From NCBI GenBank assembly GCA_024742285.1, contig JANSYR010000010.1, forward strand, positions 186,001 to 250,000: DNA of 64,000 nucleotides, given 5' to 3'. The stretch is from a bacterium (GTDB lineage Bacteria; Myxococcota_A; UBA9160; UBA4427). How positions within the stretch are numbered: the stretch's first letter is position 1; every line of letters begins with the position of its first letter. A program made the translations under genes and the position numbers. Positions 1 to 64,000 of the stretch are shown here, piece after piece. Below the pieces are notes generated by a model that saw nothing but the letters and a program-made list of their open reading frames with translations, was not told the origin of the DNA and did no database searches.

Positions 1-1447
1 GCGCGAGCCGCGCGCGCTCCGCCGGCGCATCGAGGTCGGCCCGGCTCGGATCGAGACCCACCGGCAGTCCCGCTTCGGTCTCGAGGAGGACGAGCGGATC
101 CTCGAAAGCCGGGACCGCGAAGTCCGGTTCGATCCCGAGCTCCTCCGCCGCCTGGCGCGCGAAGGCTTCGGTCTGATCGAGGGTCGGCGGGCGCGGAGCA
201 CGTTCGTCGCCGAGCAGGGCTTCGTTCCGCCAGAGCGGGACGCCGTCCTCGCGCCAGTAGACCGAGAAGGCCCAGCGCGGAAGCGCTTCACCCGGGTACC
301 ACTTGCCCTGGCCACAGTGGAGGAGCGCGCCGGGCGCGAAGCGCGAACGGAGACGTCTCGTCAGGTCCTCGGCGAGCGCGCGCTTGTTCGGTCCGATGGC
401 CTCGGTGTTCCACTCTTCGCCCTGCATGTCGTCGATCGAGACGAAGGTGGGCTCTCCGCCCATCGTGAGGCGGACGTCGCCTGCGTCGAGGCGTGCATCG
501 ACGGCGCGCCCGAGGGCGTCGACGGCTTCCCACGCGTCGTCCGAGTAGGGCTTGGTGACCCGCGGCGTCTCGGCGATCCGCTCGACGTGCATCGCGTGTT
601 CGAACTCGACCTCGCAGGGCTCGAGTCCGCCCGAGATCGGCGCGGCGGAGCCGGGAAAGGGGCTGCAGGCGACGGGGATGTGCCCCTCGCCGGCGAGCAG
701 GCCGGAGGTCGGATCGAGCCCGATCCAGCCGGCGCCCGGGAGGTAGACCTCGGCCCAGGCGTGGAGGTCGGTGAAGTCGTGATCGGTTCCGGAGGGGCCG
801 TCGAGCGAGCGCACGTCGGGCGTCAGCTGGATGAGGTATCCGGACGTGAAGCGGGCGGCGAGACCGAGGTGACGCAGGATCTGGACGAGCAGCCAGGCGC
901 TGTCGCGACAGGAGCCGCTCTTCGTCGTGAGCGTCTCTTCGGGGCTCTGGACGCCCGGCTCCATGCGGATCAGGTATCGGATCTCGCGTTCCAGCCGCTG
1001 GTTCAGGTCCACGAGGAAGTCGACGGTCGGTCGCTTCGCGGTCGGCACGCCCCGAAGCCAGCGGCGGAGGACGGGCGGGGCGGGCTCCTTCTCGAGGAAG
1101 GGCGCGAGCTCCTTTTCGAGCGCCGCCTCGTAGTCGAAGGGGTGGTGCCCGGCGCTCTCCTCGAGGAAGAAGTCGAAGGGGTTCCGGATGGCGAGCTCGG
1201 CGACGAGGTCGACCACCACGCGGAAGGACGTCGTCGGCTCCGGCACGACGACGCGCGCGAGGAAGTTGCCCTGGGGATCCTGCTGCCAGTTCAGGAAGTG
1301 GGACTCGGGCTCGATCCGAAGGGAGTAGGCGTGGATCGGCGTGCGCGCGTGCACGGCCGGCCGCAGGCGGATGCTCTGGGCACCGAGTCGGACCGGTCGG
1401 TCGTAGCGGTAGCGAGTCTCGTGATGGAGGGCGACTCGGATGGCCAA
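1..1447 (-). CDS. Transglutaminase-like/DUF2126 protein, C-terminus cut by the left edge
   Basis: About 480 N-terminal residues are present; the gene runs off the window, and full-length relatives have about 1,100. The frame opens with AIRVALHHETRYRYDRP, the usual N-terminus of this family. The transglutaminase core shows a Cys in GSCRDSAWL, a His in DLHAWAEVY and an Asp in GLDPTSG, so the thiol triad looks intact. DUF2126 begins at RLTMGGEPTFVSIDD. I chose the TTG start at 1447 because no ATG fits the family start and AGGA lies about 9 bases upstream. Relatives are usually encoded beside an alpha-E protein and a circularly permuted ATP-grasp, in predicted peptide-synthesis loci (family knowledge); those neighbours would lie left of the window. 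The exact reaction is unknown. Confidence 0.85.
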   Translation of the reverse strand, partial: MAIRVALHHETRYRYDRPVRLGAQSIRLRPAVHARTPIHAYSLRIEPESHFLNWQQDPQGNFLARVVVPEPTTSFRVVVDLVAELAIRNPFDFFLEESAGHHPFDYEAALEKELAPFLEKEPAPPVLRRWLRGVPTAKRPTVDFLVDLNQRLEREIRYLIRMEPGVQSPEETLTTKSGSCRDSAWLLVQILRHLGLAARFTSGYLIQLTPDVRSLDGPSGTDHDFTDLHAWAEVYLPGAGWIGLDPTSGLLAGEGHIPVACSPFPGSAAPISGGLEPCEVEFEHAMHVERIAETPRVTKPYSDDAWEAVDALGRAVDARLDAGDVRLTMGGEPTFVSIDDMQGEEWNTEAIGPNKRALAEDLTRRLRSRFAPGALLHCGQGKWYPGEALPRWAFSVYWREDGVPLWRNEALLGDERAPRPPTLDQTEAFARQAAEELGIEPDFAVPAFEDPLVLLETEAGLPVGLDPSRADLDAPAERARLA

Positions 1448-1877
1448 GGCGTCGTTCCTGGTCGGCGCGGGAGCGCGTGGGTCGGGGGCCGCGTCGAGCG
1501 CGCCCGGGGTCGTGCTGGGCCTCGCTCGATTGCAAGCCGGGGACCAACTCTGCGACGCCAGGCGGCGCCTGGGGCGGTCTCTGGCGCGCGATTCGGAGCC
1601 CGGGGTCGAGGATCGGAGTCGCTGCACCCGACCGGATCGTCGCTCGACACCCCGATCACGTTTCGAGCGGGCATGCGACTTGCTAACCCTGCGGGCGTTG
1701 CGTTCGCGCGAGGCGGGAGCGGCGGGTCCGGAAGGCCACGGAAGGCATGATCGACGCGGTTCCCGGGTCGGCCTGGACCGTGTCCGTCGTCTTCGCGATG
1801 GTCAGGGCGACCACCGCACGTTCGAGGCCGGGCGCAGCGTGACGACGGACCTTCGTCCGGTGGGGTGACGTACGACG
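1448..1877. other. Intergenic spacer between divergent genes
   Basis: This 430-base gap separates the divergent transglutaminase-like gene from the DUF21 gene, so it must carry both promoters. I see no convincing sigma-70 or sigma-54 site and no credible ORF. A short hairpin (CGGAC, loop CTTC, GTCCG) lies near 1847-1861, just before the plus-strand gene. Confidence 0.5.
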
Positions 1878-2990
1878 ATGGATTTCGAAGCCTTGATTCC
1901 TGCCGAGATCGCCTGGGCGCCCTTCATCTGGGCGGGCATCGGTCTCTGCCTCATCCAGTCGGGCCTCTTCTCGGGACTCAATCTCGCCCTGCTCGGTCTC
2001 AGTCGGCTACAGCTCGAGGTGGAAGCCAAGGCCGGGAGCGCGGAAGCCGAGCGGATCCTGGCGATCCGCTCCGACTCGAATTTCCTCCTGACGACCGTGC
2101 TCTGGGGCAACGTGGGCGTGAACTGTCTGCTGACGCTCCTCTCGGACAGCGTCCTCGCTGGCGTCGGGGCCTTCCTCTTCTCGACGGTCGGGATCACGAT
2201 CGTCGGCGAGATCGCACCGCAGGCCTACTTCTCCCGGAACGCGATGAAGATCGGCGCGGCGCTCGTGCCCTTCATCCAGCTCTACCAGAAGATCCTCTTC
2301 CCGGTCGCGAAGCCGACGGCGATGGTGCTCGACCGGTGGCTCGGAGAAGAGGAAGTCTCGTATTTCCGGGAGCGCGAGCTCCGCGAGGTCATCCGGCACC
2401 ACATGGAGGCCGACGACGCGGATCTCGAGAAGACCGAAGGACGCGGCGTCCTCAACTTCCTCGTCCTCGACGACCTGCCGGTCCGTGAGGAAGGCGAGCT
2501 GGTCGATCCGCTGAGCGTGCTCTCCCTGCCGGTCGCGGTCGATCTCCCGGTCTTCCCCGACTTCGAGGCGGGCCCGGACGACGTGTTCGTCACGGCGGTG
2601 CAGGCGAGCGGAAGGAAATGGGTGATCGTGACGGACAGCGAAGGAGAGCCGCGCCTGGTCCTCGACGCCGATGCCTTCTTGCGTGAGACGATGTTCGCCG
2701 CCGAGCCACCGGATCCGTACCAGTTCTGCCACCGCCCACTCGTGATCACCGACGTCGACACGCCACTCGGGACCGTCATGCGAAGGCTGACCGTCGAGCC
2801 TCAGTTCAAGGGCGACGACGTGATCGATGCCGACGTGATCCTCGTGTGGGGCGAAGAGCGGCGGATCATCACGGGCGCCGATCTCCTCGGTCGTCTCATG
2901 CGCGGGATCGCGCGGCGACGCGAGGCGTCGAAGGCCGTCACGTCGGGACGCGTCGTCGCCCAGGACGAGGAGGGGACGCCGCCCGACTGA
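1878..2990 (+). CDS. DUF21/CNNM-type integral membrane protein
   Basis: A 370-residue membrane protein of the DUF21 (CNNM/CorC/HlyC) superfamily, associated with Mg2+/Co2+ efflux or homeostasis. The N-terminal third holds three to four hydrophobic segments (about residues 12-38, 68-88, 90-112, 120-140), with the family-like GEIAPQ motif after the third. The cytosolic remainder corresponds to the CBS-pair region but is divergent, and no separate CorC-HlyC domain is seen. The stop directly abuts the stop of the convergent sigma-54 activator gene. With mgtE at 10857 it gives this region two divalent-cation membrane proteins. The transported ion is inferred from the family only. Confidence 0.8.
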   Translation: MDFEALIPAEIAWAPFIWAGIGLCLIQSGLFSGLNLALLGLSRLQLEVEAKAGSAEAERILAIRSDSNFLLTTVLWGNVGVNCLLTLLSDSVLAGVGAFLFSTVGITIVGEIAPQAYFSRNAMKIGAALVPFIQLYQKILFPVAKPTAMVLDRWLGEEEVSYFRERELREVIRHHMEADDADLEKTEGRGVLNFLVLDDLPVREEGELVDPLSVLSLPVAVDLPVFPDFEAGPDDVFVTAVQASGRKWVIVTDSEGEPRLVLDADAFLRETMFAAEPPDPYQFCHRPLVITDVDTPLGTVMRRLTVEPQFKGDDVIDADVILVWGEERRIITGADLLGRLMRGIARRREASKAVTSGRVVAQDEEGTPPD

Positions 2991-4412
2991 TCAGGCGCGG
3001 AAGTCCTCCTTGCGGAGCTCGTATTTCTTCATCTTCTGGTGGAGGGATCTCGGATCCATGCCGGCGCGGGTCGCGGTCTCGCCGATCCGACCCCCGGTCG
3101 CCTCGAGCACCCCGCGCAGATAGCGGATCTCCGCCTCCTCGAGGACGGTCCGGCGGACTTCGGCCCACGTCCGCTCGTTCCACGAGGCATCCGGCTGGAT
3201 CGGGCCCGCGACCTGCTGCGGATCGAGGGACGCGTCCCGCGCCGCCATCAGCTGGATGTCGACCGCGAGGTCCTCGACCTGGATCTCCGGCCCGGGACAC
3301 ATGATCACGGCGCGCTCGATCGCGTTGGCGAGCTCGCGGACGTTGCCCGGCCACGGATAGCGGCGGATCGCTTCGAGGGCCGGCTCCGCGATCCGCTCGG
3401 CGGGGCTGCCGATCGCCACCCGGTAGTGGTCGACGTAGCTCTGGGCGATCTCGGCGAGATCCTCGGCGCGGTCCCGGAGTGCGGGCAGCGTGATCGAGAC
3501 GACGTTCAGGCGATAGTAGAGATCCTCTCGGAAGCGCTTCTCCTTGACCTCCTCGAGGAGGTTCTTGTTCGTCGCCGCGATCAGCCGCACGTCCACCGGA
3601 ATCCGCTTCTCCGAACCGACGGGGCGCACCTTCCGGTCTTCGAGGACCTGGAGGAGCTTGACCTGGAGGTGGAGCGGCATCTCTCCGATCTCGTCGAGGA
3701 AGAGCGTGCCCTTGTGCGCCAGCTCGAAGTAGCCGCGCCGCGCCCGGTCGGCGCCCGTGAAGGCGCCGCGCTCGTGGCCGAAGAGTTCCGCTTCGAGGAG
3801 CGACTCGGTCAGCGCGCCACAGTTCACCGCGATGAAGGGCCCCTTCGCGCGCGGGCTCTCGTTGTGGATCGAGCGCGCCAGGAGGCCCTTGCCGACACCG
3901 GTCTCGCCGAGCACGAGCACGTTCGCGTCGACGGCGGCGACGCGCTTGGCCGACACGAGCAGCCGCTTCATCGTCTCGCTGCGCGTCACATAGTCGCTCA
4001 GGCGATAGTCCTCGTCGGGGACCGCGAGCAGGCTCGACCGGCTCTCCTCGAGGCGGCGTTCGGCGACGGCGGCGAGGGACTCGCCGAAGAGGTCGCCGGG
4101 AAGGTCGGCGACGACCACGCCGTAGGCACCCGCCGCCACCAGCTCCGCGCGGAGGGCTGCGTCGTCCTCGTCGATCAGGACGATGATCTCGGGGTGGTCG
4201 GGGAGGTCCCGCAGAGACCGGATCAGCTGCGTCGTCGACTTCGGCGCGAGCTCGTGCTCGAGGATCACGAGATCGAAGGGCTCGGCGGCCAGCTTGCGAT
4301 GGACCTCCTCGAGCGAGCCGGCTCCGCGCACCAGCGCATCGACGTTGTCGAGGGCGTTCTGGATCGGCGTGCGCGGGGCGGACGAGGTTGCGATCAGGGT
4401 TCTGAGCAGCAC
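2991..4412 (-). CDS. Sigma-54-dependent transcriptional activator with pseudo-receiver
   Basis: A 473-residue NtrC-family activator. Residues 1-125 form a receiver-like domain in which the phosphoacceptor position reads DLVILEHE, so E52 stands where Asp is expected. The AAA+ domain has Walker A GETGVGKG (about 169-176), the sigma-54 contact loop GAFTGA (about 216-221) and the Walker B acidic pair in [10 protein letters not shown] Fis-type helix-turn-helix ends the protein (about 435-470). I chose the GTG at 4412, with GAGAGG 8 bases upstream; the longer upstream frame looks non-coding. No histidine kinase is adjacent, which fits a receiver that may not need phosphorylation (inference). The nearest sigma-54 promoters are at 4611, 7900 and 9258. 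Confidence 0.9.
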
Positions 4413-4610
4413 GCGCGGGGCCTCTCGACGTCGGAGAGCGGCGGAGTGTCGCGTGATCGCGAGTGCCCCGCAAACGCGTCGCCCGAGGGGCAGCGGCCGG
4501 CGCGCATTCGCCGGGGAAGCCGGAATCGGAGCGTGCGAAGCCGACGCGGGTCGGGATCGGAGCGACGAGGCCCGATCCGCGCGAGGACGGCGCGACGACG
4601 CGGGTTTCGC

Positions 4611-4627
4611 TTGGCACGCAGGTTGCT
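4611..4627 (+). promoter_or_regulatory. Sigma-54 (-24/-12) promoter for the small peptide gene
   Basis: TTGGCACGCAGGTTGCT matches the TGGCAC-N5-TTGC consensus, with GG and GC exactly 10 bases apart. Transcription should start near 4637, about 55 bases before the ATG at 4692. The activator gene begins about 200 bases upstream on the other strand. A short inverted repeat (TCGCG-TGAT-CGCGA, 4449-4462) lies in the shared spacer and is a weak candidate activator site. The rest of 4413-4610 shows nothing else I can support. Confidence 0.8.
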
Positions 4628-4691
4628 CTCTTCCCCGCAGCCAAGGCGATGCAGCGACGTCGGGTCCGATCGATGCTGCCGGAGTCCCAAC

Positions 4692-4814
4692 ATGGAGAGT
4701 TCGCCTCACGAGGTCGATTCGAGCAGGCCACCCCCCGTGGCGCCGAAGCCCGAAGACGCAACCGCGTCGACGGGGCTGCCGCGACCGACGCGGCCCCCGC
4801 GGCCCAAACGCTGA
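4692..4814 (+). CDS. Small Pro/Arg-rich peptide under sigma-54 control
   Basis: A 40-codon ORF. It starts with ATG at 4692, has GGAG 7 bases upstream, and ends with TGA 17 bases before a strong hairpin. The first half is acidic and polar. The second half is rich in proline and basic residues and ends PRPTRPPRPKR. There is no signal peptide or hydrophobic stretch. I do not recognise it. The evidence for a real gene is the arrangement: promoter, ribosome-binding site, ORF and terminator within about 250 bases, beside the sigma-54 activator gene. It could encode a small regulator or a secreted cationic peptide, or the transcript itself could be a small RNA; the function is unknown. Confidence 0.5.
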   Translation: MESSPHEVDSSRPPPVAPKPEDATASTGLPRPTRPPRPKR

Positions 4815-4831
4815 ACACGGCGGTCTGCTCA

Positions 4832-4862
4832 GGGCCCGCTCGAGGTCTCCTCGGGCGGGCCC
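4832..4862 (+). terminator. Hairpin terminator of the small peptide unit
   Basis: A 14-base stem (GGGCCCGCTCGAGG with CCTCGGGCGGGCCC, one G-T pair) closes a three-base loop and is followed by TCCCTT rather than a true T-run. It lies just after the small ORF. It would also end transcripts approaching from the convergent deacylase gene at 4932. Confidence 0.6.
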
Positions 4863-4931
4863 GTCCCTTCGAGGCGATGGGAGGCGAGTGGAGGCGAGTC
4901 GAGGCGGGCACGCGGCGCGAGGTGGAGACGC

Positions 4932-5954
4932 TCAGATGAGCGCGTCCACCTCGAGGTCCTCTCGGAACGCGTCGAGCTCCTCGACGACGCTCTCGAGCGC
5001 GTCGAAGGTGGCGACGTGGAAGAGGGCGTCTCCCTCGTTCGCGAGAGGCAGGTTCGTGCGGCCGATCAGGATGCCGGCCACCGGGGACTTGATCTCGTAG
5101 GCCGACTCGCCGAGCGGGTCCGTGATCTGCCCGAGCACCTGCTTGCGTTCGATCGTCGCGCCGAGCCGGAGCTTCGTCGCGAGAATCCCCGTTTCGGGCG
5201 CGCGGACCCAGACGCTCTTGTGCGCGATCACGTCGGTCGGCGCCTTCGGCGGGGTGGACGTTCGGGCCGGGAGCATCCCGAGGTGGCGCATCACGGCCGT
5301 GATCCCGCGAACGCCGGCGCGAATCGAGACCTCGTCGAAGCGAAGCGCCTCGCCCGCTTCGTACACGAGGACCGGGATGCCGAGGTCGTTCGCGGAAGCG
5401 CGCAGCGATCCCGGTCGGAACGAGGAGTTGAGGATCACGGGGGCGGCGAAGGCGCGCGCCATGTTCTCGACGACCGGCCCCTTCAGGCGGGCACGGATCT
5501 GCGGCAGGTTGGTGCGATGGATCGCCCCCGTGTGCAGGTCGATGCCGTGGGTGGATCCCTGGACGAAGTTCGAGAGGAACGCGTCCGCGACCCGTCCGGC
5601 GAGAGAGCCCCGCTCGGATCCCGGGAAGCATCGGTTCAGGTCGCGTCGGTCGGGCAGATAGCGCTGGTGCGAGACGAAGCCGTAGACGTTCACGACGGGC
5701 ACGGCGACGAGCGTGCCCCGCAGCTGCTTCAGCATCGGGCGCGCGAGCAGCCGCCGAAGGATCTCGACGCCGTTGATCTCGTCGCCGTGGAGGGCCGCCG
5801 AGACGAACAGGCGCGGACCGGGCTTCCGCCCGTGGAGGACCACGGCGGGGATCTCGACGTCGCCGGTCGTGATGCGCTGGGCGACCTTGACGGAGACCTT
5901 GCGTCGCTCGCCGGGGGCGATCGTCTCGCCCGCGATCGTGATCGGCTCGCTCAT
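4932..5954 (-). CDS. Succinylglutamate desuccinylase/aspartoacylase-family hydrolase (cytosolic)
   Basis: A 340-residue M14-like zinc hydrolase of the AstE/AspA family, which cleaves N-acyl or amide bonds on amino acids. HGDEINGVE supplies His56 and Glu59 as zinc ligands, and IDLHTG supplies the second His. The RDLNRCFPG segment is typical of the family. A C-terminal beta domain (about 245-330) contains TGILATKLRLGATIERKQ. No signal peptide is seen. The start overlaps the rimK stop by 4 bases (ATGA), so the two are translationally coupled. AstE-like proteins are commonly encoded with RimK ligases, so this enzyme may remove what the ligase adds; that pairing is inference. Confidence 0.88.
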   Translation of the reverse strand: MSEPITIAGETIAPGERRKVSVKVAQRITTGDVEIPAVVLHGRKPGPRLFVSAALHGDEINGVEILRRLLARPMLKQLRGTLVAVPVVNVYGFVSHQRYLPDRRDLNRCFPGSERGSLAGRVADAFLSNFVQGSTHGIDLHTGAIHRTNLPQIRARLKGPVVENMARAFAAPVILNSSFRPGSLRASANDLGIPVLVYEAGEALRFDEVSIRAGVRGITAVMRHLGMLPARTSTPPKAPTDVIAHKSVWVRAPETGILATKLRLGATIERKQVLGQITDPLGESAYEIKSPVAGILIGRTNLPLANEGDALFHVATFDALESVVEELDAFREDLEVDALI

Positions 5955-7369
5955 TCGCTCTCGGATCCGATCGGGCGGGCGCTGCTCTCCTCGCGGGTCC
6001 CGTCTTCGGCCCCCGCCGCCTCGGACCCGCCGAGCTCCGGCGGCGGCACGGGCGCCACCCCCGGTGCGGGCGCGACGACGGCGACGGGCTCGTCCCCCAT
6101 GAGCGCCGACGGGGTTTCCTCCTCACTCGCGATCGGAACGGAGGCGGCGACGGCCGGGGCCGACTCGGCGACCGCGTCGGCTCCGCTCGCGGGGAGCGAC
6201 GTCGAGCGCTTCTTCTTCCGGCGCCGCTTCGGGCCGCGGGGCGCGAGGCTCTTGAGCGTCAGCGTCTTGCCGAAGCAGAGGAGCGTGTCGCCGGGCAGGA
6301 TCTCGCGGCTGCCCTTCGGGTTCGGAATCGAGACGGGGCCGCGGTGGATGCTGAGCACGACCACGTCCCGGTCTCGCAGGCCGGTGTCGGTGATGGCGCG
6401 GTTGGCGAGCTCCGACTTCTCGTCGACGGGGACCTCCAGGACGCCGTAGCCGCTCTGCAGGGTCAGGCGCTGCCGGATGTCGATCTCCGGGAACAGGACC
6501 TCTTCCTCGATGAGCTCGATGACCGCGCCCGCCACGTCGACGCCGGTCGCCGCCTCGATTCCCTCGAGCCCCGGCGAGGAGTTGATCTCCATCAGCTTGG
6601 GGCCGTCCTTGCCCTCGAGCATGTCCACGCCGGCGACGCGCAGACCCATGATCTGGGCCGCGTGGAGGGCCGTCCGCTCGAACTCGGGATCGAGGTCGAC
6701 GGGCTCGGCGATCCCGCCGCGGTGGACGTTGCTGCGGAACTCGTCGCCCTGGGCGACCCGGCGCATCGCGGCGACGACGCGGTTGCCGACGACGAACGCG
6801 CGAATGTCGCGGCCGCGGCTCTCCTTCACGAATTCCTGGATCAGGACGTTCTGGTTGGCGGCGCCCTGGAGGACCTCGATGATCGACTTCGCGACCGAGG
6901 CCGTGTCGGCGAGGATCACGCCGATGCCCTGCGTGCCCTCGAGCAGCTTGATGACGACGGGCGGGCCGCCCATGGCATCGATCGTGGGCACGATCTGATC
7001 GAGCTCGTGGACGAAGGCGGTCTTCGGGATGCCGATCTTGTGGCGGGAAAGGATCTGCATGGACCGCAGCTTGTCCCGCGAGACGCTGATGGCCTGCGAG
7101 CTGTTCAGGCAGAAGACGCCCATCTGCTCGAACTGTCGGACGACCGCCGTGCCGTAGAGGGTGATGGACGCGCCGATGCGCGGGATCACGGCGTCGTAGT
7201 GGGAGACCGACTTGCCGCGGAACGTGAGGTCCGGCTCGCCCTCCTCGTTGTCGATCGCGAACTTGAGGGTGTCAAGCACGCGCGGCTGGTGGCCGCGCAG
7301 CTTCGCGGCTTCGTGGAGCCGGCGCGTGCTGTAGAGGTTCCGGCCGCGGGAGAGGATGGCGATCTTCAT
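5951..7369 (-). CDS. rimK: RimK-family alpha-L-glutamate ligase with a TrkA-C-like domain
   Basis: A 472-residue ATP-grasp ligase. The N-terminal 300 residues match RimK, beginning MKIAILSRGRNLYSTRRL, with the ATP-grasp segment VVIKLLEGTQGIGVIL and the metal-binding MEINSSPGLEGIE near the end of the fold. RimK adds glutamates to ribosomal protein S6 or makes poly-glutamate (family knowledge). Residues about 310-385 resemble a TrkA-C domain, and a basic KRRRKKKRS patch plus an Ala/Pro/Glu-rich tail follow. The start at 7369 has AAGGA 6 bases upstream; an earlier in-frame ATG at 7477 lacks support. The target protein is unknown, and the extra domain suggests ligand control. Confidence 0.88.
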   Translation of the reverse strand: MKIAILSRGRNLYSTRRLHEAAKLRGHQPRVLDTLKFAIDNEEGEPDLTFRGKSVSHYDAVIPRIGASITLYGTAVVRQFEQMGVFCLNSSQAISVSRDKLRSMQILSRHKIGIPKTAFVHELDQIVPTIDAMGGPPVVIKLLEGTQGIGVILADTASVAKSIIEVLQGAANQNVLIQEFVKESRGRDIRAFVVGNRVVAAMRRVAQGDEFRSNVHRGGIAEPVDLDPEFERTALHAAQIMGLRVAGVDMLEGKDGPKLMEINSSPGLEGIEAATGVDVAGAVIELIEEEVLFPEIDIRQRLTLQSGYGVLEVPVDEKSELANRAITDTGLRDRDVVVLSIHRGPVSIPNPKGSREILPGDTLLCFGKTLTLKSLAPRGPKRRRKKKRSTSLPASGADAVAESAPAVAASVPIASEEETPSALMGDEPVAVVAPAPGVAPVPPPELGGSEAAGAEDGTREESSARPIGSESE

Positions 7370-7498
7370 GTGGATCCTTCGAGAGAGGGGAGCGCGACCG
7401 AGGAGCAAGTCGCGTGCCAGCGTTCGGCGGGATCGAACCGGGGGCGAGGTCGGCGGAGGTGATCCGGGACGCGCCACCGCGCTCGGGCGGGTGACAAC

Positions 7499-7846
7499 CT
7501 ACACCCGATCGGGCGGCTCGGCTCCGATCGGCTCGGCCCCGCCCGGTTCGCCGGCCCCGTCCCCCCGCGCGCGCCGCGTCAGCCGGCAGGGGACATCCGC
7601 CGCTTCGAGCGCCGCCCGGAGCGGGTCGAGATCGACCCGGGCCCCGCTCCGAACCGGGCCGGGAAGCCGCGCCAGCCAGGCCTCCCGTTCGAAGCGCTTG
7701 ACGCGAAGGACCCGGAAGAGGGCCGATCGCTGGGTCGGTGCGATCGCCTCCGCGCTCGCGGAGATCACGAGCTCCCAGGTCCGCCGGGCCCGCTCCCGCT
7801 GCGCCCGTGCGTCTGCCTCCCTCGAACGTGCGTCGTCCTGCGCCAT
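7499..7846 (-). CDS. Small uncharacterised protein upstream of rimK
   Basis: A 115-residue protein that I do not recognise. The N-terminal 25 residues are highly charged (Arg/Glu/Asp), predicting a helix. The middle, including TWELVISASAEAIAPTQRSA and RVLRVKRFEREAWLARLPG, looks like a compact alpha/beta fold. The C-terminal 25 residues are Gly/Pro/Glu-rich and probably disordered. It lies 129 bases upstream of rimK on the same strand and may share its transcript. The divergent side faces the sigma-54 promoter at 7900. No signal peptide or membrane segment is present. Confidence that it is a gene is moderate. Confidence 0.5.
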   Translation of the reverse strand: MAQDDARSREADARAQRERARRTWELVISASAEAIAPTQRSALFRVLRVKRFEREAWLARLPGPVRSGARVDLDPLRAALEAADVPCRLTRRARGDGAGEPGGAEPIGAEPPDRV

Positions 7847-7899
7847 GGCGATCCGTCCCGGGCCGCGTGCTCCCGATGATCGGTGAGTCCGCCGCATCA

Positions 7900-7915
7900 T
7901 GGCACGGCGATTGCT
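7900..7915 (+). promoter_or_regulatory. Sigma-54 promoter of the universal stress protein gene
   Basis: TGGCACGGCGATTGCT has the invariant GG and GC 10 bases apart and matches the consensus at nearly every position. It lies 51 bases before the start codon at 7967 and is the only promoter-like site in this spacer. Confidence 0.8.
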
Positions 7916-7966
7916 CTCTGGCTTCCCAGACCCGGTCACGCCGAGTCGGTCAGCCCAGGAGGGACG

Positions 7967-8878
7967 ATGGACATGAACGGTCCCGTGCTCGTCGGAACGG
8001 ATTTCTCTTCGTCGTCGAAGCGGGCGACCGACCTCGCGGCGGCGCTGGCCGCCCGCCTCGGCCGTCCGCTCGTGGTCGCCCACGTCTGGAACCCGAATGC
8101 CCTGGCCAACGTGCCCTTCTCGGGCGAGATCGACCTCGCGCCGGTCATGACGGCGGCGCGCGACGGCGCCCGCCAGGCCCTCGACGAGGAAGTCGAGCGG
8201 GTCCGAACGAGCGGGGGCGAAGTCCGCCCGCATCTGATCGAAGGGGCGGCTTCGCGCGCCCTCGCCGAGCTCGGTCGCGCGCTCGACGCCGAGCTCGTCG
8301 TGATGGGACGACGCGGCAGCGCCGGGCTCGCGCACGTCCTGCTCGGCAGCGTGAGCGAGCGCGTCGCTCGCATCGCGGATCGCCCCGTCCTGGTCGTCCC
8401 CGACGGTGCGGAGGTGGCGCCGGTCCCCCGGCGGCTGCTCGTCGGCGTGGACTTCTCCGGGGCCGCGCGCGAAGCGGTCGATGCCGCCCTGCGCTTCACC
8501 GCCGAGCTCGGCTGTGGGCCCCCGGTGCTCGTCCATGCCTACCAGGACGAGCGGGCGGAGTGGCTCGCGAGCTGGAGCGAGACCGGGCGGGTGGGGCTGT
8601 CGCGCCCCGACGGGTACGACCTGGCGCACTGGGTGGAACGCACGCTGCCGGAGGCGAGCCATGTCGAGCTCGTGTCCGTCGCGGGCGCCGTGGAAGAGCA
8701 GCTCGTCGCGACGGCACGAGCGCACGAGGCGGACTGGATCGCCGTCGGGCTTCAGGGGCGCACCGCGCTGGCCACGTTCCTCATGGGGACGACCACCCGA
8801 AGCGTGCTCGAGCTCGCCGACCGGCCCGTGCTCGTCGTGCCCGGCCGCACCGCACCGGACCGCGAAGCCATCGACTGA
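7967..8878 (+). CDS. Tandem universal stress protein (two USP domains)
   Basis: A 303-residue cytosolic protein with two UspA domains (about 4-145 and 150-295). Each domain keeps a nucleotide-binding loop of the G-2x-G-9x-G(S/T) type: GRRGSAGLAHVLLGS in the first and GLQGRTALATFLMGT in the second. ATP binding is therefore likely in both. The ATG at 7967 is preceded by AGGAGG. The gene has its own sigma-54 promoter, which fits induction by stress or nutrient limitation. It is followed by a 500-base spacer and then a PP2C gene that also has a sigma-54 promoter, so both probably answer to the same activator (inference). Confidence 0.9.
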   Translation: MDMNGPVLVGTDFSSSSKRATDLAAALAARLGRPLVVAHVWNPNALANVPFSGEIDLAPVMTAARDGARQALDEEVERVRTSGGEVRPHLIEGAASRALAELGRALDAELVVMGRRGSAGLAHVLLGSVSERVARIADRPVLVVPDGAEVAPVPRRLLVGVDFSGAAREAVDAALRFTAELGCGPPVLVHAYQDERAEWLASWSETGRVGLSRPDGYDLAHWVERTLPEASHVELVSVAGAVEEQLVATARAHEADWIAVGLQGRTALATFLMGTTTRSVLELADRPVLVVPGRTAPDREAID

Positions 8879-8879
8879 G

Positions 8880-9081
8880 ACGCGGACCGCGGACCGCGGG
8901 CCAGCGGGAGCCGCACGAGCAGCGCGTCGTCGGAGACGCCGCTCGTGGGCGCCGGCGCGGCCTTCTGCGTGGCGCGGTCCCGTCGAGCGCGGATCGACTC
9001 GAGTCGCCGCGTCTTCTCGTCGTGGAAGAACGCATCTTCGACGGCGCTTCCGCGTTCATCGGCGTACTTCCCAGGGGCCAG
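8880..9081 (-). pseudogene. Possible remnant of a small conserved protein gene
   Basis: A minus-strand frame shows protein-like sequence: ADERGSAVEDAFFHDEKTRR, then SGVSDDALLVRL. From memory this resembles the N-terminal half of small uncharacterised proteins whose homologues continue into a TerB-like part. Here the resemblance stops and the frame runs on as antisense to the stress-protein gene. No ATG precedes it, but GAGAGGAG lies 5 bases before a CTG at 9081. I read it as a decayed copy, or less likely a short CTG-start gene. The remainder of 8879-9378 holds only the sigma-54 promoter at 9258. Confidence 0.3.
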
Positions 9082-9257
9082 GTCGTCTCCTCTCGTGCCG
9101 GGCAGGGGGCCACCTCCGAATCGGGTGCTGCGAATCCGATCCGCGACAGAGGTCCGCGCCCACCGCGAGGCCGTCCGCGAAGCAGTGCGCGAGAGGGCCG
9201 GAAACGCCCGAACTCGACGACCTGGCGTGGCCCCCGCACGCGGCGCCGCGCGCATCG

Positions 9258-9274
9258 TTGGCACGCCCGTTGCA
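9258..9274 (+). promoter_or_regulatory. Sigma-54 promoter of the PP2C phosphatase gene
   Basis: TTGGCACGCCCGTTGCA is a textbook sigma-54 element (TGGCAC-N5-TTGCA, GG-N10-GC). The predicted start near 9285 leaves a leader of about 95 bases before the ATG at 9379. CCGATCCGCG occurs about 120 bases upstream here and about 40 bases upstream of the 4611 promoter; I cannot tell whether this shared word matters. Confidence 0.85.
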
Positions 9275-9378
9275 CTCCTCGCGGTCAACGATCGGTCACG
9301 TCCCCGCGTGGTGCGTGACCGATCCCAGCGACCGCGACGCCGCGTGAGGCGTTCGCGGTCGCGCAAGGAGGACTCGGA

Positions 9379-10257
9379 ATGTACGGACCCCGTGGTGCCG
9401 GCTCTTCGCGGAGCTCGGACGATCTGCACAACGAAGACGCCTTCCTCGTGGAGGACGAGATCGGTCTCTATGCCGTCTGTGACGGGCGGGGCGACGCGCC
9501 TGGCGGTGAAGTCGCCGCCTACCTCGCGATCGATGCCGTCTCGCGGTACCTCGACGGACTGCTCCGATTCGAAGGGGGGAAGAGCGGCGGACGCCTGGCG
9601 GCGACGCTCCCGGCGGACGTTTCCTGTCGGACCGTCGAGGCCGCCGTGCGCTACGCGCTCGAGACGATCCTCGAGCGCACGAGCGACCGGCCGGATCTCG
9701 AGGGCATGGCCACGACCGTGACCGTCGTACTGGTCCAGCGCGGCCGCGCCTTCGTCGGTCACTTCGGAGACAGCCGGGCCTACCTCGTCCGCGGCGACGA
9801 TCTGGTCCAGCTGACGACGGACCACGAGTGGACGGAAACCGAGAGCGTGCGTTCCGGCGCCTCCCGTAGCGGGATCGACACCTTCAGCATCGAGACCCGC
9901 GTCGGCGACACGTTCATCCTCTGCACCGACGGCGCGGAAGGCGAGGTCGTGATCGGCGACCTCCTCGAAGCGATCCACGGCTACTCGCCGCGGCTGATCG
10001 CCTCGCGACTCGTGGCGGCTGCGCAGCGTCACCGACCCGACGAGGACGCGACGGTCGTCGTCGTGCGGATCCGCGACGACCTCGAATTCGCCCGAATCGG
10101 CTCCACGGGGCCGGTGGGTCTCGACGGCTACGCGCGCGCCCGCGTGCACCGGCCCTACGCGCGAGCGTCGCGCCCGGCCGCGCCCTTCGAGAACCTGATG
10201 GACCGGACTGCGATCTCGAACGCCCCGACCCCCTCGCGGCGAAACGAGACCGCCTAG
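9379..10257 (+). CDS. PP2C-family protein phosphatase
   Basis: A 292-residue Mn2+/Mg2+-dependent Ser/Thr phosphatase. Metal-binding motifs are NEDAFLV (about 18-24), VCDGRGD (about 33-39), GDSRAYLV, the late CTDGAEGEV and DEDATVVVV. The catalytic domain fills residues 1-235; a 55-residue tail rich in Arg, Ala and Pro has no recognised domain. AAGGAGG lies upstream of the ATG. It is driven by the sigma-54 promoter at 9258 and precedes the retropepsin, mgtE, second PP2C and kinase genes on the same strand, so it may lead that transcript. Its likely partners are the kinases at 13014 or 30839 (inference). Confidence 0.9.
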   Translation: MYGPRGAGSSRSSDDLHNEDAFLVEDEIGLYAVCDGRGDAPGGEVAAYLAIDAVSRYLDGLLRFEGGKSGGRLAATLPADVSCRTVEAAVRYALETILERTSDRPDLEGMATTVTVVLVQRGRAFVGHFGDSRAYLVRGDDLVQLTTDHEWTETESVRSGASRSGIDTFSIETRVGDTFILCTDGAEGEVVIGDLLEAIHGYSPRLIASRLVAAAQRHRPDEDATVVVVRIRDDLEFARIGSTGPVGLDGYARARVHRPYARASRPAAPFENLMDRTAISNAPTPSRRNETA

Positions 10258-10333
10258 GTCGCAGCGCAGGCGCGACGCAGGGCGAGCGGAGGACTATTCT
10301 CGGCCTTCGGCCCCCCACACGCTCGGAGTGCGG

Positions 10334-10849
10334 ATGAGATCGAAGACCGTGGTCGGATGGAACGAGAACGTGGACCTCCCCGAATGGGGGATCAAGCGTC
10401 TCGGCGCGAAGGTCGACACGGGCGCGCAGACCAGCGCGCTCCACGTCGAGAACGTGGAGCCGATCGGGCGCGGCCGCATCCGCTTCGACGTGGTCGTCCA
10501 CAGGGTGAAGCGGGATCGCCACTTCCCCGTGACGGCCCGGGTCGTGCGTCGCGCGCGCGTCCGCTCGAGCAACGGTCACTACGACGTTCGGTACTTCGTC
10601 GAGACCACGGTTCGGATCGGGCCCGTCGAGAAGACGATCGAGATCAGCCTCGTCGATCGCGGCAAGATGGCGCATCGCATGCTCCTCGGGCGGTCCGCGC
10701 TCCGCGGCGACTTCGTCGTCGACGTCAGCCGCAGACACGTGCTCGACAAGCCGAAGCGGAAGGCGAAGCAGAAGACGAAGACGAGCAAGAAGCCCTCGTC
10801 GAGCCCCCCCGCCGGCCGACCCGTCGCCCGCGCGGCGCGAGAGCGCTGA
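10334..10849 (+). CDS. RimB-like retropepsin-type aspartic protease (ATP-dependent zinc protease family)
   Basis: A 171-residue protein of PF05618. It carries the retropepsin active-site motif VDTGAQTSAL (Asp28) and the second conserved strand LLGRSALRGDF, as in RimB/RloA2 proteins. Members are usually encoded beside RimK ligases and are thought to process or counteract glutamylation (family knowledge); in Pseudomonas RimB acts with RimK. The last 40 residues are a Lys/Arg/Ser/Pro-rich tail. ATG 10334 is preceded by GGAG; a GTG two codons earlier is an alternative start. It begins 76 bases after the PP2C gene and ends 7 bases before mgtE, so it is probably in the same operon. The substrate is unknown. 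Confidence 0.85.
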   Translation: MRSKTVVGWNENVDLPEWGIKRLGAKVDTGAQTSALHVENVEPIGRGRIRFDVVVHRVKRDRHFPVTARVVRRARVRSSNGHYDVRYFVETTVRIGPVEKTIEISLVDRGKMAHRMLLGRSALRGDFVVDVSRRHVLDKPKRKAKQKTKTSKKPSSSPPAGRPVARAARER

Positions 10850-10856
10850 GCCCGCC

Positions 10857-12200
10857 ATGTCGGAGACACGCTGGGACGAGATCGTCGAGCTGCTCGACGA
10901 AGGAGACGTCGGGGATCTCCGGGAGCGCTTCGCGGAGTGGAGCGAGTCGGACCGGACGCACGCGGCCGCCCACCTCTCCTCCGGCGACCTCGCGCGGCTC
11001 TTCGATGCGCTCGACGTCGAGCAGGCCGCCGACCTGGTCGAGGACCTGCCCGATCGTCAGGCCGCGGACGCGATCGGCGAGGTCGAGCCCGACGCCGCCG
11101 CCGAGATCCTCGAGGCCCTTGCGAGCGACGAGCGCGCGGACGTCCTGGCCGAGGTCGACGAGGAAGAGCTCGACGCCATCCTCGAGGCGTCGACGCCCGA
11201 GACGGCGGACGACATCCGCACGCTGCTCGAGTACGACCCGGAGTCCGCCGGCGGGCTCATGCACACCGAGTTCGTCTCCATCCGGGTGGGCGCGACCGTC
11301 GCCGAGGCGGTGAGCGAGATCCGCTCCGCCGCGGACGTCTACGCGAAGTTCTCGATCCAGTACCTCTATGCGGTCGACGCCGACGGACGCCTCGAGGGGG
11401 TGGTGCCGCTTCGCGCGCTGCTGCTCTCGCCGCCTTCGGCGCGGGTTTCGCAGGTGATGATCGAGAAGCCGCTCGCGCTCTCGATCGACGACGATCTCGA
11501 TCATCTCTACGAGACCTTCGAGGAGACCGCCTTCCTGGGCGCGCCCGTGGTCGATTTCGACGGGGTCCTCGTCGGCGTCGTAGAGCGGTCCGCGGTCGAC
11601 GAGGCGACCCTCGACCACGCCGAAGCGGACCACATGAAGTCGCTCGGCATCTCGAGCGGCGAAGAGCTGCGCTCCATGCCGCCCCTCGAGCGTTCGCGCC
11701 GCCGGCTCGCCTGGCTCTCGATCAACATCGTGCTGAACCTGATGGCGGCCAGCGTGATCGCGGCCTACGAAGAGACGTTGCAGGGGGCGATCGCCCTCGC
11801 GGTCTTCCTGCCGATCATCTCGGACATGAGCGGCTGCTCGGGAAACCAGGCGGTCGCGGTGAGCCTCCGGGAGCTCTCCCTCGGCGTCGTCCGTCCCGGG
11901 GAGATCGGGCGCGTGCTCGTCAAGGAGATCACCGTGGGCCTCGTGAACGGGCTGGCCCTCGGTCTCCTGCTCGGCGCGGTGGCCCTCGCCTGGAGGGGCG
12001 ACGCGACCCTCGGCCTCGTCGTCGGACTCGCCCTGGCGATCAACACCGTGCTCGCCGTCTCCATCGGGGGCAGCGTCCCGCTGGCGATCAAGCGTTTCGG
12101 CTGGGATCCCGCGCTCGCGTCGGGGCCGATCCTGACGACGCTCACCGACGTGTGTGGCTTCTTTCTGACGCTCAGCTTCGCGAGCGCGGTCCTGGTCTAG
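10857..12200 (+). CDS. mgtE: Magnesium transporter MgtE
   Basis: A 447-residue Mg2+ channel. The acidic N-terminal superhelical domain (about 1-125) precedes two CBS domains (about 135-255), a plug helix and five transmembrane helices (about 285-447). The pore-region signature FLPIISDMSGCSGNQAVAVS is intact, as is the PESAGGLM motif leading into the CBS pair. Both cytosolic parts sense Mg2+ and gate the channel (family knowledge). It sits between the retropepsin gene (7 bases away) and the second PP2C gene (10 bases away), so it is almost certainly co-transcribed. ATP-grasp ligases and PP2C enzymes all need Mg2+, a possible link. Confidence 0.95.
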   Translation: MSETRWDEIVELLDEGDVGDLRERFAEWSESDRTHAAAHLSSGDLARLFDALDVEQAADLVEDLPDRQAADAIGEVEPDAAAEILEALASDERADVLAEVDEEELDAILEASTPETADDIRTLLEYDPESAGGLMHTEFVSIRVGATVAEAVSEIRSAADVYAKFSIQYLYAVDADGRLEGVVPLRALLLSPPSARVSQVMIEKPLALSIDDDLDHLYETFEETAFLGAPVVDFDGVLVGVVERSAVDEATLDHAEADHMKSLGISSGEELRSMPPLERSRRRLAWLSINIVLNLMAASVIAAYEETLQGAIALAVFLPIISDMSGCSGNQAVAVSLRELSLGVVRPGEIGRVLVKEITVGLVNGLALGLLLGAVALAWRGDATLGLVVGLALAINTVLAVSIGGSVPLAIKRFGWDPALASGPILTTLTDVCGFFLTLSFASAVLV

Positions 12201-12210
12201 GGAGGTCTCG

Positions 12211-13014
12211 ATGCTCAAGCGGACGTTCTCGGGTTGCGACGAGCCGGTCCCGGCCGGACTCGACACCTCGACGGGGGAGACCCGGTTCTCCAGCGTGCCC
12301 GGGGACGGGGAGGGCGCGGAGAACGAAGACGCCGCCGGAGTCTGGGAGCTCGCGCCGGACGTGGTCGTGCTTGCGTTGGCGGATGGCATGGGCGGCGGGC
12401 CGGAGGGCGGCGAAGCCGCTTCGCTCGCGATGGACTGCCTCGACGATCGGCTGGATCGTTGGAAGGTCGGGGCCTCGCTCCGCCCGGCGATCCTCGACGC
12501 GTTCGAGGCGACGAACGACGCGCTCTGCGCAGCCGGCAAGGGCTCCGGGACGACGCTCGTCGTGGTCGAGATCGACGCCGGTCGTCTACGGACCTACCAC
12601 GCCGGAGACTCCGGCGCGCTCGTGGTCGGGCAGCGCGGTCGTGTCCACCACGAGACGATCCCCCACTCGCCGACCGGGTACGCGGTCGCCGCCGGGGTGC
12701 TCGAGCCCGACGAGGTCCACGACCACGCGGACCGGCACTACGTCTCGAACCATCTCGGCTCCGCGGAGCTCCGGATCGAGGTGGGGCCGCGCGTCGAGCT
12801 GTCCGCGCGCGATACGGTCCTCCTCGCGAGCGACGGGATCCTGGACAACGTCCGACGCGAGGATCGGATCGAAGCGATTCGGAAAGGGCCCCTCGACGAG
12901 GCCGCCCGCGAGGTCGCTGACGCGGCGCAGGCGGCGATCGAGGGCCGCGGCCCCGTCGTCGGTCACGCGGACGACGCGACGCTCCTCCTCTATCGCCCAG
13001 GGACGCGCGGCTAG
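12211..13014 (+). CDS. PP2C-family protein phosphatase
   Basis: A 267-residue PP2C phosphatase. Motifs are AENEDAAG, LALADGMGGGPEGGEAAS (the metal-binding DGMGG core), GSGTTLVVVEID, YHAGDSGALV, LLASDGILDNV and VGHADDATLLLY. The usual Arg near the N-terminus is not obvious. No signal peptide or extra domain is present. It lies 10 bases after mgtE, and its stop codon shares one base with the GTG of the kinase gene, so phosphatase and kinase are translationally coupled and probably a functional pair acting on the same targets. Confidence 0.9.
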   Translation: MLKRTFSGCDEPVPAGLDTSTGETRFSSVPGDGEGAENEDAAGVWELAPDVVVLALADGMGGGPEGGEAASLAMDCLDDRLDRWKVGASLRPAILDAFEATNDALCAAGKGSGTTLVVVEIDAGRLRTYHAGDSGALVVGQRGRVHHETIPHSPTGYAVAAGVLEPDEVHDHADRHYVSNHLGSAELRIEVGPRVELSARDTVLLASDGILDNVRREDRIEAIRKGPLDEAAREVADAAQAAIEGRGPVVGHADDATLLLYRPGTRG

Positions 13015-14354
13015 TGCGAACCCTGCGCATCGGTCGTCGGCTCGGGAAGTACCGCCTGGACGGTCGGCTCGGCGAGGGCGGCTCGGCCACCGTCTGGCGG
13101 GCGCGCGACACCGTCGAGGGGCGGAGCGTGGCGCTCAAGGTCGCGCTCCCCGCGCTGGTCGACGAGTTCGGGCGCGAGGCGGTCGAGGCCGAGGCCCGGC
13201 TCTCGGCGCGGCTCGATCATCCGCGGATCCTGCGGCTCTGCAACGCGGACTGGATCGACGATCTCTTCGTCCTCGCCACGCCGCTCGCGAAGGCGAGCCT
13301 CGAGGATCTCTCGAAGCGCCAGCGCACGCCCTCGCTCGGGCTCGTGTTGATCGACGACCTGAGCGCCGCGCTCGCGCACGCCCACGAGCGCGGCGTGATC
13401 CACAGGGACATCAAGCCCGGCAACGTGTTGATCGGTCGCGACGGACGTGCACTCCTTTCCGACTTCGGAACCGCGCGCCTCGCTCCCGCCCATACTGCGT
13501 TCGCGACGGAGGTCGGCACCTTCGGATACATGGCGCCCGAGCAGGCCTACGGTCGACCCGGCTACGCCTCCGACGTCTTCAGTCTCGCCCTCACGATCTA
13601 CGAGGCGTTCGCCGGGGTCCTCCCGGGCTGGCCCTTCGAATGGCCGCTCGAGGGCGAGAAGCGCTTCGAGTCCCGCTGCCCGGAGCCGATACGGGCCGTG
13701 CTCCGCGACGCGCTGGCGGTCGATCTCGAGCGCCGGACCCCGGACGGGATCGCGTTTCGCCGCGCGGTCGAGCAGGCGCAGGAGCGCCTCAGGCGGGCCG
13801 ATGCGCGGTCCGTCCGACGCCCTCGGCGTCGGCGGCCCTCTCCGCCCGAGGACCCCTTCACGCTCGAGACCGAGTGGTTCCGGAAGCGCTTCGGACGCAC
13901 GTTCGAGACCCACTTCGACTGCCACGCCTGCGATGGTCCCGTCTCCGAGTCGATGCGGAGCTGTCCCTGGTGCGGGACGACGCGGAACTCGTTCCGCGAG
14001 GTGACGGGCTTCCCGATCGTCTGCCCGGTCTGCGAGCGGGGCGTCCGGTCGGAATGGAGCGCCTGTCCGACCTGCACGTCGGGTCGGTTCGAATCCGACG
14101 GGCGCGCCCTTCCGCGCGGCGCGAAGAGCGAACGGACGTGCTCGAAGCCCGGCTGCGGGGCGCCGCTCCAGCGCTTCATGCACTATTGCCCAGCGTGCAA
14201 GACGCGCGTCGCGCGTCCCTGGAAGGTCGAAGGGCTCGCGACGTGTCCACATTGTCGTTGGTCGGTTGCGCCACGCTGGCGATTCTGCGGGTGGTGCGGG
14301 AAGCGCAATGCCCGCGCGCTCGAGATCGAACGGAAGAAGCGCAGGGGGCGTTGA
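13014..14354 (+). CDS. Ser/Thr protein kinase with four C-terminal zinc ribbons
   Basis: A 446-residue soluble Hanks-type kinase. The kinase domain (about 12-270) has the glycine loop GRLGEGGSATVW, catalytic Lys42, HRDIKPGN (about 130-137), DFG (about 150-152) and MAPEQ. An Arg/Pro linker leads to a C-terminal region with four CxxC pairs of pairs: CHACDG-CPWCG, CPVCERG-CPTC, CSKPGCG-CPAC and CPHCRW-CGWCG. These predict four zinc ribbons (about 304-430). There is no transmembrane segment. The GTG start overlaps the PP2C stop. Zinc ribbons may recruit nucleic acid or protein targets, or sense metal or redox state; this is inference. Gene and domain calls are secure. Confidence 0.92.
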   Translation: MRTLRIGRRLGKYRLDGRLGEGGSATVWRARDTVEGRSVALKVALPALVDEFGREAVEAEARLSARLDHPRILRLCNADWIDDLFVLATPLAKASLEDLSKRQRTPSLGLVLIDDLSAALAHAHERGVIHRDIKPGNVLIGRDGRALLSDFGTARLAPAHTAFATEVGTFGYMAPEQAYGRPGYASDVFSLALTIYEAFAGVLPGWPFEWPLEGEKRFESRCPEPIRAVLRDALAVDLERRTPDGIAFRRAVEQAQERLRRADARSVRRPRRRRPSPPEDPFTLETEWFRKRFGRTFETHFDCHACDGPVSESMRSCPWCGTTRNSFREVTGFPIVCPVCERGVRSEWSACPTCTSGRFESDGRALPRGAKSERTCSKPGCGAPLQRFMHYCPACKTRVARPWKVEGLATCPHCRWSVAPRWRFCGWCGKRNARALEIERKKRRGR

Positions 14355-14437
14355 CGGGTCGTCGACGAAGGCGACCTTCCGTTTCACGATCCAGAAGAGC
14401 CCCCGGGCGAGGACCTCGGCGGGCGAAGGGGGAAGTC

Positions 14438-14800
14438 ATGAAGGTTCGGAGTTCAGACACGAAGGAGGCCCGCGGCGGCCGAGTCGGGCGCGTCGCCGTC
14501 TTGTTCGCGCTCCTGAGCGTGGCCGGGTGCGCCTTCGTTCAGGTCAACGAGAACGCTCGGACGGTCGAGGTCCGCAAGACCGAGGAGGAGGTCGCGGCCT
14601 GCGTGCGGAAGGGGACCGTCTCCGCATCGACGAAGTCGTCCGTCGGCTTCATCGCCCGGGACGAAACGACCGTCGCCGTCGAGCTCGAACGGCTCGCGCG
14701 CAACCGCGCGGTGAATCTCGGAGCGGACGTGATCGTTCCGCTCGGGCCGGTCACGGCGGAGGGGTCACGCGAGTATTCGGCCTGGAGCTGCCCCGAATAG
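14438..14800 (+). CDS. DUF4156-type small lipoprotein
   Basis: A 120-residue predicted lipoprotein. A basic N-region and hydrophobic stretch (VAVLFALLSVAGC) end in a lipobox with Cys at about residue 31. The mature part has a conserved Cys in EEEVAACVRKGTV, a LARNRAVNLGADVIV segment and a final SAWSCPE Cys, which is the DUF4156 pattern, so the two Cys may form a disulfide. It follows the kinase gene by 83 bases on the same strand and may or may not be part of that operon. It converges on the gluzincin gene. Function unknown. Confidence 0.75.
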   Translation: MKVRSSDTKEARGGRVGRVAVLFALLSVAGCAFVQVNENARTVEVRKTEEEVAACVRKGTVSASTKSSVGFIARDETTVAVELERLARNRAVNLGADVIVPLGPVTAEGSREYSAWSCPE

Positions 14801-14822
14801 GGCCCGGCCCCGGCTGTCGGGA

Positions 14823-16082
14823 TCAGCCGCCCTCGAAGGGCAGCGCGTCGAAGAACGCATCGAACGCTCGTCCCGCGGTCGCCTCCGAGGCTTCCTGCAG
14901 ACCGGCGGTGGTGATCCGTTGATCCCGCGCGACGAGCTCGCGCACGACGTCGTCGAGGGAGCCCGCGCCCGCCGTCGCCTCGCGGATCATCTCGTCGAGC
15001 TCGAGCAGGACGACGACGGCACGCGCGCGGAGCGCGCCGTTCATCTCACCGTCGAGCGGCTTCGAAGGGGAGGCCGCTCGATCGGTGAGCTTCTCGATCG
15101 CCGATTCGAAGCGATCGGGGGAGAGCGTGTCCGAACGACGCAGCAGCGCGATCGAGTAGTACTCGGCGATCCCTTCGGCGATCCAGCGGCCATCGTCGCC
15201 CGAGCGCGCGTGCATCAAGCTGTGAATCATCTCGTGGAGCAGGGGGCTCGAGCCGTCGCCCTGGATCAGGGGACGGTCCACGTGGACGTACGCGCTTCGC
15301 GGCGCCGAGAGCGCGCCGCGCCACATCGGGTCGCCCGCGATCACGACCTGGAAGCGGTCCGGCAGACGGCCGAAGAGCTTCGAGAGCTCCGGCGCGACCC
15401 AGCGCGTCAGGGCGAGCACGTCCATTCGTCGCACGCCCTGTCCCGCCGGACCGACGATCGCGAGACGCATGTCGCCCACGCGCTCGCGCACGACGCCGAG
15501 GCGACCGAAGGCGAACCAGCCCGTCGGTCGGTCGAAGCGCGTGCGGTCGTTCGCGAGGTCATAGCGCCCTCTCGAGATCCGGCGATAGGGCACGGCGATG
15601 CTCCACCCTTCGGGTAGACGCAATCGCATCGTCGAATCCGATTCGGCGTTCGGCTTCGTCCGGATCCGGACGCGCGGAACGAGGTCCTGGCCACGGAGGA
15701 GCGCCCAGTTCTTGGCGCAGCGCGCGTCGTACTCGCCCTCGCTGCGAAGGTGGTCGATGGCGTGGACGTAGCGAAGTCGTCCCCCGCCCTTGGGCGGTGT
15801 CCACACGAGTCCCTCTTCGCTCGCTTCGAGGCTCCCCTGGGCGTCGATGGCGCGGTAGCGGCTCTCGTCGAACTGGAAGCGCAGCCACTCGACCGCGTCG
15901 TCGGGGTCGCTGATGTGGATCTCCACGTGTGCGCTCTTCTCGCTCGGGACGATGCCGACATCGAAGCGCGCTCCGAACCGGAGAGGCGCCTCGGTCGTGG
16001 CTTCGTCGTCCGCCACGGCGACGCCGCCGAGGAGCAGGCCGAGACAGGTCGCGAGTCGAAGGGTCGGGGAGTCGAGCTTCAT
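14823..16082 (-). CDS. Secreted gluzincin-type metallopeptidase
   Basis: A 419-residue protein with a signal peptide (LRLATCLGLLLGGVAVA, cleavage near 24). The catalytic motif HEMIH is at about 283-287, with the third ligand probably Glu303 in RWIAEGIAEYY, as in M1-like gluzincins. Residues 30-260 are mostly beta and unassigned. The start overlaps the stop of the upstream glutamate-ligase gene by 4 bases (ATGA), so it is the last gene of a four-gene minus-strand unit (19827 to 14823). The context suggests it trims or processes an exported peptide product in the periplasm; this is inference. I know no characterised homologue. Confidence 0.75.
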   Translation of the reverse strand: MKLDSPTLRLATCLGLLLGGVAVADDEATTEAPLRFGARFDVGIVPSEKSAHVEIHISDPDDAVEWLRFQFDESRYRAIDAQGSLEASEEGLVWTPPKGGGRLRYVHAIDHLRSEGEYDARCAKNWALLRGQDLVPRVRIRTKPNAESDSTMRLRLPEGWSIAVPYRRISRGRYDLANDRTRFDRPTGWFAFGRLGVVRERVGDMRLAIVGPAGQGVRRMDVLALTRWVAPELSKLFGRLPDRFQVVIAGDPMWRGALSAPRSAYVHVDRPLIQGDGSSPLLHEMIHSLMHARSGDDGRWIAEGIAEYYSIALLRRSDTLSPDRFESAIEKLTDRAASPSKPLDGEMNGALRARAVVVLLELDEMIREATAGAGSLDDVVRELVARDQRITTAGLQEASEATAGRAFDAFFDALPFEGG

Positions 16083-17026
16083 GCAGTCGTCCGCGCGATT
16101 TCTCGGCCGAGCGCCAGGCGCGATTCGAAATCGAGTGGATCCGGGGCCGTCGCTCGGATGGCGTCCAGACGGAGCAGGAGGCCGCTCTGGTTGGCGAGCT
16201 GGATCGCGAGTCCGGGGCGCGCGTTCAGTTCGAGCACCATCGGCCCGTGATCGCGATCGATCACGATGTCGGCCCCGACGTAGCCGAGCCCGGTCTGGTC
16301 GGTCGCGAGCAGCGCCGTGCGAAGCGCCGCGTCGAACTGCGGAATCGGGAAGTCGACGACGCGGTTGCCCGTGTCTGGATGCGTCTCGATGGGGCGCGTG
16401 CCGATCATGGCGTGATTCGTCCTTCCCGTGTCGAGGTCCACCCCCGCCCCGACGGCGCCTTGATGGAGATTGGCCTTGCCGCCGGATCGCTGAGTCGGAA
16501 GCCTCGTCATCGCCATCACGGGGATGCCGCGATAGACGATGACCCTGACGTCCGGGACACCGCGATGGACGATGGGTTCGAATTCGGGCGTGACCGTGAG
16601 CCGCTCCTCGGCGAAGGCGACGTCCGGCTGCCCGCCGAGTGCGTAGAGCCCCGAGATCACGCTCTCCGCGTGATAGCGCAGCTCGGCGCGGGTGACTTCC
16701 CGCCCCCCGGCGTCGAGCCAGCCGCGCTCCGTCGCGTCCCCCAGGACGAGGATGCCGTTGCCCATCGCGCCCTTCGCCGGTTTCAGCACGAAATCGGAAC
16801 GGGACGCGAGGGAAGCCACGAGCGCGCGCACGCCGGCGTGGTGATCCGCCCGACCGAGCACATCGGCGACCGCGATCCCCGCCGACCGACAGAGCGCCTT
16901 CGTGCGGAGCTTGTCGTCGACGAGCGGATAGAGGCGTCGCGGATTCTCGCCCAACGTGAAGACGATGTTGCGCGCGTTGATCCCGAGCAGTCCCCGGCGC
17001 CGCAGCCTCTTCCAGGGCGTCGTCAC
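16079..17026 (-). CDS. Alpha-L-glutamate ligase-like protein (RimK-related ATP-grasp)
   Basis: A 315-residue ATP-grasp enzyme of the RimK-related family paired with 7TM transglutaminases. It starts with the characteristic LLGINARNIVF...NPRRLYPLVDDK. The ATP-binding lysine strand is FVLKPAKGAMGNGILVL, and metal ligands lie in VLELNARPGLAIQLAN near the C-terminus. No signal peptide or membrane helix is present, so it acts in the cytosol, presumably joining an amino acid (glutamate-like) to a peptide or protein acceptor. Both ends overlap neighbours by 4 bases: the 7TM gene upstream and the gluzincin downstream. Family knowledge supports the trio; the acceptor is unknown. Confidence 0.9.
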   Translation of the reverse strand: MTTPWKRLRRRGLLGINARNIVFTLGENPRRLYPLVDDKLRTKALCRSAGIAVADVLGRADHHAGVRALVASLASRSDFVLKPAKGAMGNGILVLGDATERGWLDAGGREVTRAELRYHAESVISGLYALGGQPDVAFAEERLTVTPEFEPIVHRGVPDVRVIVYRGIPVMAMTRLPTQRSGGKANLHQGAVGAGVDLDTGRTNHAMIGTRPIETHPDTGNRVVDFPIPQFDAALRTALLATDQTGLGYVGADIVIDRDHGPMVLELNARPGLAIQLANQSGLLLRLDAIRATAPDPLDFESRLALGREIARTTA

Positions 17027-18597
17027 GCGTTTCCCCCCGACCCCTCGGCGAGATAGAAGGTACGGAAGCGCCAGAGCTCGGCGAGTCGGTAGCCGGTGTA
17101 CCCGCCGATGACGACGAGGGCGCCCATCACGACGAGGATGAGCTCCGGAAAGCCGAAGAAGAGATAGGCGAGCAGATCGGACCGGAACACGGGATAGCTC
17201 GCACCCACGACCACGAGGGAGCCGGCCAGCAGCTTCGCCGACGAGAGCCAGCCCTCTTCGAGGGTCGAGACCGAGATCCGCTCGATCAACATGGCCAGGA
17301 TCACGATCGGGAAGAGCAGCCCCTGTCCCAGGTCGCGGAGTCCGTAGGCGTGACCGAGTTGAGCGAGGCCGGTCACGCTCAGGATCACCAGGCAGAGAAG
17401 GAGACAGACGCGCGGGACGAAGAGGAGTCGGAGTCGATCGAGGGCGAGGCGTCCGAGCACGCCCACCGACAGGCAGCCGCCGATCAGCAGGAAGCCTGCG
17501 GCGAGTCCCAGGTCGCGAATCGAGAGCCCGATCAGGACCGGCATGAACGTGCCGAAGGTCCGGAGGCCGATGACGTTCCGGAAGAACGCCGCGATCAGCA
17601 CGGCGAGCGGCACGACGAGCAGGACGCGCAGCACCTCGCGGGTCGAAACGGGCAGGCGATAGAGGGAGGTCGCCCGGAGGAGCGCGCTCGTCGGGGCGAC
17701 GAAGGCCGCGATCTCGTCGGCGGGCCGCTGTTCACGGAGGACGTCGATTCGTGCGTCGCCGGCGACCGCTCCACGTGCCGTGATCAGGGGCCGGTTCGCG
17801 CCGGACAGGACGACGAACTCGCCGGGAAACGCGTTCGGGTGTCGTTCGAGGATCGAGAGACGTTGGACGCGACCTCCGAAGCTCACCTCGACGAAGGTCT
17901 CGACCTCCGCCGTTCCGCGGTGACCGACGCGAAGGCCGCGTCGCACGCTCGCGTCCAGGCCTGCGGTCGCGAGCAGCGTCCTGAGGAGAAGGTGTCGACC
18001 CTCGAGGTCACCTTCTCGGTTCGTCAGCACGTGACGGGGATCGCGCGGCCCGACCGCGACGGCCTCGACCTCGTTGGCGACGAACGCGAAGAGCTGCGCG
18101 ACGATCGCTTCCGGCTCGTCGGCCGGGTCGACCCCCAACCGTTCGAGCTGTCGCTCCATGGCCGGGTCGATCGCCGGCGCGCGAGCCGCGCGGCCGAGCG
18201 CTGCGTCGGTGCCGCGGGCCTTCGGCGGCCCCGACCCGGTGAGGGCCGCTTCGGGCAGGTGGATACGAACGGAGTAGCCGAGGTCGAGCTCGCCGCGATC
18301 CGCGTTGCCTTCCCAGACGGCGATCCGCGCGCCGTTTCGGCTCGTGACCGAGTAGGCGAGGCCGCCGTCGAAGGACGACTCGTCGACGATCGACTGGGTC
18401 GCAGTCGCCTCCGGAAGGGCGAACTCGATTCGCGTGCGGGTCGACGTCGCCTCGTAGGGAATCGTCCAGTCCAGGCGCCAGACCCGCGCCGACACGTCGG
18501 GGACGATCGGCATCGCGTGGTGAACGGACTTCCAGAAGAACACGCCGAGCCCGACGCATACGAGAATCAGCGCGGTGATTCCGACCGGCCAGCGCAT
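17023..18597 (-). CDS. Inactive-transglutaminase/7TM membrane protein (UUP1 type)
   Basis: A 524-residue membrane protein. An N-terminal anchor (about 5-23) is followed by a periplasmic inactive-transglutaminase domain (about 30-300), then about seven hydrophobic helices (about 322-505) and a short tail. The periplasmic part includes DPADEPEAIVAQLFAFVANE and a segment LRTLLATAGLDASVRRGL where the catalytic Cys of transglutaminases would sit, with no Cys visible. Such proteins are regularly encoded beside the RimK-like ligase that follows here with a 4-base overlap. They are predicted to receive or present peptides made in the cytosol (family inference). Upstream, the exported deacylase gene ends 9 bases away. 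Confidence 0.88.
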   Translation of the reverse strand: MRWPVGITALILVCVGLGVFFWKSVHHAMPIVPDVSARVWRLDWTIPYEATSTRTRIEFALPEATATQSIVDESSFDGGLAYSVTSRNGARIAVWEGNADRGELDLGYSVRIHLPEAALTGSGPPKARGTDAALGRAARAPAIDPAMERQLERLGVDPADEPEAIVAQLFAFVANEVEAVAVGPRDPRHVLTNREGDLEGRHLLLRTLLATAGLDASVRRGLRVGHRGTAEVETFVEVSFGGRVQRLSILERHPNAFPGEFVVLSGANRPLITARGAVAGDARIDVLREQRPADEIAAFVAPTSALLRATSLYRLPVSTREVLRVLLVVPLAVLIAAFFRNVIGLRTFGTFMPVLIGLSIRDLGLAAGFLLIGGCLSVGVLGRLALDRLRLLFVPRVCLLLCLVILSVTGLAQLGHAYGLRDLGQGLLFPIVILAMLIERISVSTLEEGWLSSAKLLAGSLVVVGASYPVFRSDLLAYLFFGFPELILVVMGALVVIGGYTGYRLAELWRFRTFYLAEGSGGNA

Positions 18598-18606
18598 GGG
18601 GCAACG

Positions 18607-19827
<1,221 letters not shown>

Positions 19828-19966
19828 CGATCGCCAGGCCTCGTGACGGGAGGGGGGCCACCCGCGGCTCGAAGCATCCCGCGGAGTCGACGCTTTCGCC
19901 ACCATCGATTCCGCGAGGGCCTCCCGGAGTGCATCCGTGCGGCGAGCGACCGCCCGGTTCGCGCCT

Positions 19967-21931
19967 TCAATCGACGAGGAGATCCTCGCCGAACCAGGGC
20001 CGCAGTCCGGCATCCGTCTCGGCGGAGGGCATGCCGGCCGGGTCATTGAGCCAGCGCCACATCCGCCGGATGTCCACCGGTCCGTTGACGCTCGATCGAC
20101 CCCCGTTCTGGTAGTAGTTGTCCGCGCGGGGATCCATGTAGACCATCGTACGCTCGGAGTCGTCGAGAACCCCAGCGAAGCGCCAGTAGGCGTCGTGCGA
20201 GACCTCGACTTTCTTCCTGCCCGATTCGATCAGGCCCGCGACGCAGCGAAGGGCGAACTGTGCGGTGAGCTCCAGGAGGTCCACGACCGTGAAGCCCCCG
20301 AAGTTGTTCGAGTTGGGGCCGTAGCACATGAACAGGTTCGGAAACTCCGGGACCATCGCGCCGAGGTAGGCCCGCGGGCCGTCCTTGGCCCAGATCTCTT
20401 CGATGCGCACCCCGTTGCGACCGCGCACCTCCATGGGCCAGAGGAAATCGTTCGCCCGGAAGCCCGTGGCGTAGACGATGAGATCGAGATCGTAGGCCCG
20501 GCCGCCGGCGATGATCCCGTCGGGCGTGACACGCTCGATCGGATCGGAGACGAGCGTGACCGCGTCGCGGGCGAGTGCGTCGTAGACGCTGTCGAAGGCA
20601 TCGATCCGGATCGGCCGCGAGGCCAGGGGCGGGAAATCCGGCGTCATCTTTTCGACCAGGTCGGGCCGGCTGCCGAGCTTGCGCTGGATGAACTCGAGGC
20701 ACATGTCGCGCGTCGCCTTGTTGGCCGGGCTGACCGTATGGGGATCGTCGAAGTCGGGATCGATCCGGATGCCGGCCGACGAGTTCTCCGGGTTGATCAG
20801 CGCGGCGACCCGGAAGCGGACGAAGTTGGCGTAGAAGGGGAAGTTGCGATCGAGCCAGAGCACCTGGGGCGGGAGCTCCTTCAGGTAGGCCATGTCCTCG
20901 AAGCACCAGTTGGGCTGCCTCTGGAAGAGGAAGGTCTCTGCAGCCGTCTTCGCGATCACCGGGGTCGTCTGGTATCCCGAAGCGCCCGAGCCGACCACCG
21001 CGACGCGCTTGCCTTCGACGTCGAGCTCGTCGGGCCACGCCGCCGTGTGGCACGACACGCCCTCGAACGACTCCATGCCCTCGATTGCGGGGAGCTTCGG
21101 TCGGGAAAGGAAGCCGACGCACGAGACGACCGCGTTCACTTCGTAGGTGTGGGGGCCGGAGGGCCCCTGTGCTGCGAGCGCCCAGGTCTTCGTCTCGTCG
21201 TCCCAGGTCATCGAGGCGACCTCGGTGTCGAAGTCGATGTGTTCCCGGATCCCGAAGTGGTCGGCCACCCAACGGAAGTACTTCAGGTTCTCGTCGCGCG
21301 GGCTGTAGCCCCAGGGAAAGGGGTAGTCGTAGCTGAACAGGTGGGTGTAGCCGCGGCTCGGCGTGTCGACGCGCGCGCCCGGGTAGTGGTTCTCGTACCA
21401 GGAGCCGCCGACCTCGGGATTCTTCTCGATCACGACGAAGGGGATGCCCGCCCGTTTCAGCTGGACCGCCACGTTGAGTCCCGCGATGCCCGTGCCGATG
21501 ACCGCGACGCGGAAGTCGCGGGCGGCCTCCGGCGCCTCGTCGCCGGCCCAACGCACGCCGCGGGCCCAGCGGTCGAAGGCCGCCTCTTCGAGCCAGATCG
21601 GAAGCTCCTTCTCGGGAATCTCCTGGTTGCCCGTGAGCGAGAGGCTCGTTCGAAGGCGCTCTTCCGGACCGAGATCGATCTCCCCGGCACCGCCGTCGCG
21701 GTACTGCTTGAGGAAGGCAGCGGCCTTCTCCTTGATCCGCTTCTCGTCGGCCTCGTTCGCCAGCTCGCTCCCGGTCGTGAACTTGGCGGCGTCCCCCGGC
21801 TCCATCGCGACGACCTCCTCGTCGCCCGTCAGCTGATAGAGGAGTCCGCGCAAGACCATCGGCGAGGCGTATTCCACGGCGTCGTCGATCGTCTCGTCGC
21901 TGGCCGAGAGGAGCTCGTCCTTCGTCGTCAT
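19967..21931 (-). CDS. Baeyer-Villiger-type flavin monooxygenase
   Basis: A 654-residue class B flavoprotein monooxygenase. A 130-residue N-terminal extension, also seen in some large BVMOs, precedes the FAD fold with VIGTGIAGLN (GxGxxG). The BVMO fingerprint is FEGVSCHTAAWP (FxGxxxHxxxWP), and the second dinucleotide site is VAVVGSGASG for NADPH. The C-terminal FMCYGPNSNNFGGF segment is typical. Such enzymes turn ketones into esters or lactones using O2 and NADPH. It lies 53 bases after the molybdopterin oxidoreductase on the same strand, so they are probably co-transcribed. A cyclic ketone of steroid or terpenoid type is a plausible substrate, but nothing in the sequence fixes it. Confidence 0.9.
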   Translation of the reverse strand: MTTKDELLSASDETIDDAVEYASPMVLRGLLYQLTGDEEVVAMEPGDAAKFTTGSELANEADEKRIKEKAAAFLKQYRDGGAGEIDLGPEERLRTSLSLTGNQEIPEKELPIWLEEAAFDRWARGVRWAGDEAPEAARDFRVAVIGTGIAGLNVAVQLKRAGIPFVVIEKNPEVGGSWYENHYPGARVDTPSRGYTHLFSYDYPFPWGYSPRDENLKYFRWVADHFGIREHIDFDTEVASMTWDDETKTWALAAQGPSGPHTYEVNAVVSCVGFLSRPKLPAIEGMESFEGVSCHTAAWPDELDVEGKRVAVVGSGASGYQTTPVIAKTAAETFLFQRQPNWCFEDMAYLKELPPQVLWLDRNFPFYANFVRFRVAALINPENSSAGIRIDPDFDDPHTVSPANKATRDMCLEFIQRKLGSRPDLVEKMTPDFPPLASRPIRIDAFDSVYDALARDAVTLVSDPIERVTPDGIIAGGRAYDLDLIVYATGFRANDFLWPMEVRGRNGVRIEEIWAKDGPRAYLGAMVPEFPNLFMCYGPNSNNFGGFTVVDLLELTAQFALRCVAGLIESGRKKVEVSHDAYWRFAGVLDDSERTMVYMDPRADNYYQNGGRSSVNGPVDIRRMWRWLNDPAGMPSAETDAGLRPWFGEDLLVD

Positions 21932-21984
21932 GTCCAGAAGATCCTTCCCTTGCGATCGTTTCGGCGGGTGGAACGGACGGTCGT

Positions 21985-24069
21985 TCAGACCGCTTCGACC
22001 TCGACCTGGATCCCGGTGAGCCAGGACATGCCGCCGAGCGGATCGAAGCTGCCGGGACCGACCGGCGAGAGGACGTTCACGTTCACGCCGGGCATCGACT
22101 GCGCGACGGGCATCCCGCTCGTCCGTTGGTTGCCGAAGCCGTGGGTCATGGCCACGACACCTTCGCGGAGCTTCTCGTCCAGGGTGAGCTCGGTTCGGAC
22201 CTCGCCGTGCTCGTTCCGGACGACGACGAACTGGCCGTCGCGGAGCCCGCGCTCGAGCGCGTCCCGGGGATGCATGTAGAGCGGGTTCGTCGCCGCGCCC
22301 TGCATCTCGCGGAGTGCCTTCACGTTCTGGAAGCCCGAGTTGAGCATCGTGTTCGTGCGCCGGGTGATCAGCTTGAGGGTCGCCGCGTCCTCGTCGACGA
22401 GCGAGGCGAAGATCGGCTCGGCCCGGTCGAGGATGGCCTCGAGGAGGGGCGGGCAGCAATCGAAGGACGCGTCTCCGCGCAGCTCCCGGAGAAAGGTGCC
22501 GGGCTCGCGTCGCGGAATCCGGACGACGTGGCCCTCGGCTTCGCGGAGCGCGGCGATCGAGTGGCCGGATTCCGCGAGTCGCCCGTCCCAGACCGCCGAG
22601 AGCATGTCGTTTCCGGGGAGGTCGAGGAGCGACGGGAGGCCGAGCCCCTGCAGGAGGCGCGAGAAGATCCAGGCGTCGGTCCGGCGCTCCGCCTGCGGCG
22701 GGACGACCGCGTCGGTCCACTGCAGATAGGGCTCGCGCTGCACGCCCTGAACGAAGAAGTTCAGATCCTCGCGCTCGAACCAGTCCGCTGCGGGGAGCAC
22801 CCAGTCCGCCAGCTCGCCGGTCGCGTTCCGGTAGAAGTCGAGGGTCACGAGCAGGTCGAGGGACTCGAGTGCGGCCGACAGATCCTCGCCACCACCGATC
22901 GAGAGCGCCGGGTTGCCCGCGATCGAGATGAAGGCCCGGATCGGATTCCCGGGATCGCGAATCATGTCAGCGAGGAGAGCACCCGGCGGCGTGCCGCGCG
23001 CCGGTACGTAGTCCCCGAACGGCGTCGAGCGAGGCGCGGAGACTTCCGGCGGCATGACCATCGGCGCGAGCCCACGTCCCGCGAAGATGTTCCCGCCCTC
23101 GCGGTCGAGGTTGCCGGTCACGAGGGCGAGCATCTGCGCCAGGTAGTAGGCGAGGGCGCCCTGGCGGCCCATGTTCACGCCGGTCGAAACGTGGATGCCA
23201 GCGCGGGGGGCGGTCGCGAAGTCGCGCGCCATCGCCCGGAGCCGCTCGGCGTCGACCCCGACGATCGCGGTGACGCGCTCGGCGGGATAGCGGCGGACGA
23301 ACGCGCGCAGGGTGTCGACCCCGGACACGTGTTCGAGGGCGTTCTCGTCGAAACCCAGATCGGCAGCGCCCTCGATCTCGTTGAGCATCGCCGCCAGCAG
23401 GTAGGCGTCGGTGTCGGGGCGGATCTGGATCGTCTCGCCCACGTCGGCGAGATCCTCGAGGGCGAGCGGGTTCACGAACACGACCCGAGCGCCGCGGTCG
23501 CGGACTTCGCGCAGGGAGCCGACGGGGTCGGCCGTCTGCAGGAAGGAGAGCTTGCTGACGCGCGGGTTCGTCCCGATCAGCAGCAGATGGTCCGCGTGAT
23601 CGAGGTCGGCGATCGGGTGGATCTCCGCCGATCCGTAGAGGACCTCGCTCACGGCGAACTTGTTCGAGCAGTCCTGGGTGCCGGCATTGAAGAGATGCGG
23701 CGTGCCGATCGCGGCGGCGAACATGCCCGCCGACAGGGAGCCCAGGGCGTTGAACGCGCTCGGGTTGCCGATGTAGAGGGCGACGGACTCGGGGCCGTGG
23801 GTGTCGACGATGGCGCGGAGTCGCGCGGCGATGTCGTCGATCGCCTCGTCCCAGCTGGCGCGTTCGAAGCCGGCGCCCGTCTTCCGCTGGGGATGGTTCG
23901 CGCGGTCCGGGTCATGGTGGATCTCGCGGGCGAGCAGGCCCTTGTGGCAGGCGAAGCCCTTCGAGATCGGGTGGTCGCGGTCGGGTCGGAGGGAGGCGAG
24001 GCGTCCCGTTTCGTCGACCGTCGCCTCGAGGCCGCAGTTCACTTCACAGAGCCGGCAGAATGTCTTCAT
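21985..24069 (-). CDS. Molybdopterin oxidoreductase, DMSO-reductase superfamily
   Basis: A 694-residue cytosolic enzyme. The N-terminal Cys set C5, C8, C12 and C41 binds a [4Fe-4S] cluster. The bis-MGD fold follows, with LLIGTNPRVSKLS, HVSTGVNMGRQG, FISIAGNPALSIGGG and a C-terminal ten-stranded domain (about 575-694). Cys134 in GTQDCSNK is a candidate molybdenum ligand. No Tat signal is present, and no separate electron-transfer subunit is adjacent. It is divergent from the SnoaL-like gene at 24141 with a 71-base spacer. Relatives are labelled formate-dehydrogenase-like, but the substrate is probably an organic compound handled by this island. Confidence 0.85.
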   Translation of the reverse strand: MKTFCRLCEVNCGLEATVDETGRLASLRPDRDHPISKGFACHKGLLAREIHHDPDRANHPQRKTGAGFERASWDEAIDDIAARLRAIVDTHGPESVALYIGNPSAFNALGSLSAGMFAAAIGTPHLFNAGTQDCSNKFAVSEVLYGSAEIHPIADLDHADHLLLIGTNPRVSKLSFLQTADPVGSLREVRDRGARVVFVNPLALEDLADVGETIQIRPDTDAYLLAAMLNEIEGAADLGFDENALEHVSGVDTLRAFVRRYPAERVTAIVGVDAERLRAMARDFATAPRAGIHVSTGVNMGRQGALAYYLAQMLALVTGNLDREGGNIFAGRGLAPMVMPPEVSAPRSTPFGDYVPARGTPPGALLADMIRDPGNPIRAFISIAGNPALSIGGGEDLSAALESLDLLVTLDFYRNATGELADWVLPAADWFEREDLNFFVQGVQREPYLQWTDAVVPPQAERRTDAWIFSRLLQGLGLPSLLDLPGNDMLSAVWDGRLAESGHSIAALREAEGHVVRIPRREPGTFLRELRGDASFDCCPPLLEAILDRAEPIFASLVDEDAATLKLITRRTNTMLNSGFQNVKALREMQGAATNPLYMHPRDALERGLRDGQFVVVRNEHGEVRTELTLDEKLREGVVAMTHGFGNQRTSGMPVAQSMPGVNVNVLSPVGPGSFDPLGGMSWLTGIQVEVEAV

Positions 24070-24140
24070 GGTGCGAGGCTAGCCCGGTCTCGCTACCGGT
24101 TCCGCATCGCCCGGAATTGCCCAGAACGCCAGGAGGCCGC

Positions 24141-24665
24141 ATGCCCACCGAGCTCGAGAAGGAATCGATCCAGACCTACGAACGCTTCGTCGCCCTCCGC
24201 GACGAGATCGACGCGGGGAACGCGACCTGGTCCTCTCTCGCCGACTTCTTCACCGAGGACGCCGTCTACATCGATCCGGCCTGGGGCCGGATCGAAGGAC
24301 GCGAAGAGATCAGGGTCTTCTTCGAGCGTTCGATGGCCGGGCTGACCGGGTACGGCTGGTCGACGCCCGAGCACTGGACGATGGCCGAGGGCCACCGTCT
24401 CGTGAGTCAGTGGGACCAGATCCTCGGCGAGAAGCCCGACGGGACCCCCTACGCCGTCGCGGGCCTCTCGATCCTCTACTACGTGGGCGATGGCCTCTTC
24501 TGCTACAGCCACGACATGCTGAACATGACGCACATCGGAGAGACGATGCGCGACATGGGCTGGACCCCGCCGAAGGAGTTCAACCTACCGCCCCGTAAGC
24601 CGAATCGGGACGTGTCGCTCCCGGCCGCCTGGGCCCATCTCGAGCCGAGCCGGGCGCCGCGTTAG
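24141..24665 (+). CDS. SnoaL/NTF2-like protein
   Basis: A 174-residue NTF2-fold protein, the first gene of a plus-strand run to 29310. The fold pattern is clear: an N-terminal helix, FFTEDAVYIDPAWGRIEGRE, then WDQILGEKPDGTPYAVAGLS and YYVGDGLFCYSHDMLNM. SnoaL-like proteins are small cyclases, isomerases or dehydratases for polyketide or steroid-like substrates. The start at 24141 has AGGAGG 6 bases upstream. No catalytic residues can be assigned by eye, though Asp and His near the cavity are present. The second SnoaL-like gene follows 35 bases later. Confidence 0.75.
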   Translation: MPTELEKESIQTYERFVALRDEIDAGNATWSSLADFFTEDAVYIDPAWGRIEGREEIRVFFERSMAGLTGYGWSTPEHWTMAEGHRLVSQWDQILGEKPDGTPYAVAGLSILYYVGDGLFCYSHDMLNMTHIGETMRDMGWTPPKEFNLPPRKPNRDVSLPAAWAHLEPSRAPR

Positions 24666-24700
24666 GTCTGCGGCGCGGAGCGCGTCGGGAGGGAGAGTCG

Positions 24701-25144
24701 ATGGAAGCCCGGGGCTACGGCGACGCGAGCGCCGCCATAGAGAGGTCGATCGCGATCTACGCGCAGCTCCTGGACAGCGGACGACTCGCCGAGTGGGGAG
24801 AGCTCTTCGCGGAGGACGCGGTCTTCCGGGTCGGCGCGGATCGCTGGTCGGGTCGCGACGCGATCGTCGCCGCGATCGGCGGGATGCAGCCGCCGCCAGA
24901 TCGCCCGGTGAAGCACGTGTGCCTCGTCCCTGTGATCGACCTGCTGGACGAGACGCATGCGCGCGCCTGGACGGATTTCTCGGCCTTCGCGACGGGAGAA
25001 GACGGTCGGATCTCGATCGCGACGATCGGGCGCTACTACGACGAGCTCCGTTTCGAGGGCGATCGCTGGCGCTTCTCTCGACGGGCGATCGTCATGGCGG
25101 GTGAGGTCGTTCCGGACGACCTCGCGGCCTCGCCAGCGCGCTAA
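24701..25144 (+). CDS. SnoaL-like protein
   Basis: A 147-residue SnoaL-like protein, a probable paralogue in fold of its upstream neighbour. Pattern: IERSIAIYAQLLDSGRLAEW, LFAEDAVFRVGADRWSGRDA, HVCLVPVIDLLDETHARAWT and IGRYYDELRFEGDRWRFSRR. GGAGGGAG precedes the ATG. It lies 40 bases before an SDR gene. The FAEDAVF-GR pattern is common in SnoaL_4 proteins next to dehydrogenases and dioxygenases in aromatic or steroid pathways. Substrate not identifiable. Confidence 0.75.
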   Translation: MEARGYGDASAAIERSIAIYAQLLDSGRLAEWGELFAEDAVFRVGADRWSGRDAIVAAIGGMQPPPDRPVKHVCLVPVIDLLDETHARAWTDFSAFATGEDGRISIATIGRYYDELRFEGDRWRFSRRAIVMAGEVVPDDLAASPAR

Positions 25145-25184
25145 CGTCGGTCGTACCCAGAACCCCAGCGAGGAGAACGACGAG

Positions 25185-25997
25185 ATGGCAGACGTACTCG
25201 GTTATTCGGGCAAGGTATGCGTGATCACGGGGGCCGCGTCCGGCATGGGCGCCGCTGCGACGGAGCTCCTGCTCCAGCTGGGCGCGGAGGTCCACGCGCT
25301 CGACATCGGCGACGTGAAGGCGCCGGTCAAGCAGGCGATCCATACGAACATGATGGACAAGGCCTCCGTCGACGCGGCGATCGACCAGCTGCCGGCGGAG
25401 ATCGACGTCCTCTTCAACTGCGCGGGCGTGCCGAGCCCGCCGACGTCGGCCCTCGACACGGTCCTGATCAACTTCGTCGGGCTGCGTCACCTGACGGACG
25501 CGCTGCTTCCTCGGATTCGTGAGGGCGGCGCGATCGCCTCGATCTCGTCGACCGCCGGCATGGGCTGGAAGGCCAACCTCGACAACGTGAAGGCGTTCCT
25601 CGAACTCGACTCGTTCGACGCGGCCGCCGCCTGGCTGAAGGCAGGGGACAACTGCCCGGCCGACGGATACGGCTTCTCGAAGCAGGCGCTGATCGTCTAC
25701 ACGCAGATGCTCGCGGGGCCGCTTGCCAAGCGGGAGATCCGGATCAACTGCATCAGCCCCTCGCCCACGGACAGCAACTTCATGACCGAGCTGACGAAGA
25801 CGATCCCGAAGGAGGCGATCAGCGGGTTCGCCCCCGCCCACGGACGCTTCGCTCCGCCGGAGGAAATGGGCAAGGCGCTGGTCATGCTCGCCAGTGATCT
25901 CGCGAGCTTCGTCTCGGGCGTGAATCTGCCCGTCGACTACGGCTACTGCGGCGAGGTCGCCATGGGGCTGCGCGACAACCCGATGAACATCCAGTAG
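25185..25997 (+). CDS. Short-chain dehydrogenase/reductase, hydroxysteroid-dehydrogenase-like
   Basis: A 270-residue SDR. NAD(P) binding is TGAASGMG (about 15-22), NCAGVPSP is the NAG-like motif, and ISSTAGMG carries the catalytic Ser. The Tyr-Lys pair is in YGFSKQA. A small insertion between Ser and Tyr (FLELDSFDAAAAWLK) and the DVKAPVKQAIHTNM segment resemble 3-alpha-hydroxysteroid dehydrogenase-type SDRs. The start at 25185 is chosen because the frame before it is non-coding. It lies between the SnoaL pair and the DapB-like gene on the same strand. Confidence 0.85.
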   Translation: MADVLGYSGKVCVITGAASGMGAAATELLLQLGAEVHALDIGDVKAPVKQAIHTNMMDKASVDAAIDQLPAEIDVLFNCAGVPSPPTSALDTVLINFVGLRHLTDALLPRIREGGAIASISSTAGMGWKANLDNVKAFLELDSFDAAAAWLKAGDNCPADGYGFSKQALIVYTQMLAGPLAKREIRINCISPSPTDSNFMTELTKTIPKEAISGFAPAHGRFAPPEEMGKALVMLASDLASFVSGVNLPVDYGYCGEVAMGLRDNPMNIQ

Positions 25998-26015
25998 GCC
26001 GGGCGGGGCCGCGCC

Positions 26016-27053
26016 TTGGCGCTTCGGATCGTCCAGTGGAACACCGGGATCGTCGGCGCCGCCGGCGTTCGCGCGATCGCCGAGCACCCGAACCTCGAGC
26101 TCGTCGGGTGTTATGCGTGGAGCGACGACAAGGTCGGACGGGACGCCGGGGAGTTGGCGGGCACGGTCCGGCTCGGGGTCGAGGCGACCCGCGACGTCGA
26201 TGCACTGCTGGCGCTCCGCCCGGATTGCGTTCTCTACACGCCGCAGTTCCCGAACGTCGATCACCTGGTCGCGATGCTCGAGGCCGGGATCGACGTCGTC
26301 TCCACGTCCTACTTCATCACGGGGCGGAGCTACGGGGAGACGGACCTCGCCCGCCTCGACGCGGCGGCGAAGCGGGGCGGGGCTTCGCTTCACGGCACGG
26401 GGATCAACCCCGGCTTCGCGAACGCCTTCGCGCTGCTCTCGACCGGGGTCTGCCAGCGCGTCGACCGGGTCTCGGTCTTCGAGTCCGTCGATTCGACGAA
26501 CTACGGCTCGGCGGAGACCTGGGAGGCCTGCGGGCTCGGCCGGCCGGTCGACGATCCGGCGCTCCCGGCGATGGCGCGGGCGACGACCGCGGTCTTCCAG
26601 GATGCGGTCGAGATGATGGCGACGGCGCTCGACGCGACCCTCGACGAGATCGCCTACGACGTCGAGTTCGCGGCCGCGACCGAGACCGTCGAGCTCGGCT
26701 ACATGACGATCCAGAAGGGCTGCGCCACGGGTATGCGTCAGTGCTGGTCCGGGATCGTCGACGGGCGTCCGCTGATCGAGCTGCCGATCGTCTGGACCCT
26801 CGGCTACACGATGGAGCCGACGTGGCCCGTGGAGAACGGCTACGTGGTCGAGATCGACGGACTGCCGAGCGTCCGAAGTCGGATCGAGATCCTGCACCCC
26901 GAGAACGGGCAGGGTCCGGACTTCGGGATCAACACCGTCATGCCGGCGATCCACGCGATCGCCGACGTCGTGGCGGCGCCGCCCGGAATCGTGCTCGCGA
27001 GCGCGCTGCCGCTTCCGGCGGCGCGCGGGGTCACCCGCGCATCGGAGATCTGA
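26016..27053 (+). CDS. DapB-like NAD(P)-binding dehydrogenase
   Basis: A 345-residue protein with an N-terminal Rossmann domain (IVQWNTGIVGAAGVRAIAEH) and a C-terminal domain containing LHGTGINPGFANAFALLSTG, typical of dihydrodipicolinate-reductase-like proteins annotated as 2,4-diaminopentanoate-dehydrogenase-like. In actinobacterial and proteobacterial catabolic loci these proteins are common but uncharacterised. TTG at 26016 is the start: it gives LALRIVQWNTG, and the stop of the SDR gene lies 18 bases upstream. The likely role is an NAD(P)-dependent step in the same pathway as the neighbours (inference). Confidence 0.75.
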   Translation: MALRIVQWNTGIVGAAGVRAIAEHPNLELVGCYAWSDDKVGRDAGELAGTVRLGVEATRDVDALLALRPDCVLYTPQFPNVDHLVAMLEAGIDVVSTSYFITGRSYGETDLARLDAAAKRGGASLHGTGINPGFANAFALLSTGVCQRVDRVSVFESVDSTNYGSAETWEACGLGRPVDDPALPAMARATTAVFQDAVEMMATALDATLDEIAYDVEFAAATETVELGYMTIQKGCATGMRQCWSGIVDGRPLIELPIVWTLGYTMEPTWPVENGYVVEIDGLPSVRSRIEILHPENGQGPDFGINTVMPAIHAIADVVAAPPGIVLASALPLPAARGVTRASEI

Positions 27054-27214
27054 GGGGCACCCTCAGGCCGCTTCGGGCCGTGTTGACGTCCCCCCCACTC
27101 GCCGAGTATCCATTGAGTCTCCGCGGAGTTCCGCGGTCGTCTGCGAGCGGGGCCGCGCCGCCCGCAGCCGACTTCCGGACGGCGTTCGGCCGCCTGCGCG
27201 CGCGATGAGGCACG

Positions 27215-28624
27215 ATGATGAGCACCCCCGAAGACACCCTCGATCCAGAAACCCGCAAGGCGAAGGACGAGCTGCGCGCGGCCTTCGACGATCTGATCGG
27301 GGAGCTCCAGGCGGCGCGGGACACGATCGATGATCCGAAGTACTTCGGTCCGCCCGCGACGCCGCGCAACCTCGCCGAGGGCTACCGCTATCTGGCCGGC
27401 TTCGTCCACCACGGGATCGAACGTTCGTTCCACGAGGACCCGGACTACCCCGCCTTCCGCAACGCGCTCTCGATGTTCAACAAGTCGACGATCGAGAACT
27501 CGGACGCCATCTACTTCTACTCGCCGATCGACGGGCGGAAGACGTATCGCGTGACCGGCCAGGTCGAAGACTGCCGCCACTGGCGGGGCGAGCCGCGCCT
27601 CGACGGGCAGCCGACCGCGCCCCAGTATCTGATCTTCGAGGTCGCGACCGGTCCGATGGCCGGCGACACCGGGAACCTCGCCGAGCTCCAGCCCGGCTAC
27701 CGTACGGGCTTCGGCACCCTCGACTCCTCGAAGCTCCAGATCGAAGCCGACGGCTCCTTCGAGCTGATCCTCGGGCCCGAGAAGCCCGAAGGGTTCGACG
27801 GCAACTTCATCTGCACGAAGAAGGGGCCGGCCCGGAAGAACCCGGAAGGCGGCGATCGCTTCGCTGACTACGTGAGCGGGCGCCAGCTCTTCTACGACTG
27901 GGCGAACGAGGAGCCGGTCCATCTCTCGATCGAGTGCCTCGACACCGCCGGCTCGCGCCAGCCTTCGCTGACCGCAGAGCGGGCCGCGGCGAGCCTGCGC
28001 CGGATGGGCGGGATCATCCGCGGGCAGATGCGCTTCTGGCTCGAGTTCTACGACGTCGTGCTGAACGTGAAGCAGACCCACGAGCACGACGGGCGCCCCT
28101 ACTTCATGCCGCTGAACGCGTACAACACGCCGAACGCCGCTTCGAGCGACACCGGCGGCGGGATGAGCACGAACATCTACGCGGGCGGGATCTTCGACCT
28201 GAAAGACGACGAAGCGCTCTACATCGAGGCGACCTTCACCGGGGAGCCCGTCTACACGAGCATCCATCTGGGCAACCTCTGGGGCGAGTCGCCGGACTAC
28301 GCGACGGCCCAGAGCAGCCTGAACCACCACCAGATGTACATGGGCGAGGACGGCGTCCAGCGCTGGGTCGTCGCCCACCGGGATCCCGGCGTGAAGAACT
28401 GGATCGACACCACGGGCCTCGAGTCGGGCTTCCTGTCCCACCGCTGGGCCTACTCGGCGCTGCCGGACAAGGAGGACTGGCCGACGATCACCTGTCGCGT
28501 GATCCCCTTCGACCAGGTGGTCGAGGCGTTTCCGCCGGATCAGCCGAAGGTGAGCCGCGCGGAGCGCGCGGAGGAGATTCGTGTGCGGGGGCGTCACGTC
28601 CAGAAGAGATTCAGGGTATTCTGA
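27215..28624 (+). CDS. Uncharacterised DUF1214-like protein
   Basis: A 469-residue soluble protein. The C-terminal part carries LNHHQMYMGEDG and VVAHRDPGVKNWIDTTGL, close to DUF1214 and related proteins. The middle has YLIFEVATGPMAG and FELILGPEKPEGFDGN. No signal peptide, cofactor motif or catalytic site can be named. ATG 27215 or 27218 could be used; GAGG precedes both. It is separated from the DapB-like gene by 161 bases with nothing recognisable, and followed 20 bases later by a TetR gene. Homologues often occur in steroid or lipid catabolic clusters (recollection, not tested here). Confidence 0.55.
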   Translation: MMSTPEDTLDPETRKAKDELRAAFDDLIGELQAARDTIDDPKYFGPPATPRNLAEGYRYLAGFVHHGIERSFHEDPDYPAFRNALSMFNKSTIENSDAIYFYSPIDGRKTYRVTGQVEDCRHWRGEPRLDGQPTAPQYLIFEVATGPMAGDTGNLAELQPGYRTGFGTLDSSKLQIEADGSFELILGPEKPEGFDGNFICTKKGPARKNPEGGDRFADYVSGRQLFYDWANEEPVHLSIECLDTAGSRQPSLTAERAAASLRRMGGIIRGQMRFWLEFYDVVLNVKQTHEHDGRPYFMPLNAYNTPNAASSDTGGGMSTNIYAGGIFDLKDDEALYIEATFTGEPVYTSIHLGNLWGESPDYATAQSSLNHHQMYMGEDGVQRWVVAHRDPGVKNWIDTTGLESGFLSHRWAYSALPDKEDWPTITCRVIPFDQVVEAFPPDQPKVSRAERAEEIRVRGRHVQKRFRVF

Positions 28625-28644
28625 GGGGGCCCAGAGGACCTGAC

Positions 28645-29310
28645 TTGGCAGAGCAAGAACGCGGAAACGAGATGAGGACGAAGATCCTCGACGCGGCGCG
28701 CGAGCACTTCGTCGAGTTCGGCTATGCCGAAGCGAACGTCGACGCGATCGCCGTCGCGGCGGGGGTCTCGAAAGGCTCCATCTATCGCCACTTCCCGAGC
28801 AAGGGTGCCCTCTACTTCGCGGTCCTGTCGGCGAACAGCCACGAGTTCTTCGAGGGCTCCGAGGCCCACGTCGCTCAGACGAAGGAGCTGCCGACCGCCG
28901 AACGGATCCGCAAGCTCTGGGGGAACTACCTCAAACACTGGCTCCGGAACCCGACCGACTTCGAGATCTTCTGGGCCTTCGACAACGCCGAGGAGCTCGG
29001 TGAGCTGCCCGAAGGTCTGACCGACCGGATCGCCGAGAACTGGACCCGCGCGCTCCGGCTGACCGAGCAGGTCCTCGACGACGGGGTCGAGCGTGGCGAG
29101 CTGATTCCCGTCGACACCTGGAAGGCCGCGCAGTCCTTCTGGACGCTGGCGACGACACTGATCGACCACGACAACAACCGCGCGCGGCGACGGATGCGCG
29201 ATCGTCCCTTCCATGAGACCTACGAGTTCGCGATTGAGCTCCTGCTCCGCGGGCTGCTGGTGAACCCGGACGAAGCGAACCTGACGGTCCTCTCCGCCGA
29301 CGCGGACTGA
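28645..29310 (+). CDS. TetR-family transcriptional regulator
   Basis: A 221-residue regulator. The N-terminal helix-turn-helix is KILDAAREHFVEFGYAEANV through VSKGSIYRHFPSKGALYF (about 10-60). The C-terminal ligand domain is helical and Trp-rich. I chose TTG 28645, with AGAGGA about 8 bases upstream, giving a natural MAEQERGNE N-terminus; the ATG at 28672 would start too close to the first helix. It is the last gene of the 24141-29310 run and probably controls it, although I found no palindrome nearby. The stop lies 50 bases from the convergent exported-protein gene. Confidence 0.88.
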   Translation: MAEQERGNEMRTKILDAAREHFVEFGYAEANVDAIAVAAGVSKGSIYRHFPSKGALYFAVLSANSHEFFEGSEAHVAQTKELPTAERIRKLWGNYLKHWLRNPTDFEIFWAFDNAEELGELPEGLTDRIAENWTRALRLTEQVLDDGVERGELIPVDTWKAAQSFWTLATTLIDHDNNRARRRMRDRPFHETYEFAIELLLRGLLVNPDEANLTVLSADAD

Positions 29311-29360
29311 ATCTCCAGCTGCGGGCGCTCGCCGGTGCGATCGCGCTCCGCGGGGCGGAG

Positions 29361-29915
29361 CTAGTAGGTGATCCGGAACGCGAGGCGGAGGTGTCGACGC
29401 GTCTTCCCGCCGAGGCCCGCCTGGCTCGCTGGACCCCGATGCCGCCGCAGGTCGCGAATCTCCTCGTCGATCTCTTCGCGCCGCGCACGGTGGGAGTTGA
29501 GTGCGGCGGCGCTGCCGTAGATCCCGATGCCGCCGGCGCCGGCCGCGCCGGCCCCACCGTAGAGCAGGCCCCTGACCGCAGCGTTGTCGGTGCAGTCCGA
29601 CATGACCGCGCAGACCAGTCCTCCGGTGATGACGGCGGCAAGACCTGCCGTGCCGACGAACGAGGACACGCGCCTCGTCGTCTCGGCGCCGCGATCGCTC
29701 AGATCGTCCCGCTCTCGTTGCAGCGCGTCGATTCGTGCCTCGAGATCGGCGGGCGTCATTGGAGCGTCGGGCCCGGTGGCCGTGTCGACGTAGAGATCGA
29801 ACACGCGATTCGCCATCGACGGCTGCGAGAACGGACTCGCGTCGTCGGACGTGGCCGGAGCGGGCGCGGCGGCCTGGAGCAGGAGCAGGAGACAGAGCAG
29901 GGAGAGCGCGCGCAT
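29361..29915 (-). CDS. Exported protein with coiled-coil and Gly-rich membrane hairpin
   Basis: A 184-residue protein I do not recognise. A signal peptide (ALSLLCLLLLLQAAAPAPA) is followed by a charged helical part (about 55-80, DLEARIDALQRERDDLSDRG) that could form a coiled coil. Then come a hydrophobic segment with two Cys (VITGGLVCAVMSDC) and a Gly/Ala segment (about 115-135). A second charged helix (HRARREEIDEEIRDLRRH) follows, and the end is RLAFRITY, an aromatic C-terminus that recalls outer-membrane beta proteins. The layout suggests an envelope protein. It is flanked by convergent and divergent genes and is its own unit. Confidence 0.6.
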   Translation of the reverse strand: MRALSLLCLLLLLQAAAPAPATSDDASPFSQPSMANRVFDLYVDTATGPDAPMTPADLEARIDALQRERDDLSDRGAETTRRVSSFVGTAGLAAVITGGLVCAVMSDCTDNAAVRGLLYGGAGAAGAGGIGIYGSAAALNSHRARREEIDEEIRDLRRHRGPASQAGLGGKTRRHLRLAFRITY

Positions 29916-29984
29916 CGAAGTCCCGGTCGATTCGCCTCCAACCTACCAGATGCCGCTCCGAGACTCTCGTGCGAGACTGAGTGA

Positions 29985-30842
29985 ATGACGACGCCTCGAT
30001 TCGGAATCGCCACGACGCTCACCGAGGACTCGCTTCAGCCGGTCGAGCTCGCACGTTGGCTCGAGGACCACGGCTTCGAGTCGCTCTTCGTCGGGGAGCA
30101 CACGCATCTGCCGACGGCCCCCCATCGCTATGGCGACGGGGTGGGGGACGACTACAAGAAGTTCTACGACCCCTTCGTCTCGCTGACGGCCGCGGCGGTC
30201 GCGACCGAGCGGCTGGTGGTCGGGACGGCGGTCTGCCTCGTGACCGAACATCATCCGATCACCCTCGCCAAGATGGTCGCGACCCTGGACCAGGTCTCCG
30301 GCGGGCGCGTCGTGATGGGCTGCGGCACGGGCTGGAACACGGTCGAGCTCGAGAACCACGGGGTCGCCTGGAAGCATCGCTGGAAGGTCACGCGGGAGCG
30401 GATCCTCGCGATGCGCGAGATCTGGACGACGGAGGAGGCCGAGTTCCACGGCGATTTCGTCGACTTCGATCCGATCTGGTGCTGGCCGAAGCCCGTCCGG
30501 AAGCCCGGGCCGCCGATCCTCCTCGGCGGGGGGATGGATCCGGAAGTCGTGGCGCGCCGGGTCGTGGAGTACGGCGATGGCTGGATCCCGCTCGACGGTG
30601 GGCACGAGCTCGATCCGACGCTTGCGGCGATTCGCGCGGAGGCGGGTCGGGTCGGACGCTCGATGGACGAGATCGAGCTGACGGTCGGGCTCGGTCTGAT
30701 GGGGCCGATCACCGAGCAGCGCTACCGCGAGGTCGTCGACATGGGATTCGACCGGGTGCTCTTCGTGCTTCCCCGCAAGAGTCGGCAAGAGGACCTCGCG
30801 AGCCTCGAGTCCTTCGCCGAGCTGAAAGCCTCGTTCGCCTAG
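29985..30842 (+). CDS. LLM-class F420-dependent oxidoreductase
   Basis: A 285-residue luciferase-like TIM barrel. Signatures are GFESLFVGEHTHLP, RLVVGTAVCLVTEHHP, GGRVVMGCGTGWN and PILLGGGMDPEVVARR, matching the TIGR03619-type F420-dependent family. It reduces or oxidises organic substrates with deazaflavin F420 rather than FMN (family knowledge), so the genome should encode F420 synthesis elsewhere. It starts at ATG 29985, 69 bases from the divergent exported-protein gene. Its stop overlaps the end of the convergent kinase gene by 4 bases. Confidence 0.85.
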   Translation: MTTPRFGIATTLTEDSLQPVELARWLEDHGFESLFVGEHTHLPTAPHRYGDGVGDDYKKFYDPFVSLTAAAVATERLVVGTAVCLVTEHHPITLAKMVATLDQVSGGRVVMGCGTGWNTVELENHGVAWKHRWKVTRERILAMREIWTTEEAEFHGDFVDFDPIWCWPKPVRKPGPPILLGGGMDPEVVARRVVEYGDGWIPLDGGHELDPTLAAIRAEAGRVGRSMDEIELTVGLGLMGPITEQRYREVVDMGFDRVLFVLPRKSRQEDLASLESFAELKASFA

Positions 30843-31927
30843 GGGCGGATCACGAACGCGTGGAGGGTGTCGGTCCAGGTGAGGACCTCGGCGGGCGTCG
30901 CGAGCGACCAGAGGAGAAAAGCCGTCGAAGCGGCGAGGGCGGCGCAGGCGAAGCCGGCGCGCACGGCCCTGCGCGGCGGGGGGACCGGTGCGGAGACCAG
31001 CACGACCGTCTCCGAGTCCTTCGTCTCGAACACGCGCCGCTCCCAGAGGAAGCGCGCGACGACGTGCCGGCATTCCGCGGGCGTCGGGCGGTCGAGCATT
31101 CGTTCCAGTCGAGCCCGGAGGTCGGTCGCCGTCGGCGTGCGCTTCGTGGGGTCCGGGCGAAGCAGGTCGCGCACGATCCTCGACAGGGCGCGGGGGACGT
31201 CCCGACGTCGCGCGCGGAGTCGCGGGTAGCGGCCGGTCTCGAGGCGTTCGAGGAGCGGCGGGTCGTCCTCGGTCGCGGGCAGGAGGAACGGGGGCTCGCC
31301 GACGAGCATCTCGTAGAGCACGACGCCGAGCGAGAAGAGGTCGGTCCGCGGGTCGGTCCGGTCTGCGCGCATCTGCTCCGGCGACATGTACGGCGGGGTA
31401 CCGAGGGCGATACCCGGGCGAGTCAGGGCGGCGCCCGTCGAGGGCGAGACCGCGAGGCCGAAGTCGGTGATCTTGACTTCGCCGTGTCGCCCGACGAGCA
31501 GGTTCTGCGGCTTCAGGTCCCGGTGGAGCGTGCCGTGGGCGTGGATGGCTTCGAGGCCGCGCGCGACCTCGAGGGCGATCGTCGCCGCGAGGCGCCAGGG
31601 CAGGGGGCGCACCTTCTCGAGGACGACGGCGAGGTCGACGCCCTCGACGTACTCGGTCGCGAGATAGGCCTGCCCGCGGACCTGGAACCGGTCGTAGATG
31701 CACACCACGTTCGGGTGGTGGAGGCGGCAAGCGGATTTCGCCTCGCGCTCGAAGCGCGCCTCGAGCTCCGGGTCGGCGACCAGGTCCGGATGCATCCGCT
31801 TCAGGACGGCCGGGCGGTCGAGGCTCTCCTGTCGGGCGAGGACGACGAGCCCCATCCCGCCGGCGCCGATCTCGCGCTCGACGACATACCCGCCGAGACG
31901 TCGCCCGGTCAGGTCGGTGCGACTCAT
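30839..31927 (-). CDS. Membrane-anchored Ser/Thr protein kinase
   Basis: A 362-residue Hanks-type kinase. The glycine loop is [13 protein letters not shown], the catalytic Lys is in AVLKRMHPD (about residue 43), and [15 protein letters not shown] and YMSPEQMRA complete the domain (to about 285). One transmembrane helix ([19 protein letters not shown]) lies near the C-terminus, leaving only about 18 residues outside, so it has no sensor domain. The start overlaps the FHA gene stop by 4 bases (ATGA), indicating coupled translation. The FHA protein is the likely phospho-binding partner. The pair interrupts the catabolic island and looks functionally unrelated to it. Confidence 0.9.
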
Positions 31928-32328
31928 CCGGTCTCGTCGAGCCCCCAGGCGGTCGGCGTGCGATCGCGCGCCTCGACGACGTACTGCAGCTCGCAGTCGC
32001 CCAGCAGGACGCGGTCGCCGTGCTCGAGAGCGTGGCTGAGGACCTCCTTGCCGTTCACGAGGACCCCGTTCGTGCTCGCGAGGTCGCGGACGCCGAAGCC
32101 CTTCTCGCCGAGCTCGAAGGCGGCGTGCTCGGAGGAGATCGAGTCGAAGGCGAGCCGGATCCGCGCCCGTTCGGAGCGTCCCGCGATCACCCGCGGCGAG
32201 TCGAGCGGGAACTCCAGTCCCGCGGCGGGACCGCTCAGGACGGTCAGGCTCGCGACGTGCGTCTCGAGGAACTCGATGCTCCCGAGGCTCGGGTCGGGGT
32301 CGACCTTGCGCGTCATTCCGTCGTGCAT
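31924..32328 (-). CDS. FHA-domain protein
   Basis: A 134-residue phosphothreonine-binding protein. After about 30 residues, one FHA domain (about 33-118) shows [23 protein letters not shown] and [11 protein letters not shown], with the key Arg, Ser-His and Asn residues intact. ATG 32328 is selected by GGGAGGAG 8 bases upstream. The stop overlaps the start of the kinase gene, so the two form an operon in the order FHA then kinase. It probably docks phosphorylated kinase or its substrates. The upstream spacer to the divergent iorA gene is 198 bases. Confidence 0.88.
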
Positions 32329-32464
32329 CTCGTGCTCTCCTCCCACCCGCGTGATCACGGGCACGGACTCTCTTCGTCCACGCATCACCGAGGGAAAGTG
32401 ATCCGGCGTACGGCGTCGAACGTGCAACTCGCGGCCCACTGGAAGCCGTCGCGTGGCCTGCGAA

Positions 32465-32489
32465 TTGACAGATTGCATCCAGAATGTCA
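32465..32489. promoter_or_regulatory. Possible operator/promoter upstream of the iorAB genes
   Basis: TTGACA at 32465 resembles a -35 box, and TGACA/TGTCA form an inverted repeat with a 14-base spacer. No good -10 follows. It sits about 40 bases before the iron-sulfur subunit ATG in the divergent spacer with the FHA gene. Confidence 0.25.
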
Positions 32490-32526
32490 GCCTGCCGTCC
32501 GAGTCGACGACCAAGGAGTACGACGC

Positions 32527-33048
32527 ATGGCGGTTTCGAGGACAACGCTCGTGGTGAACGGCGTCGAGCGGAAGGTCGAGGTCGACCCCTCGACGCCGCT
32601 GCTCTGGGTGATCCGGGAGCAGCTCGAGCTGACGGGAACGAAGTTCGGCTGCGGGATCGCGCAGTGCGGTGCATGCACCGTGCGCGTCGATGGTCGCGCC
32701 ATCCGTTCGTGCATCACGCCGGTCTCCTCGGTCTCGGGCCAGGACATCCAGACGATCGAAGGCCTCGCCCCCGCCAAGGACACCCGCCACGCGCTCCAGC
32801 AGGCGTGGATCGAGCACCAGGTTCCGCAGTGCGGCTACTGCCAGTCCGGCCAGCTGATGTCCGCCGCGGCGCTGCTCGACGCGAACCCGGATCCGACGGA
32901 CGAGGACATCGACCGCGCGATGGACGGAAACATCTGTCGTTGCGGCATGTACGGCCGGATCAAGGCGGCGATCAAGACGGCAGCGAAGGCCGCCGGGGCG
33001 ACTTCGACCGCGCCGCGCGCCGACACGGAGGAGCCGAACCATGGGTAA
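32527..33048 (+). CDS. iorA: Iron-sulfur subunit of a xanthine-dehydrogenase-family enzyme (IorA type)
   Basis: A 173-residue protein with two [2Fe-2S] clusters. The plant-ferredoxin-like site is [13 protein letters not shown] plus SCITP; the second site is [10 protein letters not shown] with [11 protein letters not shown]. This is the small subunit of isoquinoline-1-oxidoreductase-type molybdenum hydroxylases, which passes electrons from the molybdenum centre. AAGGAG lies upstream of ATG 32527. The stop overlaps the start of the large subunit by 8 bases. There is no FAD subunit, as usual for this type, so electrons probably go to a cytochrome. Confidence 0.92.
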
Positions 33049-35299
33049 GTGGACGCGTCGCGCCTTCCTCACGACCGGCGCCCTCGTCGGCGGCGGGTTC
33101 ATCGCCGGGATCGCCGTACGCCCGGGCAACCGCGCCGGCGCGCTCGGCGCCCTCGTCGAAGGCGAGGGCGAGACCCTCGTGCAGACGTGGGTCAAGATCG
33201 GAGCGGACAACACCGTGACCGTGATCGTGCCCCACTCCGAGATGGGCCAGGGCGCGGGCACGGCGCTCACCCAGATGCTCGCCGACGAGCTCGAAGCCGA
33301 CTGGGATCTCGTCCGCTTCGAGTACGCCCCGGCGATCCCCGAGTTCGCGAACCATCCGATCGCCAAGGGACTGCTCCTCGCCGGCGTCGATCTGCCCGAG
33401 ATGATCGTGCCGACCGTCGACGGGATCCTGATCCATGCGGCCCAGGCCCTCGATCTCCAGATCACCGGCGGCAGCATGAGCATCCGCTCGACCGGCGTCT
33501 ACGGGATGCGGGTCGCCGGCGCGGCCGTGAAGGAGATGCTCCAGACGGCGGCGGCGGAGGCCTGGGACGTGCCGGTCGCCGAGGTGATCGCTCGCGACAG
33601 CCAGCTGATCCACGAACCGAGCGGTCGATCCGAGCCTTTCGCGAGCTTCGCGACGGCGGCGAGCGAGAGGACGCCGCCGGCGAAGCCCACGCTCAAGTCG
33701 GCCGACGAGTTCCGGATCATGGGGCACCACGTGGAGCGCCACGACATACCGCCCAAGGTCGACGGGTCCGCCACCTTCGCGCTCGACGTCCAGGTGCCGG
33801 GGATGGTCTACGCGACCGTGCGTCGCGCGCCGACCTTCGGCGGCGGGGTCGCCGGGGTCGACGACGTGAAGGCGCGGGCGATCCCGGGCGTGCTCGACGT
33901 CGTGCCGCTCGCTTCGAGCGGGATCTCGGCGGTCGTCGGCGGCTACGAGGCCGCCGAAGCGGTGGCCGTCGTCGCGACGGGGTACTGGCCCGCGAAGCAG
34001 GGACTCGATGCCCTCGAGATCGAGTGGACGAAGACGGGCAACGAGGGAGTTTCGACCGAGGATCTCTTCGCCCAGTTCGCCCGGGACATCGACGCACGCG
34101 TCGAACGGCAGACCGACGTCGTCGAGGGCGACGTCGAGGCGGCCTTCGCGAACGCCGCGCAGGTTCTCGAGGCCGACTACCGCGTCCCGTATCTCGCGCA
34201 CACGTGCATGGAGCCGATGAACGCGGTGGCCGCGGTCGAGAACGGCCGCTGCGAGATGTGGGTCGGGTCCCAGAGTCCGCTCGGTTTCCGCAAGGCGGTC
34301 GCGACGGCCCTCGGTTTCGAGGTCGAGAACGTCACGGTCCACAACCACTTCATGGGCGGCGGCTTCGGGCGGAAGTCGCGCGCCGACTTCGCCGTCCAGG
34401 CCGCCCAGATCTCGGCGGCGGTCGGCAAACCGGTCAAGCTGATCTGGTCCCGGGAAGAAGACGTCCGGCAGGACTACTACCGCCCGGCGATCCTGAGCCG
34501 CTTCCGTGCGGGCCTCGACGAGAACGGTGACCTGATCGCCTGGGAGAATACGTACGTCGACAAGGGCGAGCCGGTCGAGGCCCCGCTCATCCCGTACACG
34601 GTCGCCGCCCGGGACATCGGCTACGTCGACAGCCCGACCCACGTGCCCTTCGGCGCCTGGCGAAGCGTCGATCACTCCCAGCACGGCTTCTTCACCGAGT
34701 CGTTCATCGACGAGGTGGCCGTCGCCGCGAACCAGGATCCGTACGCGTTCCGGGCCGCGCGGCTGAAGGACGAGCCGCGATTGCTGCGCGTGCTCCGGAC
34801 CGCGGCCGAGAAGGCCGATTGGGGCACGCCCCTCGGCCAGGGGCGCGGTCGCGGGATCTCGCTCCAGGCGTCGTTCGGTTCGGTCGTGGCGCAGGTCGTC
34901 GAAGTCACCGTCGAGGACGGGGACGTCCGGGTCGACCGCGTCGTCGCCGCGGTCGATGCGGGTCTCGCCGTCTCTCCCGACGGGCTCACGGCCCAGATCG
35001 AATCCGGGATCGCCTATGGCCTGACGGCGGCGCTCTACGGCGAGATCACGATCCGCGACGGCGCCGTCGAGCAGAGCAACTTCCACGACTATCCCGCGCT
35101 CCGGATGTCCGCGGCGCCGAAGATCGAGACCCACATCATCAACAGCGGCGAGGCGATCGGAGGCGCCGGCGAGCCGGGCACACCCGGCATCGCGCCGGCG
35201 CTGGCGAATGCGGTCTACGACGCGACGGGGCTGCGCGTTCGGCAGATGCCGATGAGCGGCGTCGACTTCGAGAACGCCGATCGCGAGACGGCCGTCTAG
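33041..35299 (+). CDS. iorB: Molybdopterin subunit of a xanthine-dehydrogenase-family enzyme (IorB type)
   Basis: A 752-residue molybdenum hydroxylase large subunit. It begins with a Tat signal, [20 protein letters not shown], so it is exported folded while the small subunit is carried along. Molybdopterin-binding segments include [47 protein letters not shown] and the C-terminal [17 protein letters not shown] with the catalytic Glu region. Such enzymes hydroxylate N-heterocycles, aldehydes or other activated carbons with water as oxygen donor. Substrate unknown; the context suggests a ring compound. The TetR gene 19 bases downstream probably belongs to the same operon. Confidence 0.9.
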
Positions 35300-35318
35300 G
35301 GCCGTCCGGTCGTTCGCC

Positions 35319-35909
35319 ATGCCCGAAGCTCCCGACCCGCGTCGCGCCACGATCCTCGAAGCCGCCTACAAGGCGTTCGCCCTCTACGGATACCGTCGGA
35401 CGTCGATGGAGGAGATCGCCCGCGGAACCGGGTTGTCCCGCGCGTCGCTCTACCTGCAGTTCGCGAACAAGGAAGAGATCTTCCGCGCGCTCTGCGAGCG
35501 GGTGCACGGCGAGGCGGTCGACGAGGCCGAGGCGGCGCTCGCGAGCGATGCACCGCTGGCCTCACGGCTGGAGGACGCGTTGGTCGCGAAGGTCGGGCGG
35601 CTGCTCGACGTGGTCGCCGACTCGCCACACGGCGACGAGATCGTGGACGAGAGCAGTCGGCTCTGCGGAGACATCGTGCTCGCCTCGAGCGAGCGCTTCC
35701 AGAAGGTTCTGGCCTCCGCGCTCGCAGCGGCCGTCCGGGCCGGCGAGCTTCGGCTCGCGGGGTCGGGACTGTCCGCCCCGGCCGCCGCCGAGATGCTCCG
35801 ACTCTCGGCGACCGGACTGAAATACGGTGCCGGGAATGCGCGCGACTACCGCAAGCGGACGCGTCGACTCGTCCGCGTCTTCCTCGCCGGATTCGACGCG
35901 CTGGGCTAG
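35319..35909 (+). CDS. TetR-family transcriptional regulator
   Basis: A 196-residue regulator. The helix-turn-helix lies at about 10-55: ILEAAYKAFALYGYRRTSME, then GLSRASLYLQFANKEEIF. The C-terminal half is an all-helical ligand-binding domain. It starts 19 bases after iorB, and co-transcription suggests it controls the oxidoreductase in response to a substrate. I saw no palindromic operator in the short gap, so the site would be in the iorA upstream spacer. Confidence 0.88.
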   Translation: MPEAPDPRRATILEAAYKAFALYGYRRTSMEEIARGTGLSRASLYLQFANKEEIFRALCERVHGEAVDEAEAALASDAPLASRLEDALVAKVGRLLDVVADSPHGDEIVDESSRLCGDIVLASSERFQKVLASALAAAVRAGELRLAGSGLSAPAAAEMLRLSATGLKYGAGNARDYRKRTRRLVRVFLAGFDALG

Positions 35910-35961
35910 ATCGTCCCTGGCTTGGCTGCCAGTCCGTCGGCCCCAGCCGGAGTTTCGATCC

Positions 35962-36243
35962 ATGTCCGCGAATCCGATGAGCCACGAAGAACTGGTCGAG
36001 GCGGCCGAAGAGCTCGCACCGCTCTTCCGCGCGAAGGCGAGGGAGGCCGAGCTCGCTCGTCGCGCCCCGGACGACGTGATCGAGGCCGTGAAGGCGAGCG
36101 GATCGCGCCTCGACAGTCCGATCCAGCGCGCCCTGCGCGACATCCAGACCGCCTCGAACCACGTCTTCTTCGATCGCGAGTCCCGCTACGCGGACTACGG
36201 CCGGATCCTGACGGGGCAGGGGGCGCAGAGTCTGCTCGCCTGA
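35962..36243 (+). pseudogene. Internally deleted acyl-CoA-dehydrogenase-like monooxygenase remnant
   Basis: A 93-codon open frame with two recognisable ends and no middle. Residues 1-45 (ELVEAAEELAPLFRAKAREA, then RRAPDDVIEAVKASG) match the start of HsaA-like flavin-dependent monooxygenases of the acyl-CoA dehydrogenase superfamily. Residues 50-93 (PIQRALRDIQTASNHVFFDR, then YADYGRILTGQG) match their extreme C-terminus. About 300 central residues, including the flavin site, are absent, yet the junction keeps the frame. It cannot be catalytic as it stands. It follows the TetR gene by about 50 bases on the same strand. Confidence 0.6.
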
Positions 36244-36327
36244 GACGTGTTCCCTTCCCGTGTGTTGCCCCCGCGTGTTGCCGATCGATTCGACAGCGCA
36301 GCACTCGGGCGGCATGCTTCGCCGACC

Positions 36328-37557
36328 ATGCCCCGGTCCGCCATCCTGACGCCCACCGCCGACGTCGTCCTGACGGGCGGACTCTCGATCGTGGTGCTCC
36401 TGCCGCTCGTCTTTGCCTCTTCGTTCGTCGTCGACGACGTGCTGGAGTGGGTCGTGATCGGAACGGTCCTGGTGAACGTCCCGCACATCATGGGCTCGTA
36501 CCGCTTGCTCTACACGTCGCGGGCGCTCGTGGCTCGCCACCGCTTCGCCGCGGTCTGGTTTCCGGGCCTGCTCGCGATCGCCTGCGTGGTCGCGACGGTC
36601 GCCGCGGCGACGAATCGGTCGTTCGTTCCACTGAACGTCGTCCACCTGGCCGCCGTCGGCTATCTCGCGGTTCACTACGTGGGTCAGACCTGGGGGATGA
36701 TGGCGTCCTTCGCGCAGCTCGAAGGCGTTCCGTTCTCGCCGGACGAGCGAAGGGATCTACGGTGGAGCCTTCGGTACATCCTCGCCTGGCACCTCTGTTG
36801 GGTCGCGCGTCACTTCGTGCCCGTGCTCAACGAGTCGGCACTCGTCGAATGGATCTACGAGGCGATGACGGCGGGGCTCGCGATCTCGATGGCGGCGGGC
36901 GCCTGGCTGCTGGTCCGGCACGCACGTCGCCACGGACGCCGTCCGCCGGCCAGGATCGTCGTGCCGTGGCTCGCGAATCACGTCTGGTACCTGCTCATGG
37001 CGGTCGTTCCGGCCGCCGCGCCCGCGGTCCAGGTGGCGCATGCGCTCCAGTACCTCCCCTTCGTGATCCGGGTGGAGAAGAACCGGGCGGATGCGCAGCC
37101 GCCGACCGAGGTGGTGCGCAAGGCGGTCGGTCAGGCGGCGGCCTTCCTGGCGGCAGGCGGCCTCTGCCTCTTTCTGCTTCCGCACTGGATCAACCCGACG
37201 CCGCTACCGCTCTGGGTGGGCCTCCAGCCCGCCGCGATCGCCGCGTGTGCGGTTCCGCTGGCGCTCGTGCTCTTCGTGATCGCGCGACGGGGGGAGAAGA
37301 CGTTCTCGCTGGTCCACCTGCTTTCGGTCGGGATTGCGCTCCTCGTCGCGGGTGGGATCGCCGACTGGTTCCTGGCCCCCGCGGTGGCGCTCGGCGCGGT
37401 CGAGCTCCTGGGCGCGAACGAATCGCTGCTTCGACTCGGGACGACGGTTTCGGCGTTCCTCAGCCTCCATCACTACATCACCGACGGTGTGCTCTGGAAG
37501 CTTCGCGACCCCGCCGTCCGGCGCGAGCTCTTCGCGCACGTATCGGCGCCGGCGTGA
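36328..37557 (+). CDS. Polytopic membrane protein of unknown function
   Basis: A 409-residue integral membrane protein with about ten hydrophobic segments spread over the whole length, beginning VVLTGGLSIVVLLPLVFAS. Conserved-looking polar residues sit in the membrane: NVPHIMGSYR near helix 2, VHYVGQTWGMM, AWHLCWVARHFVP, LANHVWYLLM and the terminal SLHHYITDGVLWKLRDP. The clustered His and Trp/Tyr hint at a metal or quinone site, which is inference. The ATG at 36328 is the first good start with the helix intact; a GTG at 36247 is possible and neither has a strong ribosome-binding site. It is convergent with a TetR gene. Confidence 0.65.
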   Translation: MPRSAILTPTADVVLTGGLSIVVLLPLVFASSFVVDDVLEWVVIGTVLVNVPHIMGSYRLLYTSRALVARHRFAAVWFPGLLAIACVVATVAAATNRSFVPLNVVHLAAVGYLAVHYVGQTWGMMASFAQLEGVPFSPDERRDLRWSLRYILAWHLCWVARHFVPVLNESALVEWIYEAMTAGLAISMAAGAWLLVRHARRHGRRPPARIVVPWLANHVWYLLMAVVPAAAPAVQVAHALQYLPFVIRVEKNRADAQPPTEVVRKAVGQAAAFLAAGGLCLFLLPHWINPTPLPLWVGLQPAAIAACAVPLALVLFVIARRGEKTFSLVHLLSVGIALLVAGGIADWFLAPAVALGAVELLGANESLLRLGTTVSAFLSLHHYITDGVLWKLRDPAVRRELFAHVSAPA

Positions 37558-37578
37558 GCGCCGATCATCCGCGCGATC

Positions 37579-38166
37579 TCAGCGCAGTCGTGGTTCGAGG
37601 AGCGGCGTCAGCCAGCGCGCCAGGGTGCGTCGGAGATCGTCGAGATCGCGGTCGGGGCCGGGATCGTCGACGAAGCTCTTGAGCAGCCGGAGCAGGATCT
37701 CGGCGAACTCTTCGAGCTCGTCGTCATCGGCCGTCCAGTGGTCGCCGAGATAGAGGCGCAGCTCGTTCGAGACGAAGCGGTTCCGGCTCTGGGCGTGGAC
37801 GGAGATCACGTCCCGCATCCGGAAGAGCTCCATCAGGTAGGGATCGTCCGTCGCCTCGGTGATCAGGATGACGAGGGTCTCGACGACGCGGTCGATGGGG
37901 TCTTCGAGGCGTGCCGTGCGCGCCCGCATCCGCTCGAGGAAGCCACCGCTGGCGGTGACCGCCGCCGCGTTGAAGAGCTCTTCCGCGCTCTGGAAGTAGC
38001 GGTAGACCGTGGGGCGGGTGACGCCGGCGGCGGCGGCGACGTCGGAGAGGGTCACCTTGGAGAAGCCGTGGCGCTCGATGCAGGTCTGCGCCACGGCGAG
38101 CAGGTGCTGCCGCGCCTCGGCGCTCGATTCCGGGCTCGCTCCCTTCCAGGATCCACGTCGGCTCAT
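37579..38166 (-). CDS. TetR-family transcriptional regulator
   Basis: A 195-residue regulator. The helix-turn-helix lies at about 20-65: LLAVAQTCIERHGFSKVTLS, then GVTRPTVYRYFQSAEELF. The C-terminal domain is helical. The start codon lies only 6 bases from a perfect inverted repeat (38173-38200), so the protein probably represses its own gene and the divergent plus-strand genes starting at 38304. It is convergent with the polytopic membrane protein gene at the other end. Confidence 0.9.
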   Translation of the reverse strand: MSRRGSWKGASPESSAEARQHLLAVAQTCIERHGFSKVTLSDVAAAAGVTRPTVYRYFQSAEELFNAAAVTASGGFLERMRARTARLEDPIDRVVETLVILITEATDDPYLMELFRMRDVISVHAQSRNRFVSNELRLYLGDHWTADDDELEEFAEILLRLLKSFVDDPGPDRDLDDLRRTLARWLTPLLEPRLR

Positions 38167-38172
38167 GGCTCG

Positions 38173-38204
38173 ACTTTACAACATACGATGGCTGTAAAGT
38201 TGTA
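38173..38204. promoter_or_regulatory. TetR operator in a divergent promoter region
   Basis: ACTTTACA and TGTAAAGT form perfect 8-base arms around a 12-base spacer, and TACAAC/GTTGTA form overlapping arms. The segment is markedly AT-rich for this genome. TATATA at 38203-38208 could be part of a plus-strand -10 box. The repeat sits between the TetR start (38166) and the PF10118 gene (38304). Confidence 0.7.
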
Positions 38205-38303
38205 TATAGTGGGAAGCGGAGCGACCGACGGATCCGCGGAGGATCCGGGATCGGTCGGATCGGCCCGTGTCCGGCGACTGACGAGTCAGAGAAGAAAGAG
38301 ACG

Positions 38304-39152
38304 ATGTCGAATCTGGAAGTCCGAAAGTTCGATTGGGATTTCGAAGGGATCCCTTTCATCTGGAACCCCCAGCAGCCGCGATTCTCCGTGCTGATGAACC
38401 AGATCACCTTCGTGATCATCAGCTTCGAGCGGTACATCACGAAGGCGATGCGCGAGGCGGAGTCCCGGATCACCGACGACGAGGTCCGGCTCGAGGCGCG
38501 GCTCTTCGGTCAGCAGGAGGGCGTCCACGCCGCTGCGCACATGAAGCATGCCCGCGCCCTGATCGCCCGGTACCCGGGCCTGCAGTCGATCCTCGACAAG
38601 TGCCAGGAGAGCTACGACGCGCAGTTCGAGGCGGAGTCGCTCGAATACCACCTCGCCTACGCCGGAAGCATGGAGGCGATCTTCACGCCCTTCTTCAAGA
38701 TGGTCCTCGACAACCGCGAGATCCTCTTCGAGGGCGGGGACGAGCGGCTGTCCTCGATGCTCCTCTGGCATTTCTGCGAGGAGATCGAGCACCGCAGCTC
38801 CGCGCTCATGGTCTTCGACCACGTCGTCGGGAGCTACTGGTACCGGTTCAAGAACGCGGGGCCGATGCGCAAGCACGTGCGCGCGCTCTTCGAGATGTCG
38901 ATCGAGGAGTTCAAGAAGCACGTGCCCGACGTGCCCCACAACGTCTACGAGGGGAATCCCTTCGCGAGCGTGCCGCGGTCGGCGACGCTGCGCTCTGCGG
39001 TCGGCGTGTTCGCGTCCCAGACGCCCTGGCACGATCCGGCCCATCAGCCGCTCCCCGACTACTACGACGAGTGGATCGGGAAGTACACGAGCGGCGACGA
39101 CGTCATGCGGCTCTACGGTCAGCCGCCGGTCGTCGCTGGGGAAGCCGGTTGA
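38304..39152 (+). CDS. PF10118-family predicted metal-dependent hydrolase (diiron-like)
   Basis: A 282-residue helical protein of the COG3687/PF10118 family. Likely metal ligands are in FGQQEGVHAAAH and LLWHFCEEIEHRSSA, an ExxH pattern typical of ferritin-like diiron proteins. The N-terminus, with VRKFDWDFEGIPFIWNP, is also typical. Homologues occur widely in lipid and steroid-degrading bacteria but their reaction is not established. A ribosome-binding AGAAAGAG precedes the ATG. Its stop overlaps the TTG start of the alpha/beta hydrolase gene (TTGA), so the two are coupled. It is probably repressed by the divergent TetR through the 38173 operator. Confidence 0.8.
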   Translation: MSNLEVRKFDWDFEGIPFIWNPQQPRFSVLMNQITFVIISFERYITKAMREAESRITDDEVRLEARLFGQQEGVHAAAHMKHARALIARYPGLQSILDKCQESYDAQFEAESLEYHLAYAGSMEAIFTPFFKMVLDNREILFEGGDERLSSMLLWHFCEEIEHRSSALMVFDHVVGSYWYRFKNAGPMRKHVRALFEMSIEEFKKHVPDVPHNVYEGNPFASVPRSATLRSAVGVFASQTPWHDPAHQPLPDYYDEWIGKYTSGDDVMRLYGQPPVVAGEAG

Positions 39153-40150
39153 GCGCGCCGCGGCCGCCTCAACCGGAGACGCCGCCGGCGGACGCCTTAG
39201 AGATCCACCATGCCGAGGTCGAGCCCGGCCTGCGGATCGCCTACGTCCGCGAGGGCGTCGGCGGCTATCCGCTCGTCCTGGTTCACGGCTATCCCGAGAC
39301 GAAGCGGATCTGGTGGCGCAACATCCGACCGCTCGTCGAGGCCGGCTACGAAGTGATCGTGCCGGATCTTCGTGGCTACGGCGATTCGGATCTCTCCGCC
39401 AAGGACGAGTACGACCTCGTCTACTACTCCCGTGACGTCTACACGCTCGCGCACGACGTCCTCGGTCACGAGCGCGTCGGCCTCGTCGCCGGCGACGTCG
39501 GCGGCATGGTGATCGTCGACCTGGCGAACCGGAACCCCGGCTTCGTCGACCGCATGATCTTCTTCAACACGTCGCCGCCGGTCGTGCCGGAAGAAGCCGA
39601 ATGGTACGCCGCGAACGGGCTCTCGATGGCGCCTCTCGACGACGGTCCGACCGGCGACTACCGCGTGCGGCAGGGCAGGGACCCGAAGGCCCTCCGCGCG
39701 GAGCTCGACACGCCGGCGCGCTGCCACCGCTACGTGCGCGACTTCTACGAGGCGCGGCTCTGGGCGTCGGAAGGCGCCTTCGAGGAAGCGGACTACGCCT
39801 TCATGTGCGAGCCCTTCGAGGACATCGATCATCTCGAGGCGAGCTGGGCCGTCTACCAGCTGGGCTACGGGCGCGAGATGAAGGAGATGCCGCTCGTCAT
39901 GCAGAAGACCGAGACGCCGACGCTGATCCTCTACGGACCCGACGACCACGTCGTTCCGAAAGACTTCGCCAAGAAGTGCGAGATCGCCTTTCCGAACCGG
40001 ACGGGCCCCCTGATCGTGCCCGAGGCCGGCCATTTCCTGCAGTGGGAGCGGGCGGACGTCCTGAACGAAGTGGCCCGCTTCTACTTCAGTGATCTGAGAC
40101 CCACCAATCGCCCCTCGCGTCCCGCGCCGACACGCGAGTCGCTACCTTGA
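39149..40150 (+). CDS. Alpha/beta hydrolase, epoxide-hydrolase/dehalogenase-like
   Basis: A 333-residue alpha/beta hydrolase. VLVHGYPETKRIWW is the HGxPE oxyanion segment. The nucleophile lies in LVAGDVGGM, an Asp, as in epoxide hydrolases and haloacid or haloalkane dehalogenases rather than esterases. The catalytic His is in PEAGHFLQWE, and a charge-relay Asp is in YGPDDHV. TTG 39149 overlaps the preceding stop and is the only start that fits the gap; GGGGA lies about 8 bases upstream. The neighbours (diiron-like protein and TauD dioxygenase) suggest hydrolysis of an epoxide or lactone intermediate (inference). Confidence 0.85.
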   Translation: MSAPRPPQPETPPADALEIHHAEVEPGLRIAYVREGVGGYPLVLVHGYPETKRIWWRNIRPLVEAGYEVIVPDLRGYGDSDLSAKDEYDLVYYSRDVYTLAHDVLGHERVGLVAGDVGGMVIVDLANRNPGFVDRMIFFNTSPPVVPEEAEWYAANGLSMAPLDDGPTGDYRVRQGRDPKALRAELDTPARCHRYVRDFYEARLWASEGAFEEADYAFMCEPFEDIDHLEASWAVYQLGYGREMKEMPLVMQKTETPTLILYGPDDHVVPKDFAKKCEIAFPNRTGPLIVPEAGHFLQWERADVLNEVARFYFSDLRPTNRPSRPAPTRESLP

Positions 40151-40196
40151 TGCCCTGTTGCGAGCGCGACAGCGTCAACCCGGAGGACCCTTCGAC

Positions 40197-41117
40197 ATGA
40201 GCGCATTCGAAATTTCTCCCCTCGATCACATCGGCGCCGAGATCGTCGGTCTCGACATCCAGGCCATGACCGACGAGGTCAAGCGCGATCTCTACGCGAC
40301 CTGGCTCGAGTATGGCGTGCTCCTCTTCCGCGAGGCGGCCTCCGATCCCGAGACCCACGTGAAGCTCGCGAAGGTCTTCGGCGAGCTCGAGATCCACCCG
40401 GTCAAGTCGCTGCTCGTTCCCGGGAACGACGAGCTGATCTTCCTGGGCGGCCACGGCAAGAACTCCGGCGGCGCACGCGTCATGGACGGCGACGTCCGGA
40501 TCGGTCAGGTCTACTGGCACCAGGACACGGCCTACACCCCCGACATCTGCCGGGGCTCGATGCTTCGGATGATCGAGCCGTCGAAGCGGGCGGGGGGAAC
40601 GACCTGGGCCGATACCGCGAAGGCCTACGAGGCACTCCCGAAGGACCTGGCCGAGCGGATCGCGACGCTCGAGACGCTCCAGTGCTACACCGACATGCCC
40701 CGTCGGACGTGGGGCATGCCCGGCCACGAGCTGCGCTACGCGACCCCCGAAGAGGGTCCGCAGAGCGAGGTCGAGGTTCCGGACTTCCCCCACGTCGCGC
40801 ACCCGATGGTGGTGACCCATCCCGAGAGCGGGAAGAGGGCGCTCCTGCTGAGCCCGCTCGGCTATCTGACGATTCTCGGCCTCCCGGAAGACGAGGCGGA
40901 CGACCTCTTCGAGACGATCGTCGCCCACACGACCCGTCCGGAGTTCTGCTACGAGCACTCGTGGGCCGAGAACGACGTCGTCCTCTGGGACAACCGACGC
41001 ACGCTCCACACCGCGGAGGGATTCGGGGTCGACGACAACCGCATGATCCAGCGCGCGACCCTCGCCGGGCCGCAGCCGACGGGTCGGCTATTCGAGGGCG
41101 AGGCGGCGACGGCCTAG
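40197..41117 (+). CDS. TauD/TfdA-family Fe(II)/2-oxoglutarate dioxygenase
   Basis: A 306-residue dioxygenase. The iron site is His and Asp in VYWHQDTAYTP, with the distal His in RRTLHTAEGF and the 2-oxoglutarate Arg in RMIQRAT. The N-terminal IGAEIVGLDI is typical of the family. Family members oxidise sulfonates, phenoxyacids, alkyl sulfates and other small acids. GGAGGA lies upstream of ATG 40197. It follows the alpha/beta hydrolase gene by 46 bases and may end this operon. The substrate cannot be predicted. Confidence 0.88.
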   Translation: MSAFEISPLDHIGAEIVGLDIQAMTDEVKRDLYATWLEYGVLLFREAASDPETHVKLAKVFGELEIHPVKSLLVPGNDELIFLGGHGKNSGGARVMDGDVRIGQVYWHQDTAYTPDICRGSMLRMIEPSKRAGGTTWADTAKAYEALPKDLAERIATLETLQCYTDMPRRTWGMPGHELRYATPEEGPQSEVEVPDFPHVAHPMVVTHPESGKRALLLSPLGYLTILGLPEDEADDLFETIVAHTTRPEFCYEHSWAENDVVLWDNRRTLHTAEGFGVDDNRMIQRATLAGPQPTGRLFEGEAATA

Positions 41118-41246
41118 CACGTCCCGTTTCCGATCGGGAATCCGCTCGGCGGACGATGTCAGCCGCTCGCGCTGCGAAGCGATGGAAGATCGACGTCGGC
41201 GCGCGTCGAAAGCGTGATAGGATGGCTCCGACTCGAGGAGCCGTTC

Positions 41247-43346
41247 ATGAAGCTGCGAAGCTCCCCCGCGACCGGTCGCACCGATAGAGGATCCCGATCC
41301 GAGGCGGTGCGCGCCGCGAAACCGTCATATCGGCTGCGATGGGCGGTCGCGTTCCTGGCACTGCTCGTGTTGGGAGACGGGAGCAGCGCGCAGGCGCAAT
41401 TCGGATCGTTCTGGCAGAGCACAGGTGGGCCGCAGGGCGCGCTCGCACGCGACCTCGTGGAGGTCCCGGACGGCACGATGTTCGCCGCCGTACCCGGGGC
41501 GCGGCGGAGCCTCCAGCGCTTCGACGACCTCGCCGGCGTATGGGTCGAAGACCTGCGTCCGGAGGCTGCGACGCCGTTCCAGCTCGAGGTGACGGCGTTC
41601 GAGGTCTCGCCCGCCGGAGACTTCTACCTCGGCTCCGAATCATTCCCCGAGTTCTCCCGGAGCCTCGACGGGGGCCAGAGCTGGGAGTCCATCGCGATCC
41701 CGACGAATCCCCATCGGACGCCGTCCCGCATCCGATTCACGGACAGCGGCGCGTTGGTTGCGACCATGGGGCCGCGGATCTATCGCGCCGCGGCCTCCGA
41801 GCTCGTCCAGGATCCGACGCTCTGGACCTGGGAGCTCGTCGAGAACTTCCTGGTCGGGTTCCACGACCTCGCGGTCGCTCCGGGCGGTGTCGTCCTCGCC
41901 GCCACCTACCTCGACGGTCTCCTCCGGTCCGCCGACGACGGCGGGACCTTCGATCCGGTGTCGAGTCTCGCCGGGGTCGAGGTGACCCGGATCGCGCTCC
42001 AGGCGGACGCGTCCCTGCTCGCGGGCTCTCGCGCGTCCGGCGTCTTCTTCTCGAGCGACGGGGGGCTCACCTGGTCCCCCGATTCCGCAGGGCTGCCGTC
42101 GGGGGCGGTCCTCGCGATCCACCCGTCCTCGAATGGCGACGCGTACGTCTCGATCGACGGAGCGCCTCTCCAGTTTCGGGCCGCCACCGACACGAGCTGG
42201 TCGGACGCGGCCGATCAGCCGGACGGTTGGCGCGCTTCGGCGCTCCTCGAGCGAGCGGACGGGACGAGGGTCGTCAGTACGACGGCGGGCGTCTCCGTTT
42301 CGGCGGGAAGTGGACTCCCTTGGGCCGCGTCGAGCAACGGATTCCCCTCTTCAGAGGTCACGTCGATCGTCCAGCTGGCCGGAGGGGACGTCTTCGCCGG
42401 TGGATCCGGGGGCGTGTACCGATCCGTCGATGGCGGCGCGACGTGGGGACCGTCGGCCCACGAGACACCTTCGGTCATCGCGCTCGTCGAGGATCCGGCG
42501 GGAGGACTCGTGGCGGCCGTCGAAACGACCAACGTGACGCCCTTGGCCCCGCCAGCGTCTTTCACGGGGATCCCGCCAGCGGCGTTCCTCCGTTCGGACG
42601 ACGCCGGTGACACCTGGTCTCCGATCCCCAGCCCGCCCGTCTTCACACCGAGCCTGCTCGACGTCGACGAGCTGGTCTCGGGCCCCGGCGTGATCCTCGC
42701 CGTGACCAACTTCGGCGTCTACGGAACCTTCGACGGCGGTCAGACCTGGAACAGCGAGCGCGGCTTCGTTCCGACCGGCGGGGTCGAGCAGCTGATCTGG
42801 GCGAATGGTGCGTTCTACGCCTGGAACCGAGCCGACGAGCGCGTGTACCGCTCTCTGGATTCCGGGGCGACGTGGTCGGGCGTCGGCGTGAGCCCAGGCA
42901 TCGACGACAACTTCCCCGATTTCAGGGCGTCGCCGTCGGGACGATTCTTCGTGTTCGGCCGGGACCAGGGCGACGACAGGATCTTCGAGTCCACGGACCA
43001 GGGCACGACGTGGACTCCGGTCGCCAGCCCCGAAGCGAGTGACTCGCCCGTCGGATCGTGGTTCGCCGACGACGAGTCGCTCCTGATCAGCAATCCGAAC
43101 GGCGTATTTCGACTGATCCCCGACTCGCCGGCTTCGACGGAACAAGCGCTCGCGCCGGCTCCACCGAGCGCGGCCTGCTGCGCCTTCGAGGTGCTCGACT
43201 CCGGGCACTCGGCGGTCGGGACCTCGAAGGGCGTGTTTCTCAGCGTGAACCCGGTGCCGGAGCCTTCGCTCCTCGTCGGACTCGCGTCGGGGATGCTCTG
43301 GTTGGCAGGTCGCGGGCGAGGCGCTCCTCGACGTCGAATGCGATAG
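41247..43346 (+). CDS. Secreted BNR/sialidase-fold beta-propeller with PEP-CTERM anchor
   Basis: A 699-residue exported protein. The signal peptide covers about 35-55 (RLRWAVAFLALLVLGDGSSA). The body is a series of BNR-type repeats with the SxDGGxTW pattern: SLDGGQSWES, SSDGGLTWSP, SVDGGATWGP, SDDAGDTWSP, TFDGGQTWNS, SLDSGATWSG and STDQGTTWTP. These predict a beta-propeller of seven or more blades. The C-terminus VPEPSLLVGLASGMLWLAG followed by an Arg-rich tail is a PEP-CTERM sorting signal, which exosortase would cleave. GAGGAG precedes ATG 41247; a GTG at 41214 is less likely. No catalytic residues are obvious, so binding or scaffolding is as likely as hydrolysis. Confidence 0.85.
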   Translation: MKLRSSPATGRTDRGSRSEAVRAAKPSYRLRWAVAFLALLVLGDGSSAQAQFGSFWQSTGGPQGALARDLVEVPDGTMFAAVPGARRSLQRFDDLAGVWVEDLRPEAATPFQLEVTAFEVSPAGDFYLGSESFPEFSRSLDGGQSWESIAIPTNPHRTPSRIRFTDSGALVATMGPRIYRAAASELVQDPTLWTWELVENFLVGFHDLAVAPGGVVLAATYLDGLLRSADDGGTFDPVSSLAGVEVTRIALQADASLLAGSRASGVFFSSDGGLTWSPDSAGLPSGAVLAIHPSSNGDAYVSIDGAPLQFRAATDTSWSDAADQPDGWRASALLERADGTRVVSTTAGVSVSAGSGLPWAASSNGFPSSEVTSIVQLAGGDVFAGGSGGVYRSVDGGATWGPSAHETPSVIALVEDPAGGLVAAVETTNVTPLAPPASFTGIPPAAFLRSDDAGDTWSPIPSPPVFTPSLLDVDELVSGPGVILAVTNFGVYGTFDGGQTWNSERGFVPTGGVEQLIWANGAFYAWNRADERVYRSLDSGATWSGVGVSPGIDDNFPDFRASPSGRFFVFGRDQGDDRIFESTDQGTTWTPVASPEASDSPVGSWFADDESLLISNPNGVFRLIPDSPASTEQALAPAPPSAACCAFEVLDSGHSAVGTSKGVFLSVNPVPEPSLLVGLASGMLWLAGRGRGAPRRRMR

Positions 43347-43471
43347 GGGGCGTCTCGGCGGCTCGCTCCGTGCGGTCGGCGAGCTAGCCTGGAGGGCGCA
43401 GAGCCACGACCGGTCGTCGCGTTGCCCAGGGCTCGGCTCGGGTCGTCCTGCTCGCGTGACCGGAGGACCCC

Positions 43472-44254
43472 ATGCTGCTCGAAGACAAGGTCGCCGTCGT
43501 GACCGGGATCGGCCCCGGTCTCGGCCGGGACATCGCGCTCCTCTTCGCCCGTGAAGGCGCGCATCTCGCGATCGCGGCGCGCAACGAGGAACGCCTGAAG
43601 GCCGTCGCCGCCGAGATCGAAGCGCTCGGTCGCGACGTGCTGGCGATCCCGACCGATTTGACGGACCGCGCGGCCTGCCAGGCCCTCGTCGCCGCGACGA
43701 TCGAACGCTTCGGTCGCGTCGACGTGCTGGTCCAGAACGGCCACTACGACGGCGACTACAAGATCGTGACCGAGTCCGATCCCCAGGACTGGCGGGACAT
43801 CATGGAGGTGAACCTCTTCGGTGCCTTCCACCTCGTCCAGGCGGTCGCGCCCTCCATGAAGGCGCGCGGCGACGGGCGGATCATCCTGGTCAACACGGGC
43901 GCGAGCACCGACCCGCCGCCGACCCTCGGCGCCTACGCAGCGTCCAAGGCGGCGCTCGCGAGTCTCGTGCGCACGCTCGCCGTCGAGCTCGGACCCGAGG
44001 GCATTCGCGCGAACGGCATCCAGCTCGGCCCCATGACCGGGGACAACTTCACGGGCTACGTCGAGAGTCTCGCGCAGGCATCCGGACGGACCTACGAGGA
44101 GGAGCTCGCCCTCTACAACGAGCAGTTCGCCCTGCGCTACACGCCGACGACGGAGGAGTGCGCGGGCACGGCCCTCTTCCTGGCCTCGGATCTCGCGCGG
44201 CCGATCACGGGACAGAGCATCGCGGTGAACGGCGGGAAGTGGTTCCTCACCTGA
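43472..44254 (+). CDS. Short-chain dehydrogenase/reductase
   Basis: A 260-residue classical SDR. TGIGPGLGRD is the cofactor loop, VLVQNGHYDG stands in place of the usual NNAG (note Gln-Asn-Gly-His), Ser lies in ILVNTGAST (Thr-Gly-Ala at the usual Ser position), and YAASKAAL holds the Tyr-Lys pair. The altered NAG and Ser motifs are unusual; catalysis may rely on a Thr. It is a single plus-strand gene, convergent with the VOC gene 19 bases away. The spacers on either side show no operator I can name. Confidence 0.82.
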   Translation: MLLEDKVAVVTGIGPGLGRDIALLFAREGAHLAIAARNEERLKAVAAEIEALGRDVLAIPTDLTDRAACQALVAATIERFGRVDVLVQNGHYDGDYKIVTESDPQDWRDIMEVNLFGAFHLVQAVAPSMKARGDGRIILVNTGASTDPPPTLGAYAASKAALASLVRTLAVELGPEGIRANGIQLGPMTGDNFTGYVESLAQASGRTYEEELALYNEQFALRYTPTTEECAGTALFLASDLARPITGQSIAVNGGKWFLT

Positions 44255-44273
44255 GCACGACGGCCGCGCCCGT

Positions 44274-44699
44274 TCAGCTCGGCGCGTTCGCCTCGAGGTC
44301 CATGCCCTGGACGAGCTCGATCTGGTAGCCGTCGGGATCCTCGACGAAGGAGATCCAGACGTCCCATTCCTCGAGATGCATCGGCTCGACCACGCTCTTC
44401 GCGCCGGCCGCGATCGCCTTGACGTGGAGCGCCTTCACGTCGTCCGTGTTGACGTAGAGCTTCCACATCGCGCCGACCTTCTTGATCCCGTCCGCGCTCT
44501 GATCGATCGGGGCGGTCTTGTCGTCGTGTTCGGCGAGCTGGAGCGCGGAGCCCGGGCCGCCGCCCCAGATGAGCGCTTCGTTCGTTCCCGGGATCTGGGT
44601 CCGGCTGTGGAGCTTCAGCCCGAGGACGTCGGTGTAGAACTCGACTGAGCGCTCGAGATCGCTCACGTTGATGCAGTACTGGCCCAGAGTGGTTCCCAC
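44274..44699 (-). CDS. VOC-family (glyoxalase/dioxygenase-fold) protein
   Basis: A 141-residue VOC protein with two beta-alpha-beta-beta-beta modules. LGQYCINVSDLERSVEFYTD opens the first, and the last strand IELVQGMDLE supplies a likely Glu ligand (SFVEDPDGYQIELVQ). GTG 44699 is chosen because AAAGGA lies 7 bases upstream. It is downstream of the SDR at 44756 on the same strand with a 56-base gap. VOC proteins here could be epimerases, extradiol dioxygenases or glyoxalases; a single domain of this length is more like glyoxalase or epimerase. Confidence 0.82.
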   Translation of the reverse strand: MGTTLGQYCINVSDLERSVEFYTDVLGLKLHSRTQIPGTNEALIWGGGPGSALQLAEHDDKTAPIDQSADGIKKVGAMWKLYVNTDDVKALHVKAIAAGAKSVVEPMHLEEWDVWISFVEDPDGYQIELVQGMDLEANAPS

Positions 44700-44755
44700 G
44701 GTCGTTCCTTTCCTGTGCGTGTCGCCCATGTCCGAGTGAATGCGGAGCGAGCCCG

Positions 44756-45622
44756 TCAGATCGGGCAGTCGCCCCCGCCGAGCTTCTTCGCTCGGTCCGT
44801 GAGGTTCGCTTCGAGCGTAGCCTCCCGGCCGATCATGATGACGAAGTCCTGGTTGCGAATGCCGTCGAGTGCATGCTGAGCAAGCTCGTCCAGGTCCTGC
44901 ACGGGGAGCTCGAAGCCCATGCGCTCGTTCAGATCGCTGGCGAAGGCCTCGAAGCTGGCCGGCTCGGCTTCCGGAAGGGCTGCTTCGCGTGCGAGCTCCG
45001 GGGGGCGGTTGCGGGATCCGGTGAGCAGGCCGGTGTTCAGGAGGCCGCCGCTCGGGTAGAGGATCGCGGCGCTGACGTTCGTGTTCTCGTCGCGAAGCTC
45101 GGCGGCGAGGCATTCGGTCAGGATCGACACCCCCGCCTTGCTCGCCGCGTAGATGGACTGCTTGGCCATCGGCGTCACGCCTCCGTTGCCCGACGAGGTG
45201 TTGACGACGACGCCTTCTTCGCCGGAGGCGATCATGCGCGGCACGAAAGCGCGAATACCGTGGGTGACGCCGAGCAGGTTCACGCCGATCAGCCACTCCC
45301 AATCCGTCGCTTCGGTCTCCCAGAGGTTGATGAAGGGGACGCCGACGCCGGCGTTGTTGAAGAGCAGATGGCACGCCCCGTGCCGATCGAAGACCTCGTC
45401 CGCCAGGGCGTTCACGGAGGCGCCGTCGCGCACGTCGACGACGACGCCCGAGATCTCTCCGCCGCCTTCCCCCAGCTCGGCCGTCGTCGCGTCGAGCGCG
45501 GCCTGCTCCACATCGGCGATGACGACTTTCGCGCCGGCGCCGAGGAGAGCGCGCGCGATCGCCTTGCCGATCCCGCTCGCGCCGCCCGTGATCACGGCGA
45601 CCTTGCCCGTGAAGTCCTTCAT
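44756..45622 (-). CDS. Short-chain dehydrogenase/reductase
   Basis: A 288-residue SDR with complete motifs: TGGASGIGKA for cofactor, NNAGVGVP, NTSSGNGG with the catalytic Ser, and YAASKAGV with Tyr-Lys. Asp in VVIADVEQ suggests NAD rather than NADP. It follows the amidohydrolase gene by 40 bases on the same strand, and the order TetR, amidohydrolase, SDR, VOC looks like one operon controlled from the 47517 palindrome. Substrate unknown. Confidence 0.85.
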   Translation of the reverse strand: MKDFTGKVAVITGGASGIGKAIARALLGAGAKVVIADVEQAALDATTAELGEGGGEISGVVVDVRDGASVNALADEVFDRHGACHLLFNNAGVGVPFINLWETEATDWEWLIGVNLLGVTHGIRAFVPRMIASGEEGVVVNTSSGNGGVTPMAKQSIYAASKAGVSILTECLAAELRDENTNVSAAILYPSGGLLNTGLLTGSRNRPPELAREAALPEAEPASFEAFASDLNERMGFELPVQDLDELAQHALDGIRNQDFVIMIGREATLEANLTDRAKKLGGGDCPI

Positions 45623-45662
45623 CTTCCATCCCTTCCGTTCGCGGCGACCCTGCCGCGGGGGA

Positions 45663-46859
45663 TCACGCGAAGTCGCTCCGCGGCGGACCGATCCGCTCGA
45701 CGATCGGCGCGAGCGCGTCGACGTCCAGCTTGTAGAAACGCGCCGCGTTGCCGCCGAGCATCGCCGCCAGGTCGGACTCGGGCACGTCCCGGAAGAGCGC
45801 TCGCCGATCGACGTCGGTGTTCGGCCAGCAGCCCTCGGGATGGGGGTAGTCCGTCCCCCACATGATCGATTCGAGCCCGATCGCCTCGCGCTGCTCGACT
45901 TCGGTGCGCTTCAGGAGCGAGGTGCCGACGGCGACGTTGCGCCGGAAGTACTCGCTCGGCTTCATCGAGAGGTGGGACGTGAAGTCGCCCATCTTGGCCG
46001 AGATGTGCGTCTCGCTGAAGTTGCGGTCGGCCGTCTCCAGGAAGGGAGGGACCCAGTCGCCCGAACCCTCGGTGATCGCGACGCGCAGGTCCGGGTGTCG
46101 TTCGAAGACGCCTCCCCAGATCAGGAAGTTGAGCGGTCGCGTGAGCCACCAGACGAACTCGGTCGTCGCGGCGCCGACCGCGCCGATCGCGAGCGAGCCG
46201 TCCGGGTTGAAGGCGAAGTAGTCCTCCTTGGGCGACGGACCCGAGTGGAAGTGGATGGGCATCTCGAGCTCGGCGCAGACCGCCCAGAGGGGGTCGTAGC
46301 GATCCAGGTGGTAGGGCGGTTGCGTGCCCCACATGACGGGGAGCATGACGCCGCGAAGCCCGTTCTTGCGCGCCCAGCGCACCTCCGCGATCGCCTCGTC
46401 GACGTCCCAGAGCGCCGGGACGATCGCGAGTCCGATGTGGCGTTCGGGCGTGATGCTGCAGAACTCCGAGAGCCACCGGTTGTGGGCGCGCGCCCCGGCC
46501 CACTGGAGCTCCGGATCGACGCCTTCGGTTCCGAGTCCCAGGCCGGCGTCGAAGGGCGGGCTGTTGTTCTCCGTGATGCCGTCCGGAAAGATCACTTCGA
46601 CCGCGATGCCGTCGCCGTCGAGGACCTCGATTCGCCGGTCGTGGTCCCAGGCGCCGGTCAGCCCGTCCCAGTTCTCGAGCTTCCACTTCTCGTTGAACTC
46701 GTCGATCAGGAAGAGCTTGCCGAGCGCGTCGCGTTGGGCGGCCTCCGCGGCCACGGCCCGGTCGAAGGCGTCGTGGTGCTTCGACTCGAGATAGTCGCGG
46801 TAGCGCTCGGGCGGCAGGCCGGCGTGACAGTCGGAAGAGACGGCGAGGTGGCGGGTCAT
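45663..46859 (-). CDS. Amidohydrolase_2-family metal-dependent hydrolase/decarboxylase
   Basis: A 398-residue TIM-barrel enzyme of the amidohydrolase-2 (ACMSD-like) family. The N-terminal metal site is SSDCHAG (an SxDxH variant), with further ligands in MPIHFHSGPS and the Asp in MWGTDYPHPEG. Family members are decarboxylases or hydrolases of ring-derived acids. GGAGGA lies 6 bases upstream of ATG 46859. The start overlaps the stop of the TetR gene by 4 bases (ATGA). This family is common in catabolic clusters of actinobacteria and proteobacteria, where its substrate is mostly unassigned. Confidence 0.85.
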   Translation of the reverse strand: MTRHLAVSSDCHAGLPPERYRDYLESKHHDAFDRAVAAEAAQRDALGKLFLIDEFNEKWKLENWDGLTGAWDHDRRIEVLDGDGIAVEVIFPDGITENNSPPFDAGLGLGTEGVDPELQWAGARAHNRWLSEFCSITPERHIGLAIVPALWDVDEAIAEVRWARKNGLRGVMLPVMWGTQPPYHLDRYDPLWAVCAELEMPIHFHSGPSPKEDYFAFNPDGSLAIGAVGAATTEFVWWLTRPLNFLIWGGVFERHPDLRVAITEGSGDWVPPFLETADRNFSETHISAKMGDFTSHLSMKPSEYFRRNVAVGTSLLKRTEVEQREAIGLESIMWGTDYPHPEGCWPNTDVDRRALFRDVPESDLAAMLGGNAARFYKLDVDALAPIVERIGPPRSDFA

Positions 46860-47512
46860 GATTCGTCCTCCAGGGTCGGATCGTGGGCTTCGGTCGATCC
46901 ACGGGGTGCGATCGCGTCGGCGAGGAACCGGGCGGCGGCTTCGCCGCGCTCGTGGAGCGGGTAGGTCGGGTCGTGGACCCAGTTGAGCGCCATCGATGCG
47001 ACGACGCTGGACACGACTTCCGCCATCGTGTCGAGGGGCATGTCGTCCCGCACGACGCCGCGCGAGACGCCCTCGCGCAGGAACGAGCGGAAGGCCCCGT
47101 GGAATCGACGATCGCGATCGGAATTGCCGTCGGTCGCGGCCGTCATCCAGATCAGCCCCTGGAGCTCGCGTCTCGTTTCGTCCCCGACGTTCGAGCCGTC
47201 CGGGGCTTCGAGGAAGAGGGCGCGAAGCTGGGACTCGATCGATCCTGGTTCCTTGGCGAGTGCTTCGAGTCGCGAGGAGAGTCGGTTCTCCGAGCGATTC
47301 GTGAGCCCGCGGAGCAGATCGCGTTTGCCCGAGAAGTGATTGAAGAACGTCCCATAGGCGATGCCCGCCTCGGAGCAGATCTGCGCGACCTTCGTTTCGT
47401 CGAAGCCCTGCTCGGCGAAGAGCCGTTCGGCCACGTCGAGCGTGCGCTCGATCGTGGCTGCTCTTCGCTGCTCGCGGCGGCCCGCGCCCGGGCTGACTTC
47501 GTTCGGCATCAT
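46856..47512 (-). CDS. TetR-family transcriptional regulator
   Basis: A 218-residue regulator. The helix-turn-helix spans RTLDVAERLFAEQGFDETKV to AGIAYGTFFNHFSGKRDLLR. The C-terminal domain includes DMPLDTMAEVVSSVVASMAL. ATG 47512 (or the next codon, 47509) sits 4 bases from a 24-base perfect palindrome, so the regulator very probably represses itself and the divergent Rieske gene. The stop overlaps the amidohydrolase start, making it the first gene of a minus-strand operon. No Shine-Dalgarno is visible because the operator fills the leader, so a leaderless start is possible. Confidence 0.9.
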   Translation of the reverse strand: MMPNEVSPGAGRREQRRAATIERTLDVAERLFAEQGFDETKVAQICSEAGIAYGTFFNHFSGKRDLLRGLTNRSENRLSSRLEALAKEPGSIESQLRALFLEAPDGSNVGDETRRELQGLIWMTAATDGNSDRDRRFHGAFRSFLREGVSRGVVRDDMPLDTMAEVVSSVVASMALNWVHDPTYPLHERGEAAARFLADAIAPRGSTEAHDPTLEDES

Positions 47513-47516
47513 TGAC

Positions 47517-47540
47517 TTTGTACTTGGATCCAAGTACAAA
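47517..47540. promoter_or_regulatory. 24-base palindromic TetR operator
   Basis: TTTGTACTTGGA followed at once by its exact reverse complement gives a perfect 24-base palindrome. It lies in the 72-base spacer between the TetR gene (start 47512) and the Rieske oxygenase gene (start 47585). The position suits simultaneous control of both transcripts. Perfect symmetry of this length in GC-rich DNA is unlikely by chance. Confidence 0.88.
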
Positions 47541-47584
47541 ATCAACTCCGAAAACGCCGCACCCACGGTTCAGGAGGCCCACGG

Positions 47585-48553
47585 ATGAACGCATCACAGG
47601 AAGGCGTCGCGCTCCCGCTCCCCAACGGATGGTTCGCCGTGGCCTGGAGCCACGACCTCGGCGAGGGCGACGTGCAGTCCGTCCGCTGCTTCGGCCGGGA
47701 TCTCGTCCTCTACCGGTTGTGGAGTGGAGAGCCCGCGCTGCTCGATGCCTACTGCCCGCACCTCGGTGCCCATCTCGGTGTCGGCGGACGCGTGATCGAG
47801 GATTCGATCCGGTGTCCGTTCCACGGATGGCGATTCGATTCGACCGGCCAGTGCGTGTCCATTCCCCACTGCAAGAGCATTCCGCCGAACGCGAAGCTCC
47901 GCGGTTGGGACGTCATCGAGAAGAACGGAATGATCTTCGCGTGGTATCACGCGGAGGAGAAGCCGCCGAGCTGGGAGATCCCGACGATCCCCGAGTTCGG
48001 CGACGCCGACTGGACCGAGCCGCGACACGTCGATCTCGAAGTGCCCATCCACCTCCAGGAGCTCGCCGAGAACAACTGCGATCCGGCCCACTTCGAGTTC
48101 GTGCACGGGAGCGCCGACATTCCGCCGACGGAGATGGAGCTCTCCGAAGAGGGGCGCTTCTACCGGATGTCGAGCCCGTTCACCCGCGAGACGCCCGTGG
48201 GTCCGATGGAGATGCAGCTCATTCGCGACTCGTGGGGCCTCGGTCTCTCGACGGTGCGAACCGAAGGCCTTCCCGGCGTCAGCATGTTGCTCTTCACGTC
48301 GACGACCCCGGTCGAGACGGATCGGTCGGTCATGCGCTGGTCGCTCACGGTGACGCGCAACATCGCCGGACAGGCGGGCGACGAGTTCATGCAGGGCATC
48401 GTCGACGGCGTGAAGCAGGACATCCCGATCTGGACGAACAAGATCCACCGGGCCAATCCGGTTCTCTGCGAGACCGACAGGTACATCGCCGAGTTCCGGA
48501 AGTGGACGCGGCAGTTCTACTCCGAGCCGGCGGGCGAGGCGCTGGCGGGGTAG
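47585..48553 (+). CDS. Rieske non-heme iron oxygenase, KshA-like
   Basis: A 322-residue oxygenase component. The Rieske [2Fe-2S] site is AYCPHLGAHLG and IRCPFHGWRFD (CxH and CxxH). The mononuclear iron site is ENNCDPAHFEFVHG (N-x-x-D-x-x-H-x4-H). The overall size and spacing resemble 3-ketosteroid 9-alpha-hydroxylase (KshA) and related desaturases or hydroxylases, but the substrate is not proven. It needs a reductase, which is not encoded nearby. It is divergent from the TetR operon with the palindrome between, so likely inducible. Confidence 0.88.
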   Translation: MNASQEGVALPLPNGWFAVAWSHDLGEGDVQSVRCFGRDLVLYRLWSGEPALLDAYCPHLGAHLGVGGRVIEDSIRCPFHGWRFDSTGQCVSIPHCKSIPPNAKLRGWDVIEKNGMIFAWYHAEEKPPSWEIPTIPEFGDADWTEPRHVDLEVPIHLQELAENNCDPAHFEFVHGSADIPPTEMELSEEGRFYRMSSPFTRETPVGPMEMQLIRDSWGLGLSTVRTEGLPGVSMLLFTSTTPVETDRSVMRWSLTVTRNIAGQAGDEFMQGIVDGVKQDIPIWTNKIHRANPVLCETDRYIAEFRKWTRQFYSEPAGEALAG

Positions 48554-48595
48554 CCTCGAACGGCTGCGAATTCGAACCCCAACGAAGGACTCCAC

Positions 48596-50332
48596 ATGTT
48601 CGATCTCAAAATCACCGGCGGCACGATCGTCGACGGGACGGGGACGGCGCGCTTCGTCGGTGACGTCGCGATCAAGGACGGCGTGATCGCCGCCGTCGGC
48701 CCGGATCTCGAAGGCGAGGCGAGCGAGACCCTCGACGCCTCGGGCCATCTCGTGACGCCCGGCTTCGTCGACATCCACACCCACTACGACGGCCAGGCCA
48801 CCTGGGACAGCCTCCTCGACCCCTCGGCCAGCCACGGCGTCACGACGATCGTGACCGGCAACTGCGGCGTCGGCTTCGCCCCCGTCCGCCCCGGCGACGA
48901 GAAGCGCCTGATCGAGATGATGGAAGGGGTGGAGGACATCCCCGGAACGGCGCTCTACGAAGGGATCGAGTGGAGCTGGGAGACGTTCCCGCAGTACCTC
49001 GACGCGCTGGACGGGCGCGAGTACTCGATGGACATCGCCGCCTTCGTCCCGCACGCGCCGATCCGGCTCTACGTGATGGGCGAGCGCGGGGAGCGGAACG
49101 AGGCGGCGACCGCGGAGGACATCGCGGAGATGTCCGAGCACGTGCGCGCCGCGATCGCGGCGGGCGCTGTCGGGGTCTCGACCTCGCGCTCGCTGAACCA
49201 CAAGACCCTCGATGGCGAGCTCGTCGCCGGCACCTTCGCTGGACAGGCGGAGCTCGAGGGACTCGCGAGCGCGATGCTCGAAGCGGGGGGCGGTCTCTTC
49301 GAGGTCGTGCCGCAGGGCGAGACGGGGGACGACGAGGCGCTCATCCTCGGAGAGATCGAGCTGATCAGCCGCGTCTCGAAGGAGACCGGGGCCGAGGTCT
49401 CGTTCCTGATGGTCCAGGCGGGGGGTGCGCCGGAGCTCTGGCGCAAGCAGCTCGAGGCGGTGGCCGAGGCGAACGCCGGCGGCGCGAAGCTCGTCCCGCA
49501 GGTCGGCGGTCGCCCGGGCGGGATGCTGATCGGGCTCCCCAGCTATCACGGGTTCATGCGACGACCGACCTTCCGTCGCCTCGAGGCGGAGCTCTCGGGC
49601 GACGCACTCGTCGAGGCGCTCCGGGATCCGGCGAATCGCGCGGCGATCCTCGGCGAGACCGACGAGCCGCTGCTTCCGAGCGAGCAGTTCGGGGCGATGA
49701 CCGAGGCGATGCCCTTCCTCTTCCAGGCCATGTACCCCCTCGGCAATCCGCCGAACTACGAGCAGACGGCGGATCGTTCGATCGCGGGGATCGCCGCGTC
49801 GACGGGCCGCGATCCCTGGGAGGTCCACTACGACCTGCTCGTGGACGGCGAATGGGTGCTCGGCGCCTTCGTGAACTACGCGCAGGCGTCCCAGGAGCCC
49901 TTGCGGGCGATGATCGAGGATCCGGCGACGGTGCTCGGGCTCTCGGACGGCGGCGCGCACGTGAAGATGATCTGCGATGCGTCGGTGCCGACCTACATGC
50001 TGACGCATTGGGTCCGCGACCGGGAGCGCGGCGATCGGCTGTCGCTCGAGGCGACCGTACAGAAGCAGACGTCCGAGTCGGCGCGAGTCGTCGGGATGCA
50101 CGACCGCGGCACGATCGAGGTCGGCAAGAAGGCGGACCTCAACGTGATCGACTTCGAAGGGTTGACGCTCCATCCGCCGCGCTCGGTCAACGACCTGCCC
50201 GCCGGCGGCGCGCGGATTCTGCAGGACGCGTCGGGCTATCGCGCGACGATCGTGAGCGGCGTCGTGACGCGGCGGGACGATCGGGACACGGGAGCGCGAC
50301 CCGGGCGGTTGGTGCGGTCCGGGCGGGCCTGA
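48596..50332 (+). CDS. N-acyl-D-amino-acid deacylase-family amidohydrolase
   Basis: A 578-residue amidohydrolase. The metal site opens with [10 protein letters not shown] (HxH), followed by [16 protein letters not shown] later [13 protein letters not shown] provides the catalytic Asp region, and the C-terminal strand domain is [15 protein letters not shown]. The family includes D-aminoacylases and dihydropyrimidinase-like enzymes; in catabolic gene clusters its members are often misannotated and their substrate is unclear. It follows the Rieske gene by 42 bases on the same strand, so they probably share the inducible promoter at 47540. It is convergent with the acyl-CoA synthetase gene. Confidence 0.85.
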
Positions 50333-50363
50333 GCGCCGCTGGCCTCGACGCGTCCGGACGGCG

Positions 50364-52001
50364 TCAGTCTCCGGCCGTGACCTGCGCGGTCGCCCAGCGA
50401 TAGTCCGCCTTCCCGCTCGGGCTTCGCTGGATCGTGTCGACGAAGACGAAGGCCTTGGGCAGCTTGTATCGCGCGACGTGGCGCTCGGCCTCGGCGAGGA
50501 GCGCCGGCTCGTCCCGCGCGGCCCCCTTCGCGAGGGCGATCACGGCGACGACCTCCTGCCCCCAGCGGTCGCTCGGACGCGGTGCGACGACGACGTCGAA
50601 CACGTCGGGATGGGCCTTCAGCGCGCTTTCGACTTCCTCGGCGAAGATCTTCTCTCCGCCGGAGTTGATGCAGACCGAATCCCGACCGAGGAGCTCGACC
50701 GAGCCGTTCTCGTTGTAGTGGGCCCGGTCGCCGGGAACGGAGTACCGCTCGCCATCGATTCGCACGAAGGTGCGTGCGGTCTTCTCGGGGTCGCCGAGAT
50801 AGCCGAGGGGCATGCGGCCGCTCTTGGCGAGCCAGCCGATCTCGCGCTCCTCCGGAGCGAGGACACGGGTGAGGTCCTCGCTCACGACGACGGATCCGGA
50901 CGCGGCATTGAAAGCGCCCGACTGGGTGTTGTTCCGGGTCGACACCTGCATGCCCTGGATGCCGCCCTCGGAGGAGCCCATTCCGTCCACGATCACGATG
51001 TCCGGGAGACACTCGAAGAACGCGTCCTTGTTCGTCCGGGAGAGTGGGGCGCCGCCGGACGAGACGATCTTCAGCTCGGACAGCTCGCGATCGTTCTCGC
51101 GGAGCTCGTCGATCAGCGGCCGCGCGAAGGCGTCTCCGACGATGGTCATTCCGTTCACGCGCTCGCGGGCGGCGGTATCGAGGAAGTCCGCGGGGTCGAG
51201 CTTCCGGACTTCGCTCGGGAAGACGGCGGTCGCGCCGCCGGTCATGCCGTTCACGAGCGTCCACTGGGCGGCGCCGTGCATGAGCGGAGGGCCGACCAGC
51301 ATGCGACCCGGCTCGGCCTCGGAGGCTTCCTTCGCCATCTCCTCGAGGGACGCGAAGACGACGCCGTTCTGTCGCCGCCCGCCCATCGCGGTGATGAAGA
51401 TGTCTTCGGCGCGCCACAAGACGCCTTTGGGCATGCCGGTCGTGCCACCCGTATAGAGGATGTAGAGGTCGTCGGGCGAGGGATCGACCTCTGGGCGCGC
51501 GGTCGAGGCGGAGGCCACCGCCGACGCGTAGTCGAGCGCGCCGTCGACGAGCGCGTTACCGGAATCGTCCTGGACCTGGAGGAGCAGCTCGAGACGAGGG
51601 AGCTTCGCGCGGACGCGCTCGATCTGCGGAGCGAATTCGGCGTGGTAGACCACCGCCCGCGTGTCCGCGTTGTCGAAGAGGTAGAGCAGCTCCTCTTCGA
51701 CATAGCGGTAGTTCACGTTGAACGGCGCACAGCGGGCCTTCCAGGCGCCGAACATGCCTTCCGCGTACTCGGGGCTGTTGTAGAGATAGAGCGCGACGTG
51801 GGGCTGCCCCGACTCGTGGTCCTCGAGGGCGTCCCGCTCCTTCTCGGCGGTCAGGCCGTGTTCGAGGAAGACGTTTCCGAGCGCGTTCGTTCGCTGGTCG
51901 AACTCGGCGTAGGTGATTCGTCGGTCGCCGAGAACGAGCATCTCCCGGTCGGGAACGGTCTGGGCGAGGGCTTCGATGACGCCGGGGAGGGTGAAGGGCA
52001 T
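50364..52001 (-). CDS. Acyl-CoA synthetase (AMP-forming, FadD-like)
   Basis: A 545-residue ANL-superfamily ligase. The AMP-binding loop is ILYTGGTTGMPKGV. DGMGSSEGGIQGM is the A5-type motif, GDRAHYNENGSVELLGRDSV covers A7-A8, and the catalytic Lys is in RSPSGKADYRW. Length and motifs are complete. It activates a carboxylic acid to its CoA ester; actinobacterial relatives act on steroid side chains or ring remnants (family knowledge). It follows the CaiB-type gene by 36 bases on the same strand, forming a CoA activation and transfer pair. The start at 52001 is the only one consistent with the family N-terminus. Confidence 0.9.
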   Translation of the reverse strand: MPFTLPGVIEALAQTVPDREMLVLGDRRITYAEFDQRTNALGNVFLEHGLTAEKERDALEDHESGQPHVALYLYNSPEYAEGMFGAWKARCAPFNVNYRYVEEELLYLFDNADTRAVVYHAEFAPQIERVRAKLPRLELLLQVQDDSGNALVDGALDYASAVASASTARPEVDPSPDDLYILYTGGTTGMPKGVLWRAEDIFITAMGGRRQNGVVFASLEEMAKEASEAEPGRMLVGPPLMHGAAQWTLVNGMTGGATAVFPSEVRKLDPADFLDTAARERVNGMTIVGDAFARPLIDELRENDRELSELKIVSSGGAPLSRTNKDAFFECLPDIVIVDGMGSSEGGIQGMQVSTRNNTQSGAFNAASGSVVVSEDLTRVLAPEEREIGWLAKSGRMPLGYLGDPEKTARTFVRIDGERYSVPGDRAHYNENGSVELLGRDSVCINSGGEKIFAEEVESALKAHPDVFDVVVAPRPSDRWGQEVVAVIALAKGAARDEPALLAEAERHVARYKLPKAFVFVDTIQRSPSGKADYRWATAQVTAGD

Positions 52002-52037
52002 GGGATTCCCAGGAAGTGGAGGAGGGTTGGAGGTCGT

Positions 52038-53186
52038 TCAGCCGATGACGCCGGCTTCTCGAAGCCTGTCGATTCGCGTTCCGTCGAAGCCCCAGGCTTT
52101 CAGGCACTCGGTCGTATCCGAGCCGGGGGCCGAGGCGAGCGACGAGACGCCGACTTCGCTTCGGCTGAATCGCGGCGCGGGCCCCGGTTGGTACTTCCCG
52201 GGCTCGACCTCGACGAAGACCTCGCGGGACGCGTTGTGCGGGTGTGCCGGGGCTTCCGTCATCTTGAGGACCGGCGAGAAGCAGATCTCGCGGCCCTCCA
52301 TCGCGGTACACCACTCGTCGCGCGTCTTCGTCTTGAAGATCGCCTCGACGCGCTCCTTGAGCTCCGGCCAGGCGGACGAGTCCATCTGGTGGGGCAGGTC
52401 CTCGCCGGCCAGCCCGAGCACGTCGAGCAGGTTCGCGTAGAACTGGGGCTCGAGCGCGCCGATCGAGACGTATCCGCCGTCCTTGCACTCGAAGACGTCG
52501 TAGAAGTGGGAGCCGGTATCCAACATGTTCGTGCCCGGCGCTTCGTTCCAGGCGCCCGCCTGGGCGGCGCCGAAGATCGATGCGGACAGGAGCGCCGCGC
52601 CGTCGCACATCGCGGCATCGACCACCTGTCCCTCGCCCGAACGGGATCGCTCGAGGAGCGCGGTCACCATCCCGAACGCGAGCAACATCCCACCGCCGCC
52701 GAAGTCGCCCAGGTAGTTGACCGGCGGAGTGGGGCGCTCGCCCTTCCGGCCGATCGTGTGGAGCGCACCGGTGATCGCGATGTAGTTGATGTCGTGGCCG
52801 ACGTCGTCCTTGTAGGCGCCGGATTGGCCCCAACCGGTCATGCGCCCGTAGACGAGACCGGGATTCCGGGCGAGGCAGACGTCCGGGCCGAGGCCGAGGC
52901 GCTCCATCACGCCCGGACGGAGACCTTCGATGAAGCCGTCGGCCTGCTCGACCAGGTCGAGGACCGCGGCAACGCCGCGCTCGTCCTTGATGTTGATCGC
53001 CGCGCTCTTGCGATTTCGACCGAGGACGTCCGCGGGCCCCCCGCCGCCCGACAGGAACCCGCCGCCCGAGACGCGGTCGACGCGAAGGACCTCGGCGCCC
53101 ATGTCGGCGAGCATCATCGAGGCGAAGGGGGCCGGGCCGATGCCGACCATCTCGATGATCTTGAAGCCTGAGAGCGGTCCGGGCAT
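52038..53186 (-). CDS. CaiB/BaiF-family CoA transferase or racemase
   Basis: A 382-residue class III CoA transferase. It begins GPLSGFKIIEMVGIGPAPFA, with MMLADMGAEVLRV, NRKSAAINIKDERG and the conserved GWGQSGAYKDDVGHDINYIA in place. The pattern fits alpha-methylacyl-CoA racemase (Amacr), which acts on branched side chains such as those of sterols or bile acids, but CoA transfer is equally possible. With the synthetase downstream it suggests side-chain CoA metabolism. The upstream 46 bases before the decayed small gene show no promoter I can name. Confidence 0.88.
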   Translation of the reverse strand: MPGPLSGFKIIEMVGIGPAPFASMMLADMGAEVLRVDRVSGGGFLSGGGGPADVLGRNRKSAAINIKDERGVAAVLDLVEQADGFIEGLRPGVMERLGLGPDVCLARNPGLVYGRMTGWGQSGAYKDDVGHDINYIAITGALHTIGRKGERPTPPVNYLGDFGGGGMLLAFGMVTALLERSRSGEGQVVDAAMCDGAALLSASIFGAAQAGAWNEAPGTNMLDTGSHFYDVFECKDGGYVSIGALEPQFYANLLDVLGLAGEDLPHQMDSSAWPELKERVEAIFKTKTRDEWCTAMEGREICFSPVLKMTEAPAHPHNASREVFVEVEPGKYQPGPAPRFSRSEVGVSSLASAPGSDTTECLKAWGFDGTRIDRLREAGVIG

Positions 53187-53232
53187 GAAGGGTCCTTTCG
53201 GGTCGCTGCGCGCGACGATCTCCGGACAGGTT

Positions 53233-53462
53233 CTAGCGAATCGTCGCCAGGCCGTTGTCGAGAATCATCGGCGCGCAGACGAAGAGCCCGATCGCGGGTA
53301 CCCGATCATGGGACGGAGGAGCCGGACGCCGCGGCGAGGCCCGCCACGAATGAGGAGGACGGCGAATGGCGAGATCCGGACGGCGACCCAGGTGTGGAAC
53401 GCGAAGGAGCCGGCCAGAAACAGCGCCGCCGCGCGGTCGGCCCGGTCGAGGGCCATCTTCAT
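53233..53462 (-). pseudogene. Frameshifted remnant of a small membrane protein gene
   Basis: From ATG 53462 the frame reads RADRAAALFLAGSFAFHTWV and RISPFAVLL, a clear hydrophobic segment. It then turns into Arg-rich non-protein-like sequence. In the other two frames the missing continuation appears as SFVAGLAAASG and then PAIGLFVCAPMILDNGLATI before TAG at 53233. Two frameshifts therefore break what looks like a roughly 75-residue two-helix membrane protein. Sequencing error is an alternative. The remaining bases of 53187-53502 show nothing else. Confidence 0.35.
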
Positions 53463-53502
53463 CCTTCGGGTTCTCCTGGTCGAGATTCGTCCCCAGAAAG
53501 GT

Positions 53503-54909
53503 TCAGAGCTGGACGACCCATCGCATCGCGGCGATGACTGCGTCCGGTCGATCGCGCAGCGCGCCCGGATTGATGACGTACTGAACGTCGGCTTGCGCCG
53601 ACAGCCACCCCAGAAGAGGGGCTCGATAGGTCCATTCGAGCGCGATCTCTGCGCTCGCCGCCTGTCGACCGTCATCACGTGCCGCGTCGCGAAGGGCGTC
53701 GCCGGCGAACGCCGCCGCGACGCCGAAGCCCGCTTCGTCGTCGGGTCGGATCGGCAGCAGGCCCTCGTAGACGACACCGCCTCCCACGTACGCGTCGAAC
53801 GGACCCGTATCCCCGTCGGCGAAGCCGAGCTGTACGAATCCGGACAATCCACCCGTGTCGAGCGGGTCGAGTCGGTCCGCGTCGAAGTCGGCGATGGCAT
53901 AGAAGCCGGGATGTCCTCGCGACCGGATCGGCTCTCCGAGTGCGTCGACCCGGGAGACATGGGGCTGCTTCGCGGTGTACGCCCACACCCCGACGCCCAC
54001 TCGGATGAAGTCGCCGTGGTCCGCCCAGGCTCTCCCGACGCGACGGCGGTGGGCCCCACGCGTCGCGTCTTCGTCCGCGTCCGGCCGCCCGGTCGCCGAC
54101 CGGTGGTAGCCGAGCTCGGCGATCACGAGCGCCCCTTCGTCGGAGTCGAAGCGGATTCGCGGTCCCTTGGGTCGACGCGGATCTCCCGGCTCCCCTTCGA
54201 CGATCGCGACCTGCAGATCGAAGCCTTCGATCGGTTCGATCTTGAATCGCGCGCCCAACCCGGCGGTCGGAAAGATCGATGGTCCGTTCACGCCGGAACC
54301 GCCGAACGCGGCTCCGGTTCCGAACGAGCTGTGGATGAAGAGCTCGGCGCTATCGATCGCGTAGAACTCGGAGTTGACGTCGTAGAGCCCGACGAGGATC
54401 GACGCATCGCCATCGAGGAGCGCCTTCTGCCACCACGCTTCGAAGAGGTTGATCGAGTCCCGCGCCTCGATGTTGTCGACGGCCTGGAGGTCGCCGACGA
54501 AGCTCGAAGGGCGCTCTCCGTGCGTCAGTAGGCCGTACAGGAAGAACGTCCCGAAGTCGGCGTCGAAGGCAGTCCTGGTATCCCAGGTGAGCGTTGCGTC
54601 CAGGTTCCCGAGGAAGCCGCGCTTTCGCGCGATCCCTCCGTCGACATTGGCGACGAGGTCGGCGGTGTAGACGGCCTCGACGTCGACCCCCCACCGCGCG
54701 GATGCGGTCTTCAGCCACGGCGACTCGCCCAGCAGTCTCTCTCGGCGAAAGAGGTCCGAGTCGGCATCCGAGTCGGCATCGGAGCTCGTCGCTCGAGCCT
54801 GCGCGCCTGTGGAAGCGAGCGCGAGCGCGACCAGGATGAGCGCGCCGCGCTCGATCCACCGTAGGGGCCGACGGCTGGACGGGAAGCAGGTCGAGCTGTT
54901 CAACTTCAT
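53503..54909 (-). CDS. OprB-like carbohydrate-selective porin family protein
   Basis: A 468-residue outer-membrane protein. A signal peptide (GALILVALALASTGAQA) is followed by an Asp/Ser-rich segment (SSDADSDADSD) and then a beta-barrel. ADLVANVDGGIARKRGFLGN, SINLFEAWWQKALLDG, LVGLYDVNSEFYAIDSA and the final VQYVINPGALRDRPDAVIAA are strongly OprB-like; members form sugar channels. The C-terminal residue is preceded by an aromatic-rich strand (MRWVVQL). ATG 54909 gives the signal peptide. The 293-base leader region up to the tRNA gene contains no recognised operator. Confidence 0.82.
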   Translation of the reverse strand: MKLNSSTCFPSSRRPLRWIERGALILVALALASTGAQARATSSDADSDADSDLFRRERLLGESPWLKTASARWGVDVEAVYTADLVANVDGGIARKRGFLGNLDATLTWDTRTAFDADFGTFFLYGLLTHGERPSSFVGDLQAVDNIEARDSINLFEAWWQKALLDGDASILVGLYDVNSEFYAIDSAELFIHSSFGTGAAFGGSGVNGPSIFPTAGLGARFKIEPIEGFDLQVAIVEGEPGDPRRPKGPRIRFDSDEGALVIAELGYHRSATGRPDADEDATRGAHRRRVGRAWADHGDFIRVGVGVWAYTAKQPHVSRVDALGEPIRSRGHPGFYAIADFDADRLDPLDTGGLSGFVQLGFADGDTGPFDAYVGGGVVYEGLLPIRPDDEAGFGVAAAFAGDALRDAARDDGRQAASAEIALEWTYRAPLLGWLSAQADVQYVINPGALRDRPDAVIAAMRWVVQL

Positions 54910-55202
54910 CGCTCCGCCACGCGGGCCGAGACCCGTGGGGCGACACGCCACCGCTTGGTCGTGTCGCATCGCATCGGGTCGGCTGGGGTCATATACCAGA
55001 TGCGCGAACGCGGGAATCGGTCTCAGCCAATCGCTGGACGCTCCTAGGCGTGCGCGGGCGTCGAAGCGCGCCGCCGGAGTCGGGGCGGGCGAGCGGGCGC
55101 ACGTGCCCGACTCGTTCACGACTCGTGCCCAACCCCGATCGCGTCGCGCGACTCCGGTGAACCGGTCGCTGCGAATTCGCGAGTGCAATCGAGGGGTTGC
55201 GG

Positions 55203-55278
55203 TGGTGGCCCAGGGCGGGGTCGAACCGCCGACACCGCGATTTTCAGTCGCGTGCTCTACCAGCTGAGCTACCGGGCC
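55203..55278 (-). tRNA. tRNA-Phe (anticodon GAA)
   Basis: The minus strand folds into a complete cloverleaf: a 7-base acceptor stem (GGCCCGG/CTGGGCC), D arm GCTC...GAGC, anticodon arm CGCGA-CTGAAAA-TCGCG with GAA at the tip, and T arm GGCGG-TTCGACC-CCGCC. The CCA end is encoded. It is a single-copy tRNA here, with no attachment-site repeat or integrase nearby. Confidence 0.97.
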
Positions 55279-55396
55279 ACCGAAGGAGCGGAAGAGTAAC
55301 GGAACCCGCCGCCCCGTCCATCCATTCGGCACGAAAACCGCGGAACCGAAGCGCGGAAAACCCGAGCCATGACGGGGGTCTCCCACGGGGGGAGCC

Positions 55397-55528
55397 GCGA
55401 GCGATCAGCGAGCGGCGAGTCCGGCCGCAGGCCGGGAGGTGCGAGCGATCAGCGAGCACCGAGTCCGGCCGCAAGCCGGGAGCCGCGAGCGATGAGCGAG
55501 CCGCGAGTCCGGCCGAAGGCCGGGAGCG
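55397..55528. repeat. Three tandem 44-base palindrome-containing repeats
   Basis: Three imperfect copies (55397, 55441, 55485), each beginning GCGAGCGAT and containing CCGGCC-gca-GGCCGG, a 6-base hairpin that varies only in its loop or nearby bases. They resemble REP-type extragenic elements. They lie between the tRNA-Phe gene and the end of the peptidyl-prolyl isomerase gene, where they could also end minus-strand transcription upstream of the tRNA. The flanking bases 55279-55396 look non-coding. Confidence 0.75.
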
Positions 55529-55571
55529 GCGGCGTTCACCGAGCCCCGCCGCCACCTCGCAAGCCCAACTT

Positions 55572-56453
55572 CTACTGCCCCGCCGCGTCCGCCGCGGGCG
55601 CCGCCGGCGGTGCCGAGGACTCACTCGCACGGGCGCTCTCCGCCGTCGTCCCGTCCACCTCGCCGACCGTTTCGACCAACGCGATCTCGCCCGCGCCTTG
55701 CTCGAGCTCCATCGCACTCCGAACTGCCGCGACCTGGCCCACGGGCCGGACGCTCGTGATCGTGACGTTCTCGATCGGGCGGTCCTTGGGGCCCCATCGG
55801 CCGGAGCGATCGATCGCGACGCGGGTGATGTCGTCGACGAGCTCCATGCCGTCGAGGACGCGGCCGATCGTGTTGTAGCGGCCGTCGAGGTTGCGGTTGT
55901 CGGCGTGCATGATGAAGAACTGGGCGCTCGTCGAGTCCGCGCGGCCGCGGTTGCCCATTCCGACGACGCCGCGCAGGTAGGGCGCGGCGGAGAACTCGTC
56001 GGGCAGCGGGTTCTCGCCGCCGCCGGTTCCGTCGTTGGTCGGATCGCGGTCGCGGCTCTTGGGGTCGCCGCCCTGGATCATGAAGCCGGGGATCACGCGG
56101 TGGAAGGTCGTGCCGTCGTAGTAGCCCTCGTTCGCGAGGTCGATCACGTTGACGACGGTCGCAGGGGCGAGCTCGGGCATGAGCTCGATCAGGACCGTGC
56201 CCTCCTGCTCCGGCGTCTCGATCTGGAGCTCGAGCACCGGGTGGCTCGGATCGTTCGGCCAGGCGAAGTCGTCGTTGCCCTCGGTCTCCGCGGGCTCGAT
56301 CTTCGTCAGGCCGGCGAGGGAGGGCGTCGGGCCGTTCTCGCCGCAGCCGACGAGGGCCACCCCGAGTGCGCCGGCCGTCACGAAGAGGGCTGCGATCCAG
56401 AGGGGTCGCAATCGTCCGTCGGAATGGGAGGGGTGTGATAGCGTGCCGCGCAT
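55572..56453 (-). CDS. Cyclophilin-type peptidyl-prolyl isomerase, lipoprotein
   Basis: A 293-residue predicted lipoprotein. LWIAALFVTAGALGVALVGC ends in a lipobox, giving an envelope-anchored protein. The cyclophilin domain (about 65-240) has TTFHRVIPGFMIQGGDP with the catalytic Arg, SAQFFIMHADN and NTIGRVLDGMELVD. A 45-residue Ala/Glu/Ser tail follows. It isomerises prolyl bonds in exported proteins. ATG 56453 gives the lipobox. The gene is divergent from gamma-glutamyltransferase, with 76 bases between start codons. Confidence 0.9.
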   Translation of the reverse strand: MRGTLSHPSHSDGRLRPLWIAALFVTAGALGVALVGCGENGPTPSLAGLTKIEPAETEGNDDFAWPNDPSHPVLELQIETPEQEGTVLIELMPELAPATVVNVIDLANEGYYDGTTFHRVIPGFMIQGGDPKSRDRDPTNDGTGGGENPLPDEFSAAPYLRGVVGMGNRGRADSTSAQFFIMHADNRNLDGRYNTIGRVLDGMELVDDITRVAIDRSGRWGPKDRPIENVTITSVRPVGQVAAVRSAMELEQGAGEIALVETVGEVDGTTAESARASESSAPPAAPAADAAGQ

Positions 56454-56529
56454 GTCGGATACATCGTCCGAGGCGACGGCGGAGCTGAGCCCAATCGCCC
56501 GCTTCGGGACGCAGCAGAGGGGGCCGACC

Positions 56530-58317
56530 TTGCGGAAGCTCAACGGAATTGCGGCTTCGCCGCGTACGAGGGTGACGGGTCCCACCTCCGTGCAACATCC
56601 CGTCGCGCGGGCGGTCGCCGTCCTGCTCCTCTTCCTTCTTCTTCTCTTCCTCCCTGCCTCGTCGGCCATCGCTGCAGCCGGTGCGCCCGCCGTGGGCACC
56701 GGCGGGATGGTCGTCTCGACCCATCGCGCCGCCGCCGCGGCCGGGGCGAGGATCCTCGAAGAGGGCGGCAATGCGATCGATGCGGCGGTCGCGACGGCCT
56801 TCGCGGTCGGCGTCGTGCAGCCCTTCTCCGCCGGCGTCGGGGGCGGCGCGTTCGCCCTCGTGCGGCTCGAGGACGGGACGATCCGTGCGCTCGATGCGCG
56901 CGAGACGGCGCCGGCCAAAGCCACGCCGACCATGTACACCGACCCGGGCGTGCCCGAGCGGGCCTCGGTCCTCGGACCCCTCGCCGTCGCGACGCCCTCG
57001 TTCGTGCCGGGGATGGTCGAGCTGCTCGAGAAGCACGGCACGATGTCGCTTCGCCAGGTCCTGGCGCCCGCGATCGAGCTCGCCCGCGGCGGGATCGAGA
57101 TCGGCCGATACCACGCGCGCATGGCCGGGTTCATGCGGCGGCGCTTCACCGAGGACGCCTTCTCCGAGACCTGGCGGATCCAGTTCGCGCCCTTCGATCC
57201 GGCGACCATGCAGGGCGAGGTCCTGAAGCAGGAAGACCTGGCACGGAGTCTCGAGCTCCTGGCGATGCGGGGCGAGCGGGTGTTCCGGGATGGTGAGGTC
57301 GGGCAGGCGATCGTCGCCGAGGTCCAGCGCCGCGGCGGCATCCTGACCCTCGACGACCTGCGCAACTTCGAACCGAAGTGGCGGGAGCCCGTACTCGGCG
57401 ACTACCGGGGCCATCGCATCGCGAGCTTCCCGCCGCCGTCCTCCGGCGGCGCCGTCCTCGTGCAGGCACTCAACGTACTCGAAGGGTTCGACCTCTCGGC
57501 CCATCGTTCCCGCGATGCCTCGGCCATCCATCTCGTGACCGAGGCGATGAAGCTCGCCTTCGCGGATCGCGCCGCGTACATGGGCGACTCGGACTTCGTC
57601 GACGTCCCGATCGCCCGACTCGTGTCCAAGGACTACGCGAATGCCCAACGCGCGCGCATCGACGCGAAGCAGGCGACGCGGATCGAGGCGCCGGGTGCGA
57701 TCCCCGAAGACGCGGGGACGACGCATCTCTCGGTGACCGACGCGGCGGGCCGCGCGGTCGCGCTCACCATGACGATCAACACGCCCTTCGGCTCCGGGAT
57801 CACGGCGAAGGGGACGGGTGTCGTCCTCAACAACGAGATGGACGACTTCGCGATCGCGACCGGGACGCCCAACAGCTACGGCCTGATCGACACGCGCGGT
57901 GCGAACCTGCCCGCGGCGGGCAAGCGGCCGCTGTCGAGCATGACGCCGACCATCATCGACAAGGACGGTCGGCTCTTCATGGTCTCGGGCAGCCCCGGCG
58001 GCCCTCGCATCATCTCGACGACGCTGCTCACGATCCTCAACGTGATCGACTGGGGCATGGATCCGCGTGCCGCCGCCGCGGCCCCCCGCTACCACCACCA
58101 ATGGGATCCGGACAAGCTCCGGGTCGAGCCGGAGACGCCGGCTGAGGTGATCTCCTCCCTCGAAGCGAGAGGGCACATCGTCGAGCTGAGTCCGCGCCAT
58201 TGGTCCGCGGCCGAGGTCATCGTCGTCGATCCCGGGACCGGCCGGCACCTGGGCGGGAGCGATCCGAGGACGGATGGGGGCGCGATCGGTGTAACCGAGT
58301 CTGCGGATCGGAAATGA
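56530..58317 (+). CDS. ggt: Gamma-glutamyltransferase
   Basis: A 595-residue periplasmic enzyme that cleaves and transfers gamma-glutamyl groups of glutathione and related peptides. A signal peptide (VAVLLLFLLLLFLPASSAIA) is followed by the large subunit from MVVSTHRAAAAAGARILEEG. The autocatalytic cleavage site and nucleophile are in DAGTTHLSVTD, followed by GSGITAKGTGVVLNNEMDDF and PLSSMTPTI. I chose TTG 56530 because AGAGGGG lies 7 bases upstream. An earlier ATG at 56452 would overlap the divergent gene's start codon. Given the RimK-type ligases in the first 20 kb it may act on gamma-glutamyl products, but the link is speculative. Confidence 0.92.
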   Translation: MRKLNGIAASPRTRVTGPTSVQHPVARAVAVLLLFLLLLFLPASSAIAAAGAPAVGTGGMVVSTHRAAAAAGARILEEGGNAIDAAVATAFAVGVVQPFSAGVGGGAFALVRLEDGTIRALDARETAPAKATPTMYTDPGVPERASVLGPLAVATPSFVPGMVELLEKHGTMSLRQVLAPAIELARGGIEIGRYHARMAGFMRRRFTEDAFSETWRIQFAPFDPATMQGEVLKQEDLARSLELLAMRGERVFRDGEVGQAIVAEVQRRGGILTLDDLRNFEPKWREPVLGDYRGHRIASFPPPSSGGAVLVQALNVLEGFDLSAHRSRDASAIHLVTEAMKLAFADRAAYMGDSDFVDVPIARLVSKDYANAQRARIDAKQATRIEAPGAIPEDAGTTHLSVTDAAGRAVALTMTINTPFGSGITAKGTGVVLNNEMDDFAIATGTPNSYGLIDTRGANLPAAGKRPLSSMTPTIIDKDGRLFMVSGSPGGPRIISTTLLTILNVIDWGMDPRAAAAAPRYHHQWDPDKLRVEPETPAEVISSLEARGHIVELSPRHWSAAEVIVVDPGTGRHLGGSDPRTDGGAIGVTESADRK

Positions 58318-58813
58318 TCCGCACGGTTCATTCGCGCTTCGGACGGGGCGAAAAGGCTTTCGATAGCAAGGGCTTGTCGACGGAGTTGCCGGTACGCAGC
58401 GGGCTGGATGCACACGCCTGAAGGCCGCGGGTAGTGGACTTTTTTCTGAGGAAGTGTCGAAGTTTTTTCCACATAATCCCCGCTGCGGTTTATATTCACC
58501 CCACGTCGCTGGACGGCAGGTCCGATTGAAAGTGGGTGGGCCCGAAAACGAGGCATTCGCCCCACCCCCACAAGCTTTCAAGGGGATATTCGGCCTTTTG
58601 CGGACCACGCCTCCTCCGACGTGCGACTCCCTTCTTGGGAAGGGGGGGAGTCACCAGTTGCACGGTCGGTGAGCGCCCTCTCCTGGCGCTCCCGGCCGGG
58701 CCACTGGAACCGGTCGATCGGCCCGTGTCTGCCTCGCTCGCACGCCGCCATCGACCCGACAGGAGTCCGTGCGAAATCGGACCGAATCATCCGATCCTCG
58801 GCGCCTGCGCCTG

Positions 58814-58906
58814 ATGTCGAACGACGAACCTCGTAAACGGCATCATCCGGCGGGTCCTGCAGGGAAGCGATGCCTCGACCGCTTGGTCCCGTCGCTGATG
58901 ATGTAA
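58814..58906 (+). CDS. Possible 30-residue basic peptide at the end of the structured leader
   Basis: ATG 58814 opens a 30-codon frame rich in Arg, Lys, His and Pro, starting MSNDEPRKRHHPAGPAGKR and ending LVPSLMM, with TAA 3 bases before the terminator stem. No Shine-Dalgarno is visible. If real, the long structured RNA would be its leader; if not, the RNA itself is the product. Compensatory changes in relatives would settle which. The chance of such a frame arising in GC-rich DNA is not small. Confidence 0.25.
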   Translation: MSNDEPRKRHHPAGPAGKRCLDRLVPSLMM

Positions 58907-58909
58907 CCC

Positions 58910-58945
58910 GACGCCCCCAGACGTTCTCGAATGTCTGGGGGCGTC
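58910..58945 (+). terminator. Strong rho-independent-type terminator
   Basis: A 16-base stem (GACGCCCCCAGACGTT with its complement, one G-T pair) closes a CTCG loop and is followed by CTGTTTA. It is the strongest hairpin I saw in the window. It lies after the candidate RNA on the plus strand and 157 bases from the convergent M16 peptidase stop. Confidence 0.85.
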
Positions 58946-59101
58946 CTGTTTACCGGGCGTGGAAGGGGCCGGGGTGCCGACACCGGGGGACTCATGCTCG
59001 TTTGCGCAGGGGGTGCCCGTCCTGGCATGCTCGCGGCGGCGTTGCCGCGATTCCGGAGCGCGCGTGCGCGCTCGCGCCGCTTCCTACCTCGTCCGTTGCG
59101 G

Positions 59102-61876
59102 CTACGGATGGACGGCGCTGATGGTGCAGGCGTCGGTTCGGAAGACGCGCTTCGCGACCCGGTGGATGTCTTCCGGGGTGAGGGCGGCGAGCCGGGCGGG
59201 ATAGTCGTCGGTGTGGTCGGCGCCGAGGCCGTAGATCGAGTCGAGTGCGATGTGGGCGGCGCGGGCGTGGCTTCGCTGGGCATCGATGGCGAAGCTGCCG
59301 GTGCCGAAACGGATTGCGCGGGCGAGCTCCTCCGGGTCGGGCGGCGCGGCGAGCAGGCGGTCGACCTCGTCGAAGATGCCGGCCTGGGCACGTTCCATCT
59401 TGTCCGGGGCCGTGGCGATGTAGATGGAGAAGTAGCCGGGGGCGAGGCCTTCGACGTTCGAAGCGGAGACCGTATAGGCGAGGCTCTGGCGGTCGCGGAG
59501 CTCGAGGAAGAGGCGGCCGCCCTGGCCGGCGAGGAGCTGGGAGATCAGCTCGAGGGCGTGGCGATCCGGATCGTCGAGGGTCAGGCCGCGAAAGCCCACC
59601 ACGAGGTGGGCCTGCGCGCGGTCCTTTATCTGCGCCGACTCCCGGATGCCGATGCCGCGGGCGGGGACGTCGGGGAGCGCGAAGTCGGGGCCGCCCGACG
59701 GCATGCCGCCCAGGCGTTGGCTGATCCAGTGGCCGACCTTCTCCGGGTCGACGTCGCCCACGATCGCGACCGCCGCGCGGTCGGCGCGGATCAGGCGCTC
59801 GGCGTGGCGGTCGAGGGCCGCGGCATCGAGGGACTCGATCGACTCGCGTTCTCCGAGCACGGTCAGCGAGTAGGGGTGGGCTTCGAACTCGGTCCGCGAG
59901 AAGAGCTGGAAGGCACGCTGGCCGAGCCGATCCTCGCGGCGGTCGAGGGCGGCGAGGGTCTCGCGTCGTTCGCGATCGATCTCGGCCGGGTCGAGGCGCG
60001 GCTCGAGCAGCGCGTCGGAGAAGAGGGCGAGCGCGGGCTCGAGGCTCTCGGACAGCGTGTCGAGGGTCAGGCCGATCGAGTTCCGACCCGAGAAACCGTC
60101 GATCTCGGCGGCCAGGCCCTCGACGCGTCGCGCGAAATCCGCGGCGGAGAGGGAACGCGTGCCGCGGGTCCACATCGCGTTCAGGAAGCGCGTGATCCCG
60201 GACGTCGCTTCGGTCTCGGTCAACAGTCCGCCCGGGCAGGCGAGCCGGAGCGTCGCGATCGGGACCTCCGGCCGACGCAGGACGTGGACCTTCAGGCCGT
60301 TCGGAAGCGTCGCATCGAGACGCTCCCCCGCGCCGTCCGCCGTCGCGCGAAGCGGCCCGAACCGAAGCGGCGCAGCATCCGGCGCCCGCGTCGCCTCGGC
60401 GACACCGAGCGCGTCGTCCGGCGGCGCCTCGGTCGACGACGGAGCCGCCGCGGCGGCGAGACCCTGCAGGGCGGCTTCGCGGAGCGCGGCGCCGTCGAGG
60501 GCCTCGTCGGTCGACTCCGGGAGCAGCGCCGCGATCGTGAGTCCCTTCGGATCGAGATAGCGCTGGGCCGCCGCGAGCAGGTCTTGCGGGGTGGCGGACT
60601 TCAGGATCTCGAGCGCTTCGGTCTCGCGCTCCCAGCCGCCCCCCATCGACTCGTAGCTGCCGATCCGCGAGGCGAGCCCGGACACGCTCTCGCGCTCGAA
60701 CTGCTCGCTCGCGAGGAAGTTGACGCGTGCGCGCTCGAGCTCGGCGCGGCCGACCGGCTCGCGCCGCAGCCGGTCCGTCTCCTCGATGATCCGTCGCGTC
60801 GCTTCGAGGAGCCGTCCCGCGTCGGTCTCGAAGCCGATCGAGAAGAGCCCGCGATCGAGGGGCGTGTAGGCGCCGGCATCGATCCGGTCGACGAGCGCCG
60901 CGTCCTCGCGGATGCGCTGGACGAGGCGACTCGACTCGCATTCGCCGAGCACGTAGGCGAGCAGGTCCAGATGGATCGCCTCCCGCTCCTGGAAGCGCGC
61001 CGCGGGCCAGGAGAGGTCGACGCGATGTCCTTCGAAGGGGCGCCGGAGCACGGCGATGCGGATTCCGTCCCCGGGCGGTTCGAGCGGACGCTCGCGCTGC
61101 GCAACGCCAGCGGTCGCGTCCGCGAAGAGCCGCTCGATCTCGGCGGCGACTTCCTCGGCGTCGAAGTCTCCGACCGCGACGACCATCAGGTTGTCCGGCG
61201 TGTACCAGCGCTCGAAGAAGCGGCGGACCTGGCTGGGCTCGAAGCCGGCGACGTTCGAGGCCGGTCCGAGAATCGGCAGGCCGTAGGGATGGGTCCGGTA
61301 GCACTCGCGGAAGGCGAGGTCGCCGAGGACGTGACCGGGCGTGTCGTCGGAGCGTCGGATCTCTTCGAGCACGACCTCGCGCTCTCGGTGGACCTCTTCC
61401 TCGTCGAAGACCGAGAAGCGGACTGCGTCGATGAGCACGTCGAGGCCTTCGCGCCAGGAAGCCGACGGCACGGTCGCGTGGTAGACGGTCTGGTCGAAGG
61501 AGGTGTAGGCGTTGATGTGGCCGCCGAGGCCTTCGATGTCACCGGCGACTTCGCCGACGCCGCGGCGCTCGGTTCCCTTGAAGAGCATGTGCTCGTGGAA
61601 GTGGGCGAGGCCCTCTTCGCCTTCGCGCTCGTCGGCGCTGCCGACGCCGGCCCAGATCTGGAGCTCGACGACCGGCGCGCGGTGGCTCTCGCGCAGCAGC
61701 ACGGTCAGGCCGTTGTCGAGCACGCGGTGGAGGGTCGCGGGGGCCCCGGAGACCGCCGGGGCCGGGGAAACGCTGGATTCGGAGGGAGTCGAGGCCAAAG
61801 CGCCGCGAGCGTACCGGAGGGGTCGCCTCGTCGCTCGCGATCGTCGTGTCCCGGTCAGCGCTAGCGTCCCGCGCAT
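59102..61876 (-). CDS. M16-family zinc peptidase (insulinase type, fused two-half form)
   Basis: A 924-residue protein made of two M16 halves. The N-terminal half has the inverted zinc motif HFHEH in EGLAHFHEHMLFKGT, with the downstream Glu in EREVVLEEIRRSDD. The C-terminal half (about 530 to the end) lacks the motif and has RLFLELRDRQSLAYTVSASN, as in regulatory halves. No classical signal peptide is convincing: the first 30 residues are Arg-rich, which may mean the true start is the TTG at 61798. ATG 61876 shares bases with the hemW ATG on the other strand, so at least one start lies further in. It digests peptides, probably misfolded or signal peptides. Confidence 0.9.
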   Translation of the reverse strand: MRGTLALTGTRRSRATRRPLRYARGALASTPSESSVSPAPAVSGAPATLHRVLDNGLTVLLRESHRAPVVELQIWAGVGSADEREGEEGLAHFHEHMLFKGTERRGVGEVAGDIEGLGGHINAYTSFDQTVYHATVPSASWREGLDVLIDAVRFSVFDEEEVHREREVVLEEIRRSDDTPGHVLGDLAFRECYRTHPYGLPILGPASNVAGFEPSQVRRFFERWYTPDNLMVVAVGDFDAEEVAAEIERLFADATAGVAQRERPLEPPGDGIRIAVLRRPFEGHRVDLSWPAARFQEREAIHLDLLAYVLGECESSRLVQRIREDAALVDRIDAGAYTPLDRGLFSIGFETDAGRLLEATRRIIEETDRLRREPVGRAELERARVNFLASEQFERESVSGLASRIGSYESMGGGWERETEALEILKSATPQDLLAAAQRYLDPKGLTIAALLPESTDEALDGAALREAALQGLAAAAAPSSTEAPPDDALGVAEATRAPDAAPLRFGPLRATADGAGERLDATLPNGLKVHVLRRPEVPIATLRLACPGGLLTETEATSGITRFLNAMWTRGTRSLSAADFARRVEGLAAEIDGFSGRNSIGLTLDTLSESLEPALALFSDALLEPRLDPAEIDRERRETLAALDRREDRLGQRAFQLFSRTEFEAHPYSLTVLGERESIESLDAAALDRHAERLIRADRAAVAIVGDVDPEKVGHWISQRLGGMPSGGPDFALPDVPARGIGIRESAQIKDRAQAHLVVGFRGLTLDDPDRHALELISQLLAGQGGRLFLELRDRQSLAYTVSASNVEGLAPGYFSIYIATAPDKMERAQAGIFDEVDRLLAAPPDPEELARAIRFGTGSFAIDAQRSHARAAHIALDSIYGLGADHTDDYPARLAALTPEDIHRVAKRVFRTDACTISAVHP

Positions 61877-63110
61877 GACGGATCGCGGGCAGGCGAGGGC
61901 GGTCCCCGCGCCGGTGGGCGGGGACGACGGGGAGGTCGGGGTCTACCTGCACCTGCCCTGGTGCGAGCGGGTCTGCCCGTATTGCGACTTCGCCGTGCTG
62001 GCTGCGCGTCCGCTCGCGCCGGAGGTCGAGGACCGATACGTCGAACGATTGCGGGTCGAGCTGACGGCGCGTGCGCCGGCCTTCGTCGGACGTCCGCTCG
62101 CGAGCCTCTATTTCGGCGGGGGCACGCCGGCGCTCTTCCGGCCAGCCTCGATCCAGCGACTCGTCGAAGCCGTCCGCAGCACCTTCCCCGCCGCCGAGGC
62201 GCCGCCCGAGATCACCCTCGAGCTGAACCCGAGCACCGTCGAGCGCGAACGCCTGCCCGGCTTCCGCAACGCGGGCGTGAACCGGCTCTCGATCGGCGTG
62301 CAGAGCTTCGACGACCGACTCCTGAAGCGTCTGGGGCGGGCCCATCGCGCCGCCGTCGCCGAGGAGACCCTGGCCGCGGCCCGCGCCGCCGGCTTCGACG
62401 ACCTCTCCGTCGACCTGATCTTCGCCGGGCCGGAACAGACGCCGGCCGATCTCGACCACGACCTCGACCGCGTGATCGCCTTCGCGCCCGAACACGTGTC
62501 GACCTACGAGCTGACCTTCGAGCCGGCGACGCCCTTCGGGCGGGCCGTCGCGGCCGGGCGGATGACGCCGCCGGACGAGGATCTCGCGGCAGGGATGATC
62601 GAGCAGGTCGAGGCGCGCCTCGAGGGCGCCGGCTACGCGCGCTACGAGATCTCGAGCTACGCGCGGCCGGGCCGGCGGGCCCGGCACAATGCCCGGTACT
62701 GGCAGCGGCAGGCGGTCCTCGGCCTCGGCATGGGCGCCCACTCGACCGAGGCCCGGAGCGAGGCACGGCCCCACGGCGCCCGCCGCGCGAATCCCCGCGA
62801 GCTCGCGCGCTGGGAGGAAGCGGTCGAGCGCGATCCGTCGGCAGCCGGCGAAGAGGAGACGCTCGATCCGGCGACGGCCCGGGGTGAAGCGGTCTTCCTC
62901 GGCCTCCGGCAGCTCGAGGGCCTGTCCGCCCGCGCCTTCGCCGAGGAGTTCGGGGCGCCGCCCCGCGCCTTCTTCGGCCCGGAGATCGAGCGGCTCATCG
63001 CGACGGAATGGCTCGTCGAAGGGCCCACGGGCGACCTTCGGCTCTCGCCGGCCGGGCGGCTGCTCGCCGACGACGTCGCCGAGGCGTTCGTGGTTGGGGA
63101 GGGCGCCTGA
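61875..63110 (+). CDS. hemW: HemW-like radical SAM protein
   Basis: A 411-residue radical SAM enzyme of the HemW family (formerly HemN-like). The cluster-binding Cys motif is LPWCERVCPYCDFAVLA (CxxxCxxC). YFGGGTPALF, NRLSIGVQSFDDRLLKRLGR, VDLIFAGPEQT and YARYEISSYARPG are all family hallmarks. A C-terminal winged domain holds FLGLRQLEGLSARAFAEEFG. HemW is a heme chaperone, not the coproporphyrinogen oxidase, and the shortened N-terminus fits that. No ribosome-binding site is visible before ATG 61875. It is followed by hrcA 100 bases later, as in many bacteria. Confidence 0.9.
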   Translation: MTDRGQARAVPAPVGGDDGEVGVYLHLPWCERVCPYCDFAVLAARPLAPEVEDRYVERLRVELTARAPAFVGRPLASLYFGGGTPALFRPASIQRLVEAVRSTFPAAEAPPEITLELNPSTVERERLPGFRNAGVNRLSIGVQSFDDRLLKRLGRAHRAAVAEETLAAARAAGFDDLSVDLIFAGPEQTPADLDHDLDRVIAFAPEHVSTYELTFEPATPFGRAVAAGRMTPPDEDLAAGMIEQVEARLEGAGYARYEISSYARPGRRARHNARYWQRQAVLGLGMGAHSTEARSEARPHGARRANPRELARWEEAVERDPSAAGEEETLDPATARGEAVFLGLRQLEGLSARAFAEEFGAPPRAFFGPEIERLIATEWLVEGPTGDLRLSPAGRLLADDVAEAFVVGEGA

Positions 63111-63135
63111 CCCTGACGTCTGCGGGCGCCGGGGT

Positions 63136-63164
63136 TTGACGCCCCAGGAGCCCGGGGGTATTCC
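63136..63164 (+). promoter_or_regulatory. Sigma-70-type promoter of hrcA
   Basis: TTGACG (63136) and TATTCC (63159) are separated by exactly 17 bases, and a start near 63171 leaves a leader of about 40 bases. I saw no CIRCE inverted repeat (TTAGCACTC type) between hemW and hrcA, so HrcA may not control itself here. Confidence 0.55.
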
Positions 63165-63209
63165 TTCGAGGGAGGGTCGGGCCGTCGCCCGATCCGGCGG
63201 AGTCCTCCT

Positions 63210-64000
63210 GTGTACCCCTCGCAGAAGCCGCGGATCCATGGCGCGCCCGAGCCGGTCGAGCTGACCGAGCGACAGGCGAGGGTGCTGCGCGCGCTGGTGG
63301 CGGCGTACGTCGGGCAGGCGGGGCCGGTCGCTTCGACGACGCTGTCCCACCTGATGCCGACGCCGCTCTCCCCCGCGAGCATCCGCAATACCCTCTCCGA
63401 GCTGCACGAGCGCGGCCTGATCGCCAAGGCGCACGCGTCGGCGGGTCGAGTGCCGACCGCGATGGGCCTGCGGGTCTTCGTCGACGAGCTGCTCGAGATC
63501 GGGTTCCTCGGTCCCCACCATCAACGCCTGCTCGATCGCGCCTTCGATTCCGTCGATCCCGGCGCAGCCCCGCGACAGGCTTCGCACCTCCTCTCCGAGC
63601 ACACCCGCCAGCTCGGCTTCGTGCTCGCGCCGCGCGTCGAGCGCCTGCGACTCAAGACGATCCACCTGATCCCGGTCGCCACCGGTCGGATCCTGGCGGT
63701 CCTCGTGGCCGAGAACGGGAACGTGGTCGAGCGGGTGATCGAAGACGAAGGCCCGATCTCGGCGCGCGAGCTCGAGCAGGTCCGGGACCACCTGGCCGAG
63801 CGGATCGAGGGCCGGACGCTCCTCGGACTGCGTCGTCTGCTCGAGGCGGAGCGCGAGGGACTGCGCGGCGAAGCGGATGCGTTCCTGCGGCGGGCCTGGC
63901 ACGTGGGGCTGGCGGCTTGCGACGGGCCCGAGGCGGATGGCGCCGACGACCTCGTGATCACGTCGCGACGCGCGCTGCTCGATCAACCCGAGTTCGCGGA
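63210..64000 (+). CDS. hrcA: Heat-inducible transcription repressor HrcA, cut by the right edge
   Basis: The first 263 or so residues are present; typical HrcA is about 340. LTERQARVLRALVAAYVGQA begins the winged helix, and SPASIRNTLSELHERGLIAK, followed by ASAGRVPTAMGLRVFVDELL, is the diagnostic HrcA segment. A GAF-like domain follows (about 100 onward). GTG 63210 has GGAG 7 bases upstream and gives MYPSQKPRI. HrcA represses groE and dnaK operons through the CIRCE element; grpE-dnaK normally follow hrcA and would lie just beyond the window. Confidence 0.93.
   Translation, partial: MYPSQKPRIHGAPEPVELTERQARVLRALVAAYVGQAGPVASTTLSHLMPTPLSPASIRNTLSELHERGLIAKAHASAGRVPTAMGLRVFVDELLEIGFLGPHHQRLLDRAFDSVDPGAAPRQASHLLSEHTRQLGFVLAPRVERLRLKTIHLIPVATGRILAVLVAENGNVVERVIEDEGPISARELEQVRDHLAERIEGRTLLGLRRLLEAEREGLRGEADAFLRRAWHVGLAACDGPEADGADDLVITSRRALLDQPEFA

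Follow-up and report, generated by a model that had tools for sequence, protein, structure and literature searches.

In systems of the PspF/pspA type, the gene of an activator and a sigma-54 promoter are arranged head to head, with operators situated between the two, and the target can feed back on its activator, as PspA does on PspF. Short sigma-54 transcripts adjoining their activator are likewise found in the Qrr1/LuxO and CrcZ/CbrB systems. The locus described here has the same outline. However, its target is a proline-rich peptide of 39–67 amino acids, which is unrelated to PspA and for which feedback is a proposal, and in contrast to Qrr1 and CrcZ it is the reading frame that is conserved and not the RNA.

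Further similarities concern the peptide itself and the genes found in its vicinity. Apidaecin, a Type II PrAMP, ends in PRPPHPRL, in which R17 and L18 contact the release factor and the tRNA and belong to the positions that tolerate replacement least (PMC11347161, PMC11549390). Apidaecin and the peptide are both Pro/Arg-rich and combine a free, conserved P-x-P-basic C-terminus with a variable N-terminal half. However, apidaecin originates from an insect polyprotein, whereas the peptide is bacterial, is encoded beside a sigma-54 activator and ends in Arg instead of Leu, with Lys at the penultimate position in six of nine members (tails PRPKR, PPKR, PLPRR and PRPRR). Accordingly, the PRPPHPRL terminus of a Type II PrAMP, with both R17 and L18, is absent from all nine members (PMC11347161). 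In the RimABK system of Pseudomonas, the S6-glutamate ligase RimK acts on ribosomal protein S6, and RimK and the retropepsin RimB are known to modify S6 elsewhere (PMC11957791). RimK and a RimB-like protease are likewise co-regulated at the present locus, with the peptide, an AstE-like hydrolase, a TrkA_C domain on RimK and sigma-54 control as additions; no RimA was recognised next to RimK or RimB in the window. Finally, the proximity of an ATP-grasp ligase to a small peptide with a conserved tail, seen here in one lineage, is reminiscent of the GAK system and of graspetides. In contrast to these, both RimK of the window and the ATP-grasp protein of that lineage (genome G070) score below the GAK cut-off, and the tail lacks an Asp/Glu acceptor.

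Within the window, by which we mean the whole analysed stretch of 64,000 nucleotides, the unit at 4611–4862 occupies part of the 519 bp that separate two minus-strand genes, the divergent activator gene and a convergent AstE-like gene. The sequence-only reading had described a sigma-54 promoter, a GGAG ribosome-binding site, a 40-residue reading frame and a hairpin with a 14-base stem, and all four elements were found at these positions and in this order. The promoter TGGCACG-CAGG-TTGCT (4612–4627, plus strand; TGGCACGCAGGTTGCT) matches the consensus perfectly, displays the GG of the −24 and the GC of the −12 element at the correct spacing (TGGCACG-N4-TTGCT) and is unchanged in G003, a genome of the same genus. 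Judged from the −12 element and the promoter geometry, transcription should start at about position 4638, which gives a predicted 5′ leader of 4638–4691 and an RNA of about 225–230 nt, in agreement with the transcript of about 220 bases that had been expected. The GGAG motif (4681–4684, plus strand) lies 7 nt before the ATG at 4692. The open reading frame (4692–4814, plus strand; MESSPHEVDSSRPPPVAPKPEDATASTGLPRPTRPPRPKR) encodes a proline-rich, basic peptide of 40 amino acids, and the codons of its conserved C-terminal tail P-R-P-K-R, including the stop codon, occupy 4797–4814. Downstream, the arms 4832–4845 and 4849–4862 form a 14-bp hairpin with one U·G pair, which is stable as plus-strand RNA (−31.0 kcal/mol) and probably terminates the peptide transcript, while a clear U-run was not found 3′ of it. 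A plus-strand reading frame of 591 amino acids (3039–4814), which ends in the frame of the peptide, runs antisense to the activator gene and was discarded as a candidate for the gene; automatic gene callers may report this shadow frame and not the 40-residue gene.

Richness in Pro and Arg alone is expected from GC-rich DNA, and the case for a real reading frame rests on comparison. G003 contains a matching unit of promoter, reading frame and hairpin. The two reading frames differ by 10 substitutions, distributed 2/1/7 over the three codon positions. The comparison of synonymous with non-synonymous change that had been proposed as a check gave 3 amino-acid changes compared to 7.06 expected under random placement (P=0.002), indicating purifying selection. 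Moreover, the reading frame is 92% identical to that of G003, compared to 72% for the intergenic region before the promoter and 71% for the leader. Conservation in G003 also extends to the 15 nt that separate stop codon and hairpin. Since the substitutions preserve G·U pairs of the plus-strand RNA, the hairpin of G003 reaches −28.2 kcal/mol on the plus strand but −15.9 kcal/mol on the minus strand, and this strand-specific stability indicates that the hairpin is part of the peptide transcript. On these grounds the unit almost certainly represents a translated, sigma-54-controlled gene.

In the 91 genomes of the class, ten orthologs of the activator were identified, including the copy in the window, and a peptide reading frame is located near nine of them (the window genome G000 and genomes G003, G039, G033, G071, G070, G085, G055 and G075). 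In the tenth genome, G012, no peptide reading frame was recognised within 20 kb of the activator gene. The family members are 39–67 amino acids long, each preceded by an RBS-like sequence, are all net positive and contain no Trp, Phe, Tyr or Cys. Their C-termini, TRPPRPKR, PRPPRPKR, SGPPRPKR, RGVPRPKR (in two members), SSAPPKR, ESPPLPRR, DPLPRPRR and ESPPRPRR, are each directly followed by the stop codon. All nine share Pro at position −3, Lys/Arg at −2 and Arg at −1, and eight of them also have Pro at −5. The tail is constant although its codons differ among the members and all three stop codons are used. The N-terminal halves, by contrast, can hardly be aligned, and with the exception of G003 identity to the window copy is 24–37%, so that homology among the subgroups is judged from tail, position and composition. 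While the sequence-only reading knew of no homologue, eight have now been found; its statement stands insofar as no model in Pfam, NCBIfam or PHROGs matched any of the nine members, and the window peptide had no match among PDB sequences. By these sequence comparisons, the gene belongs to a small, previously unnamed protein family. A secreted peptide, which had been considered as well, is not supported, as inspection of all nine sequences revealed neither a hydrophobic stretch nor a signal-like N-terminus.

Among 504 RBS-preceded reading frames of 25–90 amino acids, taken from the window and from 15 fetched regions, five of which had been selected for AstE and not for the activator, an end in P[KR][KR] occurs in nine, which are exactly the nine family members in nine genomes; as the motif was refined while members were being found, this number describes specificity and is not a blind test. 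Relaxed searches for promoter and PKR in the 91 class genomes yielded RBS-preceded reading frames of family length solely beside the activator, and no further convincing reading frame away from the activator was found by pattern searches in 91 class and 379 phylum genomes, which demanded PKR and a consensus-like promoter and would be escaped by PRR forms. A search for PRPKR/PKR tails alone misses G055, G075 and G085 (PLPRR/PRPRR) as well as the operon copy of G070. With the whole peptide as query, tblastn against 80 genomes of the order returned G003 as the sole convincing match. The pattern PRPKR followed by a stop is unreliable on its own, with about one chance match per genome, and in the fetched loci such matches have no strong upstream sigma-54 site except for the activator-linked copies. 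Phylum-wide, genuine copies retrieved by the strict pattern are confined to this order; four other matches had no fitting reading frame and their count equals the background of the reversed pattern.

The divergent gene (2991–4412, minus strand) encodes a protein with a receiver-like domain (weak PF00072), an AAA+ domain with the GAFTGA loop (PF00158, PF25601) and a Fis-type HTH (PF02954), and the presence of AAA+ domain, GAFTGA loop and HTH identifies it as a sigma-54 activator. By its position, it is taken to be the cognate activator of the peptide promoter. Its relatives are 49–92% identical to the window copy, and the ten-member ortholog clade, the part of the activator tree that was used, is supported by 100/100. 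Read by eye, none of the ten orthologs shows the acidic pair that is usual in the N-terminal part of a receiver domain, and Glu occupies the phospho-acceptor position in G000, G003 and G039. Due to these atypical residues, control of the activator by an ordinary phosphorelay appears unlikely.

Within about 90 bp upstream of the peptide promoter, two copies of an inverted repeat are located at positions identical to those in G003: a distal, imperfect palindrome TCGG-N11-CCGA (4525–4545, plus strand; ATCGGAGCGTGCGAAGCCGAC) and a proximal copy ATCGG-N11-CCGAT (4556–4576, plus strand). Perfect copies are also present at RimK and at the PP2C promoter, the former between the promoters of RimK and the universal stress protein gene (7508–7528) and the latter at 9120–9140, with a copy at the same position in G003. 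Close copies are found in G039, G071, G012 and at the Usp gene of G055, and G033 has one matching at 9/10 positions. The repeat upstream of the regulon promoters can be written as WTCGG-N11-CCGAW. Of 17 regions upstream of regulon genes, which are partly non-independent (G000 and G003 are close), 9 have TCGG and CCGA spaced by 11 nucleotides, and these nine span five lineages; within the range of 0 to 25 nucleotides, each alternative spacing is found in two regions at most. Perfect copies of ATCGG-N11-CCGAT number four in the window compared to 0.33 expected. The repeat is shared across the regulon, as is characteristic of sigma-54 transcription units, and is probably the operator of the activator. 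The fourth perfect copy in the window, at 23612–23632, lies outside the cluster and might mark an additional activator target. The divergent promoter-like element of G055, G075 and G085 belongs to the TGGCA type, with a −12 motif TTGAA replacing TTGCA (GA for GC). This element may be weaker or different, and we are unsure whether sigma-54 is used there.

The peptide promoter is one of four perfect sites TGGCACG-N4-TTGCW in the window, all of which fall between 4.6 and 9.3 kb, whereas 0.01 are expected per 64 kb from shuffling. These four promoters span 4.7 kb, are all kept in G003 and appear to serve a compact stress regulon (4612–12200) consisting of the peptide, RimK-AstE, Usp and PP2C-RimB-MgtE. 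The convergent neighbour of the peptide encodes an AstE/aspartoacylase-like zinc hydrolase (4932–5954, minus strand; PF24827). It is preceded by the gene of a RimK-type ATP-grasp ligase (5951–7369, minus strand), whose promoter (7404–7419, minus strand) is a perfect site 50 bp 5′ of the ATG. The promoter of the universal stress protein gene (7967–8878) is located at 7900–7915 on the plus strand, and that at 9259–9274 (plus strand) precedes the genes of PP2C (9379–10257), a RimB-like retropepsin (10328–10849) and MgtE (10857–12200). RimK exceeds the S6-glutamate ligase cut-off (PRK10446, 338 bits compared to 331) yet has an additional TrkA_C (RCK_C) domain (PF02080) fused to its C-terminus. RCK_C domains of some other proteins bind c-di-AMP, and the fusion suggests that a small ligand, for instance c-di-AMP, controls RimK.

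In other genomes, the operon partners of the peptide vary by lineage, and the activator is the sole companion common to all lineages. In G070, a sigma-54 operon (L227, 4467–6668, plus strand) consists of a GshB-like ATP-grasp gene (PRK12458), a peptide gene with the PRPKR tail and an N-formylglutamate amidohydrolase gene. The peptide gene of G055 is preceded by the gene of an 89-residue protein with a GTGA overlap, whereas in G033 a gene for an MscS-like channel follows 3′ on the same strand. In G075, a membrane c-di-AMP synthase gene with DAC and CdaA_N domains is found upstream of the peptide; this CdaA-like diadenylate cyclase gene (L225, 4554–5975, minus strand) lies between activator and peptide, in divergent orientation to the former. 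Thus, the description of the unit as self-contained is valid for the window and for four relatives, whereas the peptide gene of four others forms an operon, or presumably does so, together with a different gene. Neither the monocistronic layout nor the strong hairpin 3′ of the reading frame, present in three of nine genomes, is constant. Furthermore, the divalent-cation proteins CNNM and MgtE recur near the activator. Because MgtE, CNNM, the MscS-like channel and the c-di-AMP synthase are found near the activator and RimK carries TrkA_C, the peptide is likely to be a member of an ion/osmotic stress regulon. A strong sigma-54 site 5′ of RimK is present in G000 and G003 only, and RimK is encoded on a different contig from the peptide in G033, G071 and G085. 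No RimK match at E 1e-60 was obtained in G039 and G070, both draft genomes that contain the peptide. RimK therefore does not consistently accompany the peptide. In G055, a perfect sigma-54 site (L223, 6876, minus strand) is followed by the gene of a 131-residue protein and a GroES-like reading frame, possibly a sigma-54-controlled chaperonin operon.

Our preferred reading, held with moderate confidence, is that the gene encodes a small, disordered docking protein which would be an output, possibly a feedback output, of an activator responding to ion/osmotic stress. Ion/osmotic or envelope-type stress would trigger the activator, which would bind ATCGG-N11-CCGAT and thereby turn on the peptide, RimK-AstE, Usp and PP2C-RimB-MgtE together. 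The peptide is probably disordered. Since it is cationic, appears disordered and has only its last five residues fixed, docking of the free C-terminus in a partner is suggested: the tail P-R-P-[KR]-R-COOH would anchor the peptide, its free end occupying a pocket of a single partner. As this partner we favour the signalling complex of the activator itself, because the activator is the sole companion in all lineages, and the earlier suggestion of a peptide regulator is plausible for the same reason. This assignment is nevertheless tentative, and the partner could well be something other than the activator complex, the ribosome or an ATP-grasp ligase. Feedback, comparable to that of PspA on PspF, is drawn from the constant neighbourhood; regulator-target pairs without feedback look alike, and we regard it as doubtful.

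Several other readings have to be weighed against a docking protein. Like Qrr1 near luxO, the unit could encode a small regulatory RNA beside its sigma-54 activator, with an accidental reading frame, and its layout is that of known sigma-54 sRNAs; the transcript of about 230 nt with a terminal hairpin and the conserved 15 nt between stop codon and hairpin would fit such an RNA. However, the substitutions track the reading frame, the tail is constant through codon changes, leader and hairpin vary across the family, several homologues lack a strong hairpin, and Rfam gave no match. A broken reading frame beside a persisting promoter and hairpin had been named as the sign of an sRNA, and the reverse is observed, with the frame kept in nine genomes and a strong hairpin in three. 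An sRNA is therefore very unlikely. The same low probability is assigned to a leader peptide, in which pausing on the proline-rich frame would govern a downstream gene in the manner of MgtL or TnaC. The hairpin after a Pro-rich frame, the presence of Mg2+ transporter genes nearby and the downstream MscS-like gene on the same strand in G033 would fit such a role, but the gene that comes next in the window and in G039 is convergent and leaves no co-directional target to attenuate, and in G075 the peptide comes after its operon partner and not before it.

Proline-rich peptides acting on ribosomes or SH3-like partners had also been proposed as a parallel. An endogenous peptide of this kind would insert its C-terminus P-x-P-[KR]-R into the exit tunnel, hold release factors and slow translation under stress. 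The design of a conserved C-terminal segment and a variable N-terminal half is that of Type II PrAMPs, the P-x-P-basic motif is common to apidaecin P14–R17, Arg is penultimate in three members, and RimK and RimB, S6 modifiers elsewhere (PMC11957791), belong to the same regulon. While the C-terminus thus resembles the P-x-P-R-L of apidaecin, R17 and L18, which are reported as critical, are not both kept (PMC11347161): Leu is replaced by Arg in nine of nine members and the penultimate Arg by Lys in six, and conservation of P11/R12 is likewise lacking, although all of these positions are reported to tolerate replacement least (PMC11347161). The ribosome or a termination factor is consequently an unlikely partner. 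Less likely again is a stress-induced, apidaecin-like self peptide that would slow termination in parallel to ribosome modification by RimK/RimB under ion/osmotic stress. An ATP-grasp ligase, either RimK or GshB-like, is as improbable a partner as the ribosome; it would use the peptide as substrate and extend its C-terminus with amino acids, to be trimmed by a hydrolase of the AstE/FGase type. The G070 operon combines all three components, and in the window RimK-AstE belongs to the regulon of the peptide, with AstE as convergent neighbour. However, co-occurrence with RimK, which a RimK substrate should display, is not observed in the drafts G039 and G070, RimK is found on another contig in three genomes, its strong sigma-54 site is restricted to two, and the S6 tail, the known RimK target, is acidic whereas the tail of the peptide is basic.

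Genes as short as that of the docking protein proposed here escape annotation, and sequence alone was sufficient to delineate a class-wide family with its tail, promoter, probable operator and neighbouring activator. The sigma-54 stress regulon of this uncultured lineage would link RimK/RimB-type ribosome modification with Mg2+ and mechanosensitive transport proteins, a theme joined by c-di-AMP synthesis in one genome. Should the activator be its target, the peptide would add a novel type of feedback peptide to this class of regulators. A tail that acted on the ribosome would make it the endogenous equivalent of the apidaecins of insects. Ribosomal protein S6 of these genomes (L252 and other S6 loci) possesses long, Ala/Glu-rich, acidic C-terminal extensions. 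Due to these long acidic tails, RimK may well act on S6 here as it does in Pseudomonas.
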